From the NCBI GenBank assembly GCA_030696455.1, contig JAUYSH010000006.1, positions 1 to 54,699 of the forward strand: 54,699 nucleotides of DNA, read 5' to 3'. A program made the translations under genes and the position numbers. This DNA is from Elusimicrobiota bacterium. GTDB lineage: Bacteria > Elusimicrobiota > Elusimicrobia > UBA1565 > UBA9628. The notes beneath the pieces are model-generated. The model was given only the letters and a program-made list of their open reading frames with translations, had not been told where the DNA came from and did not search any database. Positions within the stretch are counted from its first letter, which is position 1. Every line of letters starts with the position of its first letter. Of the stretch, positions 1 to 54,699 are shown piece by piece.

Positions 1-1
1 C

Positions 2-82
2 CGGAGTTCGCCCCCTGCGGGGCGCGGATCGGTCCGCGGACGCTCCTCCCTGCCGTATAGGCGGCAGGGACCGCGAACTCCG
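2..82. repeat. Structured three-hairpin repeat, copy 1
   Basis: A 9-bp closing stem (2-10 with 74-82) encloses three hairpins in order: a (CCCC/GGGG, 11-14 with 19-22), b (CGCGGA-TCGG-TCCGCG, 23-38) and c (9 bp, 47-55 with 62-70, loop TATAGG). A GCTCC linker (42-46) lies between b and c. The same layout recurs at 1160-1233 and, diverged, at 2586-2658. It looks like a folded RNA or REP-like DNA element; it is not a recognisable tRNA or riboswitch. The gene at 118 starts just downstream. Confidence 0.75.
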
Positions 83-117
83 TGGAACGAAAGGAGGGGG
101 GTAGTCGTATATCCTGT

Positions 118-543
118 ATGGAGCAGGAGACCCCCGACGCATTCGCGTGGCAGGACTGGGACTGGCGGCCGCTGGCGCGGCTCGTCGTCTGGGTTCTCCT
201 CGCCGCATTCTGGGCCCGCCGGCGGGACGCCATATCGCTGGACCTCCTTCACCAGGTCCTCCGCGAGTTCGTGCTGGGTTGGCTGCTCTCCTTCGGTTGG
301 CTGACCTATATCCAGGCGCTCATCGCGACGAGCGCCTTCCGGCTGGCCCTGGCGTTCGATGCGTCCGCTTACGCCTTATCGGAGCGACTCGTGCGGCCCT
401 TCGCGGGCCGCGCGCCGTTCGCCGCGAACTTCGCCGCGACGTTCGCCATGGAGCTTGTGCTCATCTTTGGGTCGGTCCAGTTTTGGCGCGCGGCTCACAT
501 GGGCGACCGCGTCACGGCCCTCCTTGGGGAGATCCTGCGGTGA
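118..543 (+). CDS. Small membrane protein, unknown
   Basis: 141 aa when read from ATG 118; an in-frame GTG at 82 would add 12 residues. An AAGGAGG tract lies at 91-97, about 20 nt before 118, which is rather far for a ribosome binding site. Hydrophobic stretches (about residues 15-30, 50-80 and 105-130) suggest two or three membrane segments. The stop overlaps the GTG start of the RadC-like gene (GTGA), so the two are probably co-translated. No family is recognised; location beside accessory genes suggests a mobile-element protein. Confidence 0.55.
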   Translation: MEQETPDAFAWQDWDWRPLARLVVWVLLAAFWARRRDAISLDLLHQVLREFVLGWLLSFGWLTYIQALIATSAFRLALAFDASAYALSERLVRPFAGRAPFAANFAATFAMELVLIFGSVQFWRAAHMGDRVTALLGEILR

Positions 544-959
544 TCACGAGCCTGAGGGTCGTACGCTCTGGCCTACCCTCGCGGCGGTTCATTCTTTCGG
601 CCGAGGACGCCTACAGAGTTCTATGTCCGTTGGCGCGCGGCCTCGACCGGGAGCACTTCTGGCGGCTGGACCTCGACTCACGGCGGCGCCTGATCGGATG
701 CGAGCTTGTCTCGGTGGGCAGTCTCGACGCCTCCATCGTGCACCCGCGAGAGGTATTCAAGGGCGCGCTCCTCAACAACGCGCACAGCGTCATGGTCGGG
801 CACAATCATCCTTCCCAGGATACGCGGCCGAGCGCCGAGGATCGGCAAGTCACACGGCAGCTTCAACTTGCCGGCTGCTTGCTCGGCGTCGAACTCGTCG
901 ACCACCTGATCGTAACCGACGACCGCTACTTCAGCTTCAAGAAGGCGCGGCTGCTCTAG
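540..959 (+). CDS. RadC/JAB-domain protein
   Basis: 139 aa from GTG 540, chosen because GTGA overlaps the stop of the preceding gene. The C-terminal half carries a JAMM-type metal motif of the RadC family, with H88, H90, S92 and D101 in the order H-x-H-P-S...S-x-x-D, followed by a helix and the VDHLIVTDDRYFSF end typical of RadC. It lacks the N-terminal helix-hairpin-helix part of chromosomal RadC, so it resembles the short RadC-like proteins of plasmids and integrative elements. Its biochemical role is unsettled in the family. A 10-bp hairpin follows the stop. Confidence 0.8.
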   Translation: MITSLRVVRSGLPSRRFILSAEDAYRVLCPLARGLDREHFWRLDLDSRRRLIGCELVSVGSLDASIVHPREVFKGALLNNAHSVMVGHNHPSQDTRPSAEDRQVTRQLQLAGCLLGVELVDHLIVTDDRYFSFKKARLL

Positions 960-964
960 AAAGA

Positions 965-996
965 GGCGACCCGGCACCGAGTCGTACCGGGTCGCC
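965..996 (+). terminator. Terminator-like hairpin after RadC-like gene
   Basis: Ten-base stem GGCGACCCGG with CCGGGTCGCC around a 12-nt loop, five nucleotides after the stop codon. There is no downstream T-run, so termination may need Rho or the hairpin may act as a 3' stabiliser. Confidence 0.5.
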
Positions 997-1159
997 TGTC
1001 GAACGAAGCCGCTCCTGGGGGAAGGCCTCGCTCGTTCGGAGTGTAGGGCGCGAAGCGCGATCTCGCAAGGCCTAGACTTTAGAATTTGCGGTGGATACTG
1101 CCGCGTCCGTGGACGGCGTGGACAACTCTGCGAGTTGCCCACCCCGCCCACCGACTCTT

Positions 1160-1233
1160 GGATTTCGCCCCTTCGGGCGCGGATCGGTCCGCGTCGCTCC
1201 TCCCTGCCGACGGGGGCAGGGACCGCGAACTCC
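1160..1233. repeat. Structured three-hairpin repeat, copy 2
   Basis: Closely matches copy 1. The closing stem (1160-1167 with 1226-1233) has one mismatch. Hairpin a is GCCC-CTTC-GGGC (1167-1178), b is identical to copy 1 including the TCGG loop (1078+100 to 1193, that is 1178-1193), and c is TCCCTGCC with GGCAGGGA (1201-1208, 1215-1222). The GCTCC linker is at 1196-1200. Changes are concentrated in loops, which argues for selection on the fold. Confidence 0.75.
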
Positions 1234-1281
1234 ACAGTCTCCACCGCTCGGCGGCGGGATTTCTTCTTTGCTTTTTTCACG

Positions 1282-1601
1282 CCTTCCCGTCCCGTCCTCC
1301 GCCTCTTCGTTCTTTTTCATGTCGCCCCTCGCTCTCGGGACTACAGGAGTGAAGGCCTTCTTCTGCGGCATAAACGGTCACCCCTCTCGGAGAAACGGAG
1401 AAATGGCCTAGCCTTGCTAGCTCCACTTTCTCCGTCAGCCCGGCTGCGCCGGGGTCGCCATCTCGGCTGCGCCGAGGGCGATTCTCCGGGGAGCCCCCAT
1501 TTATTCCTCGGCGCACGGCCTTCCTCGTGTCCCTCGCCCTCCGGGTGTGCGGAGGTGCGACATGAAAAAGAACTGCGAGAGCGTCGTACGGGACGGGAAG
1601 G
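1282..1601. repeat. Inverted partial duplication of the sigma-factor 5' end
   Basis: Positions 1309-1330 are the reverse complement of 1552-1573 with one mismatch out of 22, covering the ribosome binding site and first four codons of the sigma-factor gene. Positions 1282-1295 are the exact reverse complement of 1588-1601. The two matching blocks have nearly the same spacing in both arms (13 versus 14 nt), so this is one duplicated and inverted segment of about 50 bp rather than chance. Confidence 0.75.
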
Positions 1602-2164
1602 GAAAAGGCCGGGCTGTGAGGGCGAACAAGGTCGCTGACGCGCTGAAGGACTACCTGGACGGACGGAACTCCGAGGCTTTGAGCTTCGCCTACGGGCTGT
1701 GCCGGGACGCGAACGAGGCGGGAGAGTTGGTCCAGGAGGCGTGTTACCGGGCGCTTAAGGCTCGTGAAAGCCACGACGAGACGAAGGCGGTCAAGAGCTG
1801 GCTCTTCACCATCCTACGCAACGCTTTCATGGACTCGCGGCGGCGCAAGGAGCGACGGGACGGACTGTCCTTGGACTACTGTGGTCGAGGGGGAGACGAG
1901 GCTCCCTTTTACGAGACGCTCGCGGGAGCGGACGAGGACATGCTCGGACGCTTGGAGCGCGCGGAGACGGCGGCCCAGGTGCGCCGGGCGATGGCGAGGC
2001 TTCGCGCGAAGGAGCGGCAAGTGCTGATACTGTGCGACGCGCGGGGGATGGCCTACGCGGAAGCGGCCCGGAGGCTCGGGGTGCGGGAAGGGACGGTGCG
2101 CTCTCGGCTTCATCGGGCGCGGCTGAACCTGAGAAAGACGGCGGGCCGGGTCGGGTTGGTTTAA
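1562..2164 (+). CDS. ECF-type sigma-70 factor
   Basis: 200 aa from ATG 1562, preceded by GGAGG at 1551-1555. Residues about 25-95 form a sigma region 2 (helices with DANEAGELVQEACYRAL, then KSWLFTILRNAFMDSRRR). Residues about 140-195 form region 4 with the helix-turn-helix MAYAEAARRLGVREGTVRSR. There is no region 1 or 3, as expected for group IV (ECF) factors. It would direct RNA polymerase to a small regulon. No anti-sigma gene is adjacent; the next gene is a DUF6573 protein 16 nt downstream, likely in the same transcript. Confidence 0.88.
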   Translation: MKKNCESVVRDGKGKGRAVRANKVADALKDYLDGRNSEALSFAYGLCRDANEAGELVQEACYRALKARESHDETKAVKSWLFTILRNAFMDSRRRKERRDGLSLDYCGRGGDEAPFYETLAGADEDMLGRLERAETAAQVRRAMARLRAKERQVLILCDARGMAYAEAARRLGVREGTVRSRLHRARLNLRKTAGRVGLV

Positions 2165-2180
2165 AACAGGAGACCTGAAC

Positions 2181-2576
2181 ATGGAAAACGATACGAGGTT
2201 GGAGGGGTTTGAGGTTATCCACGCTTACACTCGGGCACAGGCCATCGAGGACGGCGTCCTGGTGGACGTGAGCGACCTGGCGCGGGAGGCGGGCTTCCGC
2301 TTTCCCGTCGCGGTGACGCAGGGCGTTTGGGCGGTCTTGAACCCGACGAAGGAATTGGAAGCGGCAGGCCAGGACATGGCCGGTCGGGCGTGGGACATGC
2401 TGACCATACTGAGGTACGGCATCCGGAGCGCGTCGCGGACGGATGAGGTCCGATTCGCTCCGCTGTTTATGCGCGAGCCCGGCCAGAAGGCCGAGCCCGT
2501 CGAGATGCGGGCCAAGTGCGGCCCCGGCGACGATGCCGAGCCCGTCATCACGGTGATGCTCAAGGGCGAAGATTGA
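2181..2576 (+). CDS. DUF6573 family protein
   Basis: 131 aa, ATG 2181 with AGGAG upstream. The N-terminal block FEVIHAYTRAQAIEDGVLVDVSDLA..AGF..PVAVTQGVW is the signature I associate with DUF6573 proteins, which are common on plasmids and integrative elements and have no known activity. It lies 16 nt after the sigma factor and is followed by repeat copy 3. The family name is from recall of the motif; function is unknown. Confidence 0.7.
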   Translation: MENDTRLEGFEVIHAYTRAQAIEDGVLVDVSDLAREAGFRFPVAVTQGVWAVLNPTKELEAAGQDMAGRAWDMLTILRYGIRSASRTDEVRFAPLFMREPGQKAEPVEMRAKCGPGDDAEPVITVMLKGED

Positions 2577-2585
2577 CGAGGCGCC

Positions 2586-2658
2586 GCTCCCGCGCAAGCG
2601 GGGGCGGCCGCCTCGGCGGGTCGGTCCGCAGCCGCTCCACCTCGGCTGGCGCCGAGGT
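2586..2658. repeat. Structured three-hairpin repeat, diverged copy 3
   Basis: The order and the linker are kept while stem sequences change. Hairpin a is an 8-pair stem with a GCAA loop (2586-2593 with 2598-2605). Hairpin b is GCGGG-TCGG-TCCGC (2616-2629), with the A-T pair of copies 1 and 2 replaced by G-T. The GCTCC linker is at 2634-2638. Hairpin c is ACCTCGGC with GCCGAGGT (2639-2646, 2651-2658), wholly different in sequence from copies 1 and 2 but still perfectly paired. No clear closing stem was found. Confidence 0.6.
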
Positions 2659-2744
2659 CCAACGATACGTCGCACTACGCATAAGAATTGATCGTAGGAC
2701 GGAGTGATGCGCACGCCATTCAGCTGAACATCACAGCGCGCAGT

Positions 2745-3923
2745 CTACGCTTTCTCCGTTAGTGCGCCTCGCGTCTGGGCCAGCAGCGACGCGGCCAGGA
2801 AGGGCAAGGGTTTGAGGAGACGGATTGAGGCCTCCGCCGCGCCGGGCCGCATCAGCAGCGCCTGGAGCCAACGCCCCGCGCGAAGTCGCGAGGCGAAGCG
2901 CTGGCGCCAAACATCGTCCCAAATCTTGGGAAGATTCTCGCCGTCGTTATGAGCCATGAGTTCGGCGAGGAGAATCGCCGACTCCAAGGCCATCGCCTGC
3001 CCGTCACCGCACAGCGGCGCAATCATGCCGACGGCGTCGCCGATGAATAAAATGGAACCGGCGCTGGGCTCCTTCGCCGTGAACGTGAGTTGCGCCACGG
3101 CCAGCGGCTCTCCGTCTGGCCGCAAGGCCTCGATCCGGTCGCGCAGACTCGGGCTGAGATGGGCCAATTTCGAGATCGCGTCGCGACGGGGTGAGGAGGC
3201 AGCCGCCGCGAAGACGCGCTCCTTGGCGAGGAGGCAGACGTTGACCGCGCCCCCGTCGACGATGTTGACTCCGCAGTAGCCTCCGTCAAAAAGATGGATC
3301 TCGACCGTCCCGTGCAGTTCCGCGGCGACGGCAGCGGCTCCCGGAAGGAGAGCATGGCGGCGTTTATAGCCGACGAATGGAGAACGCCGGCGCAGGAAGA
3401 CCCGGTCGAGCGGACGGTCGAGTCCGCTGCGGCGTCCATAGGCGGCGACGACCCGATCCGCGCGCAGGAGGTGCTTCGTGTGCGATCCGTCGGGGAGACT
3501 CCTCTCGATCTCCAGCAGAACGCCGTCCGCGTCTTCGACCATGCGCGTGACGGATGCGCCCTCGAAGGCTAACGCTCCGGACTGTTCCGCGTGGCGGAAC
3601 AAAGTCTCATCAAGCGCAACTCGGCCGAGCCCCAGCGCCTGCGCGCCGAGTTCGATCTCGACTCTGCGGCCCGAGGGGGAGAAGAAGCGGGCGCCCGTGA
3701 TCACGGCGGGACGCAACGCGAGCACCGCTTCGAGACATCCGATCCGCTTCAGCAGGGCCTGCGCCTCCATGGATAGAAACTCGCCGCATAGCTTTTGGCG
3801 CGGGAAACGGTCGCGCTCGAGCAGCACAGGTCGCCGGCCGGCGCGCGCGAGGAGGGCGGCCAAGGCGCTTCCGGCCGGGCCGCCGCCGACGATCGCCACG
3901 GAACAGCGCTCAGGAATGTTCAT
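2745..3923 (-). CDS. FAD-dependent oxidoreductase (srsC-like)
   Basis: 392 aa from the ATG at 3923, which overlaps the methyltransferase stop (ATGA). The N-terminus has the dinucleotide fold VAIVGGGPAGSALAALLARAG with a downstream acidic LLERD, and the C-terminal half has the second FAD motif GDAVGMIAPLCGDGQAMALES. This is the geranylgeranyl-reductase / aromatic hydroxylase superfamily. As the third gene after a type III PKS and a methyltransferase it most likely hydroxylates a resorcinol or pyrone lipid, as the flavoprotein of the srs operon does. The hydroxylase role is inferred from context; a reductase role cannot be excluded. Confidence 0.82.
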   Translation of the reverse strand: MNIPERCSVAIVGGGPAGSALAALLARAGRRPVLLERDRFPRQKLCGEFLSMEAQALLKRIGCLEAVLALRPAVITGARFFSPSGRRVEIELGAQALGLGRVALDETLFRHAEQSGALAFEGASVTRMVEDADGVLLEIERSLPDGSHTKHLLRADRVVAAYGRRSGLDRPLDRVFLRRRSPFVGYKRRHALLPGAAAVAAELHGTVEIHLFDGGYCGVNIVDGGAVNVCLLAKERVFAAAASSPRRDAISKLAHLSPSLRDRIEALRPDGEPLAVAQLTFTAKEPSAGSILFIGDAVGMIAPLCGDGQAMALESAILLAELMAHNDGENLPKIWDDVWRQRFASRLRAGRWLQALLMRPGAAEASIRLLKPLPFLAASLLAQTRGALTEKA

Positions 3924-4618
3924 CTTCGCACCGTCATCTGCCAGCGGAAGGCCCAGCGCCAGCGGATGTCCGGCATGGGTAGGCGGGCCCGGCGGCACAT
4001 GTCTTCGAGTTCCGGTCGGCTGAAGCCGCGCAGCACGGAGAGCGGCGCGTCATGTCGGATGAGGCGGTTGCCGGAGAGCGTGGCGGTCAGCCGTTTTATG
4101 CCGTGATACGCGAGAGGATGACGGTGGAGATCGTTGATGGCGATGCCGAGTCGGGCGTGCTCGTGCATCGCCTTGAGCGCCCTCACCGCCTGATCGCCGG
4201 GGCAATGGTGAAGCATCAGCCCCGCGTGGACGATGTCGTAGGTGTCGCCTGAATCGAGCGCGAAGAGATCGTCATGAGAAAATGAAAGTCCCCGACGACG
4301 GCGCTCCGAAGCCAGGCTCACCGACTCACCCGACAAGTCGATTCCGTGGACTTCGGCCGCGATCCCGCTCGCCTCGGCCCAACCCAGAATCGCGGATGCC
4401 GCCTCGCCGTCGCCGCAGCCAACGTCGAGAATCCTCAGGCGCTTCGTTCCGAGCGGAGTCAGAGCGTTCAAGGCGCCAAGCGTGGCAGCGTGCCCGCCCA
4501 GGCGCCGGTTGATGACGGCGAGCTCGCGGAAAGTCGCGCGCAGTTCCTCTGCGGGCGCGTCGTCGGCGTCCATCAGCTCCAACTCGTTGCTGCGGTGGCG
4601 GAAATCGACGGGCGCCAT
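3920..4618 (-). CDS. Class I SAM-dependent methyltransferase (srsB position)
   Basis: 232 aa. Motif I is LRILDVGCGDGEAASAI near residues 62-78, followed by an acidic GIDLSGES and a motif-III-like IVHAGLMLHH. The start ATG overlaps the last base of the PKS stop (TAATG) and its own stop overlaps the next start, giving a tightly coupled three-gene unit. It probably methylates the polyketide product on a phenolic oxygen. The classical srsB enzyme belongs to a different methyltransferase type, so the match is by position, not by sequence. Confidence 0.82.
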   Translation of the reverse strand: MAPVDFRHRSNELELMDADDAPAEELRATFRELAVINRRLGGHAATLGALNALTPLGTKRLRILDVGCGDGEAASAILGWAEASGIAAEVHGIDLSGESVSLASERRRRGLSFSHDDLFALDSGDTYDIVHAGLMLHHCPGDQAVRALKAMHEHARLGIAINDLHRHPLAYHGIKRLTATLSGNRLIRHDAPLSVLRGFSRPELEDMCRRARLPMPDIRWRWAFRWQMTVRR

Positions 4619-5742
4619 TACGGGGGGAGGAAGAGCGCGCCTTCCATCGTCAACCCAGGTCCGAAGCCGAGCGCCATGAGCGGCCCCGCCCCGCCGCGCG
4701 CGAACTCGCGCTCGAGCACGAAGAAGATCGTCGCGCTAGACATGTTGCCGCAGTCGGCCAGCACGCCGCGCGACGAGCGCGTCGCGTCGTCGTCGAGGCC
4801 CAGCGCCTCGGCCAACGCCGAGACGATTCGCCGTCCGCCGGGATGCGGCGCCCAGCGCCGGACCTCTTCGCGTGCAAGGCCCGCGCACGCCGACAATTCG
4901 GCGACGAAGGCGGGGGCATGCGCCCGAATCGTATCGGGCACGCGTCGGTCAAGGGTCATCTCAAAGCCCGTGTCGCCGATGCGCCAGGACATATGATTGA
5001 GGCTGTCGGGCGCCATTTTCCCGTGCGTCGCGGCCAAGTCGGCCAGGCCGCCCGGGCGCGCGTCCGGGGCCGCGAACACGGCCGCGGCGGCGCCGTCGGC
5101 GAACAGGCTGTTGGCGACCAAGAACTCCGGCTGAAGGCGTTTTTGAAAATGAAGCGTGCACAGTTCGACGGACACGATGAGCACTACGGCTTCCGGGTCA
5201 GCGCCGATAAAGGCGGCGGCCAACTTCATCGCGTTGAACCCCGCGTAGCAGCCCATGAAGCCGACCTGCGTGCGCGAAACGTCCTCGCGCAGGCCGAGGC
5301 GGGCGATCAACAGCAGGTCGGGGCCCGGGGCGAAGAATCCGGTGCAGGTCGTGAACACGAGGTGAGTGACTTCTTGCGCCGAGAACCCTGAACGCCCGAG
5401 CGCCGCGCGCGCTGCCGCTTCGGCGAGGGGCGGACTTTTGCGCTCGTACGCTTCCATGCGCCGTGCGGTGCTTGGAAAGGGCTCCAAGGTCTGGTTTTTT
5501 GGATAAAACTCGAAGCTGGCGGGGTCATCCTGCGCGTAATCCACCAAGACGCTGTGCCGTCGCTCGATTCCGGATGAGGAGTATAGCCTCTCGATGAGCG
5601 GTGCCGCGCGCGCGCCTTCCTCGCCGAACGACGCCCGTGCCGTCGCCGTCATGAAGCGCATGACGGTCGACTGGGGAGACGAGGTCGCGGGCAGAGCGCT
5701 GCCGAGGCCGTACAGACGAGCGGGGTGACGAGAGGGCGGCAC
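4618..5742 (-). CDS. Type III polyketide synthase (chalcone synthase-like)
   Basis: 374 aa. The catalytic triad is visible: C165 in GFMGCYAGFN, H300 in WAPHPGGR and N333 in DCGNMSSAT, with the GFGPG loop at 359-363. Type III synthases condense malonyl-CoA onto an acyl-CoA starter to make alkylresorcinols or alkylpyrones, cytoplasmic or membrane-associated. GTG 5742 is taken as start: it keeps the LYGLGSALP strand typical of the family and lies 5 nt after a TATCCT box, so the mRNA would be leaderless. First gene of the operon with the methyltransferase and flavoprotein. Chain length and starter cannot be read. Confidence 0.93.
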   Translation of the reverse strand: MPPSRHPARLYGLGSALPATSSPQSTVMRFMTATARASFGEEGARAAPLIERLYSSSGIERRHSVLVDYAQDDPASFEFYPKNQTLEPFPSTARRMEAYERKSPPLAEAAARAALGRSGFSAQEVTHLVFTTCTGFFAPGPDLLLIARLGLREDVSRTQVGFMGCYAGFNAMKLAAAFIGADPEAVVLIVSVELCTLHFQKRLQPEFLVANSLFADGAAAAVFAAPDARPGGLADLAATHGKMAPDSLNHMSWRIGDTGFEMTLDRRVPDTIRAHAPAFVAELSACAGLAREEVRRWAPHPGGRRIVSALAEALGLDDDATRSSRGVLADCGNMSSATIFFVLEREFARGGAGPLMALGFGPGLTMEGALFLPP

Positions 5743-5747
5743 ACCGT

Positions 5748-5776
5748 AGGATACGACTTGTCGCGGTCTCTTTGAA
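5748..5776 (-). promoter_or_regulatory. Promoter of PKS operon
   Basis: On the minus strand TTCAAA (5771-5776), 17-bp spacer, TATCCT (5748-5753). The GTG start at 5742 is 5 nt beyond the -10 box, so transcription would begin at or next to the start codon. Confidence 0.6.
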
Positions 5777-5832
5777 GCTACAGCTTGCGTCTCTAATTGA
5801 CGCCCGCTCTATTCTGAGGGAAGACCCCCGTT

Positions 5833-7080
5833 CTAGCCGCGCACGATCTTCTTGAGCGCTTCCCGGTCGTCGCCGAACTTGCAGAGCGCGTCGCAATGCT
5901 CGCAGAGTTCGTCGAAGGGGATGTAAGCGAGGGTGATGTCGGCGAGAGCGGCGCGGAAGGAGGGGCGCGCGAGTTGGGCGCGGACCTCGCGGTCGCGTCC
6001 GCGCGGCGCGACGAGGTAGAAATGACAGCCGCAGCCTGGAATGGAGCGCGCCAAGTCCTCGAGGCGAAGCATGCCGGAGTAGATGGCGGTGCTTTTCTCC
6101 ACCTCGAAGGCGCAGGCGATCTCGTTCGTGCCTGGCTTGAGCCAGAGCACGTCGATGAGGGAGACGGTGTCGGCGACCTCCGCGGGAAGCCCCATGTCGG
6201 GCAAGCCGGGCATCGACAGCAGCGCAAAAGACTGGCCGTCATGACTGCGGTTTCGGTCATTGCGGGCCACGTGGACGTCGTATTTCAGGGCAAGGCCGAT
6301 CTTGACGAGAAGGTACTGAATCTTAGTGTGCTCGGATGCGTCGCGCTGTGCGGCGACGGCCTTTTCGTGGCGGGACTTGGCGGTCTTGACGGCCGCGGCG
6401 TTCGTCTCGCGCAGCGCGCCGGAACCGTCCCCGGCCGCGAGCCTCCCCTTGCCGATCTCGTAGAGCAGCCCCGCGAACGCGCCTAGGTCCTTCGACATCC
6501 GTGCCGCGCCGTTGGCCTGGACGATGGTCTCGCGCATCGCGAGGTAGCTCTCCCATGAGCCGAGCTTCTTCTTGTCTGCGAACAGGGCGTTGAAGCCGTT
6601 GACCATCGCGGTGTTGAATGGGGGAACGACGGTCGGATGCAGGAAATACGCGATATTGGCGACCGAGGGCCCGAGGCCCTTGATCCTCGCCTCGGCCAGT
6701 CGGCTCATCTCGCCAAGCACCTGCTCCTCGCGCGTCGCGGCCAGGCAGGCGGAGAGGAAGGCGCCGAAGGTCCGCTTGTTCGCCTCGTTCTCGTAGATGT
6801 CCGGAATCCGCAGCTTCGGCTTCCAGTAGAAAGGATGCGCCGCGCCCTCGAAGACTTCCTTCTGCTCGGTGATCGCGGCGAGCACGGTCTCGAGCGGCGA
6901 ACCGCGGAAGTCGTTGCCGAAGGTCCCGGCGGCGATGGCGTCCACCGCGTCCTTCACGCCGCGGCGGATCGCGCGGAAGGCCTTGAGCCGCTCCTCGCCG
7001 CTCGCGAACCAGGTGTTGTAGACGGACTCCGGGTCGTCTTTGTAGCGGCCGACCAAGATATCCAGGGCGGTCGCGTCCAT
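5833..7080 (-). CDS. Putative PD-(D/E)XK-type nuclease
   Basis: 415 aa, ATG 7080. The C-terminal part has a strand-acid pattern suggestive of a restriction-endonuclease fold: SLIDVLWLKPG (D310) followed by IACAFEVEKSTAIYSGMLRL (E326, E328, K329). The FEVEK-T-IYSG-L-R-DL stretch recalls standalone restriction-like or hypothetical defence proteins. A middle segment (residues about 130-165, GLGPSVANIAYFLHP) resembles a helix-hairpin-helix DNA-binding element. It follows the FMN-binding-like gene by 14 nt. No methyltransferase partner is present, so a classical restriction-modification role is doubtful; the nuclease call is an inference from motifs. Confidence 0.5.
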   Translation of the reverse strand: MDATALDILVGRYKDDPESVYNTWFASGEERLKAFRAIRRGVKDAVDAIAAGTFGNDFRGSPLETVLAAITEQKEVFEGAAHPFYWKPKLRIPDIYENEANKRTFGAFLSACLAATREEQVLGEMSRLAEARIKGLGPSVANIAYFLHPTVVPPFNTAMVNGFNALFADKKKLGSWESYLAMRETIVQANGAARMSKDLGAFAGLLYEIGKGRLAAGDGSGALRETNAAAVKTAKSRHEKAVAAQRDASEHTKIQYLLVKIGLALKYDVHVARNDRNRSHDGQSFALLSMPGLPDMGLPAEVADTVSLIDVLWLKPGTNEIACAFEVEKSTAIYSGMLRLEDLARSIPGCGCHFYLVAPRGRDREVRAQLARPSFRAALADITLAYIPFDELCEHCDALCKFGDDREALKKIVRG

Positions 7081-7094
7081 GCGCTCGATCGGGA

Positions 7095-7634
7095 TCAGCT
7101 TCCCGCGGCCGTCTCGAACAGGGCGAGGGAGCGCAGCGCCGTCGCGCGCACGGCCGCGCGGACGGCGGTCAGGCGCGCGTCGTTCGTGGACCCGGACGGG
7201 AGGGCGCGTATCTCGTCGAAACTCTTGCCCTCGAAGCGGGCCAGCCAGTCGAGGTCGGGCATGTGGTCGGCGGCGGCCTCGAAGGCGAGGAAGCTCACGG
7301 AGGCCAGCCGTCCGTCCGGACGCACGACGGTCATCAGAACGGCGTCTCCGACGAAGGTGCGGCGCCGCTCGAAGAAGGAGAACGCCGCGCTCCCCGAGGA
7401 TTTCCCGACATAATAGGTGATGACCGACGGCAGGTCCTTCTCATCGAGGCGCGCTGCCAGTCCGGCGTTCTGCTCGGCGGTCAAGAACAGGGTCTTGCGC
7501 TCGGGCGGGACGCCGCCGAACGTGCCGTTGAGGGCCTGCGCCTGCGTCATGATGACGCCCGGCGCCGATTTGTGGGCGGATTCATGGGCCGACGAGGACA
7601 CGGCCAGGAACATGGCGAGAGCGACGACGGACAT
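7095..7634 (-). CDS. Exported FMN-binding-domain-like protein
   Basis: 179 aa with a short signal peptide (cut near AHESA). The body, with VITYYVGKSSG, FVGDAVLMTVVRPDGRLASVSFLAF, LARFEGKSFDEI and a terminal GSTNDARLTAVRAAVR, resembles the periplasmic FMN-binding domain of RnfG/NosR-type proteins, where the last block normally holds the covalently flavinylated Thr. That would make it a periplasmic electron carrier, but the match is by eye. A TACACT box lies 7 nt before the ATG (7642-7647), inside the receptor-derived repeat. Before the mercury cassette arrived it probably lay directly behind the TonB receptor gene. Confidence 0.5.
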   Translation of the reverse strand: MSVVALAMFLAVSSSAHESAHKSAPGVIMTQAQALNGTFGGVPPERKTLFLTAEQNAGLAARLDEKDLPSVITYYVGKSSGSAAFSFFERRRTFVGDAVLMTVVRPDGRLASVSFLAFEAAADHMPDLDWLARFEGKSFDEIRALPSGSTNDARLTAVRAAVRATALRSLALFETAAGS

Positions 7635-7647
7635 GGGACACAGTGTA

Positions 7648-7694
7648 GCAAGCTAAAAGTCGAGTTGAGCCGACAATTTGAACGCGCGGGGCGC
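7648..7694 (-). repeat. Displaced 3' end of TonB receptor gene (direct repeat, left copy)
   Basis: These 47 nt match 9289-9335 with 4 mismatches. Read on the minus strand they encode APRAFKLSAQLDF-stop, the C-terminus of the TonB receptor (APRTFKLSAQLDF). There is no rest of a receptor gene here. The copy delimits the mercury cassette on its left side and also supplies the promoter of the gene starting at 7634. Confidence 0.8.
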
Positions 7695-7742
7695 GCGTAG
7701 CGGGCGCCCAGGTCGACGGTCGGCCCGAGGCGTTAGAGGGGC

Positions 7743-7774
7743 TTGACTCCATACCTAGGTATAGGGTCTATACT
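7743..7774 (+). promoter_or_regulatory. MerR-type promoter and operator
   Basis: TTGACT (7743-7748) and TATACT (7769-7774) are 20 bp apart, longer than the usual 17, as in MerR-activated promoters. The spacer begins with the dyad ATACCTAGGTAT (7751-7762), extended by TCC/GGG flanks, closely like the classical mer operator TTGACTCCGTAC. MerR would bind here, repress without metal and untwist the DNA with Hg(II). It drives merR itself and the two genes behind it. Confidence 0.88.
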
Positions 7775-7791
7775 GGAATCGAGGAGGCGCC

Positions 7792-8199
7792 ATGGAAGGA
7801 TATCTGACCGTCGGAAAGATCGCCCGGCAGTCCGGGGTCAACCTGCAGACCGTTCTCTATTACGAAAGACGGCGGCTGCTGTCGCCGGCCCGGCGTTCCG
7901 ACTCCGGCTACCGTTTATACGCGCCGGAAACCGTGCGCGTCATCCGCTTCATCAAGAACGCCCAGGCGTTGGGCTTTACCCTCGACGAGATCGCCAAGCT
8001 CCTGCGGCTGCGGGTCAGTTCGCGCAGCCGATGTGAGCCGGTCAAGCGGCAGGCCCAGGCGCGGCTGGAGCTGGTTCAGGGGAAGATCGCGGGATTGCGG
8101 GCGATGGAAAGGACTTTGCGGCGTCTGCTCAAGACCTGTGCCGCGCGCGGCACCACGGACTCCTGTCCGATCCTGGAAAGTCTTGAATCAAGGAAGTAG
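7792..8199 (+). CDS. merR: MerR, mercury-responsive regulator
   Basis: 135 aa, ATG 7792 with GAGGAGG just upstream. The N-terminal winged helix-turn-helix (YLTVGKIARQSGVNLQTVLYYERRRLL) is followed by the dimerisation helix. Cysteines C81, C116 and C125 have exactly the spacing of the Hg-binding C82/C117/C126 of Tn501 MerR, which separates it from Cu, Zn and Pb sensors of the same family. It is the first gene of its own operon rather than divergent, as in many Gram-positive and environmental mer systems. Confidence 0.93.
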   Translation: MEGYLTVGKIARQSGVNLQTVLYYERRRLLSPARRSDSGYRLYAPETVRVIRFIKNAQALGFTLDEIAKLLRLRVSSRSRCEPVKRQAQARLELVQGKIAGLRAMERTLRRLLKTCAARGTTDSCPILESLESRK

Positions 8200-8204
8200 T
8201 CGCT

Positions 8205-8798
8205 ATGGATAAGAAACTCATCGGACTGGCGGCACTGGCTTCGGCCGGGCTCGCGTCCATCTGCTGTCTCGGTCCCCTCATCGCGACGGGTCTGGGGTTG
8301 GGAAGCCTGGGGTTGGCGGCGGGCCTGAGCATGTATCGACCGGTGTTCCTAGCTATGACCGGCGTCGTTCTTGCCGTCGCCTTCTACCTCGCCTATCGGA
8401 AGCGGTCCGCGGCGTGCGCCGATGGCAGCTGCGAGCTCCGCTCGGGCAGCCGGGCGATGAAGGCCGGCGTGTGGACGGTGGCGGCGCTGGCGGCGGCCAT
8501 GGCGACTTTCCCGAGTTGGTCGGGGAGGTTCGTTTCAAGCGCTCCCGTCGCCGTTCCGGCGGGCGCTCAAATCCTGTCCCTGAAAGTCTCGGGCATGGAT
8601 TGCGCGGCCTGCACCGCGGCGATCAGAAAGTCGGTCGAGAAGGTGCCGGGCGTCCTCTCCGCGGACATCGACTTCTCCGGAGGACGGGCGACCGTCGTCT
8701 CGGACGGCAAGGCCGAACCGGGGGCCGTGATCCGGGCCGTGGAGGCCGCCGGGTACAAGGCCGAACTGCTCAACGGAGCCGGCCATGAGCAGCTCTGA
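8205..8798 (+). CDS. merTP: MerT-MerP fusion, mercuric ion uptake protein
   Basis: 197 aa. Residues 1-110 are MerT-like: the C20-C21 pair in the first membrane helix (SICCLGP), a second cysteine pair C71/C76 in the cytoplasmic loop (CADGSC), and a third helix near 88-103. Residues 122-190 form a heavy-metal-associated domain with GMDCAAC (C133, C136), equivalent to periplasmic MerP. Fused MerTP would capture Hg(II) and pass it inward through the cysteine pairs. Normally the cytoplasmic acceptor is MerA, which is absent here. The 3' end overlaps the next gene by 14 nt. Confidence 0.9.
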   Translation: MDKKLIGLAALASAGLASICCLGPLIATGLGLGSLGLAAGLSMYRPVFLAMTGVVLAVAFYLAYRKRSAACADGSCELRSGSRAMKAGVWTVAALAAAMATFPSWSGRFVSSAPVAVPAGAQILSLKVSGMDCAACTAAIRKSVEKVPGVLSADIDFSGGRATVVSDGKAEPGAVIRAVEAAGYKAELLNGAGHEQL

Positions 8799-9249
8799 CG
8801 AGCACGAGGCGTGCTGTCCTCTTCCAGCCGTTGCCCTTGCCTGCCCCGTCTGCGGCAAGCTAGGCAGGAAGGTCGGGAAAGAGACCCTGGACCATCACTT
8901 GGAGCAATCTTCTCGCGCGAAGTTCGGCGATGAAGCGGGCTTCTGCCCGAACCCGGCCTGCGAGGTCGTGTACTTCAGCGGAAAGGCGACCGTCCGCAAG
9001 GGCGAGACCGTGCTGGCGGTCACGCAAAAGGACCCGGGCGATGAGGTTTTCGTCTGCTACTGCTTCAAGCACACGCGCGGCGACCTGCGGCGCGACCTGG
9101 CGCAGAAAGGCGTAACGGACATCCCGGGCCGGATCAAAAAGGGGATTAAGGAGGGGCGTTGCGATTGCGAACGCAAAAATCCGCAGGGAGCGTGCTGCCT
9201 GGGCAACGTCGCAGCGGCGATCAATGGGATAAAAGGAGAAATATCCTGA
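8785..9249 (+). CDS. CopZ-like iron-sulfur metallochaperone
   Basis: 154 aa with 12 cysteines: C10-C11, C20/C23, C54/C59, C91/C93, C126/C128 and C137-C138. The pattern resembles the N-terminal domain of Archaeoglobus CopZ, which binds a [2Fe-2S] cluster and zinc, and the second half resembles BFD-like domains. No classical MXCXXC fold follows. Its start lies inside the end of merTP, so it is translationally coupled and probably receives the imported metal. In the absence of merA it may be the cytoplasmic acceptor or sink for Hg(II); that role is inferred. Confidence 0.7.
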   Translation: MSSSDEHEACCPLPAVALACPVCGKLGRKVGKETLDHHLEQSSRAKFGDEAGFCPNPACEVVYFSGKATVRKGETVLAVTQKDPGDEVFVCYCFKHTRGDLRRDLAQKGVTDIPGRIKKGIKEGRCDCERKNPQGACCLGNVAAAINGIKGEIS

Positions 9250-9288
9250 GACCGACCAGGGACGCGGACTCATAGCGGCCGAAGTGCG

Positions 9289-9335
9289 GCAAGTTAGAAG
9301 TCGAGTTGAGCCGACAATTTGAACGTGCGCGGCGC
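9289..9335 (-). repeat. 3' end of TonB receptor gene (direct repeat, right copy)
   Basis: This is the intact copy of the 47-nt repeat also found at 7648-7694. It includes the last codons and stop of the receptor gene. The interval between the copies, 7695-9288, is exactly the mercury cassette, with no recombinase inside. Confidence 0.8.
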
Positions 9336-11447
9336 CCCGAGATGAAGATAGCCGTCGCCGAAGTATTCGCCGACGTCCTTCCAGTAGACCGTGTCGAGGA
9401 CGTTTTCGATCCGGAAGCGCCAAACCACCTTGACGGGACCGGCGCGCCGCGCGCAGCGGACACCTAGGTCGAAGCGGTTGTAGGCGGGGACGGTCAGCGC
9501 GTTGTCGCGCCGGGCGTATTTTTCCGAGACGCGTGCCCAGGAGCCGTTGAGCGCCGCTCCCGGCAGGCCCGGAATGCTCCAATCGAGCGTTACCTGACTT
9601 CGAAGCCGCGGCACGTTCAGAGGCGCTTTGCCGTCGAAGGCCGCCACCCCGGTGCCGTATTGCCGCGCGTGGAGCAAGGTCGCGCCGGCGACGACGCGCA
9701 GGCGGTCGGCGACGCGGCCGACGGCCGCGATCTCCAGGCCGCTGTGCCGGACGATTCCGTGCTGGACGAAAACGTTGTCGGGACCGGTGAACTCGTAGGG
9801 CTTCCAGATGTGAAACAGCGCCGCCGTCGCCAATAGCCGCGCCGAGAGGTCGCTTTTGACCCCGAGCTCGACCTGCCGGGAGACCTTGGGGTCCAGCGTC
9901 CGCCCCGCGTTCGCGGCGGTGACGCCCGCGGTGCCGCCGAGCTCCAGGCCCTGGCTGAAGGCGGCATATCCCATCAAGCCGTCCCGGGGAGTGAAGGTCA
10001 GGGCCAACTGCGGCGACAGGAACGTGCGGCGAAAGCTCGAGGCGGGGGCGCCGTCCAGTTTGCGGAAGCGGTCGTCCGAGACGGCGCTCGCGCGCAGGCC
10101 GGCCTGCAGCTTCCAGCGGGAAGACCAGGAGATCGAGTCCTGGACGAACAACGCTTGCTCCGTGTAGTCCTGGTTGCGATGAACGACGCCCGTCGCGTTG
10201 GGCGACGGCGCGAAGATCGAGGGGCGAGGCGCATAGATATTGTCGGTGCCGACGAAATCGTAGACCTCCTGGCCGAGAGCGACCGTGCGATCGAAGCGCG
10301 ACAGGCCGACCGTCGCGTCATGGCGGACGGTGCCCCAGTCGCGGCCCCCGCTCAAAACGGCCCGGGCCTGCGTCACCGTGCGGATTTCGCCCGAGCTGCG
10401 GTAGTCGTAAAGGTCGTAATCGCCGTTGGCGCAGAAGGTGTTCAGGTAGACGGGGCCGCTGGAGCAGCCATAGGGAAACGCGGCCTTGTCCTCGGAGGCG
10501 ACGCGGTTGCGGTTGACCGCGGCCTCGAAGCGCCAGTCATCGCCGGCCTCGTACTGGAGCCGCGCGCCCATGTTGGAAGCTTCGATCACGACCGGCTCGC
10601 TCCACGGCTGGTTGTTGAGCATCGTCTCCGGCCGGACTCCGGCCGGCAGCGCGGTTCCGCCCAGGGGCTGGTAGCCGGGCACGGATAACTGGTTCTTTTT
10701 CTGCCAGTCCGCGTCGAGCGCGAAAAGCGCGTTCTCGCCGAGCCGCCAGTCCAGGGCCGCGCTTAAAAATTCGCGCCGTCCGACCGCCTCCTTGACGTAC
10801 GGGAGAAGCGACTCGCGGGCCGCGTTGAAGCGGTAGCCGAAGCGCCCGCCGTCGAAGCGGCCGCCCAGGTCCGCGTGGGCGTATCGCGTGCCGCGATCGC
10901 TCAACTCCAGCGTGACCCGGCGCGTCGGCGCGTCCGTCGGCCGCTTGACGACGTAGTTGACCGCACCGCCCGGAGCCGCCAGCCCCGCCTCGAAGCCCGC
11001 GACGCCCTTGAGAATCTCGACCCGCTCCTTGTTCTCCAGAGGCATGCTGGACTCGTTGGCGATGGTCAGGCCGTCGCGCTTGTACCCGCTCGCGCCGTCG
11101 AGCGTGAATCCGCGTATCGACAAGGCCTCGTAATAGCCGAGCGGGGCGTAGTTTTCGCCGACGGACGCGTCGTTCCCGATGATTCCGGCGACGCCGCGCG
11201 CGCCCTGGTCGTCCATCAAGCTCCTCGGGACGACGGTCACCGACGCGGGGGTCTCGAGGAGCGGCCGCCCCGTCAGACCCAGCCGCTCGCGCGCGACCCC
11301 GTAGTCGTCCGGGACACGAGGCGCGGTCACGACGACCGGAGCGCGCGGCGGCGAGGGGAGTTCTTCCGCCCGCGAAGGGGCGAGGGCGCTCAGCGCGTGA
11401 GCGAGGCAAAGGCCGGTGACGAGCGTTCGGCGGGCTTTAGCGGGCAT
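9294..11447 (-). CDS. TonB-dependent outer-membrane receptor, thiamine-regulated
   Basis: 717 aa from ATG 11447, which follows AAAGGAG. A signal peptide (MPAKARRTLVTGLCLAHALSA) is followed by the plug domain (RPLLETPASVTVVPRSLMDDQG, then IRGFTLDG and GGAVNYVVKRP) and a beta-barrel ending in a terminal Phe (SAQLDF). Sequence style is that of siderophore receptors such as FhuE/FpvA. However, the leader contains a TPP riboswitch, so the substrate is more likely thiamine or a thiamine-related compound, as proposed for other THI-box-controlled TonB receptors. No inner-membrane permease or tonB is nearby. Confidence 0.9.
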   Translation of the reverse strand: MPAKARRTLVTGLCLAHALSALAPSRAEELPSPPRAPVVVTAPRVPDDYGVARERLGLTGRPLLETPASVTVVPRSLMDDQGARGVAGIIGNDASVGENYAPLGYYEALSIRGFTLDGASGYKRDGLTIANESSMPLENKERVEILKGVAGFEAGLAAPGGAVNYVVKRPTDAPTRRVTLELSDRGTRYAHADLGGRFDGGRFGYRFNAARESLLPYVKEAVGRREFLSAALDWRLGENALFALDADWQKKNQLSVPGYQPLGGTALPAGVRPETMLNNQPWSEPVVIEASNMGARLQYEAGDDWRFEAAVNRNRVASEDKAAFPYGCSSGPVYLNTFCANGDYDLYDYRSSGEIRTVTQARAVLSGGRDWGTVRHDATVGLSRFDRTVALGQEVYDFVGTDNIYAPRPSIFAPSPNATGVVHRNQDYTEQALFVQDSISWSSRWKLQAGLRASAVSDDRFRKLDGAPASSFRRTFLSPQLALTFTPRDGLMGYAAFSQGLELGGTAGVTAANAGRTLDPKVSRQVELGVKSDLSARLLATAALFHIWKPYEFTGPDNVFVQHGIVRHSGLEIAAVGRVADRLRVVAGATLLHARQYGTGVAAFDGKAPLNVPRLRSQVTLDWSIPGLPGAALNGSWARVSEKYARRDNALTVPAYNRFDLGVRCARRAGPVKVVWRFRIENVLDTVYWKDVGEYFGDGYLHLGAPRTFKLSAQLDF

Positions 11448-11448
11448 C

Positions 11449-11479
11449 GTTTGCTCCTTTAGGCAACGCGGGAGCAAAC
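11449..11479 (-). promoter_or_regulatory. SD-sequestering hairpin of the riboswitch
   Basis: GTTTGCTCC (minus strand, 11479-11471) pairs perfectly with GGAGCAAAC (11457-11449), loop 13 nt. The right arm contains the GGAG of the receptor's ribosome binding site and ends one base before the ATG. This is the likely expression platform: pairing hides the start region when TPP is bound, giving translational control. Confidence 0.75.
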
Positions 11480-11500
11480 AAAGCGGGCGGCGACTTTGCG

Positions 11501-11580
11501 CTTCCCTGCGCTGGCATTATCCAGATCAGGTTCGAAGGGTTTTTCTCACCCGAAACTCGCTGGTTTCAGGACCCCTAGCG
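11501..11580 (-). promoter_or_regulatory. TPP (THI-box) riboswitch
   Basis: Read on the minus strand the element runs from AGGGGT (11576-11571) through GGGTGAGA to the highly conserved core CCTGATCTGGATAATGCC (within 11530-11510) and GCGCAGGGAAG. These are the two conserved halves of the thiamine pyrophosphate aptamer, with a variable stem between them. It sits about 55 nt before the receptor start, with the sequestering hairpin in between. Confidence 0.93.
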
Positions 11581-11586
11581 GGAGGA

Positions 11587-11616
11587 ATGCTAGCCTAATC
11601 GGCGACGCGCTGTCGA
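11587..11616 (-). promoter_or_regulatory. Possible promoter of riboswitch transcript
   Basis: Minus strand TCGACA (11616-11611), 18-bp spacer, TAGCAT (11592-11587), directly before the aptamer. A fair match only. Confidence 0.35.
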
Positions 11617-11664
11617 GAGGGGGCCAAAAGACCCCTAAAATAGATGGGTCCTTCGGACTTCCGC

Positions 11665-11674
11665 ATGTTAGAAT
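11665..11674 (+). promoter_or_regulatory. Extended -10 promoter of the RNase gene
   Basis: TGTTAGAAT is an extended -10 element (TG-n-TAGAAT, box 11669-11674). No good -35 is seen. The ATG at 11681 follows 6 nt later, so the transcript would be leaderless. Confidence 0.5.
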
Positions 11675-11680
11675 GCGGAC

Positions 11681-12217
11681 ATGAAGAAGAACTCTTTCCT
11701 CGCGGTCCTTTCCGCTGTCACGATTCTGCTGTCCGCCGCGTTTCCGGCGGCATCCGCCGAGTCGGCGTTCGTCCAGCTCCGGAGCGCGGCCCCGGCCTCA
11801 TCGGTCGTGGCAGCGCCGCAGGCGCCTCGTTCGGCCATCTCGGCGCCCAGCGCGGCGGCCATCGTCCCGGGCAAGGATCTCTCCCCTAAGTTCAGCGATC
11901 CCGGACGCGTCTCCTTGATCCTAAAGATCGTCGCCGCCGTCTACAACGGCGGAGCCCTTCCTTTCCCGAAGGACGGGATCGTCTTCGAGAATAAAGAGGG
12001 GCGACTTCCAGGGAAGCCCAAGGGATATTATCGCGAGTACACCGTCCTTCCGCCGCCCGGCGCGCCGTCGAGCGTCACGGTCGGAGACCAGACGTTCGCG
12101 ATCTCCCCGCCTCAGGGGCGCCGCGGCGCTGAACGCCTCGTCATCGGCGGAGGGGAGCTCCTCTATTACTCGCCTGACCACTACAAGACCTTCCTCCCTC
12201 TGACGGTCCTGCGCTGA
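11681..12217 (+). CDS. Secreted barnase-like ribonuclease
   Basis: 178 aa. A signal peptide (MKKNSFLAVLSAVTILLSAAFPAASA) and an Ala/Ser/Pro-rich spacer to about residue 70 precede a barnase-family domain: IVFENKEGRLPGKPKGYYREY and ERLVIGGGELLYYSPDHYKTF. Aligned with barnase, the catalytic Glu73 and His102 correspond to E119 and H167, and Arg83/Arg87 to R147 or R148 and R152; barnase Arg59 is Lys here. It should cleave single-stranded RNA outside the cell, or act as a toxin delivered to competitors. A barstar-like gene follows 2 nt later, which supports the call. Confidence 0.85.
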   Translation: MKKNSFLAVLSAVTILLSAAFPAASAESAFVQLRSAAPASSVVAAPQAPRSAISAPSAAAIVPGKDLSPKFSDPGRVSLILKIVAAVYNGGALPFPKDGIVFENKEGRLPGKPKGYYREYTVLPPPGAPSSVTVGDQTFAISPPQGRRGAERLVIGGGELLYYSPDHYKTFLPLTVLR

Positions 12218-12219
12218 CT

Positions 12220-12615
12220 GTGGACTGGAAGAAGGCCTTCGCCGATATCGAAGGCGCTGCCGTACATTATGGAGGAACGGAGGCGCTCCAAGCAGCGGCG
12301 GCGTCTGCGCTCCTGCCTATCCGCATCGGAGGGGAGGAAGTCCGCGGCAAGGAATCCCTCATGACGGCGCTCGGCGCGAAAATGAACTTCCCGCCCTACT
12401 TCGGCGGGAACTGGGATGCCCTTCGCGATTGCCTGACGGACCTTGACGAGTTCCTTCCGGCGGAGGGCTGGCTGCTGATCGTGACGGACGCCGCGGAGGT
12501 CCTGAAATCCAGTCCGGCCGACAGGGCGCTCTTCCTGGAGACGCTGGAGTCGGCCGCGGAATTTTGGCGCCGGGCGGACCCGCCGAGGGCCTTTAAGACG
12601 CTCCTGATTACCTGA
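12220..12615 (+). CDS. Barstar-family ribonuclease inhibitor
   Basis: 131 aa from GTG 12220, two bases after the RNase stop. It contains the barstar signature IGGEEVRGKESLMTALGAKMNFP followed by YFGGNWDALRDCLTDL, where the acidic residues of the second helix plug the barnase active site. There is no signal peptide, so it protects the cytoplasm against RNase that has not been exported. The pair is an RNase-immunity module. Its 3' end overlaps the convergent gene at 12608 by 8 nt. Confidence 0.93.
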   Translation: MDWKKAFADIEGAAVHYGGTEALQAAAASALLPIRIGGEEVRGKESLMTALGAKMNFPPYFGGNWDALRDCLTDLDEFLPAEGWLLIVTDAAEVLKSSPADRALFLETLESAAEFWRRADPPRAFKTLLIT

Positions 12616-12979
12616 GCGCTCCGCTCACGTCGAACTGGCAGACCTCGCCGGGGAGCAGGCTCGCGGCAAGCCGGGCCCGGGCAACGCTCACGGTGCGGCC
12701 CGACGGAATCAAGGCGTCTCCCTGGACCTTGATCGTTGGACGGGACATCACGTTCGCCACGGTGAAGCGGAAGAGGACGTCTCCATTAATCCGAATAATT
12801 CCCGTCCCGGGGTTCTTCACGAGGCCCTCAACGGTCATGGCGTCGACTGCCTCGCATCCGGTCTGATACCGGCTATCACCGGGAACAATGAACTGCGCTT
12901 TCCCGCGTTGCATGCCGAAGGCCAATACGGCGACGGCGCCCAACGCCGCGGCAATGATCAGGCTTGCCGAAGTCTTCAT
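12608..12979 (-). CDS. Small exported protein, unknown
   Basis: 123 aa from ATG 12979 (MKTSASLIIAAALGAVAVLAFG, a signal or anchor). A longer in-frame start at 13012 would place charged residues before the signal and is less likely. The rest has two cysteines (CEAVDAMTVEGL..., GEVCQFDVSG) that could form a disulfide, and a beta-rich pattern. A TACACT box lies 9 nt before the ATG. It converges on and overlaps the barstar gene. No family recognised. Confidence 0.6.
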   Translation of the reverse strand: MKTSASLIIAAALGAVAVLAFGMQRGKAQFIVPGDSRYQTGCEAVDAMTVEGLVKNPGTGIIRINGDVLFRFTVANVMSRPTIKVQGDALIPSGRTVSVARARLAASLLPGEVCQFDVSGALR

Positions 12980-13082
12980 GGCATCTTCAGTGTAACCCCG
13001 CGCCTGCGGCAATCCTAGAGATGAAATGTCATGGTTTCAGTCCCTCCGGGGCATTTAGATTTTCGTTTCAGGGCTAAAGCAA

Positions 13083-13115
13083 GCGCCCCTTCCGCCGCGA
13101 GGGCGAAAGGGGCGC
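13083..13115 (-). terminator. Terminator of the subtilase gene
   Basis: Strong GC-rich stem (GCGCCCCT... pairing with AGGGGCGC, with a further CGCC/GGCG inner helix) followed on the minus strand by TTGCTTT. It lies just after the subtilase stop. Confidence 0.6.
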
Positions 13116-13133
13116 CGCTTCAATGCCGACGGC

Positions 13134-14360
13134 TCAGCGGACGACGAGTTTAGCCGCGCTGGGCAGGCCCGAGCCTTGACCGATCTCCGGCACGCCGACG
13201 AGCTTTGTCGACGCGGCCTTCAGGGCCGCGCGCGCCTGCTCGGGAGTCGCGCCCTTGTGGGTCGCGACGTACAGCGCCGTCAGCCCGGACACATGCGGCG
13301 TCGCCATCGACGTCCCGGAGAGCGTGTCGTAGCCGCCGCCCATATAAGTGGACTTCACGTCCACGCCGGGGGCGATGACCGCGACGGCGGCGCCGCGGCT
13401 GGAGAAGGACGCGAGCTTGTCCTTGCTGTCCGAGGCCGCGACCGCGATCGCTCCCGGGTACGCCGCCGGATAGCCGACCGTGCCCCCGGAGTTCCCGGCC
13501 GCCGCGATCAGGATCACGCCGGCCTTGCGCATCGCCTCGACCGCGTCGGCAAGCGCCGGGTTGCCTTGGTCGGCGCCGAGGCTCATGCTGGCGACCTCCA
13601 TCTTGTTCTCGACGGCCCACAGCATGCCGGCGATCACGTCGTCGAAGGTCCCCGAGCCTTCCGCGTCGAGCACCTTCACGCCGTACAGGTCCGCCTTGGG
13701 CGCGACGCCGACGACTCCCTTGTCGTCGTCGATCCCGGCGATCGTGCCCGAGACGTGCGAGCCGTGGCCGTTGTCGTCGTTGAAGTCGCCGGCCTTGGTG
13801 ATCGCATTCCAGCCGCCCTTGATGTTGGCGGCCAGGTCCGGGTGCGTGCGGTCGATGCCGGTGTCGATGACGGCGACCTTGACGCCTTGCCCGCGAGAGG
13901 TCTTCCACGCGGCGGGAGCCTTCACCCGCTCGATGCCCCACGGCGTCTCCTGTCCGGCCGGAGGCGCGGTCGGAGCTGGTCCGGCGGCGGGCCGCTTCTT
14001 GAGCGCCGAGATGTCCTTGAGGATGCCGGCCGCGCTCGGGACCGCGAAGTCCACGCCGCGCGCGTCGGCCATCTTGAGCCAGTTGATCTTCGGGTCCAGG
14101 TCCACGCGCTTGACTTCCTTCAGCGCGCGCAGCCTGGCCTCCGCGACGGCGACCTGCGAAGGGTGCTCGATGACGACCGCGTTGATCAGCGGCAGTTCGC
14201 GCACGACGTGTCCGCCGGCGGCATTCGCCAGCGAGACGCGCTGGGCGGGGCTCGTCGACGGATCGAAGACCACGATGCGGCGCTCGCCCGCGGACGCGGA
14301 CGAGGACAAGGCGATGAGCGTCAGGGCCAGGAGCCCCGACAGTTTGACGGCTCGAACCAT
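13134..14360 (-). CDS. Subtilisin-like (S8) serine protease
   Basis: 408 aa, ATG 14360 with GGAGG 6 nt upstream. Signal peptide to about residue 24 (ASA-GERR), then an inhibitor-like propeptide (residues about 25-95, RIVVFDPSTSPAQRVSLANAAGG), a linker, and an S8 catalytic domain. Catalytic residues: D166 in AVIDTGID, H199 in NGHGSHVSG, oxyanion N290 in AAAGNSGG and S351 in GTSMATPH. It is of usual length for a secreted subtilisin with no extra C-terminal domain. An 8-bp hairpin (14380-14399) lies in its leader. Extracellular protein degradation is likely. Confidence 0.95.
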   Translation of the reverse strand: MVRAVKLSGLLALTLIALSSSASAGERRIVVFDPSTSPAQRVSLANAAGGHVVRELPLINAVVIEHPSQVAVAEARLRALKEVKRVDLDPKINWLKMADARGVDFAVPSAAGILKDISALKKRPAAGPAPTAPPAGQETPWGIERVKAPAAWKTSRGQGVKVAVIDTGIDRTHPDLAANIKGGWNAITKAGDFNDDNGHGSHVSGTIAGIDDDKGVVGVAPKADLYGVKVLDAEGSGTFDDVIAGMLWAVENKMEVASMSLGADQGNPALADAVEAMRKAGVILIAAAGNSGGTVGYPAAYPGAIAVAASDSKDKLASFSSRGAAVAVIAPGVDVKSTYMGGGYDTLSGTSMATPHVSGLTALYVATHKGATPEQARAALKAASTKLVGVPEIGQGSGLPSAAKLVVR

Positions 14361-14430
14361 AATACCTCCGGAACTGCTTCGCCGCGACCCCTCGCGGCGT
14401 ACGACGAATCGGATATAACATATTTCCGGG

Positions 14431-14463
14431 CCAATAGTCCTATGTTGCTGATAGGCCTATTGG
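14431..14463. other. Hairpin between divergent genes
   Basis: CCAATAG-T-CCTAT (14431-14443) pairs with ATAGG-C-CTATTGG (14451-14463) around a 7-nt loop; only one position is unpaired. It lies between the subtilase promoter area and the next gene and could be an operator or an RNA stem. Confidence 0.5.
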
Positions 14464-14484
14464 GCAGCATTGAGAAGCCGGCAC

Positions 14485-14513
14485 TTGTGCGTCCGGGGAA
14501 GGCGGACTACACT
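14485..14513 (+). promoter_or_regulatory. Promoter of the gene at 14520
   Basis: TTGTGC (14485-14490), 17-bp spacer, TACACT (14508-14513). A GTG at 14520, 6 nt after the box, opens the downstream frame. Confidence 0.55.
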
Positions 14514-14519
14514 GGTCGA

Positions 14520-14885
14520 GTGAGCCCATTTGGGGCGAACCGATTGGTAGCAGGGGGGAGCATGCCGACCAAGAACACCGTCAAGATCGCGACCACAGAT
14601 CCGGCGTCGCTCCTTGTTCTGATAAAGGAGGAGATCGATGGCGGCAAGATCGACACGTGGGCGTACGATAAAGACGGAGATTTCACGCACATCCCGGAGC
14701 AGTGGGACAAAAAAGCCTGGCTTCACCCTTCAGTCGGAGCGGGCGCTTTGGAGTTGACGATCGTCTGGCCCAAGAACTCGGAGCAAGACCCCGCGATCGC
14801 CGGGGTGTTCCTGGGGCGCTTCATCGAGATGCTGGTCGTTCACTTCTCGGCGGAGTTCATGCATGCCAGCGCCGTCAAGAAGTGA
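14520..14885 (+). CDS. Hypothetical cytoplasmic protein
   Basis: 121 aa if translation starts at GTG 14520 as a leaderless message. ATG 14562 in the same frame would give 107 aa, but its purine tract (GGGGGGAG) ends only one base before it, too close for a ribosome binding site. No signal or membrane segment. The C-terminal part (AGALELTIVWPKNSEQDPAIAGVFLGRFIEMLVVHF) looks like a compact alpha/beta domain. No family recognised. Confidence 0.6.
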   Translation: MSPFGANRLVAGGSMPTKNTVKIATTDPASLLVLIKEEIDGGKIDTWAYDKDGDFTHIPEQWDKKAWLHPSVGAGALELTIVWPKNSEQDPAIAGVFLGRFIEMLVVHFSAEFMHASAVKK

Positions 14886-14951
14886 GATTCTCGGCCGTTG
14901 GAGACCAAGTGACCAATTTAAGGATTCCCCGATTCGACTCTGGTCTCCTGT

Positions 14952-14980
14952 TTGACAATCCCGCATGGGTCTGCTACAGT
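14952..14980 (+). promoter_or_regulatory. Promoter of metal block A
   Basis: TTGACA (14952-14957), 17-bp spacer, TACAGT (14975-14980): near consensus. The leader gene starts 8 nt later at 14989. Confidence 0.75.
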
Positions 14981-14988
14981 GCCGCGAG

Positions 14989-15249
14989 ATGATGCGCCGT
15001 AGAGTCTTTAAATTCCTGTTCGCCGCCGCGTTGGGTCTGACGCTTTTTGACAGCGTCGCCGACACGGTCGTCTGCGACTCTCCGGCATCCGCCTGCCATG
15101 CCTGCTCGTGCGGCCCCCATCTTGTTTCTCCGGCCGTTCTCGAGGTTGCAGCCGTCGCCGCGCCCCCAGCTTACGTCTCGTACAAGCCGTCCTCGTACTC
15201 CTTCCTCCTTCACAAGTCTCTCCTCCGCCCGCCCTGCCTCCCCGCCTAG
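14989..15249 (+). CDS. CzcI-like small secreted protein, block A
   Basis: 86 aa from ATG 14989 (a second ATG follows at 14992). Signal peptide FKFLFAAALGLTLFDSVA, then a short Cys-rich region (CDSPASACHACSCG) and a C-terminus KSLLRPPCLPA. Position ahead of an outer-membrane factor and CzcA pump, size, cysteines and the Pro-rich end recall CzcI / DUF2946 proteins of czc operons, which are thought to modulate induction. Three more proteins here (26112, 29861, 38906) share the size, the signal and a terminal xPPxA-like ending. Assignment is by context and style, not proven homology. Confidence 0.6.
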   Translation: MMRRRVFKFLFAAALGLTLFDSVADTVVCDSPASACHACSCGPHLVSPAVLEVAAVAAPPAYVSYKPSSYSFLLHKSLLRPPCLPA

Positions 15250-15271
15250 TCTAGCGCGTTCCTGAGTCGCA

Positions 15272-15289
15272 GCCGCCGAATTCGGCGGC
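15272..15289 (+). promoter_or_regulatory. Hairpin after leader gene, block A
   Basis: Perfect 18-nt palindrome GCCGCCGAATTCGGCGGC, 23 nt after the leader stop and 50 nt before the next gene. It can form a 6-bp GC stem in the mRNA, possibly a terminator-attenuator or processing site. No T-run. Confidence 0.6.
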
Positions 15290-15339
15290 ATTCCCGGCCG
15301 TGCGCTTATCGGCGGGCGAACCGCATACATCGAGGCACT

Positions 15340-16614
15340 ATGTCATCTATTCGCGCATTTGCGTCCGCCGTTATTTCCATTATTATTCTCGCGTCCCCGG
15401 GCTGGACGCAGGAGGCAGGCCCGGCCGCGGGGAGATATAACTTGGCCGAACTCGTGGGACTGGCGCTTAAGAGCACCCAACTCCTCGCCGCACAGGACGC
15501 TCGCGTAGACGAGAAGCGCCTATCGGCGGCTCAGGCTCGGGTTTGGTCGGGCCCGTCCGCTGGTTTTCTGGCCGGGCGCACGCGGCAGACCGAAACGAGC
15601 GGGTCGCGATTCGAGCTGTCCGTGGCCCAGCCGATCCCCTTCACGGGCATACCGGGCCTGCGCGGCGGACTCCGGGATCTGGAGTCGGAGTCCGGGCGCG
15701 TTCAGCGAGCGGCGGCGGAGGTCTTCGTCACGCTCACCGTCGCTCAAGGCGCCTACGAGTACGGATCCAGCCGCCGCAAGGCCGCCTTCGCCGAGCAGCG
15801 CCGCAAACGCTTCGAGCTCGTCTCATCCTACCTGGCCGGGAGAGTGTTCCCCACGCCGCAGCGAAAAGCGGAGAGCCGCATCGTCGCCAACCGGGTCAAG
15901 AACCTGGTGGCTGAGGCGATCCAGAGCGAGGCGGGCTACAAGGCATCTTTGGAGAAGCTGAAAACATACGTACCCCTCGACTCCGCGAAGTATCCCGACG
16001 TGGATGTCCCGTGGCTCTCCGGCAATCGAAGCCTCGATGAGACGGAATGGCTCGATCGGGCGATCGCAAACAATCCCGAGCTCCGCGTCCAGAGGCTCGC
16101 CGTGAAAGGAGCCGGACTGGAAAAGACATTGGCTTCGCGCGAAGGCCTGCCGGACACGGCTCTCGTGGCGTCCTTCGAAAAAGGCCAGGCGGACATCATC
16201 GGGACGGACTACGGCCTGGGAGTGAGCCTCGCCTTTCCGTCATGGAACCGGAATCATTCCGGGATCAAAAGCGCGGAGCAGAAGAAAATCGCCGAAGAAC
16301 GCCAACTGAGCTTCGAAGAGCAGCGGCTCAAAGCCGAGCTTGCCCGTGCCCTGATCGAGTACGAGGCGGCGCGCCAGACGGTTCTCAAATACCCGCAGGA
16401 GATGATCGCCGAACTGGATGCCCAACTCCAGGACGCGGACGAGGGCTTCCGGAAGGGGCAGTTGGACCTGCTGACCTTCCTCGAGCTCGACGGTTCCGCG
16501 GCGGAAACGTTCGGACGCGCGCTCGACGCGCAGGTGGAGCTCGCCTCAAAGGCCGCCGAACTCCTGACCGTGACCGCGGACAAAGACGCCCTAACCAAGC
16601 TCGCCTCGTTTTAG
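15340..16614 (+). CDS. TolC-family outer-membrane factor (CzcC-like)
   Basis: 424 aa with a signal peptide cut near TQEAG. It has the two helical hairpin repeats of outer-membrane efflux proteins: NLAELVGLALKSTQLLAAQDARV near the N-terminus and the parallel block LDRAIANNPELRVQRLAVKGAGL after residue 230, each followed by long coiled helices. It would form the exit duct for the RND pump whose gene starts 10 nt downstream. No adaptor gene lies between them, unlike czcCBA. Confidence 0.9.
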   Translation: MSSIRAFASAVISIIILASPGWTQEAGPAAGRYNLAELVGLALKSTQLLAAQDARVDEKRLSAAQARVWSGPSAGFLAGRTRQTETSGSRFELSVAQPIPFTGIPGLRGGLRDLESESGRVQRAAAEVFVTLTVAQGAYEYGSSRRKAAFAEQRRKRFELVSSYLAGRVFPTPQRKAESRIVANRVKNLVAEAIQSEAGYKASLEKLKTYVPLDSAKYPDVDVPWLSGNRSLDETEWLDRAIANNPELRVQRLAVKGAGLEKTLASREGLPDTALVASFEKGQADIIGTDYGLGVSLAFPSWNRNHSGIKSAEQKKIAEERQLSFEEQRLKAELARALIEYEAARQTVLKYPQEMIAELDAQLQDADEGFRKGQLDLLTFLELDGSAAETFGRALDAQVELASKAAELLTVTADKDALTKLASF

Positions 16615-16623
16615 GAGAATCAC

Positions 16624-19600
16624 ATGACCCGCCTTCTCGAATGGACGTTCAAGAACCGCCTGACCGTGATCTTCTTGTTCGCGGTCGGCTCCGTGATCGG
16701 GCTGTATGCCGTCTCGGTCACTCCCGTCGACGCCGTCCCGGACATCACCCCTGTCCAGGTGGTCGTCAACACCAAGACCGGCGCCCTGGACCCGGAGCAG
16801 ATCGAGAAGACGGTTTCCTTCCCGATCGAGACCGACATGAGCGGCATCGCCCACGTCAAGGACGTCCGGTCGCTCTCGAAGTACGGGCTCTCCCAAGTGG
16901 TCGTGGTATTCGAGGACAGAACCGACATCTACTGGGCGCGTCAGCAGGTGGCCGAGAGACTACAGGGAGCCCAAGGCGAGATTCCGGCGGGTCTCGCGCC
17001 AAAGCTTGCTCCCATCAGCACCGGCCTGGGCGAGGTCGTGATGTACTCCGTGGTGGCCAAGCCCGGCACGCCCCTGGCCGCCAAGCCCGCGATTGAACGC
17101 CTGCTCTACCTGCGGACCATCCAGGACTTCGTCGTCGTGCCCTATCTCAGGCGCACGATCAAGAACGTCGCCGAGGTCGACACCACCGGAGGCTATAAGA
17201 AGGAAATCCATATCGAATTGCACCCCGAGAGGCTGGAAAAGCATGGAGTGACGATCGAGCAGATTGCCGAGCGCCTGAAGGGGCTGGGCGAAAACTCCGG
17301 CGGCGGCTACATCCAGCCCAAGGGTCGTCAGTTGATCGTAAGGACCTCCGGGCGCCTTAAGAACCTCAACGAGATCCTCGCCATCTCCATCAAACTCGAC
17401 GTGCGCGGCAAGCCCGTCCCCCTGTCGGCGGTCGCCGACGTGAAGGAAGGCTACGCCCAAAGAATGGGCGGCGCGACCTCCGGCGGAGAGGAAGCGGTCC
17501 TCGGCACCGTGCTGATGCTCAGCGGCGCCAACTCGCGGCAGGTGGCGCTCGATTCGGAGCAGGCTTTGAAGGACGCGCCCCTGCCGCCCGACGTGCAGAT
17601 CGATCTGCTCTACACCCGCAGCTATCTCGTCAACGCCACCCTCAAGACGGTGATGAAGAGCATGGCGGAAGGCGCGGTGCTGGTGGTGGTCGTGCTTCTC
17701 GCCATCCTGGGCAATATGCGCGGGGCGCTCTTCGTCTCGCTCGAGATCCCGATCTCCATGCTTTTCGGCGCGATCGGCATGAAGTGGTTCGGCGTCTCGG
17801 CGAGCCTCATGAGCCTGGGCGCCATCGACTTCGGCCTGCTCGTGGACGGCGCCGTCGTGATGATCGAGAACTCCCTGCGCCGTCTCGAAGAGCATAAGGG
17901 GGAACTTGGCGCATCCGAGCGCCTGGCCCTCTTCCTCGACTCCGCGGTGGAGGTGGTCAAGCCCGTGACTTTGGGCCTGCTCATCATCATGCTCGTCTAT
18001 GTGCCCATTCTGTCGCTCGAGGGCATCGAGGGCAAGCTCTTCCATCCGATGGCGCTCACGGTGCTCATGGCGCTCGGCGCCTCGCTGCTCGTGGCCGTGT
18101 TTCTCATGCCCGTCCTCGCCTATCTCTTCCTCAAGGTCCCGGCTGGTCACGGCGGCGGTCATGACGAGGGGATTCTTTATGGCGGCATGCTCAAGCTGTA
18201 CGAACCCATTCTTGCGTTCTGCCTGAAGCGTCCGCTTGCGGCCCTGGCGCCGGCCGTGATTCTGTTCGTCGCGGCCATGGCGGTCGGCTCCCGCATGGGC
18301 GCGGACTTCATGCCGCCCCTCGACGAGGGCGACCTGGTGGTCAACTTCACCCGCCCGTCCGACATCGGTGTGGACGCCTCGCTGCGGATGCAGGAGAAGA
18401 GCGAAAAGATCATCGCCAAGTTCCCGGAGGTCGAGCGCGTGTTCGGCCGCCTGGGCACCGCCGAGTCCGCGACGGACGCCATGGGCGTCCACCTGGCGGA
18501 CACGTTCTTAGTCCTTCAAAAGGATCTTTCTAAGTGGCCGCTGGTAAACGGCCGACGTCGGACGAAGAACGAGCTCTTCGAAGCCATGAAGGAGGCCATC
18601 GAAAAGGAGGTTCCGGGCCAGGAGATCAGCGAGAACCAGCCCATCGAAATGCGCTTCGCGGAAATCTTAGAGGGAAGCCGTGCGGACGTGAGTCTACGCG
18701 TCTACGGCAAGGACCTGCCCGTGCTCATCGAACTGCTGGAAAAGTCGATCGAAGTCCTCGAAAAGGTCCCCGGCACCCGGGAGGCGGAGATGGACGCGCT
18801 GACCGCGCTGCGCAAGAGCCCGGTCCTCAGCGCCCGGCCCAACTACGCGGCCATCGCCCGTTACGGCCTGGACATACAACGGGTCAACGACTTGCTCGAG
18901 GCCGCCATGGCCGGCAGGGAGGTTGGAAGCTTCTACGAGCAGCAGTGGCGCTTCCCAATCGTGATGCGGGTCGAGGAAGAGCACCGCGAGAACGTAGACA
19001 CGATCAAGTCCCTTCCCGTCGGGATGGACGGCGGTTCGATTCCGCTCAACAAGGTCGTCGACTTCGAAACCAAGGATGAGGTCACGACCATCGCCCACCA
19101 CTACAGCCAGCGCTACGCGGCCGTGGCCGTGTTCCTGGGCGAGCGCGACATCGCGAGCTACGTCGCGGAGGCCCGCGCCGCCGTGGAGCGGGAGATAAAA
19201 CTGCCCGAGGGCTATACGATGACCTGGGGGGGGCAGTTCAAGAACCTGGAACGGGCCAAGGCCAGGCTGGCTTTGATCGTCCCGGCGGTGCTCCTGGCCA
19301 TCCTGCTCATCCTCTGGCGGTCCTTCGGGAGCCTGCGGGAGGCCGTGCTCATCTACACCTGCATCCCGCTTGCCATGACGGGCGGTGTCTTCTCGTTGGC
19401 CGTGCGCGGCATACCGCTGAGCGTCTCGGCCTCGGTGGGCTTTATCGCGCTCATGGGTATCGCGATCTTAAACGGCATGGTGCTCGTCACCTTCTTCAAT
19501 CAGCTGAGGGAGAAGGGCCGCAGTCCCGAGCAGGCGGCAAAGGAGGGCTCGCTCACCCGCCTGCGCCCGGTGGCGATGACGGCGCTGGTAGCGGGCCTGG

Positions 19601-19770
19601 GCTTCGTGCCCATGGCGCTCAACACCGGCATCGGAGCGGAAGTGCAGCGGCCGCTGGCGACCGTCGTCATCGGCGGCCTGCTGACCTCGACCTTGCTGAC
19701 CTTGATCGTCCTTCCGGTCCTCTATAAGTGGGTCGGGGCGGGACGGGAAAAGAAGGCCGTTGAAATTTAG
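16624..19770 (+). CDS. czcA: Heavy-metal RND efflux pump, CzcA type
   Basis: 1048 aa, ATG 16624 after AGGAG. All parts of an HME-RND protein are present: first helix, large periplasmic loops, and TM4 motif DFGLLVDGAVVMIEN (D402, D408), which follows the DFG-x3-DGA-x3-VEN pattern of Zn/Co/Cd pumps rather than the Cu/Ag type. It uses proton influx to expel divalent cations from the periplasm or cytoplasm. Full length. Unusually, no periplasmic adaptor (CzcB) accompanies it; the next gene is a PII-like protein often linked to such pumps. Confidence 0.93.
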   Translation: MTRLLEWTFKNRLTVIFLFAVGSVIGLYAVSVTPVDAVPDITPVQVVVNTKTGALDPEQIEKTVSFPIETDMSGIAHVKDVRSLSKYGLSQVVVVFEDRTDIYWARQQVAERLQGAQGEIPAGLAPKLAPISTGLGEVVMYSVVAKPGTPLAAKPAIERLLYLRTIQDFVVVPYLRRTIKNVAEVDTTGGYKKEIHIELHPERLEKHGVTIEQIAERLKGLGENSGGGYIQPKGRQLIVRTSGRLKNLNEILAISIKLDVRGKPVPLSAVADVKEGYAQRMGGATSGGEEAVLGTVLMLSGANSRQVALDSEQALKDAPLPPDVQIDLLYTRSYLVNATLKTVMKSMAEGAVLVVVVLLAILGNMRGALFVSLEIPISMLFGAIGMKWFGVSASLMSLGAIDFGLLVDGAVVMIENSLRRLEEHKGELGASERLALFLDSAVEVVKPVTLGLLIIMLVYVPILSLEGIEGKLFHPMALTVLMALGASLLVAVFLMPVLAYLFLKVPAGHGGGHDEGILYGGMLKLYEPILAFCLKRPLAALAPAVILFVAAMAVGSRMGADFMPPLDEGDLVVNFTRPSDIGVDASLRMQEKSEKIIAKFPEVERVFGRLGTAESATDAMGVHLADTFLVLQKDLSKWPLVNGRRRTKNELFEAMKEAIEKEVPGQEISENQPIEMRFAEILEGSRADVSLRVYGKDLPVLIELLEKSIEVLEKVPGTREAEMDALTALRKSPVLSARPNYAAIARYGLDIQRVNDLLEAAMAGREVGSFYEQQWRFPIVMRVEEEHRENVDTIKSLPVGMDGGSIPLNKVVDFETKDEVTTIAHHYSQRYAAVAVFLGERDIASYVAEARAAVEREIKLPEGYTMTWGGQFKNLERAKARLALIVPAVLLAILLILWRSFGSLREAVLIYTCIPLAMTGGVFSLAVRGIPLSVSASVGFIALMGIAILNGMVLVTFFNQLREKGRSPEQAAKEGSLTRLRPVAMTALVAGLGFVPMALNTGIGAEVQRPLATVVIGGLLTSTLLTLIVLPVLYKWVGAGREKKAVEI

Positions 19771-19779
19771 GAGAGCGAT

Positions 19780-20106
19780 ATGAAAGAGATCAAAGCCATC
19801 ATTCAGACCTCGGTGCTCGACAAGGTGCTGCTGGCTCTGCATGCGATGAAAGGCCTGCCCGGATGCACGGTGTCCCATGTCCACGGCTACCACAGGTCGG
19901 ACGGCGGGGCCGCCGAGGAGGCCATCGAGTCCGACGAGCGCACCAAGCTCGAGATCGTAGTGAAGGACTCCGACGAAAAGAAGGTCATCGAGAGCATCAT
20001 GAACAACGCGCGCACCGGCGGCCCCGGCGACGGCAAGATCTTCGTCATGAACTGCGAGGAGGTCGTCGCCATACGGACCGGGAAGCGGGGCGGAGCCGCG
20101 ATCTAA
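19780..20106 (+). CDS. PII-like regulatory protein of metal RND operon
   Basis: 108 aa, ATG 19780 with GGAGAG upstream. It has the ferredoxin-like PII fold: MKEIKAIIQTSVLDKVLLALHAM, a T-loop region around VSHVHGYHRSDGG with two His, and the C-terminal signature GGPGDGKIFVMNCEEVVAIRTGKRG. PII-like proteins next to CzcA/CusA pumps are common and differ from GlnB by a metal-related T-loop; a regulatory contact with the pump is inferred. A decayed 3' copy of this gene lies at 25936-26071. Confidence 0.88.
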   Translation: MKEIKAIIQTSVLDKVLLALHAMKGLPGCTVSHVHGYHRSDGGAAEEAIESDERTKLEIVVKDSDEKKVIESIMNNARTGGPGDGKIFVMNCEEVVAIRTGKRGGAAI

Positions 20107-20598
20107 ATGAGCGCCTCCCTAATCAAGCTCATCTTTGCCGCTTCCTTTCTCGGTCTGGCCGCCTGCGGCGCCCCCGAGGGCTCCCGCCAGGCGCCGGAGT
20201 TCTCGCTGCCGGACCTCGCCGGCAAGACCGTCAGTCTCGCGTCCTTCCACGGCAAGCCCGTGCTCGTCAACTTTTGGGCCACATGGTGCGATACCTGCAA
20301 GAAAGAGATGCCCGACCTCGAGGAGCTCTCCCGCCGTGCCGACGGAAGATATTCCGTCATAGGCGTGTCCATGGACGAGAATCTTTCGGCCGTGCCGCCC
20401 TTCGTGAAGGAGCACAAGGTCACCTTTCCCATTCTGTACTTCGACCGCAAGGTCTCCGCCGCCTACGCGGTGCGCGGCCTGCCGGCCGCCTACCTGATCG
20501 ACGCCGAGGGACGCATCGTGCGCCGCTGGGTCGGCGCGGTGGACGTCCGCACGGTCGAAAACGAGCTGCTGGCCCTGCTCGACAGGAGGCCGTCATGA
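20107..20598 (+). CDS. TlpA/ResA-like thiol-disulfide lipoprotein
   Basis: 163 aa, starting directly after the PII-like stop. Lipoprotein signal with LAAC (C20), then a thioredoxin fold with WATWCDTCK (C61, C64) and the cis-Pro segment RGLPAAYLID. Anchored in a membrane and facing the periplasm, it probably keeps protein or chaperone thiols reduced. The stop overlaps the start of the DsbB gene (ATGA). Confidence 0.9.
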   Translation: MSASLIKLIFAASFLGLAACGAPEGSRQAPEFSLPDLAGKTVSLASFHGKPVLVNFWATWCDTCKKEMPDLEELSRRADGRYSVIGVSMDENLSAVPPFVKEHKVTFPILYFDRKVSAAYAVRGLPAAYLIDAEGRIVRRWVGAVDVRTVENELLALLDRRPS

Positions 20599-21047
20599 GG
20601 GAGGCACCGCCGCGCATGCGCGACGAAACGACGACGTGGAGGCTGATCTTCGGCGCCTGGCTGGTCGCCGCCTGCGCGACGCTCGGGGCGTTGTTTTTCG
20701 GCGAAGTCATGAAGTTGCCCCCGTGCAGCCTCTGCTGGTATCAGCGCATTTTCATGTTCCCGCTGGCGCTGATACTGCCGATCGGCCTGTTCCCGCTCGA
20801 CAGGAAAGTGATCCGTTACGCGCTGCCGCTGGCCGTGATTGGCGGGATGTTCGCGGTCTTCCATCTCCTTCTGATCGCCGGGGTCATCCCCGAAAGCATC
20901 AAGCCTTGCAGCCGGGGCGTGCCTTGCTCGGAAAACGTGATCGAGTGGTTCGGCTTCATCACGATTCCGCTGTTGTCGGCCGCGGCTTCCGCGGTCATCG
21001 TCGTTTTGCTGGCCCTGGCGGGCCTCAGGGGATCAAATGAAGAATAA
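20595..21047 (+). CDS. dsbB: DsbB-family disulfide-forming membrane protein
   Basis: 150 aa from ATG 20595. Four membrane helices; first cysteine pair C44/C47 in PPCSLCWYQR and second pair C105/C111 in KPCSRGVPC, the two redox pairs of DsbB/BdbC. It passes electrons from the DsbA-type partner to quinones. The downstream DsbA gene starts inside its end, so the two form a coupled pair. Confidence 0.92.
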   Translation: MREAPPRMRDETTTWRLIFGAWLVAACATLGALFFGEVMKLPPCSLCWYQRIFMFPLALILPIGLFPLDRKVIRYALPLAVIGGMFAVFHLLLIAGVIPESIKPCSRGVPCSENVIEWFGFITIPLLSAAASAVIVVLLALAGLRGSNEE

Positions 21048-21687
21048 AGCGCTGTTCATCGTTTCTGCCGCAATCCTGCTGCTGGCATTCGCGGCGGGCA
21101 CGATCGCCTACAAGCGGGGGGAAATGAACCGGGTCGCCCGGATAGCCGAGCACAACCGCGCGCCGCTCGTGCGCAGCCACTCGCCGACGCTGGGCAAGGC
21201 CGACGCGCCCGTGGTGATCGTCGAGTTCATCGACCCCGCCTGTGAAACCTGCTGGGCGTTCTATCCTCTGGTCAAGGATAAGATGGCGGCCAATCCCGGG
21301 AAGATCCGCCTGGTGCTGCGTTTCGCGCCGTTCCACGAGGGCTCGGACAAAGTGGCGGCGGTGCTGGTGGCGGCGCACCGGCAGGACAAATTCTGGCCCG
21401 CGCTGGAGGCGTTGATGTCCACGCAGGAGGACTGGGCCGCGCACCACACCGCCCGGGTGGAGAAAGTTTGGCCCCATCTCGCTGGTCTGGGGCTGGATCT
21501 CAAAAAGATGAAGACCGACATGTACTCTCCTGACATTGCCGGCGTGATCGCGCAGGACCTGGAAGACGCCCGTACCCTGAACGTCACCAAGACCCCGGAG
21601 TTCTTCGTCAACGGCAAGGGCCTTCCGAGCTTCGGTTTTGGGCAGTTGACAATGCTGATCGACGACGCTCTGGCCGGGAGGGATTGA
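21037..21687 (+). CDS. DsbA-family thiol oxidoreductase
   Basis: 216 aa. One N-terminal membrane anchor (residues 5-25), then a thioredoxin_4-type domain with DPACETCWAF (C69, C72) and the cis-Pro motif KTPEFFVNG. Partner of the DsbB-like protein; together they would oxidise thiols in the periplasm. Closest to the BdbD-type extended DsbA proteins. Metal stress damages thiols, which may explain its place behind an RND pump. Confidence 0.88.
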   Translation: MKNKALFIVSAAILLLAFAAGTIAYKRGEMNRVARIAEHNRAPLVRSHSPTLGKADAPVVIVEFIDPACETCWAFYPLVKDKMAANPGKIRLVLRFAPFHEGSDKVAAVLVAAHRQDKFWPALEALMSTQEDWAAHHTARVEKVWPHLAGLGLDLKKMKTDMYSPDIAGVIAQDLEDARTLNVTKTPEFFVNGKGLPSFGFGQLTMLIDDALAGRD

Positions 21688-21717
21688 ACGCCGCCGATTT
21701 GGATCATGGGCCGATAA

Positions 21718-22440
21718 ATGAGAGCACTGAGAGCCTGGGCATTCGGCATCGCGCTTCTTCTGCCGCTCCGCGCTTCCGCGCAATACGAGGAGCCGGATGT
21801 GGAGGTCCATAAGCTTTCCGTGAAGGCATACCCTGCCGTCGCGGAAGACGAGCCGTCCATCATGAGTTCCGACGAGTTCTTTAAGATGAGGAACACGGTA
21901 TTCTCCGTGGAGGAGGTCGCCGCCGTCCGGATCGCCTTCAAGGGCAAGTGGTACAAGTCCGCCGACTACCTGGCGCGGGAGAAGGCGGCTTTGCTGGGGG
22001 CCAACGCGCTCGTCCTCGTTGAGTCCACGGGCCGCGAAGAGTTGGGCGCCGGCGCGACCAGGACCTATCGGGCCTACCGGATGACAAACTCCTACGGCGG
22101 GCCGATCTATACGAAACCGGCCGAGGCGCCGCCGGCCAAGCCGCCCGAGGCGTCGTCCGGGAGCCCCTTCATTACGCCGAAGCCGACGGAGACCGCCTCC
22201 GCAGCACCCCCAGCCCCGCTCAGGAAGCACCGTCATTTCGACTGGGTCTGGACAAAGGACGCCGCGGTCCTCTCTCATCGCCTCGGCTTCGACCCCGCCC
22301 GAGCGAACAAGAACGAGTTGGGGCAGTTGAAGCTGTACGTCCGGGAGAATTTTCCCGCCGCGGAATACAAGAAACTGCTCAAAGCGTCCGGGAAGCGCTC
22401 CAAGGTCGTGCTGGATTTCGTGAAAAGGACGATCGAATGA
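21718..22440 (+). CDS. Exported protein, local paralogue family member 1
   Basis: 240 aa with a signal peptide ending ASAQY. The core EEVAAVRIAFKGKWYKSA, LAREKAALLGANALVLVEST and a YRAYRMT end define a domain shared with the proteins at 22437 and 35975. A Pro-rich linker follows, then a C-terminal domain ending NFPAAEYKKLLKASGKRSKVVLDF that is also shared. There are no metal-ligand clusters. Function unknown. It overlaps the next gene by 4 nt. Confidence 0.7.
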   Translation: MRALRAWAFGIALLLPLRASAQYEEPDVEVHKLSVKAYPAVAEDEPSIMSSDEFFKMRNTVFSVEEVAAVRIAFKGKWYKSADYLAREKAALLGANALVLVESTGREELGAGATRTYRAYRMTNSYGGPIYTKPAEAPPAKPPEASSGSPFITPKPTETASAAPPAPLRKHRHFDWVWTKDAAVLSHRLGFDPARANKNELGQLKLYVRENFPAAEYKKLLKASGKRSKVVLDFVKRTIE

Positions 22441-23147
22441 AACGCTCGGTCCTGCTCGGCATTCTGCTTTTCACCGTGTCCCGGGCTTGGGCCCAATACC
22501 CGCCCGAAATGGAGGTCACTCAGATCCTCAAGGAGAAGCGTCCGCACATACCCGTCTCCAATGTGGCCGTCGCCGACTGCTACACGACCACTCTCCCGGG
22601 CGCGCAAAGGGAAGAAGTGGCGCTGGTCAAAGTGACTATCCCCGGCCCCTGGGAGAGGAGCGCGCGGCATCTGGCCTCGGAGAAGGCGGCGGAACTTGGC
22701 GCCAATTGCCTTCTCCTTGTGTCCTCCTTCGGCAAAGACAACGCCCAGTATCCCGTCTCGCAGTCCTATAAGGCGTTCCGGGTCACCGTGCCCTACGGCC
22801 CCTGGCGCGTCCCGGCGTCGCCCGCAAGCCTCGTCTCTGCCCCCGCCGCAACGGGCCCCCGCTCCGCCGGATTTGACTTCCCGCAACCGGTGCTCAAGGT
22901 GCCGGTCATCGAGAAGAAATCCACGGAGGCGCACGGCGATCACCTCAGCCGCGCCATGGGCGAGGCCGTCTTCGTCCACGAGATGACACTGGACCCTTCT
23001 CGCGCCGACCCGGAGACGTTGGCGGACATCGTCCAGGACGTAAGAGAGTATTTCGGCGAAGCTGAGGCAGAGAAGTTGGCCCGGTTGGTCGAAGCGGGAA
23101 AGGCGGTCCGGATCGACCTGAGGGCGGGAAAGGTGGCAGGGCTATGA
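22437..23147 (+). CDS. Exported protein, local paralogue family member 2
   Basis: 236 aa, signal peptide ending WAQYP. It shares with its neighbour the block EEVALVKVTIPGPWERSARHL, LASEKAAELGANCLLLVSSFG, SYKAFRVTVPYG and the C-terminal REYFGEAEAEKLARLVEAG region. Like member 3 (35975) it has a VAVADC segment before the core and Cys in GANCL. Start ATG overlaps the previous stop. Function unknown; the tandem arrangement indicates duplication. Confidence 0.7.
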   Translation: MKRSVLLGILLFTVSRAWAQYPPEMEVTQILKEKRPHIPVSNVAVADCYTTTLPGAQREEVALVKVTIPGPWERSARHLASEKAAELGANCLLLVSSFGKDNAQYPVSQSYKAFRVTVPYGPWRVPASPASLVSAPAATGPRSAGFDFPQPVLKVPVIEKKSTEAHGDHLSRAMGEAVFVHEMTLDPSRADPETLADIVQDVREYFGEAEAEKLARLVEAGKAVRIDLRAGKVAGL

Positions 23148-23181
23148 AAGCCCACTATCCCGAGCGGTTTGGCATCGCCTA

Positions 23182-23676
23182 ATGCAGATCGTCGATAATA
23201 CGCCTCAATCCTATGCGCCGCTGCTGAAGGAAACGCTCCGCGAGCTCCTTGATTGCACCCCAGCCCATCGACTTAAAGGCATTCGTCTGATGTTCTGGGA
23301 GATCGGCGGCCATAGACCGGACGAACCCCGGGTGACCACTCGATATTCATGGAAAGACGGACAAGCCGTAGTGCATGTCGAACTGGGCTCGATCCTCAGA
23401 CTGGGGCGCGGCGTCGTTCCTCTCGAATGGCGCCTGTGGGTATTGGGTCGCCGGGCGGCCCATGCCTTGTCGTTTGCCTTGGCGAACCATGCCCTCCGAC
23501 ATGCTGAAATAAACAAGACTCTCTTGGCGGCCGAGGCGCGCCGCATCCAAGTCGAACTCCTGAAATCCTGGTCGGATCGGTGGATCGCGCGAACCGGGCT
23601 TCCGGCCGTAGCCAAGCGCCTGATCTCCGGCTTTGTGGCGCGCCGCCTTGCCGCCATAGCCGCAAGAAAGACGTAG
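23182..23676 (+). CDS. Hypothetical protein
   Basis: 164 aa, no signal peptide. A beta-strand pair (RVTTRYSWKDGQAVVHVELGSIL) is followed by basic helices and a C-terminus rich in Ala and Arg (LISGFVARRLAAIAARKT). It precedes the P-type ATPase gene. The ribosome binding site is weak and no family is recognised, so it could be a spurious frame, although it fills the gap between two real genes. Confidence 0.45.
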   Translation: MQIVDNTPQSYAPLLKETLRELLDCTPAHRLKGIRLMFWEIGGHRPDEPRVTTRYSWKDGQAVVHVELGSILRLGRGVVPLEWRLWVLGRRAAHALSFALANHALRHAEINKTLLAAEARRIQVELLKSWSDRWIARTGLPAVAKRLISGFVARRLAAIAARKT

Positions 23677-23733
23677 TTGCAACGAAGAGAGAGTTCGGGC
23701 GAGAGAGATTCGGATCTGGGGGGGAAAGCGGCA

Positions 23734-25920
23734 ATGAAGGCGAAGGTAAGCAAGAGTTTCAAGATACGCGGGATGGACTGCGCCGAGGAAACCGCGGCTC
23801 TCAAGCGGACCGTGGGCGCGTTGGCGGGCGTGCGCGGTTTGGACTGCAATCTGATCGATGCCACGATGACCGTCGAATTCGAGCCCGATCAAGTGGACGA
23901 GGCCGCCATCCGAAACGCCGTGCGCGACGCGGGGCTGGAGGCGGAGGCTGTCGAAGGCCCAGTGTCTCGTGAGACCTGGTGGGCCCGCAACGGACGGGAA
24001 CTCATGTGCGCTTGTTCCGGTGCGCTCGTCGTCCTCGGGTTTCTGGCTCATGCGCTCATGCACGGGAACCTGCTCGAAGCGTTGACCGGCGGAGAAGGGG
24101 TGACGCATCACGACTTCCCCTTGCCGGCGCTGCTGTCCTATGCCTTGGCCGCGGTGACGGGCGGATGGTTCGTCTTCCCCAAGGCTTGGCTGGCGTTGAG
24201 GAAGCTTCGCGCCGACATGAACCTGCTCATGACGCTCGCCGTCATCGGAGCGATGCTCATCGGGCAATGGTTTGAGGCCGGGACGGTCGCCTTTCTATTC
24301 GCGCTCTCGCTGCTTCTGGAGTCCTGGAGCGTCGAGCGCGCGCGCCGAGCGATCCGAGACCTCGTCGGCATGACGCCGCCGACGGCCCGCTATCGCCGTT
24401 CCGATGATGGGAGCGTCGTCGAGGGACCCGTGGCGGATGTCCCTCTCGGTGCCATCGTGCTGGTGAGACCCGGCGAACGGATACCGCTCGACGGCGTCAT
24501 CGTCAAAGGCCGCACTTCGGTCAACCAAGCCCCGATCACCGGAGAATCAATCCCTGTCGTCAAAGAAGAGGGGGACGAGGTGTTTGCCGGGACGATCAAC
24601 GAAGAGGGTTCTATCGAGTTCAAGGCGACCAAAGCCGCCTCGGATACGACTTTGGCGCGCATCATCCGCATGGTGGAGCATGCGCAGGAACGGCGCGCCC
24701 CCGTGGAGCAGTGGGTCGAGAAGTTCGCTCGGTATTACACCCCGGCGATGATCCTGCTGGCTTTTCTGGTCGCGACGCTGCCTCCTCTGTTCAGCGGCGA
24801 TTGGAAGCGCTGGTTCTACGAGTCGCTCGTCGTCCTCGTCATCGCCTGTCCTTGCGCGCTCGTGATCTCGACACCAGTGAGCATCGTCGCCGCCTTGACG
24901 GCCGCGGCAAGAGCGGGCGTCCTGATCAAGGGAGGGGTATTCCTGGAAGCCGCTGCCAAAGTCAAGGTCTTCGCGCTGGACAAGACGGGAACCCTGACGA
25001 GGGGGGCGCCCGAGGTGCAGGAAGTCGTCTCCTTGAACGGCCACGAGCCCGGCGATGTCCTGGCCTGCGCGGCGGCTCTCGAAGAGCACAGCGTGCACCC
25101 TCTGGCGACCGCCATCGTTCGAAAGGCGCGGGCCGACGGCTTGACGCTTCCGGCCGCCGGGAACTTCCGGGAGTTGCCCGGTCGCGGCGCGCAGGGGACC
25201 ATCGAAGGCCGGCCCTACTGGCTTGGAAGCCATCGCCTCCTGCACGACAAGGGCGTCGAGGAGTCCGAGATTCATGCCCACGCGCAGCGCATGGAAGACG
25301 CGGGCCGCTCCGTTGTCGTCCTGGGTTGTGAACACCATGTCTGCGGCCTCATCGCCGTGGCCGACACGATACGGCCGGAAGCGGCGGCGGTCGTGCGCGC
25401 ACTGAAAGACGCCGGGGTGCGCCGGGTGGTCATGCTGACCGGCGACAACAAAGGCACCGCCGACGCCGTTGGCCGCGCCGTGGGCGTCGACGAGGTCCGC
25501 GCCGAGCTTCTCCCGGAAGACAAGCTTAACGCGGTCAAGGAGATCGAGGAAACCCACGGGAGCACGGCCATGGTGGGCGACGGCGTCAACGACGCCCCGG
25601 CGCTGGCGTCCGCCTCGATCGGGATCGCGATGGGCGCCGCCGGAACGGGCGCGGCCATCGAGACCGCCGATATCGCTTTGATGTCCGACGACCTGACCCG
25701 GCTGCCGTGGCTGGTCCATCACGCGCGGAGGTCGATGCGCGTCGTGCGGCAGAACATCGCCTTCGCCTTGGCGGTGAAGGCCGTTTTCATGACGCTGGCC
25801 CTGTTTCAAGTCGCGACGCTTTGGATGGCCATCGCGGCCGACATGGGGGCGTCATTGCTCGTCGTGTTCAACGCGCTCCGACTTCTCAAGGACTCTTCTG
25901 CGTCACGTCCAATGACTTAG
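23734..25920 (+). CDS. Zn/Cd/Pb-type P1B ATPase (ZntA/CadA-like)
   Basis: 728 aa from ATG 23734; a TTG at 23677 would add 19 residues with no support. The N-terminal metal-binding domain has GMDCAEE (single Cys, C16) instead of CxxC. Core motifs: TGES, CPC (C372, C374) in the sixth helix, DKTGTLT (D416), SVHPLA, GDGVND. The last helices end with ATLWMAIAADMGASLLVVFNALRLL, typical of the Zn/Cd/Pb (P1B-2) group. It exports divalent cations from the cytoplasm using ATP and complements the RND pump of the same block. Confidence 0.93.
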   Translation: MKAKVSKSFKIRGMDCAEETAALKRTVGALAGVRGLDCNLIDATMTVEFEPDQVDEAAIRNAVRDAGLEAEAVEGPVSRETWWARNGRELMCACSGALVVLGFLAHALMHGNLLEALTGGEGVTHHDFPLPALLSYALAAVTGGWFVFPKAWLALRKLRADMNLLMTLAVIGAMLIGQWFEAGTVAFLFALSLLLESWSVERARRAIRDLVGMTPPTARYRRSDDGSVVEGPVADVPLGAIVLVRPGERIPLDGVIVKGRTSVNQAPITGESIPVVKEEGDEVFAGTINEEGSIEFKATKAASDTTLARIIRMVEHAQERRAPVEQWVEKFARYYTPAMILLAFLVATLPPLFSGDWKRWFYESLVVLVIACPCALVISTPVSIVAALTAAARAGVLIKGGVFLEAAAKVKVFALDKTGTLTRGAPEVQEVVSLNGHEPGDVLACAAALEEHSVHPLATAIVRKARADGLTLPAAGNFRELPGRGAQGTIEGRPYWLGSHRLLHDKGVEESEIHAHAQRMEDAGRSVVVLGCEHHVCGLIAVADTIRPEAAAVVRALKDAGVRRVVMLTGDNKGTADAVGRAVGVDEVRAELLPEDKLNAVKEIEETHGSTAMVGDGVNDAPALASASIGIAMGAAGTGAAIETADIALMSDDLTRLPWLVHHARRSMRVVRQNIAFALAVKAVFMTLALFQVATLWMAIAADMGASLLVVFNALRLLKDSSASRPMT

Positions 25921-25935
25921 TCCGCCGCAGTGCAC

Positions 25936-26071
25936 CGACGAATAGAAGGTCATCGAGACCATCATGAGCAACGCGCGCACCGGCGGCCCCGGCGACGGCA
26001 AGATATTCGTCATGAACTGCGACGAGGTCGTCGCCATACGGACCGGGAAGCGCGGCGCCGGCGCCGTCTGA
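25936..26071 (+). pseudogene. Decayed 3' fragment of the PII-like gene
   Basis: Encodes KVIETIMSNARTGGPGDGKI and the rest of the PII C-terminus, nearly identical to 19978-20106. The 5' two-thirds are missing and the codon before KVIE is TAG where the intact gene has AAG, so it cannot be translated from upstream. The stop (TGA) is at its original place. It marks an old rearrangement or second copy of a czcA-PII unit beside block B. Confidence 0.85.
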
Positions 26072-26075
26072 AAAC

Positions 26076-26104
26076 TTGACAGACTTCGGCATAAGGGTTA
26101 TAAA
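26076..26104 (+). promoter_or_regulatory. Promoter of metal block B
   Basis: TTGACA (26076-26081), 17-bp spacer, TATAAA (26099-26104): close to consensus. The leader gene starts 7 nt later, at 26112. Confidence 0.78.
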
Positions 26105-26111
26105 TGACGCG

Positions 26112-26516
26112 ATGATCGGCGCCTTGCGACGTGCGCGAAGTTTGATAGCGGGAGCCCTCATTGCCGCGCTGGCCAGCATCGCCACGCAGGCGCCGGTCGT
26201 CGCCCACGAGGCCGCGCACTGGGCCGCGCCCGCGCCTGCTCAGGAGCACCGGCACGGCGACGCGATTCACCTCCACAGGCACGACGTTCAGCACGATCAT
26301 GAAGTGCACCTCCAAGAAGTTCTTTTGGCGGTTGCGCCGGCCAGGTTCCTCTGTCAGCCTGAACAGCACTTCCTCCCGGGCTTCGACCTGCCTATCGTTC
26401 CAGCGCCTCTTTTTACGAGCCGCGTTCCTGACCGCTCATGGAGCGTGCGCGGGCCGCCACCGCCTCTAGCTCTGTCGTTTCCTCCCGCCTACAGCACGGC
26501 TCCTCCCTCCGCCTAG
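26112..26516 (+). CDS. CzcI-like His-rich secreted leader protein, block B
   Basis: 134 aa from ATG 26112. Signal peptide (LIAGALIAALASIATQAPVVA), then a dense His segment (EHRHGDAIHLHRHDVQHDHE) able to bind Zn, Co or Ni, a single Cys (LCQPEQ), and a Pro-rich C-terminus ending YSTAPPSA. It heads the HupE-anchor-DmeF block. Size, place and ending agree with the leaders at 14989, 29861 and 38906. The leaderless promoter supports the chosen start. Confidence 0.65.
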   Translation: MIGALRRARSLIAGALIAALASIATQAPVVAHEAAHWAAPAPAQEHRHGDAIHLHRHDVQHDHEVHLQEVLLAVAPARFLCQPEQHFLPGFDLPIVPAPLFTSRVPDRSWSVRGPPPPLALSFPPAYSTAPPSA

Positions 26517-26519
26517 CCG

Positions 26520-26542
26520 CCGGTTCCCTTCCTGGGAACCGG
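26520..26542 (+). promoter_or_regulatory. Hairpin after leader gene, block B
   Basis: CCGGTTCCC and GGGAACCGG pair perfectly around TTCCT, three bases after the leader stop. No T-run. Equivalent in place to the hairpins of blocks A, C and D. Confidence 0.65.
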
Positions 26543-26670
26543 GGTTCCTAAGTTCATCCACCACTCACGACGTCTTAATTGTCGTCCAAGAAATGAAAAT
26601 AAAACTCTTGCCGCTTGGGCTCGCCGCAATCTTCATCACGAGAATCAAACGTTTAACGAGGAATCAGAGC

Positions 26671-27399
26671 ATGGATCAGGAAAACAATCAGCTGCAGCAC
26701 CGGAGGCGCGGATTACGTAAAGCCATTACCTTCATGGCCTTGTTCGCGGCGCTGGCCGTTTCCATACCGGACGCCGGCGCTCACGGGGTGACCGCGGGCG
26801 ACAAGGGCTATATCCAGGAAAGTTCCGGCAGCCTGGCTTTGCCGTTCATCTATCTGGGCGCAAAGCACATGGTCACAGGGTACGACCACCTGCTGTTCCT
26901 GTTCGGCGTGGTCTTCTTCCTATACCGCTTCAGGGACGTCGGCGTTTACGTCAGCCTGTTCGCGGTGGGCCATACGGTAACGCTTTTGTTGGGCACGCTG
27001 ATGGAAATAAGCGTCAGCGCCTACCTGATCGACGCCATTATCGGCTTTTCCATCGTCTATAAGGCTCTCGACAATATGGGGGCGTATCAGCGCTGGTTCG
27101 GCTTTCAGCCTAACACCAAGGCGGCCACGCTGATCTTCGGCCTGTTCCACGGTTTCGGCCTCGCGACCAAGATCCTTGATTACAAGGTTTCGCCGGATGG
27201 GCTTATCTTGAATCTCATATCTTTTAATGTCGGAGTGGAGCTGGGACAGCTGATGGGACTGGCCATGATCCTCATCGCCATGGGCTTCTGGCGGCGCTCG
27301 GACAGCTTCATGCGTCACGCCTATGCGGCACAGGTGGTTTTAATGACGGGCGGCTTCCTGCTGGTCGGCTATCAGCTCGTCGGCTATTTCGTCGCCTGA
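26671..27399 (+). CDS. HupE/UreJ-like membrane protein
   Basis: 242 aa from ATG 26671 (GAGGA upstream); an in-frame ATG at 26593 lacks a good site. After a signal-like helix the mature part begins with a short periplasmic stretch (AHGVTAGDKGYIQES) and has about six membrane helices with the family motifs GAKHMVTGYDHLLFLFGVVFF, GHTVTL and FGLFHGFGLA. HupE/UreJ-2 proteins carry Ni, Co or other divalent cations; conserved His and Asp in the GxxH..GxDH block are kept. Beside DmeF, handling of Co/Ni is likely, direction uncertain. Confidence 0.85.
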   Translation: MDQENNQLQHRRRGLRKAITFMALFAALAVSIPDAGAHGVTAGDKGYIQESSGSLALPFIYLGAKHMVTGYDHLLFLFGVVFFLYRFRDVGVYVSLFAVGHTVTLLLGTLMEISVSAYLIDAIIGFSIVYKALDNMGAYQRWFGFQPNTKAATLIFGLFHGFGLATKILDYKVSPDGLILNLISFNVGVELGQLMGLAMILIAMGFWRRSDSFMRHAYAAQVVLMTGGFLLVGYQLVGYFVA

Positions 27400-27438
27400 C
27401 GCGCCGACGCACAACAGACTTTATGGAGGAGAACACTC

Positions 27439-28080
27439 ATGTATAACACGAACATGCCGCATAAATCCGAACTCCCTTCGAAGGCGAAGCTCATCAAGTC
27501 CACCATCCTGGCCGCCGTTTCAGCCGGCGTTCTCCTGGTCACGGTCGTCATGCCGGCCGAATACGGCATCGACCCGACCGGCACGGGCCGCTTTTTGGGC
27601 CTGAAGAGAATGGGGGAAATAAAAGTTTCCCTGGCCCAGGAAGCCGCCGCCGCGCAGGCCGCGGCGCTGGCCTCCGGCGACCAGACCGCGGCCCTGCCTG
27701 CGGGGATGTCGGTGCCCGTCGTCATGACGGAAGCAAAACCCGCCGCAGCCGTGGCGAAGCTCCGCACCGATGAGATGCAGGTGACTCTCGCTCCCGATGA
27801 GGGAACTGAGATCAAAGTCGAGCTGGCCAAGGGCAAGAAGGTTAATTACAGCTGGGCGAGCGACGGCGGTCGTGTCAACTTCGACGTTCACGGCGACTCC
27901 AAGAAGATGAACGTCGATTATCACGGATACAGTAAGGGCTCGGAGCAGAAGAGCGACGGCGTTCTTACAGCCGCGTTCGATGGGAACCACGGCTGGTTCT
28001 GGCGAAACCGGACGTCCAATACGCTCACCGTGACCCTTAAAGTCAACGGCGAACATACCGGCATCAAGCACGTCGATTAA
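27439..28080 (+). CDS. Transmembrane anchor protein of metal-efflux operon
   Basis: 213 aa, ATG 27439 after GGAGG. One N-terminal membrane helix (residues 18-40), then MPAEYGIDPTGTGRFLGLKRMGEIK and a periplasmic domain with DEMQVTLAPDEGTEIKVELAKG, FDVHGDS and DGNHGWFWRNRTSNTLTVTL. This matches proteins named transmembrane anchor protein that stand between HupE-like and CDF exporter genes in other bacteria. A periplasmic metal or membrane-stabilising role is assumed; no activity is established. Confidence 0.75.
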   Translation: MYNTNMPHKSELPSKAKLIKSTILAAVSAGVLLVTVVMPAEYGIDPTGTGRFLGLKRMGEIKVSLAQEAAAAQAAALASGDQTAALPAGMSVPVVMTEAKPAAAVAKLRTDEMQVTLAPDEGTEIKVELAKGKKVNYSWASDGGRVNFDVHGDSKKMNVDYHGYSKGSEQKSDGVLTAAFDGNHGWFWRNRTSNTLTVTLKVNGEHTGIKHVD

Positions 28081-28097
28081 GGAAACAAATAAAATCC

Positions 28098-29060
28098 ATG
28101 AACGAATCATCACTGCTGGACGGGGCTCACGACCATACTTTCGGGCTGGACCGGGCCATGTCCGGAGAGAAGCGCACGCTCGCCGTCATCTGGATCACCG
28201 CCGCGATGATGGTCGTCGAGATCGCCGCAGGGCTTTATTCCGGGTCGATGGCGCTTCTCGCCGATGGACTGCACATGGGATCGCACGCTTCCGCGCTGGC
28301 CATCTCAGCGTTCGCATATCTCTATACCCGCCGCCACGCGCGGGACGCGCGCTTCAGCTTCGGGACCGGCAAGATGAACTCCCTGGCGGCCTTCGCCAGC
28401 GCCGTCCTGCTTGCCGCCTTCGCCGCGGTCATGGCCTGGGAAAGCGCCAAGAGATGCGTTGCGCCCGTTCCGATCAAATTCAATCAAGCGATCCTCATCG
28501 CGCTGCTGGGTCTGGCGGTCAACGGCGCGTGCTTGCTGATCTTGGGCGGGGACGGTCATGATCATGACGCCGATGATCACGATGAACATGCCCATGCCCA
28601 GGGCCATCATCACGGCGAAAGAACCGACCACAATCTCTGGTCGGCCTATGTGCACGTCTTGGCCGACGCCCTGACCTCGGTCCTGGCGATCGCCGCGTTG
28701 ATGGTGGGAAAATACTTTCACTTGACCTGGCCCGATCCGTTCATCGGCATGTTGGGCGCCGTCCTCGTTTCGCGATGGGCCTGGCAGCTGATTCGCGCCT
28801 CCAGCCGCGTGCTGCTGGACATGCAGGCGCCCGAGAGCGTCCGCGACGCCGTGCGAAGCGCCGTCGAGCGGCAGGACGACTGCCGGGTCAGCGACCTGCA
28901 CGTTTGGGCCGTCGGGCCGAACATATTCGCGGCCGAGATCGGCATCCTCGCGTCCGAGCCCAAAGATCCGGACGAGTACAGGAAATTGCTCCCGCGTGGC
29001 TTGAACCTCGTCCATGTCACCTGCGAAGTGAGACGCCGCCCCTTGGAAAGGCGGGCCTAA
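28098..29060 (+). CDS. dmeF: Cation diffusion facilitator, DmeF-like (Co/Ni)
   Basis: 320 aa, ATG 28098. Six membrane helices with the CDF metal site residues (LLADGLHMGSHASAL in TM2; NLWSAYVHVLADALTSVL in TM5), a His-rich cytoplasmic loop (GDGHDHDADDHDEHAHAQ and HHHGER) and a C-terminal ferredoxin-like domain. The LHMGSHASALAISAFAY and FSFGTGKMNSLAAFASA signatures are those of the DmeF Co/Ni group rather than CzcD. It exports cytoplasmic divalent metal by proton antiport. Last gene of block B. Confidence 0.9.
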   Translation: MNESSLLDGAHDHTFGLDRAMSGEKRTLAVIWITAAMMVVEIAAGLYSGSMALLADGLHMGSHASALAISAFAYLYTRRHARDARFSFGTGKMNSLAAFASAVLLAAFAAVMAWESAKRCVAPVPIKFNQAILIALLGLAVNGACLLILGGDGHDHDADDHDEHAHAQGHHHGERTDHNLWSAYVHVLADALTSVLAIAALMVGKYFHLTWPDPFIGMLGAVLVSRWAWQLIRASSRVLLDMQAPESVRDAVRSAVERQDDCRVSDLHVWAVGPNIFAAEIGILASEPKDPDEYRKLLPRGLNLVHVTCEVRRRPLERRA

Positions 29061-29113
29061 AAACGTGGGATCGGGAGTTCACGCGCGATGCTGGGTCGAA
29101 CGCGGCCAGGAAT

Positions 29114-29335
29114 CTAGCGCGTGAAGAAATCGAGCGATTTCCCATAGAGGCGAGCGAACGCCTCCAATTCCACCACGTCGAGACGATGGTCGCCCGATTC
29201 GCAGCGGGAAACATATGACTGCTGCTTGCGGAGCTTCTTGGCGGCGTCCACTTGCTTGAACCCGGCCTCGACGCGCGCTTGACGCAGCCGCGCGACGATG
29301 GTCCTGTGCCGCCTTGAATAGATGGTTTTCTGCAT
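29114..29335 (-). CDS. XRE-family helix-turn-helix regulator
   Basis: 73 aa, essentially a single Cro/CI helix-turn-helix domain: VARLRQARVEAGFKQVDAAKKL, RKQQSYVSRCESGDHRLDVVELEAFARLYG. It starts 86 bp from the divergent response-regulator gene. A local repressor is likely; its target cannot be read. Confidence 0.88.
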   Translation of the reverse strand: MQKTIYSRRHRTIVARLRQARVEAGFKQVDAAKKLRKQQSYVSRCESGDHRLDVVELEAFARLYGKSLDFFTR

Positions 29336-29385
29336 CGGGCAGACTGCATCTTAGTATCCCGTCCTGCATATGCAAAATATAGATA

Positions 29386-29414
29386 TTGAAATTCGAGCGC
29401 GCGCCTGTTACACT
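29386..29414 (+). promoter_or_regulatory. Promoter of the response-regulator gene
   Basis: TTGAAA (29386-29391), 17-bp spacer, TACACT (29409-29414). The ATG at 29422 follows after 7 nt, indicating a leaderless mRNA. Confidence 0.7.
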
Positions 29415-29421
29415 GCCCATC

Positions 29422-29808
29422 ATGGACACCCCTCCCCTTCGCGCTATCATCGTAGATGACGATTTGACCGTTTCCCGGCTGATGTGGCGCTGCCTGTCCA
29501 TGTGGGGATGGGGAGCCGATGAATGCCACTCCGTGTCCGAAGCCTTGGGGCGTTTCAAGAATGGGGAATATGACTTGGCGCTCTGCGACGTGGACTTGCC
29601 GGACGGCAACGGGATCATCCTGGCCAAGGCCCTGTCAAAGGCCAAGCCGTCCCTGCGCGTCGTCGTGATTTCAGGAAATCCGATGAACGCGGAGCACGCC
29701 CGGGAAGCCGGGCTCACGCGATTCCTTCGCAAGCCCTTTGAGCTCGACGCGCTCAAAGCTCTCATCGATTCTCAGCAGTATTCGATCAATAAGCCCTTGC
29801 GCCAATGA
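29422..29808 (+). CDS. Single-domain response regulator
   Basis: 128 aa from ATG 29422, chosen because of the leaderless promoter. Receiver domain only: acidic pocket D12-D14 (VDDD), phospho-acceptor D56 in LALCDVDLPDGNG, switch Ser in VVISGN and the conserved Lys in FLRKPF. No output domain, so it must act through a partner. No histidine kinase lies in the window. It stands between blocks B and C; a link with metal sensing is possible but not shown. Confidence 0.92.
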   Translation: MDTPPLRAIIVDDDLTVSRLMWRCLSMWGWGADECHSVSEALGRFKNGEYDLALCDVDLPDGNGIILAKALSKAKPSLRVVVISGNPMNAEHAREAGLTRFLRKPFELDALKALIDSQQYSINKPLRQ

Positions 29809-29824
29809 GATTCAAGTCTAGCCC

Positions 29825-29853
29825 TTGATATCTCCCGCGGCGTCTGCTATCCT
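29825..29853 (+). promoter_or_regulatory. Promoter of metal block C
   Basis: TTGATA (29825-29830), 17-bp spacer, TATCCT (29848-29853). The leader gene ATG is at 29861, 7 nt after the box. Confidence 0.72.
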
Positions 29854-29860
29854 GTCGTCG

Positions 29861-30217
29861 ATGCCTCGCATCGCTTTGATTGCGGCTTTCCTCGCGGCCA
29901 GTTGGTCGCCGGCCGCTCATTGCCTGGCGACCGCGCGCGGGGCCAAGGCCACGGCCTCCTGCCATGCGGGAGCGACGTCGAAGCCCGCGAAAGCGCCGAC
30001 GTCGAATTGCGCGGCCATGGTCTGCTGCCAGACCGTCCTGCTCTCGGCCGCGATCGTCGCGCCCGCGCCCGAATCCGTCCCGGCGCCCGTCGCCGTCGCG
30101 ACCTTGATCCTCGTCCCGCCGGCGCCTCCGGCGGAGTTCGCGCCCGCCGCGCCGCCCGGTCCCCCGGGCGTCCTCCTCGCCGTCTCCCTCCTCGGCCGCG
30201 CGCCTCCCGTCGCCTGA
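29861..30217 (+). CDS. CzcI-like secreted leader protein, block C
   Basis: 118 aa from ATG 29861. Signal peptide (IALIAAFLAASWSPAAHC), a small region with Cys and Met (SNCAAMVCCQTVLL) and a long Ala/Pro-rich tail ending SLLGRAPPVA. The ending is almost that of the block D leader (SLGRAPPA). It heads the outer-membrane factor and multicopper oxidase block. Reading frames on the other strand here are shadows of the Ala/Pro repeats. Confidence 0.6.
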   Translation: MPRIALIAAFLAASWSPAAHCLATARGAKATASCHAGATSKPAKAPTSNCAAMVCCQTVLLSAAIVAPAPESVPAPVAVATLILVPPAPPAEFAPAAPPGPPGVLLAVSLLGRAPPVA

Positions 30218-30221
30218 GACC

Positions 30222-30260
30222 CGCTCGAACAAAGCCGCGTTAGCGCGGCCTTTTCGAGCG
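30222..30260 (+). promoter_or_regulatory. Long hairpin after leader gene, block C
   Basis: CGCTCGA, AAAG and CCGCG pair in turn with CGCGG, CTTT and TCGAGCG around a TTAG loop, making a stem of about 16 pairs with small bulges. It starts 4 nt after the leader stop and lies 88 nt before the next gene. The strongest of the four post-leader hairpins. Confidence 0.7.
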
Positions 30261-30348
30261 CAATCGTCGTCCGCTTCGCCTTCCCTCGGTCATTTATGGG
30301 AAACGAAGCGGTCAGTGCGCGTTTTTGCGATCATCAGGAGTCAGAGTC

Positions 30349-31020
30349 ATGAGGCCAATGCAATTGTTGTTCGCCGTCGCTTTGGGGATGGCGCTCGCCG
30401 TTCCGGCGGCGGCGAACGAGGACCATCACGGTCACGAAGCGCCTGAAGCCGCCCCGACCGTCTCCACGCAAGCCGCCGTAGTACCGGCTCGTCCGGCCGT
30501 CGGAGAATGGACGGTTCTGCGCATGCATCTCACGCAGCCCGAATATTGGCATGTCCTGATCAATCCGTTCCCTGTAATAGGGATGGCGCTTGCCGCACCC
30601 CTTCTGCTGTTCGGGCTGGCGGTGCGCAGCCGCGGGGCGAAGGAGGCGGGCCTTGTCCTGATCATGCTGACCGCGCTCGTGACGTTGGCGACGGTCAAGG
30701 TCGGGCAGACGGCGTACGACCGGGCCTATAACAGGATCGAGCTCGAGTCCCAGCAATGGCTCGATGTCCACATGGAGCGCGCCGAGGGCGCGCAGTGGGC
30801 GTTTTATCTGACGGGCCTTCTCGCCGCGCTCGCCCTGGTGATGAGCCGGCGCGATATCGACTGGGAGCGACGCGCGACGCTCGGGGCGTTGTCGGGCGCG
30901 CTGCTCTGCTCCGCGCTCGGCGGCCGGATCGCGCACGCCGGCGGCCAGGTTCGGCATTCGGAGTTCCGCATGGGCCCGCCCGAGAGCAACGCCATGCCGA
31001 TGGGATCGCATCGGCATTAG
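30349..31020 (+). CDS. Exported/membrane protein, DUF2231-like
   Basis: 223 aa, ATG 30349 with CAGGAG upstream. Signal peptide (ending AANEDHHGHE, a small His cluster), about four membrane helices, and a C-terminus GGRIAHAGGQVRHSEFRMG. The G..AHAGGQVRH ending resembles the GGELVFTHGMGV end of the DUF2231 protein at 34385. Function unknown; a membrane partner of the copper proteins of this block is possible. Confidence 0.6.
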   Translation: MRPMQLLFAVALGMALAVPAAANEDHHGHEAPEAAPTVSTQAAVVPARPAVGEWTVLRMHLTQPEYWHVLINPFPVIGMALAAPLLLFGLAVRSRGAKEAGLVLIMLTALVTLATVKVGQTAYDRAYNRIELESQQWLDVHMERAEGAQWAFYLTGLLAALALVMSRRDIDWERRATLGALSGALLCSALGGRIAHAGGQVRHSEFRMGPPESNAMPMGSHRH

Positions 31021-31027
31021 GAGCGTC

Positions 31028-32476
31028 ATGAGACATTTATTGTTCCGCTCGGTCGCAGGGGTCGCGGCGCTGACGCTCGCTAGCTGCGTCTCGCCCTCGC
31101 CGAAAAAGGCCTACGTCGACGTCGAAAAGACGGCCGGCGAAAGACTCCCTGTGCAGCCTCGCTTCGACGGCGCGAGTGGAGACCTGGTCGTCAAGGAGAG
31201 GACCAGCGCCCTCCTGACCCAGGGAACCCTCACGGCGGACAAGGCGGTCGAGCTGGCCTTGCTCAACAATCCCTCCCTCGGCGCCGGCGCGCAGGAGATC
31301 GCCGTCGCGCGCGCGGAGCTCGCCCAGGCCGGCCTCCTCGAGAACCCGCGGCTCCACTACGGAATCCGCCGGTCCGGCGACGGAGCGACGGGGTACGAGT
31401 GGTCGGCGACGATGAACTTCATGGACCTCGTCGTCCTGCCCCTGCGCCGCAAGGCCGGGGCCGGCCGCTATGAGCAGGCCCGGCTGCGCGTCAGCCATGA
31501 GGTGCTCGGCCTCGCCGCCGAGGTCAAGGCGGCCTTCTACGCGGCGCAGGCGGCGCGCCGCCACCTCGCGCTGAGTCGGACCGCTTATGCGAGCTTCGAG
31601 GCCGCGGCCGAGCTCCTCGACCGCCAGCGCAAGGCGGGGAACATCAACGCGCTCGACCACGCGCGCGAGAAGGCCGAGGCCGAGCGGGCCGCCGTCGAGC
31701 TGGCCCGCGCCGAGGGCGAGGCCGAGCAGGCGTCGGAGCGGCTCTCGGCGCTCATGGGCGTGCAGGACATGGCGCCTTGGACGCCGGAGGAGACGCCCTC
31801 CGAGCCCTCCCCGGCCGAGCCGCCCCTGGCCCAGCTCGAGGAGGCCGCCCTGCGCCTGCGCTGGGACCTCGACGCGGCGCGCCGGGAGCCGTCGATCCTC
31901 AAGAGCGAGTTGAGCATCAGCCGCCTGGGCCTTTTCGGCGACATCACCGCCGGCGTCGACGCGGAGAAGGAGTTCGGGGGAGAGAAAGGCATCGGCCCCG
32001 CGATCGAGCTCAGCATACCGCTCTTCGACCGCCGACAGGGTTCCAACGCGCGGCTCAAGGCCGAGCTGCGCCGCAGCGCCCTGACCGTCGCGGCGCTCGA
32101 GAACCAGGTACGGCTCGAGGTGCGCCTGGCGCGCAGCCGGCTCGGCGCCGCGCGAAAGTCGGCCGAACGGTACAAGGCCGCGCTGGTCCCGCTGAGCCGG
32201 CGCGTCGCCGCCGAGACGCTCAAGCACTACAACTTCATGCTGCTCGGCGTCTACGACGTCCTGCGCACGCGGCGCGACGAGTTCGAGCGGCAAAGCGAAT
32301 ACATCGACGCGCTGCGGGACTACTGGTCGGCCTGGGCGGAGCTCGAGCGCGCGCTCGGCGGCAAGATCCCGCCCGAGCTGACCGCGGCGCCGCCCGCGCC
32401 CCAAGAGACGCCGAAAGCCGCGCCCGAAAAGCCGGCCGAGCCGGAGACCGTTCCGTCGCCCGAGCACCAACATTGA
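31028..32476 (+). CDS. TolC-family outer-membrane lipoprotein
   Basis: 482 aa, start 7 nt after the preceding gene. Lipoprotein signal (ALTLASC), then two outer-membrane efflux repeats: LTADKAVELALLNNPSLGAGAQEI and a second with LAQLEEAALRLRWDLDAARREPSI, separated by long coiled-coil helices. A Pro/Glu tail ends PSPEHQH. No RND pump or adaptor belongs to this block, so it may serve the pumps of blocks A or D, or act with the multicopper oxidase as in CopB-like systems. Confidence 0.88.
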   Translation: MRHLLFRSVAGVAALTLASCVSPSPKKAYVDVEKTAGERLPVQPRFDGASGDLVVKERTSALLTQGTLTADKAVELALLNNPSLGAGAQEIAVARAELAQAGLLENPRLHYGIRRSGDGATGYEWSATMNFMDLVVLPLRRKAGAGRYEQARLRVSHEVLGLAAEVKAAFYAAQAARRHLALSRTAYASFEAAAELLDRQRKAGNINALDHAREKAEAERAAVELARAEGEAEQASERLSALMGVQDMAPWTPEETPSEPSPAEPPLAQLEEAALRLRWDLDAARREPSILKSELSISRLGLFGDITAGVDAEKEFGGEKGIGPAIELSIPLFDRRQGSNARLKAELRRSALTVAALENQVRLEVRLARSRLGAARKSAERYKAALVPLSRRVAAETLKHYNFMLLGVYDVLRTRRDEFERQSEYIDALRDYWSAWAELERALGGKIPPELTAAPPAPQETPKAAPEKPAEPETVPSPEHQH

Positions 32477-32486
32477 GGAGCAACGC

Positions 32487-33971
32487 ATGAGCCTTCGAAG
32501 AATTCAACTTGCCGTTCTCGCGCTGGCGGCGGGCCTGGCGCCCGCCGCCTGGGGCGCGGAGTACACTCCCGTCTTCACGCCCAACGGTTCCACGCTTCCA
32601 TGGAAGCTGGAGGACGGCGTCAAGGTGTTCCGGCTGGCGGTCGACCCGTGCAAGCACGAGATCGCGCCGGGAATGACGGTCGACGCCTGGTGCTATAACG
32701 GAGTGACTCCCGGGCCCACGATCGAGGCCGTCGAGGGCGACCGCGTTCGCATCCTCGTCACCAACAAGCTTCCTGAGGGCACGGCGGTCCATTGGCACGG
32801 CCTGATCCTGCCTAGCGGCATGGACGGCGTGTCCGGCCTCTCCCAGCGTCGCATCATGCCCGGCGAGACCTTCGCCTACCAGTTCACGCTGCGCCAGCAC
32901 GGCACGCAGATGTACCACTCGCACGGCGACGAGATGGTCCAGATCGGCCTCGGCACGATGGGCATGTTCGTCATCCATCCGCGCGAGCGCAAGCCGAAGA
33001 TCGACCGGGACTACTCGATCTTCCTGAGCGAGTGGTTCGTCGAGCCCGGCAGTTCCAAGCCCAACGTGAACGTCATGACGGACTTCAACCTGTTCACGTT
33101 CAACAGCCGCGCGTTCCCGGGCACCGCGCCCCTCGTCGCGCGCCCCGGCGAGCGCGTGCGCATCCGCATCGGCAGCGTGGCGCAGGACTGCCATCCGGTC
33201 CACCTTCACGGCCATACCTTCAAGGTCGTCGCCACCGACGGCGGCGACATCCCGCCTTCCGCGCAGTGGCCGGAGACGACGGTCGTCGTCTGTCCCGGCC
33301 AGACGCGCGACATCGAGTTCATCGCCAACGCGGGCGACTGGGCGATGCACTGCCACAAGCGCCACCACCCGATGAACCCGATGGGACACGACATCCCCAA
33401 CATGCTCGGCGTCAGCCAGAAGGGCGTGGAGAAGAAGATCCGCGAGATCGAGCCCGGCTACATGGCCATGGGCGAGACCGGCATGGACGACATGATGGAG
33501 ATGGGCATGGCGGGCCCCGAGAACACGCTGCCGATGATGGGCGGCGACGGGCCTTTCGAGATGATCGGCATGGGGGGGATGTTCACGACCTTCAAGGTCC
33601 ACGACGACATGCCGCGCTTCGCGAGCCAGGAGGACTACGCCAAGAAGATCCGCGAACCCAAGGACGGGGGCTGGTACCGCAATCCTCCGGGCACCGTCGC
33701 CGAGTCGATCACGGGCAAACGGCCGAAGAAATCCGAGACGGACGGGCACGGCGCTCACGGCGGCATGAAGATGGACGAGAAAGCGTCGCCCGAGGCCAAG
33801 ACGCTCTATCGCTGCCCGATGGGTCACGTCAAGCATCAGGAGAAGCCGGGCGAGTGCCCGGTCTGCGGCATGCAGCTCAAGCCGGAGACGCCGGATGATC
33901 TCAAGGAAGACGCCGAGGACGAGGAAGAAATGCCCAAGGGCATGAAGATGGACGAGGAGAAGAAAAAATGA
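32487..33971 (+). CDS. Two-domain multicopper oxidase with metal-binding tail
   Basis: 494 aa with a Sec-like signal to about residue 24. Two cupredoxin domains carry all copper ligands: HWHG (H102, H104), HSH (H144, H146), HPVHLHGH (H236-H243) and HCHKRHHPM (H288-C289-H290, H294, M of the type 1 site). A Met-rich stretch (residues about 320-360, METGMDDMMEMGMAG-like) follows, then a YRCPMGH...GECPVCGMQLKP heavy-metal-binding module (C443, C457, C460). Likely a periplasmic cuprous oxidase that detoxifies Cu(I). The fused tail and Met-rich linker are less usual. Its stop overlaps the next start. Confidence 0.92.
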   Translation: MSLRRIQLAVLALAAGLAPAAWGAEYTPVFTPNGSTLPWKLEDGVKVFRLAVDPCKHEIAPGMTVDAWCYNGVTPGPTIEAVEGDRVRILVTNKLPEGTAVHWHGLILPSGMDGVSGLSQRRIMPGETFAYQFTLRQHGTQMYHSHGDEMVQIGLGTMGMFVIHPRERKPKIDRDYSIFLSEWFVEPGSSKPNVNVMTDFNLFTFNSRAFPGTAPLVARPGERVRIRIGSVAQDCHPVHLHGHTFKVVATDGGDIPPSAQWPETTVVVCPGQTRDIEFIANAGDWAMHCHKRHHPMNPMGHDIPNMLGVSQKGVEKKIREIEPGYMAMGETGMDDMMEMGMAGPENTLPMMGGDGPFEMIGMGGMFTTFKVHDDMPRFASQEDYAKKIREPKDGGWYRNPPGTVAESITGKRPKKSETDGHGAHGGMKMDEKASPEAKTLYRCPMGHVKHQEKPGECPVCGMQLKPETPDDLKEDAEDEEEMPKGMKMDEEKKK

Positions 33972-34384
33972 AAATGAAAAGATCCGGTTACGTCGCGGCG
34001 GCCCTGGCCCTTGCGCTGAGCGGCGCGGTCTGGGCGCACGAGGGCGAGAAGCACGACACCGCGGAAAGAAAGGGCGCCGAGGAAGTGACGATGAAAGGCG
34101 AGATCGTCGATATGAACTGCTACTCGGCGCACGACGGCAGGGGAGCGAAGCACGCGACCTGCGCCAAGGAATGCGCCTTGGGCGGCGCTCCGATCGGTCT
34201 GCTCACGGAGAAAGGGGAGGTCTACCTGCTGCTCGAGAACCACAGCAAGCCGAAGCTGAAGAAGCCCTACATGGAGGCGCGCGGCAAGGTCGCCGAGACG
34301 GTGACCATCATGGGCGACCTCTACAAGCGCGGCGGTCTGCCCGCGATCGTGGTCAACATGGTCATGACGGGGAAGGAGAAATAG
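33968..34384 (+). CDS. Exported protein with GEIVDMxC...HxxCAxxC domain
   Basis: 138 aa, signal peptide ending VWAHEGEKHD. The mature part has GEIVDMNCYSAHDG, KHATCAKECALGGAPIGLLT and then a strand-rich region (VYLLLENHSKPKL, VTIMGDLYKRGGLPAIVV). C51, H62, C65 and C69 could bind a metal or redox cofactor. The same domain forms the second half of the protein at 48252. No family name is known to me. Coupled to the oxidase gene by a 4-nt overlap. Confidence 0.7.
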   Translation: MKMKRSGYVAAALALALSGAVWAHEGEKHDTAERKGAEEVTMKGEIVDMNCYSAHDGRGAKHATCAKECALGGAPIGLLTEKGEVYLLLENHSKPKLKKPYMEARGKVAETVTIMGDLYKRGGLPAIVVNMVMTGKEK

Positions 34385-34807
34385 GTGACGCCGCCCCCGC
34401 TGTACCTGCTGCATCCCGGGGTGGTCCATTTCCCGATCGCGCTGTTGAGCGCGGGGTGGGTCGCCGGCGTCCTGGGCCGCCGCCGCGAGACGGCGGCCCA
34501 GGCGGCCTCATGGCTGCTGTGGGCCGGGACGGTCTCCGCTTGGGCGACGCTGGGCCTGGGGCTGGTCGCGGCGAAGACCGCGCCGCACGTCCCGTCGGCG
34601 TGGGAGACTCTGAACTTGCACCAGACCCTCGGCTGGTGGACGGTCGGACTGTTCACCGCCCTGTCCTTGTGGCGGTGGCGTCTGGGCCGCAAGGCCGAGG
34701 TTTATTTCCTGGCAGCCTGGCTTGTCGCCTGCGGCGTGCTGCTGGCGACGGGATATCAAGGCGGAGAACTGGTGTTCACTCATGGAATGGGGGTCGCGAC
34801 CGAATGA
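34385..34807 (+). CDS. DUF2231 family membrane protein
   Basis: 140 aa from GTG 34385, immediately after the previous stop. Four membrane helices; LHPGVVHFPIALLSAGW at the N-terminus and GYQGGELVFTHGMGV at the C-terminus are the DUF2231 signatures with conserved His. These proteins often accompany copper oxidases or cytochromes but have no proven function. Stop overlaps the next start. Confidence 0.8.
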   Translation: MTPPPLYLLHPGVVHFPIALLSAGWVAGVLGRRRETAAQAASWLLWAGTVSAWATLGLGLVAAKTAPHVPSAWETLNLHQTLGWWTVGLFTALSLWRWRLGRKAEVYFLAAWLVACGVLLATGYQGGELVFTHGMGVATE

Positions 34808-35295
34808 AAACGAAGATCGCCGGACTGCTGGGCGTGGCGGCGTTGGCCGTGGCGGGGGCCGTCGCGTTCGCGGCGTCGCCGGAGGAGACCGCGATACGCA
34901 AGGTCCTCGCGGATTACCAGGCGGCGATGGAGGCGCGCAGCGTGGAAAAGCTCGCAGCCGTCGTCACGGACGACCTGCTGATCCTGGAGGGGACGCACAA
35001 GAACGACGGCTGGGAGGACTATCGGGACAAGCACATCGGTCCTGAGATGGCTGAGTGGAAGGAGTTTAAGATCGCCAATCCCGTGATCTCGCGCCTTCAG
35101 GTTGACGGAGCCTTGGCGTACATCGTCCAGGAGGCGACCTACACCATCGTCGCCGCCCAGGAGACGGTCGTCATGCTCGGCGCGGAGACCTTCGTTTTGG
35201 GTAAAACCGGCAAGGCCTGGAAGATCAAGCACGTCCACCTGTCCGGCAAGCGAGTCGGAACTCCGAAAACCAGCGCCCCGCAGTCCGGGAAATGA
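34804..35295 (+). CDS. Exported SnoaL/NTF2-like protein
   Basis: 163 aa from ATG 34804. Signal peptide (LLGVAALAVAGAVAFAAS), then a DUF4440/SnoaL-type domain: EETAIRKVLADYQAAMEARSVEKLAAVVTDDLLILEGTHKNDGW and the C-terminal strands AETFVLGKTGKAWKIKHVHLSG. A cone-shaped fold that binds small ligands or helps assembly in the periplasm. Last gene but one of block C. Confidence 0.85.
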   Translation: MKTKIAGLLGVAALAVAGAVAFAASPEETAIRKVLADYQAAMEARSVEKLAAVVTDDLLILEGTHKNDGWEDYRDKHIGPEMAEWKEFKIANPVISRLQVDGALAYIVQEATYTIVAAQETVVMLGAETFVLGKTGKAWKIKHVHLSGKRVGTPKTSAPQSGK

Positions 35296-35335
35296 AGTTT
35301 TGAGGTCGTCCTGCAGGCACGATGGAGGAATTCAC

Positions 35336-35629
35336 ATGCACAAGAGACTCATGTTGGTCGGAGCGCTGGTCGTCGGCGTCGGCGCTCGCGTCAGGGCTCA
35401 CGAGGGCGAGGATCACAACCAGCCGAAGGCGGAGCATCAGGAGATAAGTCCCGAGCATAAGGCGCACGAGGACAAGGCGCAGGAGCACAAAGCGCAAGAT
35501 CAAAAGGCCGCTCATCACAAAAAGGACGCGAAAGGCGTGAAGGCCAAAAAAGCCGCAAAGAAAAAGGGGAAGAAGGTCAAGGTGGAGGAGCCCAAGACCG
35601 AGATGCCCGCCGTCATGCCGGTGAAATAA
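35336..35629 (+). CDS. Small His/Lys-rich periplasmic protein
   Basis: 97 aa, ATG 35336 with GGAGGAA upstream. Signal peptide, then AHEGEDHNQPKAEHQ and a repetitive stretch of HKAHEDKAQEHKAQDQKAAHH ending in Lys-rich helix. The regular His spacing suggests a metal buffer. Low complexity prevents family assignment. Confidence 0.75.
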   Translation: MHKRLMLVGALVVGVGARVRAHEGEDHNQPKAEHQEISPEHKAHEDKAQEHKAQDQKAAHHKKDAKGVKAKKAAKKKGKKVKVEEPKTEMPAVMPVK

Positions 35630-35641
35630 GCCATCCACGCG

Positions 35642-35678
35642 GAGCCGCCCTTTCCGCCAAAAGGCGGAGGGGCGGCTC
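35642..35678 (+). terminator. Terminator-like hairpin, end of block C
   Basis: GAGCCGCC with GGCGGCTC (outer) and TCCGCC with GGCGGA around AAAA (inner), 13 nt after the stop. A very stable stem but without a T-run. Confidence 0.55.
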
Positions 35679-35708
35679 AGGCGGGAAAATCAAATCCGCA
35701 TCGAGCCT

Positions 35709-35945
35709 ATGACATCAAACCCTAAAGAACGCGGCGTCTTGGCAAAGGTCGAGGTCACCTATCCGGACGGGAGAACGGTGCTGCGGACGTTACTGTTTCC
35801 GAACGCCGTCGGCGGGAAGCGGTGGATGGGCATCAACATCTGCGAATGCGGCGAAAGCATCCAATATGACCGGGAAGCGGACCATACTTTGCGGCAGGCG
35901 GTCTGCTCCGCATGCGGCATCGTCTTCGTCGTCAAGAAGCCTTGA
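35709..35945 (+). CDS. Small zinc-ribbon-like protein
   Basis: 78 aa, cytoplasmic. Two cysteine pairs, CECG and CSACG, about 25 residues apart, suit a zinc ribbon (ICECGESIQYDREADHTLRQAVCSACGIVFVV). It stands alone between block C and the next gene. Function unknown. Confidence 0.6.
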   Translation: MTSNPKERGVLAKVEVTYPDGRTVLRTLLFPNAVGGKRWMGINICECGESIQYDREADHTLRQAVCSACGIVFVVKKP

Positions 35946-35974
35946 TGCCGGCTCGAATCGCGAGAAAGGAAGGA

Positions 35975-36742
35975 ATGAAAATGGACGATCATGAGAATGC
36001 GTCGGGGAAAGCGCTCCGCTTAGCGATCTGCTGCGGCCTGCTGTCGCCTGCGGTTCTTTTCCCGCGGGATTCATCAGCCCAGTATGTTCCTCCCAAGGTC
36101 GAGATGGACTTGGCGGTTTCGGCGAGCACATATCCCCACTTGGAAACCGACGACGTCGCCGTGGCCGATTGCATCGAGATCACCAGAAGGGCCGGCGCCA
36201 TCCGATCGGAGGAAATCGGGACGATCCGAGTCATGGCTTACGCGCCCTGGTACCAGACTTCGGAGCACCTAGCCATGGAGAAAGCCGGCGAAGCGGGCGC
36301 GAACTGTCTGATGAACCGATTTCCGGCGGGTATGGAGGCGACCCCGTTCTCCTACCCGTTCCAGGTCTCTTATCGAGCGTTCCGCTTGACCCGGCAGGAG
36401 GGCTTCGGCTCCACGGGTTATTGGATTCCAATCCGCGTGGAGGCGCCGCCCGCTCCGGTTCAGGCCCCAGGAAACACCGTCGCCGCTCCGCCGAACGCCG
36501 GGGCGCCGACGGCATCCGGGCAGGCCGCGCACGAACATCTCTGGACCAGCGGGAATTTCATATACCGCTACGAAATCGGCATGGATACCGCGAAATTCTC
36601 GGAAGAGACTTGGGCGGACGTCATGAGGGACTTCAAGGAATATTTCCCGCCTTCCGACTACGAACGAATGCTACGGGCGCGGAAAGGAAAGGCGAAAGTT
36701 ATGGTCGATTTCAAGAACTTGAGAATCAGGCTCGACCCGTGA
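35975..36742 (+). CDS. Exported protein, local paralogue family member 3
   Basis: 255 aa from ATG 35975 (AAGGAAGGA just upstream; ATG 35981 is also possible). Signal ends DSSAQYV. Shares with 21718 and 22437 the core EEIGTIRVMAYAPWYQTSEHL, AMEKAGEAGANCLM, SYRAFRLT and the C-terminal EYFPPSDYERMLRARKGKAKVMVDF, and with 22437 the VAVADC element. Function unknown. Its stop overlaps the lipoprotein gene. Confidence 0.7.
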   Translation: MKMDDHENASGKALRLAICCGLLSPAVLFPRDSSAQYVPPKVEMDLAVSASTYPHLETDDVAVADCIEITRRAGAIRSEEIGTIRVMAYAPWYQTSEHLAMEKAGEAGANCLMNRFPAGMEATPFSYPFQVSYRAFRLTRQEGFGSTGYWIPIRVEAPPAPVQAPGNTVAAPPNAGAPTASGQAAHEHLWTSGNFIYRYEIGMDTAKFSEETWADVMRDFKEYFPPSDYERMLRARKGKAKVMVDFKNLRIRLDP

Positions 36743-37230
36743 TCACGAAACCATTCGCCTTCTTACTCGCGTGCGGCATGGCCGCCGGATGCGTCGCCGT
36801 GGAGCCCGTCTTTCAACGACGGGAAAATCCCTGGGATGCTCCGCAAAGCCGGTGGGTCCTGCATCAAGACAATTCTCGCGTTGAATTCGCGCTCAATCCG
36901 AAGGCGCCCGATGAAACCCAGGAGGCCGAACTCGAAATATCCATCACGGACCTTTCCGGCCATCCGCCTCGGCCGGTCACCGACGCCCGGGTGAAGGGCA
37001 CGGCTTTGATGCCGCGAAAGCCGGGTCATATCCATGTCTTGGAGTTGAAGGAACTGCATAAGGAAGCCGCTCCGGGGACCTACGGCATGCGCGCGGCGTT
37101 CGGAATGGGCGGCGAATGGCTCGCTGAGTTCCAGATCTCGCTGCCGGACGGCAAAGTCCTCAAAGCAAGCTTCCCGTTCCTCGTCTCGGGGTCGGACCAG
37201 GCGCCCTGGGAAAGGAAGGTGCGGAAGTGA
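36739..37230 (+). CDS. Lipoprotein with YtkA/FixH-like domain
   Basis: 163 aa from GTG 36739, overlapping the previous stop by 4 nt. Lipobox MAAGC near residue 17. The body is a beta-sandwich-like domain with VEFALNPKAPDETQEAELEI, DLSGHPPRPVTDARV, MPRKPGHIHVL and APGTYGMRAAFGMGGEW, resembling YtkA/FixH periplasmic domains linked to metal or oxidase assembly. A broken paralogue lies at 53997-54423. Function is inferred from the fold only. Confidence 0.65.
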   Translation: MITKPFAFLLACGMAAGCVAVEPVFQRRENPWDAPQSRWVLHQDNSRVEFALNPKAPDETQEAELEISITDLSGHPPRPVTDARVKGTALMPRKPGHIHVLELKELHKEAAPGTYGMRAAFGMGGEWLAEFQISLPDGKVLKASFPFLVSGSDQAPWERKVRK

Positions 37231-37276
37231 AATCTCTCTTCGTGGCGAAGGCGGGATACCCGGTTGAGGAGGCGTC

Positions 37277-38452
37277 GTGAGAACTCGCTCTCCGTTCGAC
37301 GCTTTCTTCCCGCTCCGATACGAGCGCCCCGTCTGGGCGACCGGCGCCGCCCTGACGGCGGGCTTCTTCGCGCTCGAAGCGGCGCTCCATGGCCGGGGTT
37401 TGGAAGCGGGCGCGGCGCCGCTCTGGGATGCCGTCTACTCCTTGGGCTACGCCGTCTACATCGTCCCGTTGGCGTTGAGCGCGGCGAGGGCGGAGGCAGG
37501 CGCTTTGAGGCGCCTGCTCATGGGTTTTTCGGCCCTGCTCCTGGCAGGGTTCGTCTTGAGCCTTTTTCCTTGGGAGCGGTTCGGTCTCGACGCCGTGCCA
37601 TGCCTGCAAATCGCGGGAATGACGCTCGTCGTCGTCTTCTGCGCTCGCCGCGGCCAGTCGGCGGCCGTCGTCGCCGCGCTGGCGCTGGCCGCGACGACGA
37701 CCCTCGCGATGGCGGCGACGGGGCGCCATGCGTTAGCCGACTTCATGGCGGGGGCGGCCATGGGGTGGGCGGCCGCGGCCTTCGCCGATTGGCGTGACCT
37801 GGCGTTCCTCCAGAGGGACGACCCTTGGGAGGCGGTGCGGCACGAACTGGGGGAGTTGAGGAACCTCTTCGTCGGCAGCCGCGTCGAGCTCTGGGACAAG
37901 GCCTACGCGTCGGGACATTGGGACTTCCTGGACTCGCCCGACCAGCGTCCGAGGCACTATGCGATCGCCGGTCTTCTGACCGATTGCCTGCCTCGCGACG
38001 GGGCGCGCGTCTTGGACGCCGGCTGCGGCCTGGCCACGCTCTATCCTCTGATCCGCGGCCGCGCGGCGGAGTACGTCGGTCTCGACCTGTCCGAGGCGGC
38101 CCTGGGGAAGGCGAAGTCGGCCTTCGGCTCCGAGCCCGGCGTCCGCTTCGTGAACGCTCCTTTCGAGACCTTCCCGGAGGGAGGCTTCGACGCGATCGTG
38201 CTCAACGAAGTCCTTTATTACTACCCGCTCTCCGAGGCGGGGGAGAAGTTCGCTCTCGCGGTCTCCCGTCTGCGCCCGGGAGGACTGCTCGTCGTCTCCA
38301 TGAACCGCAACTTCAAGGCGCGTCTGATCTGGAGGCGCTTGGAGCGGGTCGCGCCGGCCGAGCGGGCCATCCGCGTCCACAATCTGCGAACGGGGAGCTA
38401 CTGGACGATCAAGGTCTACCGCCGTCCGCAAACAGCGGAGGTTCCCGCATGA
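37277..38452 (+). CDS. Membrane PAP2-like domain fused to SAM methyltransferase
   Basis: 391 aa from GTG 37277 (GAGGAGG upstream). Residues 1-175 form five or six membrane helices ending with GRHALADFMAGAAMG (H151, D155), which resembles the third PAP2 phosphatase motif; the first two motifs (KxxxxxxRP, PSGH) are absent. Residues about 200-390 are a class I methyltransferase with GARVLDAGCGLATLYPL (247-251), LDLSEAAL, FDAIVLNEVLYY and RPGGLLVV. A membrane-tethered methyltransferase for a lipid or quinone-like substrate is suggested. Stop overlaps the next start. Confidence 0.75.
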   Translation: MRTRSPFDAFFPLRYERPVWATGAALTAGFFALEAALHGRGLEAGAAPLWDAVYSLGYAVYIVPLALSAARAEAGALRRLLMGFSALLLAGFVLSLFPWERFGLDAVPCLQIAGMTLVVVFCARRGQSAAVVAALALAATTTLAMAATGRHALADFMAGAAMGWAAAAFADWRDLAFLQRDDPWEAVRHELGELRNLFVGSRVELWDKAYASGHWDFLDSPDQRPRHYAIAGLLTDCLPRDGARVLDAGCGLATLYPLIRGRAAEYVGLDLSEAALGKAKSAFGSEPGVRFVNAPFETFPEGGFDAIVLNEVLYYYPLSEAGEKFALAVSRLRPGGLLVVSMNRNFKARLIWRRLERVAPAERAIRVHNLRTGSYWTIKVYRRPQTAEVPA

Positions 38453-38835
38453 ACACAAGGAATCGCATCGTCACGACCTTCGCGGTGATGGCCGTGGGCG
38501 GCGCGCTGGGCGCGGCGGTGGTGTCGCGCATGCCGGACCAGCTGGCGGGGCGGGTGTCGGACAGGAGCAAGGTCTGCATGGTCAACGACAGGGTGATGGG
38601 CCAGGCGCAGCTGCCGGTCATCGTCGACGGCAGAACCTACTACGGCTGCTGCGCCGACTGCGTCGGCCGGCTCAACGCGGACCGCAAGGCGCGCGTCTCG
38701 ACGGACCCCGTGACCGGCCGCGACATCGACAAGTCGGAAGCCGTGATCCTGCAGGGCGAGAGCGGGGAGGCCCTATACTTCGAGAGCGAGGACACGGCGC
38801 GCCGGTACCGCGGGCGCAAGGCCGCCAAGAGTTGA
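38449..38835 (+). CDS. TRASH/YHS-like metal-binding exported protein
   Basis: 128 aa from ATG 38449. N-terminal membrane anchor, then VCMVNDRVMG (C43), YYGCCADC (C67, C68, C71) and TDPVTGRDIDKSEA with ESEDTARRY, an order seen in YHS/TRASH domains, which bind Cu or other soft metals. Immediately before the block D promoter; its stop lies within the proposed -35 box. Confidence 0.75.
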   Translation: MNTRNRIVTTFAVMAVGGALGAAVVSRMPDQLAGRVSDRSKVCMVNDRVMGQAQLPVIVDGRTYYGCCADCVGRLNADRKARVSTDPVTGRDIDKSEAVILQGESGEALYFESEDTARRYRGRKAAKS

Positions 38836-38860
38836 TCATGAGACGAAAAAAGCCTATCAA
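38832..38860 (+). promoter_or_regulatory. Possible promoter of metal block D
   Basis: TTGATC (38832-38837), 17-bp spacer, TATCAA (38855-38860). Unlike blocks A-C this leaves a leader of about 40 nt before GTG 38906, which has GAGG at 38895-38898. Confidence 0.45.
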
Positions 38861-38905
38861 GTCGTCAGACGGCATTATGGCAGCACCGTTGCATGAGGTG
38901 TTAAC

Positions 38906-39298
38906 GTGGGCAATTGGATCATGAAGCTTCCTGATCTCCGCCGAGGGTTTGGATTTCTCCTGTCGGCGTCCCTGCTGTGGACGGGCATGAACGTCTGCTC
39001 GATGCCCGCGGCCGAGTGCGGGCAGTCCAAGAATCCGCCTTGTCATGGACATGCATCCAAGGACTCGGCTCCTCCGTCCGATAGCTGCTGCGGCGGCATG
39101 CATATGTCCCCGTCCTCCACGCCTTCGGCGGCGCCTCTCTTGGACGACGTTTCCCGGCAGGTCGCGGACTTTTCCGCGCCTGTCGCCGTAGCGCTCACGG
39201 AAGCCTCTCAGAGCCGCATCAGGCTTCTTCCCGCGGTTCTGCCCGTCTATCATTCCCCGCCGCCAACGCGGTCTCTCGGCCGCGCCCCTCCCGCCTAA
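38906..39298 (+). CDS. CzcI-like secreted leader protein, block D
   Basis: 130 aa from GTG 38906 (GAGG 7 nt upstream; ATG 38921 is also possible). Signal peptide (GFLLSASLLWTGMNVCS), Cys/His/Met cluster CGQSKNPPCHGH...SDSCCGGMHM that fits Cu(I) or Zn binding, and a Pro-rich C-terminus ending SLGRAPPA. It heads the CusBA block. Shares size, order and ending with the three other leaders; the metal-binding cluster differs in each. Confidence 0.62.
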   Translation: MGNWIMKLPDLRRGFGFLLSASLLWTGMNVCSMPAAECGQSKNPPCHGHASKDSAPPSDSCCGGMHMSPSSTPSAAPLLDDVSRQVADFSAPVAVALTEASQSRIRLLPAVLPVYHSPPPTRSLGRAPPA

Positions 39299-39328
39299 AG
39301 CCGCTCCCACCTAGGCAAGCAGCCGCAC

Positions 39329-39372
39329 CCGCGCGCTAACGCAGTCACGTCGTCAGGCAACGTTCCGCGCGG
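39329..39372 (+). promoter_or_regulatory. Stem-loop after leader gene, block D
   Basis: CCGCGCG (39329-39335) pairs with CGCGCGG (39366-39372), with an inner AACG/CGTT helix; loop about 19 nt. It lies between the leader stop and the next gene. Confidence 0.5.
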
Positions 39373-39400
39373 CCGGAATTACACTCAACGGGGAATCATC

Positions 39401-39748
39401 ATGCGCAAGCGTGAAAAGGATCTATGGTTCGGCCGGTTTTCGATCCTCATTATGGGGTCGCTCGCCGCAGCGGTCATGGCTTTCATGGTTCGCCTCGCCT
39501 ATTTGGGCATTCAAGAACACTCGCCTGAGTGGAAGACCCGGTTCCAGGACGAGTTTCCCGGCCTGGAAGCGGCGACCGCGTTGTCGCCGGAGAGCAGACG
39601 GCTCGTCGTCCAGTGGGCGAACGCGGAGAAATGCTCCTGCCGGTGCGGCTTCACGGTCGCCTCATGCCTCAAGCTGGACTCCACATGCCCGAACCGGCCT
39701 TCGAATCTCCAAAGGGTCGCGGAACGGATCAAGGAAGCGCTCAAATGA
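39401..39748 (+). CDS. Membrane-anchored Cys-rich protein, unknown
   Basis: 115 aa. One membrane helix (residues about 12-35) and a periplasmic domain with KCSCRCGFTVASCLKLDSTC, five cysteines closely spaced, followed by NRPSNLQRVAERIKEAL. The CxCxCG...SC...D..C arrangement suggests a metal or redox centre. It comes after the block D leader and before the outer-membrane factor. No family recognised. Confidence 0.65.
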   Translation: MRKREKDLWFGRFSILIMGSLAAAVMAFMVRLAYLGIQEHSPEWKTRFQDEFPGLEAATALSPESRRLVVQWANAEKCSCRCGFTVASCLKLDSTCPNRPSNLQRVAERIKEALK

Positions 39749-39787
39749 TGCCCCACGAGACGCAACGACGCGAGGATCGACACTGAA

Positions 39788-41035
39788 ATGAGATATTCAC
39801 TATTGGCCGCCGCGCTGCTCGTCTGGGCGTCGTCCGACGCGGCGCGGGCCGCCGAGACGGTCTCCACCGGGACGATCACTTTGAACCAGGCCCTGGACGC
39901 GGCCCGCCGCGGCAATCCGGAGATTCAGGTCGCGCTCAAGCGCTGGGACGCGGCGCGCAAGCGGGTCGCCTCCGAAGCGACGCCCGACAAGCCCCGTCTC
40001 GACATCGAGCGGATGTACGCCCCTTCCGGCAAGACGCCCCTGAACGGGGCCGACGAGAAGGCCGTCTCCATAACGCAGGAGTTCCCGTTTCCCACCACGC
40101 TTTACCTGCGGGGAAGCCGCGCCTCGAAGGCGGCCGAGGTTTCGGAGCAAGTCTATCGCGCCAAGGTCCGCGAGGTCCTGGCGAAGACGAGGACCGCCTA
40201 CGCGATGCTGTACCTTTCCCTTAAGAGCCGCAGGCTGCTCGATGAGAACATCGAGCTCATGCGCCGCTTCGCCAAGGTGGCGGAATCTAAATACGCGGCG
40301 GGGACTGTCGGCGGGTCGGATGCCCTGAAGGCCCAGGTGGAGCTGACGAAGATGCTGAACATGGGCGTGGCCGTGGACCAGGAGCGAGAACTCGCGAGCG
40401 CCATGCTCAACGCCTCGATGGGGCGCTCGGCGAGGGAAAACCTCGGGACTCCCCGCGACCTCGAGCCGGGCCGCCTGGAGAAATCCTACGAGAATCTCGA
40501 AGCCGCGGCGTTCGCGCGACGGCCCGAGCTGCGCCAGGCCGTTCTCGCCTCCGAGCTTTCCGGGACCTCCTTGTCCCTGGCGAAGTCGGAATTCCTGCCC
40601 GACATCATGCTGTCGTACCGCAGCCGCAAGGACCCGATGCGCGGACGAACCAGCGACGCCGTTCTGGGGCTGTCCTTGCCTCTGTGGTTCTGGAAGCCGG
40701 CGGCCATGGTCGCCGAAGCCTCGGCGGAGAAGGAGATGGCCGCGGCCGAGCTCGAAGCGGCCAAGCTCATGACCGCCGCCGACCTGAGGTCGGCCTTCGT
40801 GCGGGTGCAGACCGCGCAGAGGCTGGCCGAGAGCTACAAGACGAGCCTCCTGCCCCAGGCCGAGTCGGCGCTGACGGTGGCCGAGTCCAGCTACCAAGCC
40901 GGGCGCTCCAGCTTCCTGGACCTGCTCGACGCCCAGCGTTCCCTGTTGAATTTCAAGCTCGAGTACTATCAATACCTGGCGGACTACGAGCAGCGCACCG
41001 CGGAGCTCGAGCGCGTGATCGGAGAGGAGTTATGA
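39788..41035 (+). CDS. TolC-family outer-membrane factor (CusC/CzcC-like)
   Basis: 415 aa with a signal peptide cut near ARAAE. Two outer-membrane efflux repeats: LNQALDAARRGNPEIQVALKRWDAA and AAFARRPELRQAVLASELSG, with the C-terminal YQAGRSSFLDLLDAQRSLLNF hairpin typical of CzcC. It forms the outer-membrane exit of the CusBA pump encoded next. Overlaps the cusB start by 4 nt. Confidence 0.92.
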   Translation: MRYSLLAAALLVWASSDAARAAETVSTGTITLNQALDAARRGNPEIQVALKRWDAARKRVASEATPDKPRLDIERMYAPSGKTPLNGADEKAVSITQEFPFPTTLYLRGSRASKAAEVSEQVYRAKVREVLAKTRTAYAMLYLSLKSRRLLDENIELMRRFAKVAESKYAAGTVGGSDALKAQVELTKMLNMGVAVDQERELASAMLNASMGRSARENLGTPRDLEPGRLEKSYENLEAAAFARRPELRQAVLASELSGTSLSLAKSEFLPDIMLSYRSRKDPMRGRTSDAVLGLSLPLWFWKPAAMVAEASAEKEMAAAELEAAKLMTAADLRSAFVRVQTAQRLAESYKTSLLPQAESALTVAESSYQAGRSSFLDLLDAQRSLLNFKLEYYQYLADYEQRTAELERVIGEEL

Positions 41036-42351
41036 AATATATGAACAAGAAAATCGCCTTGATCGCGGGCCTCGTCGTCCTGGGAGGAGCCTTCACCGCG
41101 TATTTGATCCATACGCGCGGCCCGGAGTCGCACGCAGCGCACCAAATTGCGGGCTTCCAATGCCCTATGCACCCCGCCATCACGTCGGATAAGCCGGGAG
41201 ACTGCCCCATCTGCGGCATGAAGCTCGTCCCCATCGAGCCCGCGGAGGCGCCGTCGGGCGCCGCCATGCCGACGGGCAAGCAGATGTGCGTCCTGCACAA
41301 GTGCACGATGGCCAACTGCAAGATGGAACTGCCCCTGAAGCCTGGCGAAACGGTGACGTGCCCCGTCTGCGGCACCCACACCGCGCCTCCTTCGCCCGAG
41401 ACCGGCAAGATCCTCTACTATCGCAATCCCATGAATCCCGCGGTGACCTCGCCCGTGCCCATGAAGGACTCGATGGGCATGGACTACGTTCCGGTCTATG
41501 CGGAAGACGTCTCCGAGACCTCCGTCTCGGGGCAGGCAACCACGGTCCTCTCCGCGCAGAAGAGGCAGCTCATCGGCATGAAATCCGAGGCGATCTCGCG
41601 GCGGCAGATCAAGTTCACCGTGCGGGCCTCCGGCAGCGTGGCCTACGACCCGGAGCTCTACAACGCCATCGCCGAGCACCACTCCGCCATGGTCGCGCGC
41701 GAGAAGGTCAAGGACAGCCCCTGGCCCGACGTCCATGAGCGCGCCGAGGCCTTGGTGCGCGCATCGGCCCTGCGCCTGCGTCAGCTCGGGCTCTCCGAAG
41801 CCCAGATCGGGGCGTACACCGGCATGGAGGCCGCGCCGACGAACCTCCTCCTCGGAGGCTCGGACGGCTCCGTCTGGGTCTACGCCCAGATCTATGAGTA
41901 TGAGATCTCGCAGGTCCGTCCCGGGCAGCAGGCCGAGATCACGGCGCCCGCCTATCCCGGGCGAATCTTCCACGGCACGGTCAAGGCGGTCGATCCGAAC
42001 CTCTCGGCCGAGACCCGGTCGCTGCGAGTGCGCATCGAGGTCCCCAACCCGGACGGCCTGCTCAAGCTCGAGATGTACGTCAATGCGGCCATCAAGGCGG
42101 ACCTGGGCGTGGCGCTCGCTTTGCCCGAAGGCGCGCTCCTGGACAGCGGCGCGCGCAAGCTCGTCTTCGTCGACCTGGGAGAAGGCCGCATCGAGCCCCG
42201 GGAGGTCCGCGTCGGCCGCGAGGCCGACGGCTACTACGAGCTCCTGTCGGGCGTGAAGGCAGGAGAGAAGGTGGTGACGACCGCCAATTTCCTCATCGAC
42301 TCGGAGTCGAAGCTGAAGTCGCTCGTCGCGCCCTCGAAGAAAAAACCCTGA
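41032..42351 (+). CDS. cusB: RND periplasmic adaptor, CusB type, with metal-binding N-terminus
   Basis: 439 aa from ATG 41032 (GGAG upstream). Membrane anchor, then three consecutive metal-binding segments: FQCPMHPAITSDKPGDCPICGMKLVP (C44, C58, C61), a cluster C86/C91/C96/C110/C113, and YYRNPMNPAVTSPVPMKDSMGMDYVPVY (residues 129-156), the Met-rich module of CusB adaptors. The barrel and lipoyl-like domains follow (SGSVAYDPELY, VRPGQQAEITAPAYPGRIFHGTV). It bridges CusA and the outer-membrane factor and hands over Cu(I)/Ag(I). Confidence 0.92.
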   Translation: MKYMNKKIALIAGLVVLGGAFTAYLIHTRGPESHAAHQIAGFQCPMHPAITSDKPGDCPICGMKLVPIEPAEAPSGAAMPTGKQMCVLHKCTMANCKMELPLKPGETVTCPVCGTHTAPPSPETGKILYYRNPMNPAVTSPVPMKDSMGMDYVPVYAEDVSETSVSGQATTVLSAQKRQLIGMKSEAISRRQIKFTVRASGSVAYDPELYNAIAEHHSAMVAREKVKDSPWPDVHERAEALVRASALRLRQLGLSEAQIGAYTGMEAAPTNLLLGGSDGSVWVYAQIYEYEISQVRPGQQAEITAPAYPGRIFHGTVKAVDPNLSAETRSLRVRIEVPNPDGLLKLEMYVNAAIKADLGVALALPEGALLDSGARKLVFVDLGEGRIEPREVRVGREADGYYELLSGVKAGEKVVTTANFLIDSESKLKSLVAPSKKKP

Positions 42352-42358
42352 GGCTCCT

Positions 42359-45300
42359 ATGATCAAGAAAATAATCGCCTGGTCGGCCCACAACAAGATC
42401 CTGGTCATGGCTCTGACCGCCGTCTCCATGGCGGTGGGCTGGTACTGCATGATGAATATCCGGCTCGACGCGATCCCGGACCTTTCGGATACGCAGGTCA
42501 TCGTCTACTCGCGCTGGGACCGCTCGCCGGACATCATTGAGGACCAGGTCACCTACCCGATCGTCACGGCGTTGCTGGGCGCGCCGAACGTCAAGGCCGT
42601 GCGCGGCTTCTCCGACTTCGGCTACTCCTACGTCTACGTCATCTTCCAGGACGGCACCGACGTCTACTGGGCGCGCTCGCGGGTGCTCGAGTACCTGAGC
42701 AAGATCCTGCCGCAGCTGCCGGAGGGCGTGCGCACCGAACTGGGGCCCGATGCCACGGGCGTGGGCTGGGGCTATCAGTACGCCCTCGTCGACAAGACGG
42801 GCCGCCAAAGCCTCGCCGACCTGAGGTCCTTCCAGGACTGGAACCTGCGTTATCACCTGCAGGCGGTCCCGGGCGTGGCCGAGGTCGCTTCCATCGGCGG
42901 CTTCCAGAAGCAGTACCAGGTCCAGGTGGACCCCAACGCGCTGGCCGCCTACCGCATCCCGCTCATGAAGGTCGTCGACGCCATCCGCGACGGCAACAAC
43001 GACGTGGGCGGACGCCTCGTCGAGTTCGGCGGCGCCGAGTACATGATCCGCGGGCGCGGTTACGCCAAGTCGGTGGAGGACCTCGAGCAGATCGTCGTCG
43101 GCCGCGACAAGAAGGGGACCCCCATTCTCGTCAAGAGCGTCGCCAAGGTGGCCTTGGGACCGGATATCCGGCGCGGCGTCGCCGACCTCGACGGCGAGGG
43201 GGACACGGTCGGCGGGATCGTCGTCATCCGCCACGGCGAGAACACGCTAAGCGTCATCAAGCGGGTCAAGGCGCGTCTCGAGGAGATCAAGCCTTCCTTG
43301 CCCGAGGGCGTGGAGCTCATCGAGACCTACGACCGCTCCGAGCTCATCACCGGTGCCATCCAGACTCTGAAACACGAGCTCTTCACGCAGATGCTGCTGG
43401 TCAGCCTCGTCCTGCTCGTCTTTCTCTGGCACATCCCCTCGGCGATCGTGCCGATCGTGACGATCCCGATCTCGACGTTGCTGGCCTTCATCCCTTTGTA
43501 CTTCATGGGCATCAGCGCCAACATCATGTCGATCGCCGGGATCATGCTGTCGATCGGCGTGCTCGTCGACGGCTCGATGGTGGAGGTCGAGAACGCGTAC
43601 AAGAAGCTGCAGCAATGGGACGCGGGCGGGCGCAAGGGCGACTATCACCTCGTGCGTCTGCAGGCCATGCAGGAAGTCGGGCCTTCGGTCTTTTATTCCC
43701 TTCTTGTCGTAGCCGTCGCCTTCTTCCCGATCCTGGCGCTGACCGACCAGGAGGGGAGGCTCTTCAAGCCCCTCGCCTACACGAAAAACATAACAATGTT
43801 CCTCGCGGCTTTCCTCGCCGTGACGTTGGATCCGGCAGTGCGCATGATGTTCTCGCGTATGGACTTCTTCGTGTTCAAGCCCAAATGGCTGGCCTGGACC
43901 GTCAACCAGGTCGTCGTCGGCCGCTATTACGCCGAGGAACAGCATCCGATCAGCAAGAGCCTCTTCCGCGTCTACGACCCCGTCTGCCGCTGGGTGCTGG
44001 AGCGGCCGTGGAAGGTGATCGGCGCCGCCGCGCTCGTCACTTTGGCGACCGTCCCGATCTACCTCAAGCTGGGCTCGGAGTTCATGCCTCCGCTCAACGA
44101 GGGCACGATCCTGTACATGCCGACGACTTTGCCGGGCATCTCCGTCACCCAGGCCGCGGAGCTGCTCCAGAAGCAGGATGAGATCCTCAAGAGCTTCCCC
44201 GAGGTGGAGCGCGTCTTCGGCAAAGCGGGGCGCGCGGAGACCTCGACCGACTCGGCCCCGTTCTCGATGATGGAGACCACGGTGGTCCTCAAGCCCATGG
44301 AGGAGTGGCGCAAAAAGGAGCGCTGGTATTCGGGCCTGCCCGAGCTTCTGCAGCGCCCCCTGCGGCGCGTCTGGTGGGACCGAATCACCTGGGAGGAGCT
44401 TGTGGCGGAGATGGATTCCCGCATGAAGTTCCCGGGAGTGACCAACGCCTGGACCATGCCCATCAAGGCGCGCATCGACATGCTCACCACCGGGGTACGC
44501 ACGCCGATCGGCATCAAGGTCCAGGGCGCGGACTTGGCGAAGATCGAGGCCCTCGGCATGAAAGTCGAGGCCGCGCTGCGCGACGTGCGCGGGACGCGGT
44601 CGGTGTACGCCGAGCGCGCGGCCGGAGGCTACTTCGTCGACTTCAAGCTCAAGCGCGATCAGTTGGCGCGCTACGGTCTGTCCGTCAAAGAAGTGGAGAT
44701 GGTGATCATGTCGGCCATCGGCGGCGAACCGGTGACGGTGACGGTCGAGGGCCGCGAGCGCTACAGCGTCAACGTCCGTTATCCAAGGGAACTGCGAGAC
44801 AACCTCCCGAAGCTGCGGCGCGTGCTCGTCTCCACGATGGATGGCGCCCAGATTCCCCTGGCGCAGCTGGCCGACATCGAGATGACCATGGGCCCGGCGA
44901 TGATCCGCAACGAAAACGGACTGCTCACCGGCTACGTCTACGTGGACGTCGCCGGACGCGACATCGGAGGCTACGTCGACGAGGCCAAGAAGAAGGTCGC
45001 GGCTGAGGTGGCCATGCCCGCCGGCTACGTCCTGCAGTGGAGCGGCCAGTACGAGAACCTGGCCCGCGTGCGCGAGCGAATGGCGGTGCTGCTTCCATTG
45101 ACCTTGGTCGTCATCGTCCTCCTCATGTACATGAACACCAAGTCCTGGGTGAAGACCGGGATCGTGATGCTCGCCGTGCCCTTCTCCCTGATCGGGGCCT
45201 TCTGGGGCTTCTACCTCCTCGGCTACAACCTCTCGGTAGCGGCCTGGGTGGGGATGATCGCGCTGATGGGCCTGGACGCGGAGACGGGGACGTTCATGCT

Positions 45301-45646
45301 CCTCTATCTCGACCTGGCCTACGCCGACGCGGTGCGCGAGGGCCGCATGCGCACGTTCTCGGACCTCAAGGAGGCGGTGGTCCACGGCGCGGTCAAGCGC
45401 ATACGCCCGAAGCTGATGACGGTATTCACCGACTTCATGGGCCTGATGCCGGTGATGTGGGCGATCGGCACCGGAGCCGACGTCATGAAGCGCATCTCGG
45501 CGCCCATCATCTTCGGGTTGTTCACGAGCTTCACGATGGAACTGGTCGTCTACCCCGCTATCTTCCTGCTCTGGAAGTGGCACGGTGACATGAAGAAGGG
45601 GACGGTCGTGCCCGACGCCGCCAGTTTACAGGTGATGGAGGATTAA
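42359..45646 (+). CDS. cusA: Heavy-metal RND efflux pump, CusA type
   Basis: 1095 aa, ATG 42359. TM4 motif SIGVLVDGSMVEVEN (D404) is near the AIG-x3-DAA-x3-EN type of Cu/Ag pumps and differs from the DFG type of the pump at 16624. The periplasmic cleft keeps ARIDMLTTGVRTPIGIKV with M708 at the place of the copper-binding Met623 of E. coli CusA, and MMETTVVLKP nearby. It exports Cu(I)/Ag(I) from the periplasm. An insertion near residues 650-685 and extra helical sequence near 500 make it slightly longer than E. coli CusA. Confidence 0.94.
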   Translation: MIKKIIAWSAHNKILVMALTAVSMAVGWYCMMNIRLDAIPDLSDTQVIVYSRWDRSPDIIEDQVTYPIVTALLGAPNVKAVRGFSDFGYSYVYVIFQDGTDVYWARSRVLEYLSKILPQLPEGVRTELGPDATGVGWGYQYALVDKTGRQSLADLRSFQDWNLRYHLQAVPGVAEVASIGGFQKQYQVQVDPNALAAYRIPLMKVVDAIRDGNNDVGGRLVEFGGAEYMIRGRGYAKSVEDLEQIVVGRDKKGTPILVKSVAKVALGPDIRRGVADLDGEGDTVGGIVVIRHGENTLSVIKRVKARLEEIKPSLPEGVELIETYDRSELITGAIQTLKHELFTQMLLVSLVLLVFLWHIPSAIVPIVTIPISTLLAFIPLYFMGISANIMSIAGIMLSIGVLVDGSMVEVENAYKKLQQWDAGGRKGDYHLVRLQAMQEVGPSVFYSLLVVAVAFFPILALTDQEGRLFKPLAYTKNITMFLAAFLAVTLDPAVRMMFSRMDFFVFKPKWLAWTVNQVVVGRYYAEEQHPISKSLFRVYDPVCRWVLERPWKVIGAAALVTLATVPIYLKLGSEFMPPLNEGTILYMPTTLPGISVTQAAELLQKQDEILKSFPEVERVFGKAGRAETSTDSAPFSMMETTVVLKPMEEWRKKERWYSGLPELLQRPLRRVWWDRITWEELVAEMDSRMKFPGVTNAWTMPIKARIDMLTTGVRTPIGIKVQGADLAKIEALGMKVEAALRDVRGTRSVYAERAAGGYFVDFKLKRDQLARYGLSVKEVEMVIMSAIGGEPVTVTVEGRERYSVNVRYPRELRDNLPKLRRVLVSTMDGAQIPLAQLADIEMTMGPAMIRNENGLLTGYVYVDVAGRDIGGYVDEAKKKVAAEVAMPAGYVLQWSGQYENLARVRERMAVLLPLTLVVIVLLMYMNTKSWVKTGIVMLAVPFSLIGAFWGFYLLGYNLSVAAWVGMIALMGLDAETGTFMLLYLDLAYADAVREGRMRTFSDLKEAVVHGAVKRIRPKLMTVFTDFMGLMPVMWAIGTGADVMKRISAPIIFGLFTSFTMELVVYPAIFLLWKWHGDMKKGTVVPDAASLQVMED

Positions 45647-45677
45647 GAAACGCCGTACATCGACAAGGAGGAAGCAA

Positions 45678-46022
45678 ATGAAAACATTGACTATCGCCGC
45701 GCTCATCGCACTCGCCTCATCGGCCGCGCCCGCGCGGGCGCAGCACGACCACGGCGGCCACAGCATGCCGATGGAGACTCCGCGGAGCCCGGAAGCGGCG
45801 GCCAAAGAGGCGCGGGAGGAGAGGGCTCGTCAAATATTTAAGCTCCAGGACAAGATCGACGCTCTCGACACCGAGATGGAGCGGACGGATCTCAAACCAT
45901 CCAAGCGCAAGAAGCTCGAAAAGAAACTCCAGAAGCTCTTAGACAAGAAGAACAAGCTGATCGACGACGGTCAGCCCACGGGCGACGAGGGACAGAGCGG
46001 TCATGGGCAGCACCAGCATTAA
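45678..46022 (+). CDS. Small periplasmic His/Met protein with coiled coil
   Basis: 114 aa, ATG 45678 with AAGGAGG upstream. Signal peptide, then QHDHGGHSMPMET, a charged coiled-coil region (ARQIFKLQDKIDALDTEM..KKLEKKLQKLLDKK) and a GQSGHGQHQH tail. His and Met at both ends suggest Cu binding in the periplasm. First of a run of small metal-binding proteins behind CusA. Confidence 0.75.
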   Translation: MKTLTIAALIALASSAAPARAQHDHGGHSMPMETPRSPEAAAKEAREERARQIFKLQDKIDALDTEMERTDLKPSKRKKLEKKLQKLLDKKNKLIDDGQPTGDEGQSGHGQHQH

Positions 46023-46045
46023 AAGCACGGGAGAGGAGTGAACAT

Positions 46046-46237
46046 ATGCTCACGGGTATCGGGATCGCTTTGATGGTCGCCATGATGGGCGGCATGATGT
46101 TGATCGGGCACAAGAAGGTGGGCGGGGGCCACGAGAAGCACGCGAAGTCCGAGGCGTCCGCGTCGCGCGGTCCCGTCGAGGTCTCCTCGGCGCCGGTCCA
46201 AGGGGCGGAGGCCGGTTCCGACTCCCATCAACACTGA
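46046..46237 (+). CDS. Single-helix membrane peptide with His tail
   Basis: 63 aa, ATG 46046 after GGAGAGGAG. One Met-rich membrane helix (IGIALMVAMMGGMMLIGHK) and a periplasmic or cytoplasmic tail ending DSHQH. Small CusA-associated membrane peptide; function unknown. Confidence 0.65.
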   Translation: MLTGIGIALMVAMMGGMMLIGHKKVGGGHEKHAKSEASASRGPVEVSSAPVQGAEAGSDSHQH

Positions 46238-46276
46238 AAATGGAGGCTGGGCGTATTCTTCAACCGGAAGAAAGCG

Positions 46277-46555
46277 ATGAAGTGGAGACTGTTCGCGGCG
46301 TCGCTCCTGTTTTCAATCCTGGTGGTTGCAGGAATTGACAGGGCGTGGACCCAGGATGAAGGGCGCGGCGGGACGGCGATGCCCGCGCTCGTGAATGCCG
46401 GGGAGCCGGCTGTGCCCGATGTGCCTCGCGATATCACAGAGGACCGGCGCGTTAGGAGGCAGGGGTTCGTCATCGTCTTGGCCGTCATGGGGTTCGTCTT
46501 ATGCGTCGGAGCCAACGCCTTGGCGTGCGGCGGCTCGGGTCAAGGGAGACGTTGA
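46277..46555 (+). CDS. Small membrane protein, unknown
   Basis: 92 aa with an N-terminal signal or anchor (FAASLLFSILVVAGIDRAW) and a second helix (FVIVLAVMGFVLCVGANALACG). In the run of small genes behind cusA. No family recognised. Confidence 0.55.
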   Translation: MKWRLFAASLLFSILVVAGIDRAWTQDEGRGGTAMPALVNAGEPAVPDVPRDITEDRRVRRQGFVIVLAVMGFVLCVGANALACGGSGQGRR

Positions 46556-46586
46556 TAGAGTGGAAGAGTGCCATAGGAGAATTTCA

Positions 46587-47027
46587 ATGAATAGAAAAGT
46601 GTTGTTCGTCGGCGCGTTGATGCTCGCCATAGGCGGGGGCGTTCTCGCCCTTGCGGGTGAGAGCTCGAAGGAGACCGGGAAACATGCCGGAGCATGCCCG
46701 ATGCGCGTTTCCGGAGCCAAGGTGAACGTGGTCAACATCGACTCGGGCGTGGTCATTCACGTGACCGCGGGCGACGCCGCGACGGTCGCGAGGATCCAGG
46801 CCGCGGCCGCGGGAACGGGCGCGGGGGCATCGGCTCACTCCGGCTGCAAGCACTGCGGCGGCGCCGCCGCGAGCCCGCCTCCGGCGGAGTCCTCTTGCGC
46901 GCACGGAGACTCCTGCGGCGACGCGAAGGCGGACGTGTACGCCTGCTCCATGGGCGATTATTCCGGTCCTCTGACGAAGGACGGACGCTGCCCAAAGTGC
47001 GGGATGGCTCTGTCGCGCAAGAAATAA
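46587..47027 (+). CDS. Periplasmic protein with CSMGDYSGP metal-binding tail
   Basis: 146 aa from ATG 46587 (AGGAG upstream). Signal peptide; a small domain CPMRVSGAKVNVVNIDSGVVIHVTAGDA; a Cys/His cluster (HSGCKHCGG, SSCAHGDSCGD); and a C-terminal module YACSMGDYSGPLTKDGRCPKCGM. The last resembles the heavy-metal-binding YxCPMHP..PG.CP.CGM module, but with SMGDYSGP in place of PMHP. Probably binds Cu. The same tail is in the next gene. Confidence 0.75.
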   Translation: MNRKVLFVGALMLAIGGGVLALAGESSKETGKHAGACPMRVSGAKVNVVNIDSGVVIHVTAGDAATVARIQAAAAGTGAGASAHSGCKHCGGAAASPPPAESSCAHGDSCGDAKADVYACSMGDYSGPLTKDGRCPKCGMALSRKK

Positions 47028-47070
47028 ACGGCATCGGCATGAGAACGAAGATTACCGCATGGAGGCACGA

Positions 47071-47604
47071 ATGAAACAACGGCATATAACGGTCGTCGTC
47101 GCGCTCGTTCTGGCGGCAGGCTGGGTCGCGGGGGCTCCGGCATCCGCGGGCGAACTCACGCAGAAGGAGATGAAGGCGTTTCGGCAAGCGGTGAAGGCTT
47201 ATGTCCAGGAGCAGCGCGACGAGGAAGACGAAGCCTTCGTGCTCCGCGACGAGAAGCTGGACAAGGAGTGGCGCCTCAAACTCATCCGCCTGCACGACGA
47301 GGTGAGCCAGGTGTCCGAAAGGGCGTACTCGGTCTGCGCCGACTTCAAGGAGGTCGACGGCAGGACCAAGCTCGACGTCGACTTCCTCGTTAATCGCCTC
47401 GGCTCGGGCTGGGTCGTCCGACAGACCGTCCTCCACGCGGTCGGCGGAAAACCGCGCGTCGCCCAGCAGACGGCCGCCGCGCCCCTGAAGAAACCGGAGG
47501 CGGCCGGAGCCGTCTACGTCTGCTCGATGGGGGATTACTCCGGTCCTCGGACGCCGGACGGGCGCTGCCCGAAATGCGGCATGAACTTGATCGAGAAGAA
47601 ATGA
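47071..47604 (+). CDS. Periplasmic protein with CSMGDYSGP metal-binding tail, paralogous end
   Basis: 177 aa from ATG 47071 (GGAGG 5 nt upstream). Signal peptide, a central alpha/beta domain (QKEMKAFRQAVKAYVQEQRD ... VSERAYSVCADFKEVDGR) and the same C-terminal module YVCSMGDYSGPRTPDGRCPKCGM as the preceding gene, although the central domains differ. The shared tail was therefore moved or copied as a unit. Confidence 0.75.
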   Translation: MKQRHITVVVALVLAAGWVAGAPASAGELTQKEMKAFRQAVKAYVQEQRDEEDEAFVLRDEKLDKEWRLKLIRLHDEVSQVSERAYSVCADFKEVDGRTKLDVDFLVNRLGSGWVVRQTVLHAVGGKPRVAQQTAAAPLKKPEAAGAVYVCSMGDYSGPRTPDGRCPKCGMNLIEKK

Positions 47605-47649
47605 CGGGATGAGGATGACGGTAAAGACGCACCGAATGGAGGAATCAAA

Positions 47650-48003
47650 ATGAAGACAGTGATAGCTGGACTGGTCCTGGCCGCCTTGGCGGCTACGCAC
47701 GGCTTCGCCGCGACCGCGGCGGGCAAAGGCGCGAAAGAAGTCCTCAAAGCGGGCACCTATACGGCGACGGTTGCGGCTCTCCCTTGCGGGGCGTGCCCGC
47801 CCGAGGTCGAGAAGGCGCTCAAGACGTTCCCGGGAATCGAAGGCGTCTCCGTCTCCCAGGAGCAGTCGACGGTGAGCTTCAAGATCAAGAAGGGCTCCTC
47901 GGTGAAGGTAGCGAAGCTCCAGGCGGCTCTGAAGGCCGCTTCGGACAAGATGGGGATGGGCGCCGATTACAGCCTGCGGGACCTCAAGCGCGCCGGGCCG
48001 TAG
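47650..48003 (+). CDS. Periplasmic heavy-metal-associated (HMA) protein
   Basis: 117 aa, ATG 47650 after GGAGGAA. Signal peptide, then an HMA fold: TYTATVAALPCGACPPEVEKAL with the metal pair C46/C49, followed by GIEGVSVSQEQSTVSFKI. It resembles MerP/CopZ in pattern but has PCGACP instead of GMxCxxC. A soluble metal carrier in the periplasm. Confidence 0.82.
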   Translation: MKTVIAGLVLAALAATHGFAATAAGKGAKEVLKAGTYTATVAALPCGACPPEVEKALKTFPGIEGVSVSQEQSTVSFKIKKGSSVKVAKLQAALKAASDKMGMGADYSLRDLKRAGP

Positions 48004-48019
48004 GCCAGGCGGCTGCGAT

Positions 48020-48241
48020 ATGACTCGCGTGGTCGTCGAACTGAAGGACTCGCCGGGTTGCGAACCGATGACGAGGCTTCTGACGGCGTTGGCCTGCCTC
48101 GGCCCGGACGACGAGATCGAGTTGATCTCGCTGCACGATCCGCAGGCGTTTCACGCCGTACTCGAAGAGCAAGGCTGCGCATGCGAGCGGTTGCGCGGCG
48201 AGGAAGGCCGGTACAGTCTGCTCATCCGTCGGCGGCCCTGA
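48020..48241 (+). CDS. Small protein, possible TusA-like fold
   Basis: 73 aa without a signal peptide. VVVELKDSPGCEPMTRLLTALACLGPDDEIELIS has the strand-helix-strand order of TusA/SirA-type proteins with a Cys in a similar place; two more cysteines are in EEQGCACERL. It stands between the HMA protein and a thioredoxin-like gene. A weak assignment. Confidence 0.5.
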   Translation: MTRVVVELKDSPGCEPMTRLLTALACLGPDDEIELISLHDPQAFHAVLEEQGCACERLRGEEGRYSLLIRRRP

Positions 48242-48251
48242 AGGGGGGCGT

Positions 48252-48806
48252 ATGAACGATCAGGAAGAGGCATACAGGACGAAAGTCGCGCTCTACCGCT
48301 GCACCTGCCGGCATTGCGACGCGGCCGAGGAAGACCTGCGCAAGCTCTGCGCGCGGTACGGCGCCGTCCTTGAGGTGCAGCGCGTGGATCGCGACGAGCG
48401 CCTGCGCGGCTTCGCCGGCTGGAGCACGCCGATCGTCGCGATCGACGGCGTCGGCGTCACGCAGTTCAAGGTCGACGTCAAGGCGTGGGAGGAGGCGCTG
48501 CGCGCCCGCGCGCAGTCCCGGCCGAGCGCGCTGCTCGGCAGCGTCGTGGACATGTGCTGCTGGTTCAAGCTCGGCGCCAGGCCGGAGGGGCACGAGGCGT
48601 GCGCCCGCGAGTGCTTCGCGGCCGGAGGGCCCGTGGGCATCGCGACTTCCGACGGGCGCGTCTTCCTCGCCCTTCCCGACAAGCGCGACCCTTCCGCTTT
48701 CCAGAGCCTCAAGGAGCGGCCGGGAGAGAAGGTCCTCGTGGAAGGGGAGGTCCGCATGCGCGACGGCCTGTCCGGCATCGTGGTCTCTCGCGCGGAGTTC
48801 TCATGA
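48252..48806 (+). CDS. Thioredoxin-like plus GxVVDMxC-domain protein
   Basis: 184 aa, no signal peptide. Residues 10-80 look like a glutaredoxin/thioredoxin-type domain (ALYRCTCRHCDAAEEDLRKL, C17, C19, C22; GWSTPIVAIDGVGVTQF). Residues 95-184 are a GSVVDMCCWFKLG, HEACARECFAAGGPVGIAT domain (C102, C103, H114, C117, C121), the same as in the exported protein at 33968. A cytosolic metal-thiol protein is suggested. Overlaps the HD-GYP gene by 4 nt. Confidence 0.7.
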   Translation: MNDQEEAYRTKVALYRCTCRHCDAAEEDLRKLCARYGAVLEVQRVDRDERLRGFAGWSTPIVAIDGVGVTQFKVDVKAWEEALRARAQSRPSALLGSVVDMCCWFKLGARPEGHEACARECFAAGGPVGIATSDGRVFLALPDKRDPSAFQSLKERPGEKVLVEGEVRMRDGLSGIVVSRAEFS

Positions 48807-49816
48807 ATCCGCCGGTCGAGACGGCCATGGTCGCGCCGCCCCGGGGACGTCCCGCGTGGACGGCCGCGGCATTCATCCTCGTCTTCGCGCTTCACTGGGC
48901 GACGCCGGCGGGACCCCACGAGTGGCACTGGCTGCATCTCGTCGCGCAGAAGATGTTATTTCTCCCGGTGCTCATGGCCGCGGCCTGGTTCGATCTGCGC
49001 CGGACCTTGATCGTGACCGCCTTGGTGAGCGCGGCTTTCGGGCTCCACATCGCCGTGCAATGGAGCGGCCGGCCGATGGTCCAGGCCGAGCAGCTCGCGG
49101 AGCTCGTCAACTTGTGGATCGCGGGGCCCGCCAGTTGGGCGTTCTTCCGCGCCGAGCGGCTCGCGGCCGAGCGCCTGCGGCGCGCGCACGCGGACACCTT
49201 GCTGACCGTGGTCTCCTCGCTGGAGCTGCGTGAGCCCTACACGGCGGGCCACTCGCGCCGGGTCGCCGCCTACAGCCTGCTCGCCGCCGAAAAGATGGGC
49301 CTGCGCGACCCCGCGTTCCTGCGATTGCTCGAGACGGGGGCGCTGCTCCACGACGCGGGCAAGATCGGGGTCCCCGACGTGGCACTCCTCAAGACCGGGG
49401 CGCTCAACGACGAGGAGTGGGAGGCGATGCGTCGCCATCCGCAGAGCGGAGCGAGCCTGGCGCGCGGGTCCGACGCCCTGGAGGGCGCGGCCCCCATCAT
49501 CGCCGCCCACCATGAACGCTGGGACGGCCGGGGCTACCCCGCGGGGCTCGCGGGTGAGGCCATCTCCCTCGGAGCCCGGATCGTGGCCGCGGCCGACGTC
49601 TACGACGCTTTGACCACGTCGCGGCCCTATAAGCGCGCCTTCTCGCACGACGAGGCGACCGCTATCCTCCGCGAACAGTCCGGAGCCGCCCTCGACCCAC
49701 GCGTCGTCGAGGCTTTCGTCGCCGTCCCGTTTCGCGCGTTGGCGGAGACCGCCGCGCGGCATGGCGTCACCCTGCGGGTGGACGAAGGGATCAGGGAGAA
49801 CATTTTGGGAAAATAG
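48803..49816 (+). CDS. Membrane HD-GYP phosphodiesterase
   Basis: 337 aa from ATG 48803. Three or four membrane helices in residues 15-110, a short coiled linker, and a C-terminal HD-GYP domain with GHSRRVAAYSLLAAEKMGL, HDAGKIGVPD and HHERWDGRGYP. The metal ligands and GYP motif are kept, so it should hydrolyse cyclic-di-GMP. Its place at the end of the copper block may connect metal stress with a second-messenger response. Confidence 0.9.
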   Translation: MNPPVETAMVAPPRGRPAWTAAAFILVFALHWATPAGPHEWHWLHLVAQKMLFLPVLMAAAWFDLRRTLIVTALVSAAFGLHIAVQWSGRPMVQAEQLAELVNLWIAGPASWAFFRAERLAAERLRRAHADTLLTVVSSLELREPYTAGHSRRVAAYSLLAAEKMGLRDPAFLRLLETGALLHDAGKIGVPDVALLKTGALNDEEWEAMRRHPQSGASLARGSDALEGAAPIIAAHHERWDGRGYPAGLAGEAISLGARIVAAADVYDALTTSRPYKRAFSHDEATAILREQSGAALDPRVVEAFVAVPFRALAETAARHGVTLRVDEGIRENILGK

Positions 49817-49839
49817 CCGGCGACTAGAGGAGGATTTCG

Positions 49840-50910
49840 ATGAGGAAGAGTCCTGCTGTGCGAAGTGAGAACGTCGTGACGCGACAGCATTCGGCGTTCA
49901 AACGCTTGATCGGGTGGACGGCGCTGCTGCTCGGAGGATGGCTCATTATGGCCCCCAGCGCCGTCGCCCAAAGCCTGGAGTCCCTCAAGGACGACTCGCC
50001 CTGGTTGTCGGCCGAGGGGCCATTTCCATCCTCCTTCGACTTCCGGCCTTCCGGTTCCGCTCTCCCCGGTGAGCCCGCGAAGTTCAGCACTGGAAGCCTG
50101 ACCGTCTATTTCGTGGACGTGGGACAGGGTGACGCGCAATACATCGAGCTTCCCGGCGGCAGGAACGCCCTGATAGACGGAGGCCCGCCCAACGGCAAGC
50201 TGGCCGAGTTCCTGGCCCGGCGCGGCGTCACGAAGATCGATCATCTGGTCATGACCCATCCGCATCTGGATCATTTCGGCGGGCTGCCCTCGGTCTTCGA
50301 CAGCCTCCAAGTCGGGAATTTCTACGACACGATGATGGACAATGCCGGCACCGCGGACGACCTGGTCCGGGCCAAAGCCGCGGCCGAGCCGGGCATTGCC
50401 ATCTCCTACCCCCGGCCAGGCGACTCCCTCGACTGGGGCCAAGACGTCAAGGTCAAGGTCTTCAGCAGCTGCCCCGATAAGCAATCCGCCGAAAGGGCCA
50501 GGGACGTCAACGCCTGCTCCATAGTGCTGAAGCTGACCCATGCGAACGCCTCCATCCTGTTCACGGGGGACGCCGGAGAGAGCGTGGAGGGGAGGCTGGT
50601 GGCCGAGTACGGCGACGAGCTCTCCGCGGACGTCCTGAAGGTCGGCCACCACGGCAGCGCCACGTCCTCGACTTCGGCGCTGCTCGAGAAGGTGCGTCCC
50701 CGCTTGGCCTACATCGAGGTGGGCGCCGGCAACTCCTACGGGCATCCGCGCCAGACGACCCTGGACCGGCTCCTGGCCGCCGGAGCCGAAATCCACCGCA
50801 CGGACCTGGAAGGGACCTTCACTCTTACGGACCACCGGCCCGCTCCTTACACGGAAACGGGCGCATCCGCTGAAAAAGTCGCCGTCGGAGCAGGAGAGAC
50901 GGCAAGATGA
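49840..50910 (+). CDS. Secreted ComEC/Rec2-like metallo-beta-lactamase-fold hydrolase
   Basis: 356 aa, ATG 49840 with AGAGGAGG upstream. Signal or anchor at residues 24-44, then an MBL fold as found in the C-terminal part of ComEC: LTVYFVDVGQGDAQYIELPGG, THPHLDH (H140, H142, D144, H145), FTGDAG and VGHHGSATSS. No competence membrane channel is attached. Such standalone secreted proteins may be nucleases or phosphodiesterases. Activity unknown. Stop overlaps the 12-codon mini-gene. Confidence 0.85.
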   Translation: MRKSPAVRSENVVTRQHSAFKRLIGWTALLLGGWLIMAPSAVAQSLESLKDDSPWLSAEGPFPSSFDFRPSGSALPGEPAKFSTGSLTVYFVDVGQGDAQYIELPGGRNALIDGGPPNGKLAEFLARRGVTKIDHLVMTHPHLDHFGGLPSVFDSLQVGNFYDTMMDNAGTADDLVRAKAAAEPGIAISYPRPGDSLDWGQDVKVKVFSSCPDKQSAERARDVNACSIVLKLTHANASILFTGDAGESVEGRLVAEYGDELSADVLKVGHHGSATSSTSALLEKVRPRLAYIEVGAGNSYGHPRQTTLDRLLAAGAEIHRTDLEGTFTLTDHRPAPYTETGASAEKVAVGAGETAR

Positions 50911-50945
50911 GAAGAAAATCCAAGGCCGGCCGACGGCTCGCATGA
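50907..50945 (+). CDS. 12-residue mini-ORF linking two genes
   Basis: ATG 50907 lies in the ATGA overlap with the hydrolase stop, and its own TGA (50943-50945) overlaps the next ATG at 50942. The peptide MRRKSKAGRRLA is highly basic. AGGAGAG at 50891-50897 serves this start, whereas the methyltransferase has no clear site of its own. It probably carries ribosomes from one gene to the next. Confidence 0.5.
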   Translation: MRRKSKAGRRLA

Positions 50946-51601
50946 GCGCCGTCGAGCCGGGCACCCCCGCGCTGAGATATCGGATCCTCACGCCTCTTTA
51001 CGACCTCGCCATCGGGCTTCTGCTGCCGGAGCGGGAGATGCGCGGGGCCTTGGCGGAGAGGATCGCGCCGCGCCCCGGCATGCGCGTCCTGGACCTTGGG
51101 TGCGGGACCGGGACGTTCGCGATCATGCTGGCCCGGGCGAACCCGGCAATCGAAGTCATCGGGATAGATCCCGACCCGGACATCGTGCGCATGGCCGAGA
51201 GGAGGGCGGCGGGGTTAGACGCCGGGCTTGTATTGAAGCTCGCCGGCGCGCAGGCGCTGCCGTTCGATCGGGGCGCGTTCGACGTCGTCGCCAGCACCTT
51301 GGTCTTCCACCACTTGCCCCCGTCGGTCAAGTGGGCGGCGCTGCGCGAGGCCCTGCGCGTCCTGCGTCCCGGCGGACGCCTGCTGATCCTGGACTTCGGG
51401 CGTCCCGAGGGAGCGGTTCAGGCCGTTCTAGGACACGCCGCTGGATTTCTCGACGGCTGGGGCACGACGGCCGAGAACATCGCGGGCAAGATCCCTGAGC
51501 TCATGCGGCAAGCTGGCTTCTTCGAGGTTCGCCAGACCTACGTCCGGGGCACCTTGTTCGGGACTTTGCGTCTTTACGAAGGGAAAAAGGAGACCTCATG
51601 A
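50942..51601 (+). CDS. Class I SAM methyltransferase (UbiE-like)
   Basis: 219 aa. Motif I MRVLDLGCGTGTFAIMLARA, acidic IGIDPDPDIV, motif III FDVVASTLVFHHL and RVLRPGGRLLILDFG, as in UbiE/arsenite-type methyltransferases. It lacks the conserved Cys set of ArsM, so arsenic methylation is unlikely. Translation seems to depend on the mini-ORF upstream; its own stop overlaps the next start. Confidence 0.88.
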   Translation: MSAVEPGTPALRYRILTPLYDLAIGLLLPEREMRGALAERIAPRPGMRVLDLGCGTGTFAIMLARANPAIEVIGIDPDPDIVRMAERRAAGLDAGLVLKLAGAQALPFDRGAFDVVASTLVFHHLPPSVKWAALREALRVLRPGGRLLILDFGRPEGAVQAVLGHAAGFLDGWGTTAENIAGKIPELMRQAGFFEVRQTYVRGTLFGTLRLYEGKKETS

Positions 51602-52437
51602 ACAAAACACGGCTGGGAGCACGACTTCTGGCGCTTTTCCTTGCCGCCCAAGGAGCGTCCGCATGGGCGGAGGAGGCTCACCATCAAGGCGGCGTGGCCA
51701 CGGCCCGCAGCGGCCAACTGCTGGGCGAACCGTGGAAGGACGAGGCCGCCGGTTGGCGCTGGCGGAGCTTCGCCTCCTACCTGGAGTCGCGCTCCAGCTT
51801 CGACGCGGACGGACACCGCCGGGCGCTGCCGAACAACGGCCGGTTCACGAGCTGGAGCCTGAACTTCTTCGGCGAACGCTCCTTGGGCCCCCGCTGGTCG
51901 GCCTCGGCCTTCCTCCCCGTGCAGGCTTCCCGTCTCAAAGACGACCTGGGGCACAGCGGCTGGTACAGTCTGGGCGACGTTTACGGCTGGGCACGCTATC
52001 GGCTGGACGAGTTCAAGGGCATGCGGCCCGCTCTCGCGGCTGGCATCAAGGCGCCGGGAACCTACCGGACGGTGAGTGGGGTCGGCGACGGCCAGGTCGA
52101 TCTCGAGCTTCAAGGCTTCCTGGCGAAGACCTTCGCCGAGCGGCACTATGTCGCCCTAAACTCCGGCGTTCGATTCCGGACAGGATCTCCGTCCAATGAG
52201 ATCCCATACGGCCTGCAAGCCGGCTGGGCTCCCTCCGAACGGCTTCTCCTCGTGCCGTCGCTCAACGGGGTGCGCGGCGTCGGAGGCGGCGTGCAAAAGG
52301 ACTTCATGGGCGCCGGCTTGTCCGGCTTCTGGACCCTCTCCGGTCCCTGGCGGCTTTTCGGCTCCTATCAAAAGATCGTCATGGGGAAGAACACGGCCGC
52401 GGCCGATATCGGCTCGGTGGGAGTATCCTACAGATGA
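51598..52437 (+). CDS. Outer-membrane beta-barrel protein
   Basis: 279 aa, start overlapping the previous stop, with AAGGAGACC upstream. Signal peptide ending SAWAEEAHHQGG, then alternating amphipathic strands rich in aromatic residues and Gly (WSLNFFGERSLGPRWSASAFLPVQASRL ... GSVGVSYR) ending in a basic-aromatic strand. It fits a 10- to 12-strand barrel, similar to transporter-like proteins found beside metal or thioredoxin genes. Substrate unknown. Confidence 0.75.
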   Translation: MNKTRLGARLLALFLAAQGASAWAEEAHHQGGVATARSGQLLGEPWKDEAAGWRWRSFASYLESRSSFDADGHRRALPNNGRFTSWSLNFFGERSLGPRWSASAFLPVQASRLKDDLGHSGWYSLGDVYGWARYRLDEFKGMRPALAAGIKAPGTYRTVSGVGDGQVDLELQGFLAKTFAERHYVALNSGVRFRTGSPSNEIPYGLQAGWAPSERLLLVPSLNGVRGVGGGVQKDFMGAGLSGFWTLSGPWRLFGSYQKIVMGKNTAAADIGSVGVSYR

Positions 52438-52483
52438 GCCGGAGAGACGCATCGACGAGACGATTAGGGGGAGATTTGGAAAC

Positions 52484-52597
52484 ATGAAAACTAAATACCT
52501 CGCATGGGTTTCCGCGCGAGCACTGCTCTTCACCGCGGGCAGGGGCCTCCGGACCGTCTTCATTGCCCGAAACTCCGCCATGGCGGAGGGAACATGA
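52484..52597 (+). CDS. 37-residue leader or remnant peptide
   Basis: ATG 52484 has a good site (AGGGGGAG, 52467-52474) and the frame ends with TGA overlapping the next ATG at 52594. The peptide (MKTKYLAWVSARALLFTAG...) resembles a damaged signal sequence. It either couples translation of the next gene or is the remains of an exported protein. Confidence 0.45.
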   Translation: MKTKYLAWVSARALLFTAGRGLRTVFIARNSAMAEGT

Positions 52598-53112
52598 ATC
52601 TGACGATGGGAATCTGGAAGCTTCTCTGGCCCGTCCGAGCCTGGTGGCACAAGGGCCTGGAGAAGGGGGACTATTTCCCGGACTTCACGCTCAGCGATCT
52701 GGATGGACGCGGTTACTCTTTGTCGGACAACCCGGCCGGCAAAATGACGGTCGTCTGGCTCACCAATCTCTGCGAGGACTGCCGCTCCAAAGTTCCGCTG
52801 CTGGAGGAGCTGCGCCGGGAGGCCGGCGACCGGTTCCGCATCCTGGCCGTCAGCCTGTTGGGCGACGACGCGGCGTTGCCGCGCCAGGTATCCTCGCTGT
52901 GCGGCTTTCCCTTTCTGATGGACCCGGAGGACATCGTGGCCCACAAGCTGGGGCTGCCTCATCCGCCCCAGACGTGCCCGCTTCACAACCTTTTCATCCT
53001 GGGCAAGGACGGGCGGGTCGTGTTTCGCCATCATCTGTCCGCGCTCGATCCGGCGTCCTTCCGCGCCCTTTGGACGCGTCTGCTTGCCGAGTCCGCGGAT
53101 ACCGAGGTTTAA
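52594..53112 (+). CDS. TlpA/AhpC-type thiol-disulfide protein
   Basis: 172 aa from ATG 52594. Thioredoxin-like fold with TNLCEDCRSKVPLLEELRRE (C60, C63), FPFLMDPEDIVAHKLGL and the cis-Pro segment; a further CPLHNLFILGKDGRV. No clear signal, but the N-terminal aromatic stretch (IWKLLWPVRAWW) may bind the membrane. Related to the methylamine-utilisation and peroxiredoxin-like groups. Redox partner uncertain. Confidence 0.85.
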   Translation: MNLTMGIWKLLWPVRAWWHKGLEKGDYFPDFTLSDLDGRGYSLSDNPAGKMTVVWLTNLCEDCRSKVPLLEELRREAGDRFRILAVSLLGDDAALPRQVSSLCGFPFLMDPEDIVAHKLGLPHPPQTCPLHNLFILGKDGRVVFRHHLSALDPASFRALWTRLLAESADTEV

Positions 53113-53115
53113 GAA

Positions 53116-53958
53116 ATGAAAATGAATTGGATGCTGCATGGGCTGGCTTTCGCGGTTCTTGTGATCAGAGCTTCTGCATCAGCCGCTCCTCCGAGCGGCG
53201 TTCTCAGCGACCCGGACATCATGGAAGAGGTGAAGCCCCGGGGGATTCGTTTTCCCGGATGCGAACTGTTGAGCACGCGCAACGTCATCAATGATCTGTC
53301 GGCCCGCACGCAGATTCTTCGAGGCGAGATCAGCTACCTCCAGCGCGATGCCCAGACGATGTATGAAGAATGGCAGGGCATCACGGGCGCAGGGTATGCT
53401 CCCGCCGCCTCTAACACCTCCCTGGCGTCAGGCCGCCGCTCTTTGCGCAGCGAGAGCGCTTCGGCCTGGCGTCTCTATACCCGCGTGAACCGTCTTGTCG
53501 AGAGCATGAAAACCGCGTTCGTTGAGCTCCAGAAGCATGAAAGCTCCTGGTGGAAGCTGCGCGAAGCCTTGCAGGAAGAAGCCGAAGCTGATGGGAACGT
53601 CCAGAATACCGTGCGGAGCTTCGATGTTCTCAAGGAGGGGCTGAGCAGGAGCGTCGAACGGGTCAAGACCATCGACGCCGAAACTGAGAGGCTCCAGGAA
53701 GAATTCGACTATGTGCAGCCGGAAGTCTACGCGTCTTTGGCGAAGGAGTTCCCAGCGGCCAACGTGGTCCCTTATGAGCCTTGGCATCGCCAATATGAGC
53801 AGCAGCGCATTCCTCGGCCCCGCCTGCGGTACGATTTCGAGGATGTCTACGCGCGCTACATGCGCGAGGCCCATGAAGCTTTGCATACGTCATGGCGCAA
53901 TCCGAAGGCGCGGGCGAAGGGCGGCCCCCGCAAAAAGGACCGTCAAGACGGCAGATAG
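53116..53958 (+). CDS. Exported coiled-coil protein, unknown
   Basis: 280 aa, start 3 nt after the previous stop. Signal peptide ending ASASAAPPSG. Helical heptads run from about residue 55 to 205 (NDLSARTQILRGEISYLQRDAQ, TRVNRLVESMKTAFVELQ, SVERVKTIDAETERLQEEFDYV). The C-terminal tail is aromatic then strongly basic (KARAKGGPRKKDRQDGR). A periplasmic structural role is possible. No family recognised. Confidence 0.7.
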   Translation: MKMNWMLHGLAFAVLVIRASASAAPPSGVLSDPDIMEEVKPRGIRFPGCELLSTRNVINDLSARTQILRGEISYLQRDAQTMYEEWQGITGAGYAPAASNTSLASGRRSLRSESASAWRLYTRVNRLVESMKTAFVELQKHESSWWKLREALQEEAEADGNVQNTVRSFDVLKEGLSRSVERVKTIDAETERLQEEFDYVQPEVYASLAKEFPAANVVPYEPWHRQYEQQRIPRPRLRYDFEDVYARYMREAHEALHTSWRNPKARAKGGPRKKDRQDGR

Positions 53959-53996
53959 AAGGTTCGCGGCGCGCACCAACGTTCACGGAGATCATT

Positions 53997-54423
53997 ATGA
54001 AACTGCGAGTACTGCCCATCGTGCCGCTGTTGTTGGCTTCGGCGTGCTCCTTCGTCACGCCCTACGACGTCGCGCATCCGGACCAAGGCCCGCTCTACCG
54101 CCTGAGCCCCGGGGGGACGCAGGAGACCCTGCCGGACCTGGGAGCGGCGGGCGGACCCTTATGTGGTCCGCCTGGAACTTGATCCCGCCAAGCCGAAGGC
54201 CGGAGACCAGGTTCGGATGGTCTTCGTGCTTGAGGACCTGTCGACCTCCCCGCCCCAGTCCGTGCGCAACGCCAAGATCGCCTGTAAATCCGGCATGCCC
54301 AACGTGCCCGGCCATATCCACAATTTGGGCATCCACACGGAGCATCCCGAGGTCGCTCCTGGCCGCGATGAGCTTCAGCTCGGTCTCAGTCGTCGCCAAC
54401 GCGCTTCGTCTGGGACGCGTTAG
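53997..54423 (+). pseudogene. Frameshifted YtkA/FixH-like lipoprotein
   Basis: The first frame (53997-54182) gives a lipoprotein signal, LPIVPLLLASACSF, and ends too early. A second frame, open through 54163-54423, continues with the family body: YVVRLELDPAKPKAGDQVRM, DLSTSPPQSVRNAKI, MPNVPGHIHNLGIH and EVAPG. It aligns with the intact gene at 36739. The frames must switch near 54130-54160, and the end after EVAPG no longer matches. Either a pseudogene or a sequence error. Confidence 0.75.
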
Positions 54424-54494
54424 GCTTTGATGCGCCGAGCCCCCTGACGAAGTCCGGGTGGGCACTCACTTCTCGATCTCCGGCAGTTAGATAG

Positions 54495-54678
54495 GACTTT
54501 AGTCCTTTCCGAAGGTCCTATTCCCGATGGGACCAACGGCCCTGGAGACTTAAAGCCCGGCACCCTACACTGAGAATGTCCCATTAGCCTGTGTAGCCTG
54601 GGGGATTGGCCCCGGGGTATCCACGATCCCGCCTCAACGGGGTCCCGCCACGGGAAACGACTAACACTCGTTTCCCGT
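54495..54678 (+). ncRNA. Possible structured RNA or 5' leader
   Basis: After the last gene there is a palindrome GGACTTTAGTCC (54495-54506), a second inverted pair GGTCC/GGGACC (about 54513-54533), a TACACT box (54566-54571) and a string of GC stems that ends in the terminator 54650-54684. Transcription from near 54579 would give an RNA of about 100 nt. No coding frame is seen in 54431-54699. Confidence 0.35.
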
Positions 54679-54684
54679 TTTTTA
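54650..54684 (+). terminator. Rho-independent terminator
   Basis: ACGGGAAACGA and TCGTTTCCCGT pair perfectly (11 bp) around CTAACAC, followed by TTTTTA. The clearest intrinsic terminator in the window; it closes the block D transcript or the putative small RNA. Confidence 0.9.
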
Positions 54685-54699
54685 TTGCCCGGCCGAAAG

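Follow-up and report, generated by a model that had tools for sequence, protein, structure and literature searches.

Covarying three-hairpin elements and a giant hairpin leader in small islands of Elusimicrobiota genomes: candidate folded-DNA sites of a non-autonomous mobile unit

Organization of the locus

The window, that is, the whole stretch of 54,699 nucleotides that was analysed, belongs to an Elusimicrobiota groundwater genome and carries at its left end part of a small island, the features of which are compiled in Table 1. The full island has the order RadC, element, membrane protein with RadC, element, giant hairpin, ECF sigma factor, DUF6573 protein and last element. In the related genome G013, four elements stand in tandem downstream of a tRNA-Ala gene (locus L055): unit 1 comprises element A, a giant hairpin, RadC and a small ORF, unit 2 comprises element 1, the membrane protein and RadC, and unit 3 comprises element 2, a giant hairpin, the ECF sigma factor and DUF6573, followed by element 3. 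The window contains elements 1 to 3 of an island of this type. Because the host's own element A with its giant hairpin forms the end of another contig (C19), the island is probably divided over C19 and the contig of the window. The gene order is kept in other genomes, which counts against free shuffling of cassettes. No recombinase gene was found in the islands read, and a Pfam search with the membrane-like protein gave no match. Elsewhere in the window, a 2dG-II purine riboswitch aptamer (Rfam RF03165) occupies the right end (54586-54656), and a TPP riboswitch (11486-11586, minus strand) lies upstream of the minus-strand ORF 9294-11477.

Table 1. Positions of the island features within the window
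Feature	Position	Strand	Basis or remark
Element copy 1 (type 1)	2..82	+	Folds, family alignment, covariation
Parts of copy 1	P1 2-11/73-82; P2 12-22; P3 23-38 (loop TCGG 29-32); linker 39-46 with GCTCC at its end; P4 47-70; CC 71-72
Membrane-like protein, MEQETPDAFA...	118..543	+	ORF; conserved in G013 and other relatives
RadC-like JAB-domain protein, the island's second RadC	540..959	+	PF04002, E 1.5e-40
Likely outer stem P0 around copy 2	1088-1100 GCGGTGGATACTG with 1235-1247 CAGTCTCCACCGC	+	By inspection
Element copy 2 (type 2)	1159..1234	+	Folds, alignment, covariation
Giant hairpin leader, about 370 nt	1237..1607	+	RNA fold, DNA fold, 25 related leaders
ECF sigma factor	1562..2164	+	Sigma70_r2 and r4_2; first codons within hairpin arm
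DUF6573 protein	2181..2576	+	PF20213, E 1.2e-24
Element copy 3 (type 3)	2577..2660	+	Boundary comparison, folds; right terminus of the island
Parts of copy 3	hairpin a and outer stem 2577-2615; P3 about 2616-2630; GCTCC 2634-2638; P4 2639-2658; CC 2659-2660		Unrelated flank beyond

The motif TCGGTCCGC-N-GCTCC has exact plus-strand matches at 29, 1184 and 2621, where shuffled sequences lead one to expect 0.05, and the three copies named in the original prediction lie where it had placed them. Copies 1 and 2, described there as sharing much sequence, are 85% identical. Copy 3, assigned to 2586-2658, is present but extends further in both directions, and its hairpin a is enclosed by an additional outer stem; the claim that copy 3 keeps the same pairing holds less well, in that hairpin b is absent from its minimum-energy fold, and it is comparison that suggests a paired b. 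Relative to shuffled sequences, the z scores of copies 1, 2 and 3 are -4.2, -2.3 and -4.1 for the RNA fold and -5.0, -2.3 and -4.9 for the plus-strand DNA fold, copy 2 being the weakest of the three in both. Copy 2 is part of a larger structure, comprising the likely outer stem P0, with one mismatch in the window and perfect in G001 (GCGGTGGATAC / GTATCCACCGC), and the giant hairpin leader. What the earlier reading of the sequence had missed is that the island forms a unit, that it ends precisely at copy 3 on the right, and that a giant hairpin lies ahead of the sigma gene.

Only four intact copies occur in the 4.0 Mb host genome, three of them in the window and one at C19:19390, all in one type of locus. 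A transposable REP-like element, as the original prediction had proposed among other readings, fits this distribution poorly, and membership of the REP/RAYT class was rejected on these grounds; the genome has five Y1_Tnp genes, all on contigs without elements.

Fold, covariation and range of the element family

About 35 distinct elements were found across the related genomes searched, mostly in the Elusimicrobiota family of the host, with one set in G055, a member of a sister family of the same order. The family shares a four-way fold, consisting of the closing stem P1, P2, P3, a GNTCC linker, P4 and CC. The TCGG loop and the GCTCC linker, predicted to be invariant, are so in the three copies of the window, but across the family the P3 loop is usually NCGN and the second linker base varies.

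The covariation of both P1 and P4 exceeds background: none of 5,000 shuffles was as good as the observed pairing, either for P1 (16 sequences; 16 further pair types over nine pairs, with 90% of cells paired) or for P4 (20 sequences; 11 further pair types), figures that include a slight lean toward pairing owing to the alignment of the strands by hand from the junctions. Unrelated P1 sequences with the pairing kept are exemplified by GGAGTTCGC/GCGAACTCC, TGAATTGCG/CGCAATTCA, GACAACGC/GCGTTG and AGAATTTGCC/GGTAAATTCT. Loop base four and linker base two are partners in most variants, with each of the four Watson-Crick combinations represented, and three cases deviate (permutation p 0.0003; 0.014 once relatives are collapsed), a pattern suggestive of a tertiary pair. 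A likeness of P3 and the linker to the T-arm and 3' end of tRNA was also considered, and is likely coincidental.

A search of positions 1-2760 against Rfam gave no match to an element at the gathering score, and at a lax threshold the best match (E 0.055) stayed far under its own threshold. The element family and the combined architecture were not found described, while the kinds of thing they resemble are known. The earlier expectation of a selected, covarying structure near mobile genes is supported. In G021 (L060-L064), the first search pattern also picked up GGTCCGCAAAGCTCC repeats, five identical copies located at contig ends, which lack the fold and are probably an insertion sequence end.

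Ends of the island

Islands sit at several different chromosomal places, the window and G013 having a common locus and the islands of G026 and G005 both adjoining a formamidopyrimidine-DNA glycosylase gene. At no fewer than eight loci, homology between islands ends just past the last element, directly after GGTCC: inter-locus alignments end 41-51 nt into a query made of element plus flank, three further loci agree, and beyond element 3 the resemblance between loci is lost at the first base past GGTCC or within a few bases of it. The left ends, on the other hand, are ragged and differ between loci. At L129 the left end falls inside RadC, adjoining a BRO-family gene, and at L181 in mid-element; at L055, L069 and L123 it coincides with the start of element A, and at L122 (past the element), L124 and L126 (both in the hairpin flank) it lies within the hairpin module. 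Such a combination of a precise and a ragged end is the pattern of one-ended single-strand processing. Searches with three flanks recovered no empty site, the flanks being unshared or other insertions having intervened; insertion of the island is therefore inferred, and transposition putative. Two neighbours of islands deserve mention. In G026, three consecutive integrase-like genes, two of them confirmed members of the phage integrase family, lie downstream of the sigma/DUF6573 unit (L125:8369-11620) and resemble a recombinase-in-trio element. In G005, an 89-bp sequence beside the island (L067:10100-10188), identical in three other contigs of that genome, is probably an insertion sequence end.

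A recombination site, one of the readings offered by the original prediction, is supported as a possible one, as is a single-stranded DNA structure. An integron-like version of the former, in which a tyrosine recombinase would use the elements as attachment or cassette sites, is very improbable. The host genome has three integron integrases, the elements are in tandem, in the same orientation and one per operon, and the G013 island follows a tRNA gene, all of which speaks for such sites; set against this are elements without attC boxes, an attC-type site that lies instead downstream of one of the integrases, a gene order fixed across genomes, and islands without an integrase.

The giant hairpin leader

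A giant hairpin separates element 2 from the sigma gene; its left arm (about 1282-1330) is antisense to 1552-1601, a segment with the ribosome site, the ATG at 1562 and the first codons. The RNA fold of the hairpin has a z score of -7.0 (window positions 1157-1625) and of -8.0 in G013, and the template-strand DNA fold reaches -9.7. The tip is forked, with the motifs GGCATAAACGGTCA at 1367 and CCATTTATTCCTCG at 1497; the related leaders vary hardly at all in the fork motifs GGCATAAACGG and CCATTTATTCC. In all 19 of the 19 leaders having a recognisable ribosome site, 15-19 of the 20 nucleotides around the ATG are paired with the upstream arm. A class-wide scan found the leader motif in 13 of 235 genomes, all of them from the host family except G055, and in G013 and G003 leaders lie downstream of tRNA-Ala. 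No promoter of the sigma-70 type was found in positions 1-2760, the hairpin included, and the sigma-70 consensus may not be that of the host. A plasmid collection held no DNA match to the leader; a viral collection gave one match to the hairpin motif, which fell within a long phage reading frame encoded on the opposite strand and was rated as chance.

Folding as DNA or as RNA

Structural RNAs tolerate G.U pairs and not A.C. Along these lines, the ratio of G.T to A.C was 8:1 in 19 tRNAs of the same loci (acceptor and T stems), 5:11 in P1 and P4 of the elements, and, in the giant hairpin, 112:111 overall and 7:14 at isolated mismatches (Fisher p versus tRNA 0.01, 0.04 and 0.01, respectively), counts that are small and not phylogenetically independent, with a tRNA control chosen for its canonical pairing. 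The elements and the giant hairpin thus lack the G.U excess of RNA, and folding at the level of DNA is favoured; the ratios are indications against a purely RNA role and fit DNA hairpins. At the isolated mismatches of both structures A.C outnumbers G.T, which would point to the template strand, and this is not significant.

The RNA alternative in the original prediction is weakened accordingly by these ratios. In its fuller form, the elements would be cis-regulatory or terminator RNAs of the island operons and the giant hairpin a translational lock. This can draw on the stable RNA folds, on the position 5' or 3' of genes and on the masked ribosome site, and the lock could coexist with a role of the DNA. 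It is distinctly unlikely in view of the missing G.U excess and of the Rfam search, lax threshold included; moreover, no terminator-like T-tract directly follows the copies, and a role in transcription leaves the sharp recombination boundary unexplained.

Link to conjugation

On contig G003:C74 (33.8 kb), genes for a TrwC relaxase with helicase, a VirB4/TraC-like ATPase, a coupling protein, ParA, ParB and DUF932 are accompanied by three giant hairpins, one of which precedes a sigma factor with DUF6573 downstream, this unit standing ahead of TrwC; on G019:C273 the order is hairpin, sigma factor, DUF6573, TrwC. Leaders and genes of both contigs are oriented toward TrwC, an orientation that fits a leading region in which the template is the transferred strand, the nic region (ATGCACCATTG) being a candidate only. 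DUF6573 homologues were found in 257 plasmid records, 151 of them typed conjugative. The three-hairpin element was found on neither of these two contigs, and the candidate nic region is unlike it; the idea that the last element is the oriT of TrwC (MobF) plasmids was rejected, the element being absent before TrwC. In itself, G003:C74 (L174:1-20000 and L175:1-13763) resembles a conjugative plasmid of Elusimicrobiota and carries a MobF relaxase, a T4SS and ParAB. Another repeat, of about 390 bp, occurs on it at 28742-29134, at 30378-30768 and, incompletely, at the contig end; each copy lies between operons.

In the leading region of F, single-stranded promoters that drive early genes are established (PMC9849209; PMC11541004). 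The elements could be single-stranded-DNA signals at the operon boundaries of leading regions, either priming sites (ssi, or G4-type with three hairpins) or companions of a single-strand promoter, the islands being decayed leading regions and the elements no independent termini. Elements do flank each operon, hairpin, sigma factor and DUF6573 are common to the conjugative contigs and point to the relaxase, leaders follow tRNA-Ala in two genomes, and the mismatch pattern is of the DNA type. This explanation is nevertheless somewhat unlikely, as the element is missing from the two leader-bearing relaxase contigs, and the stop of homology just past the last element at many loci is left unexplained.

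Proposed explanation

We think that the elements serve a non-autonomous mobile island as termini or processing sites. In its specific form, put forward tentatively and at rather less than even confidence, the proposal is that they are folded-DNA sites which separate and end a small island with leading-region cargo (RadC, ECF sigma factor, DUF6573). A single-strand-processing enzyme acting in trans, such as an HUH relaxase or transposase, would use the fold. The precise end would be fixed by the last element, and at the opposite end copying or transfer would come to an imprecise halt, giving ends that resemble those of one-ended rolling-circle transposition or T-strand integration. The giant hairpin may act as a promoter when the template strand is single-stranded, in the manner of Frpo, whereas transcription begun upstream, on double-stranded DNA, would yield an RNA with both arms that masks its own start codon, such that the island genes would be made mainly during entry of the DNA. 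The complete scheme, a switch for single strands only, in which the hairpin of the entering strand fires in the right arm, read-through hides the start codon, and elements used in trans as termini spread the sigma-bearing islands, is unlikely as a whole.

If correct, single-strand gene expression in conjugation would extend to a phylum in which hardly any mobile elements are described, a built-in off switch would be suggested by the start codon masked in read-through transcripts, and leading-region modules would spread as small islands with structured DNA ends. The descriptive part alone would still provide a covarying family of elements that is unlisted and has a defined host range.

Comparison with known systems

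REP/RAYT sequences are likewise short, GC-rich palindromes outside genes, but the elements described here are few and bound to one type of locus, have a larger four-way fold, and have no RAYT adjacent. Like integron attC sites, they are imperfectly palindromic and stand in tandem in one orientation, one per operon; unlike them, they occur in a fixed gene order and lack, by inspection of the alignment, the consensus boxes RYYYAAC / GTTRRRY, on which an assignment as attC was rejected. The integron integrases are on other contigs than the elements (none on C131). All three are full-length (C54:3554-4495, C117:52821-53759 and C40:46507-47445; TIGR02249, 422-433 bits), and one is followed by toxin-antitoxin-like small genes.

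With the HUH-processed ends of IS200/IS605, IS91/ISCR and T-DNA borders the island shares hairpin-bearing ends, a common orientation, and one precise and one ragged end; it differs in having neither transposase nor relaxase, in the P1-P4 four-way fold, and in its several internal copies. G4-type primase sites, where three hairpins are recognised on single-stranded DNA, are a tentative parallel to the elements, by description.

The Frpo/ssi systems of F and ColIb-P9 are to be compared with the giant hairpin leader, and not with the three-hairpin element. The leader differs from them in having no recognisable -35/-10 boxes, in arms that cover the ribosome site and first codons, in its forked tip with conserved motifs, and in the lack of a detectable sequence match in the plasmid collection. 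In common with them, it is a highly stable single-strand hairpin, repeated, and located upstream of early genes in a conjugative region of the leading type, where the genes point to the side of the relaxase or oriT.
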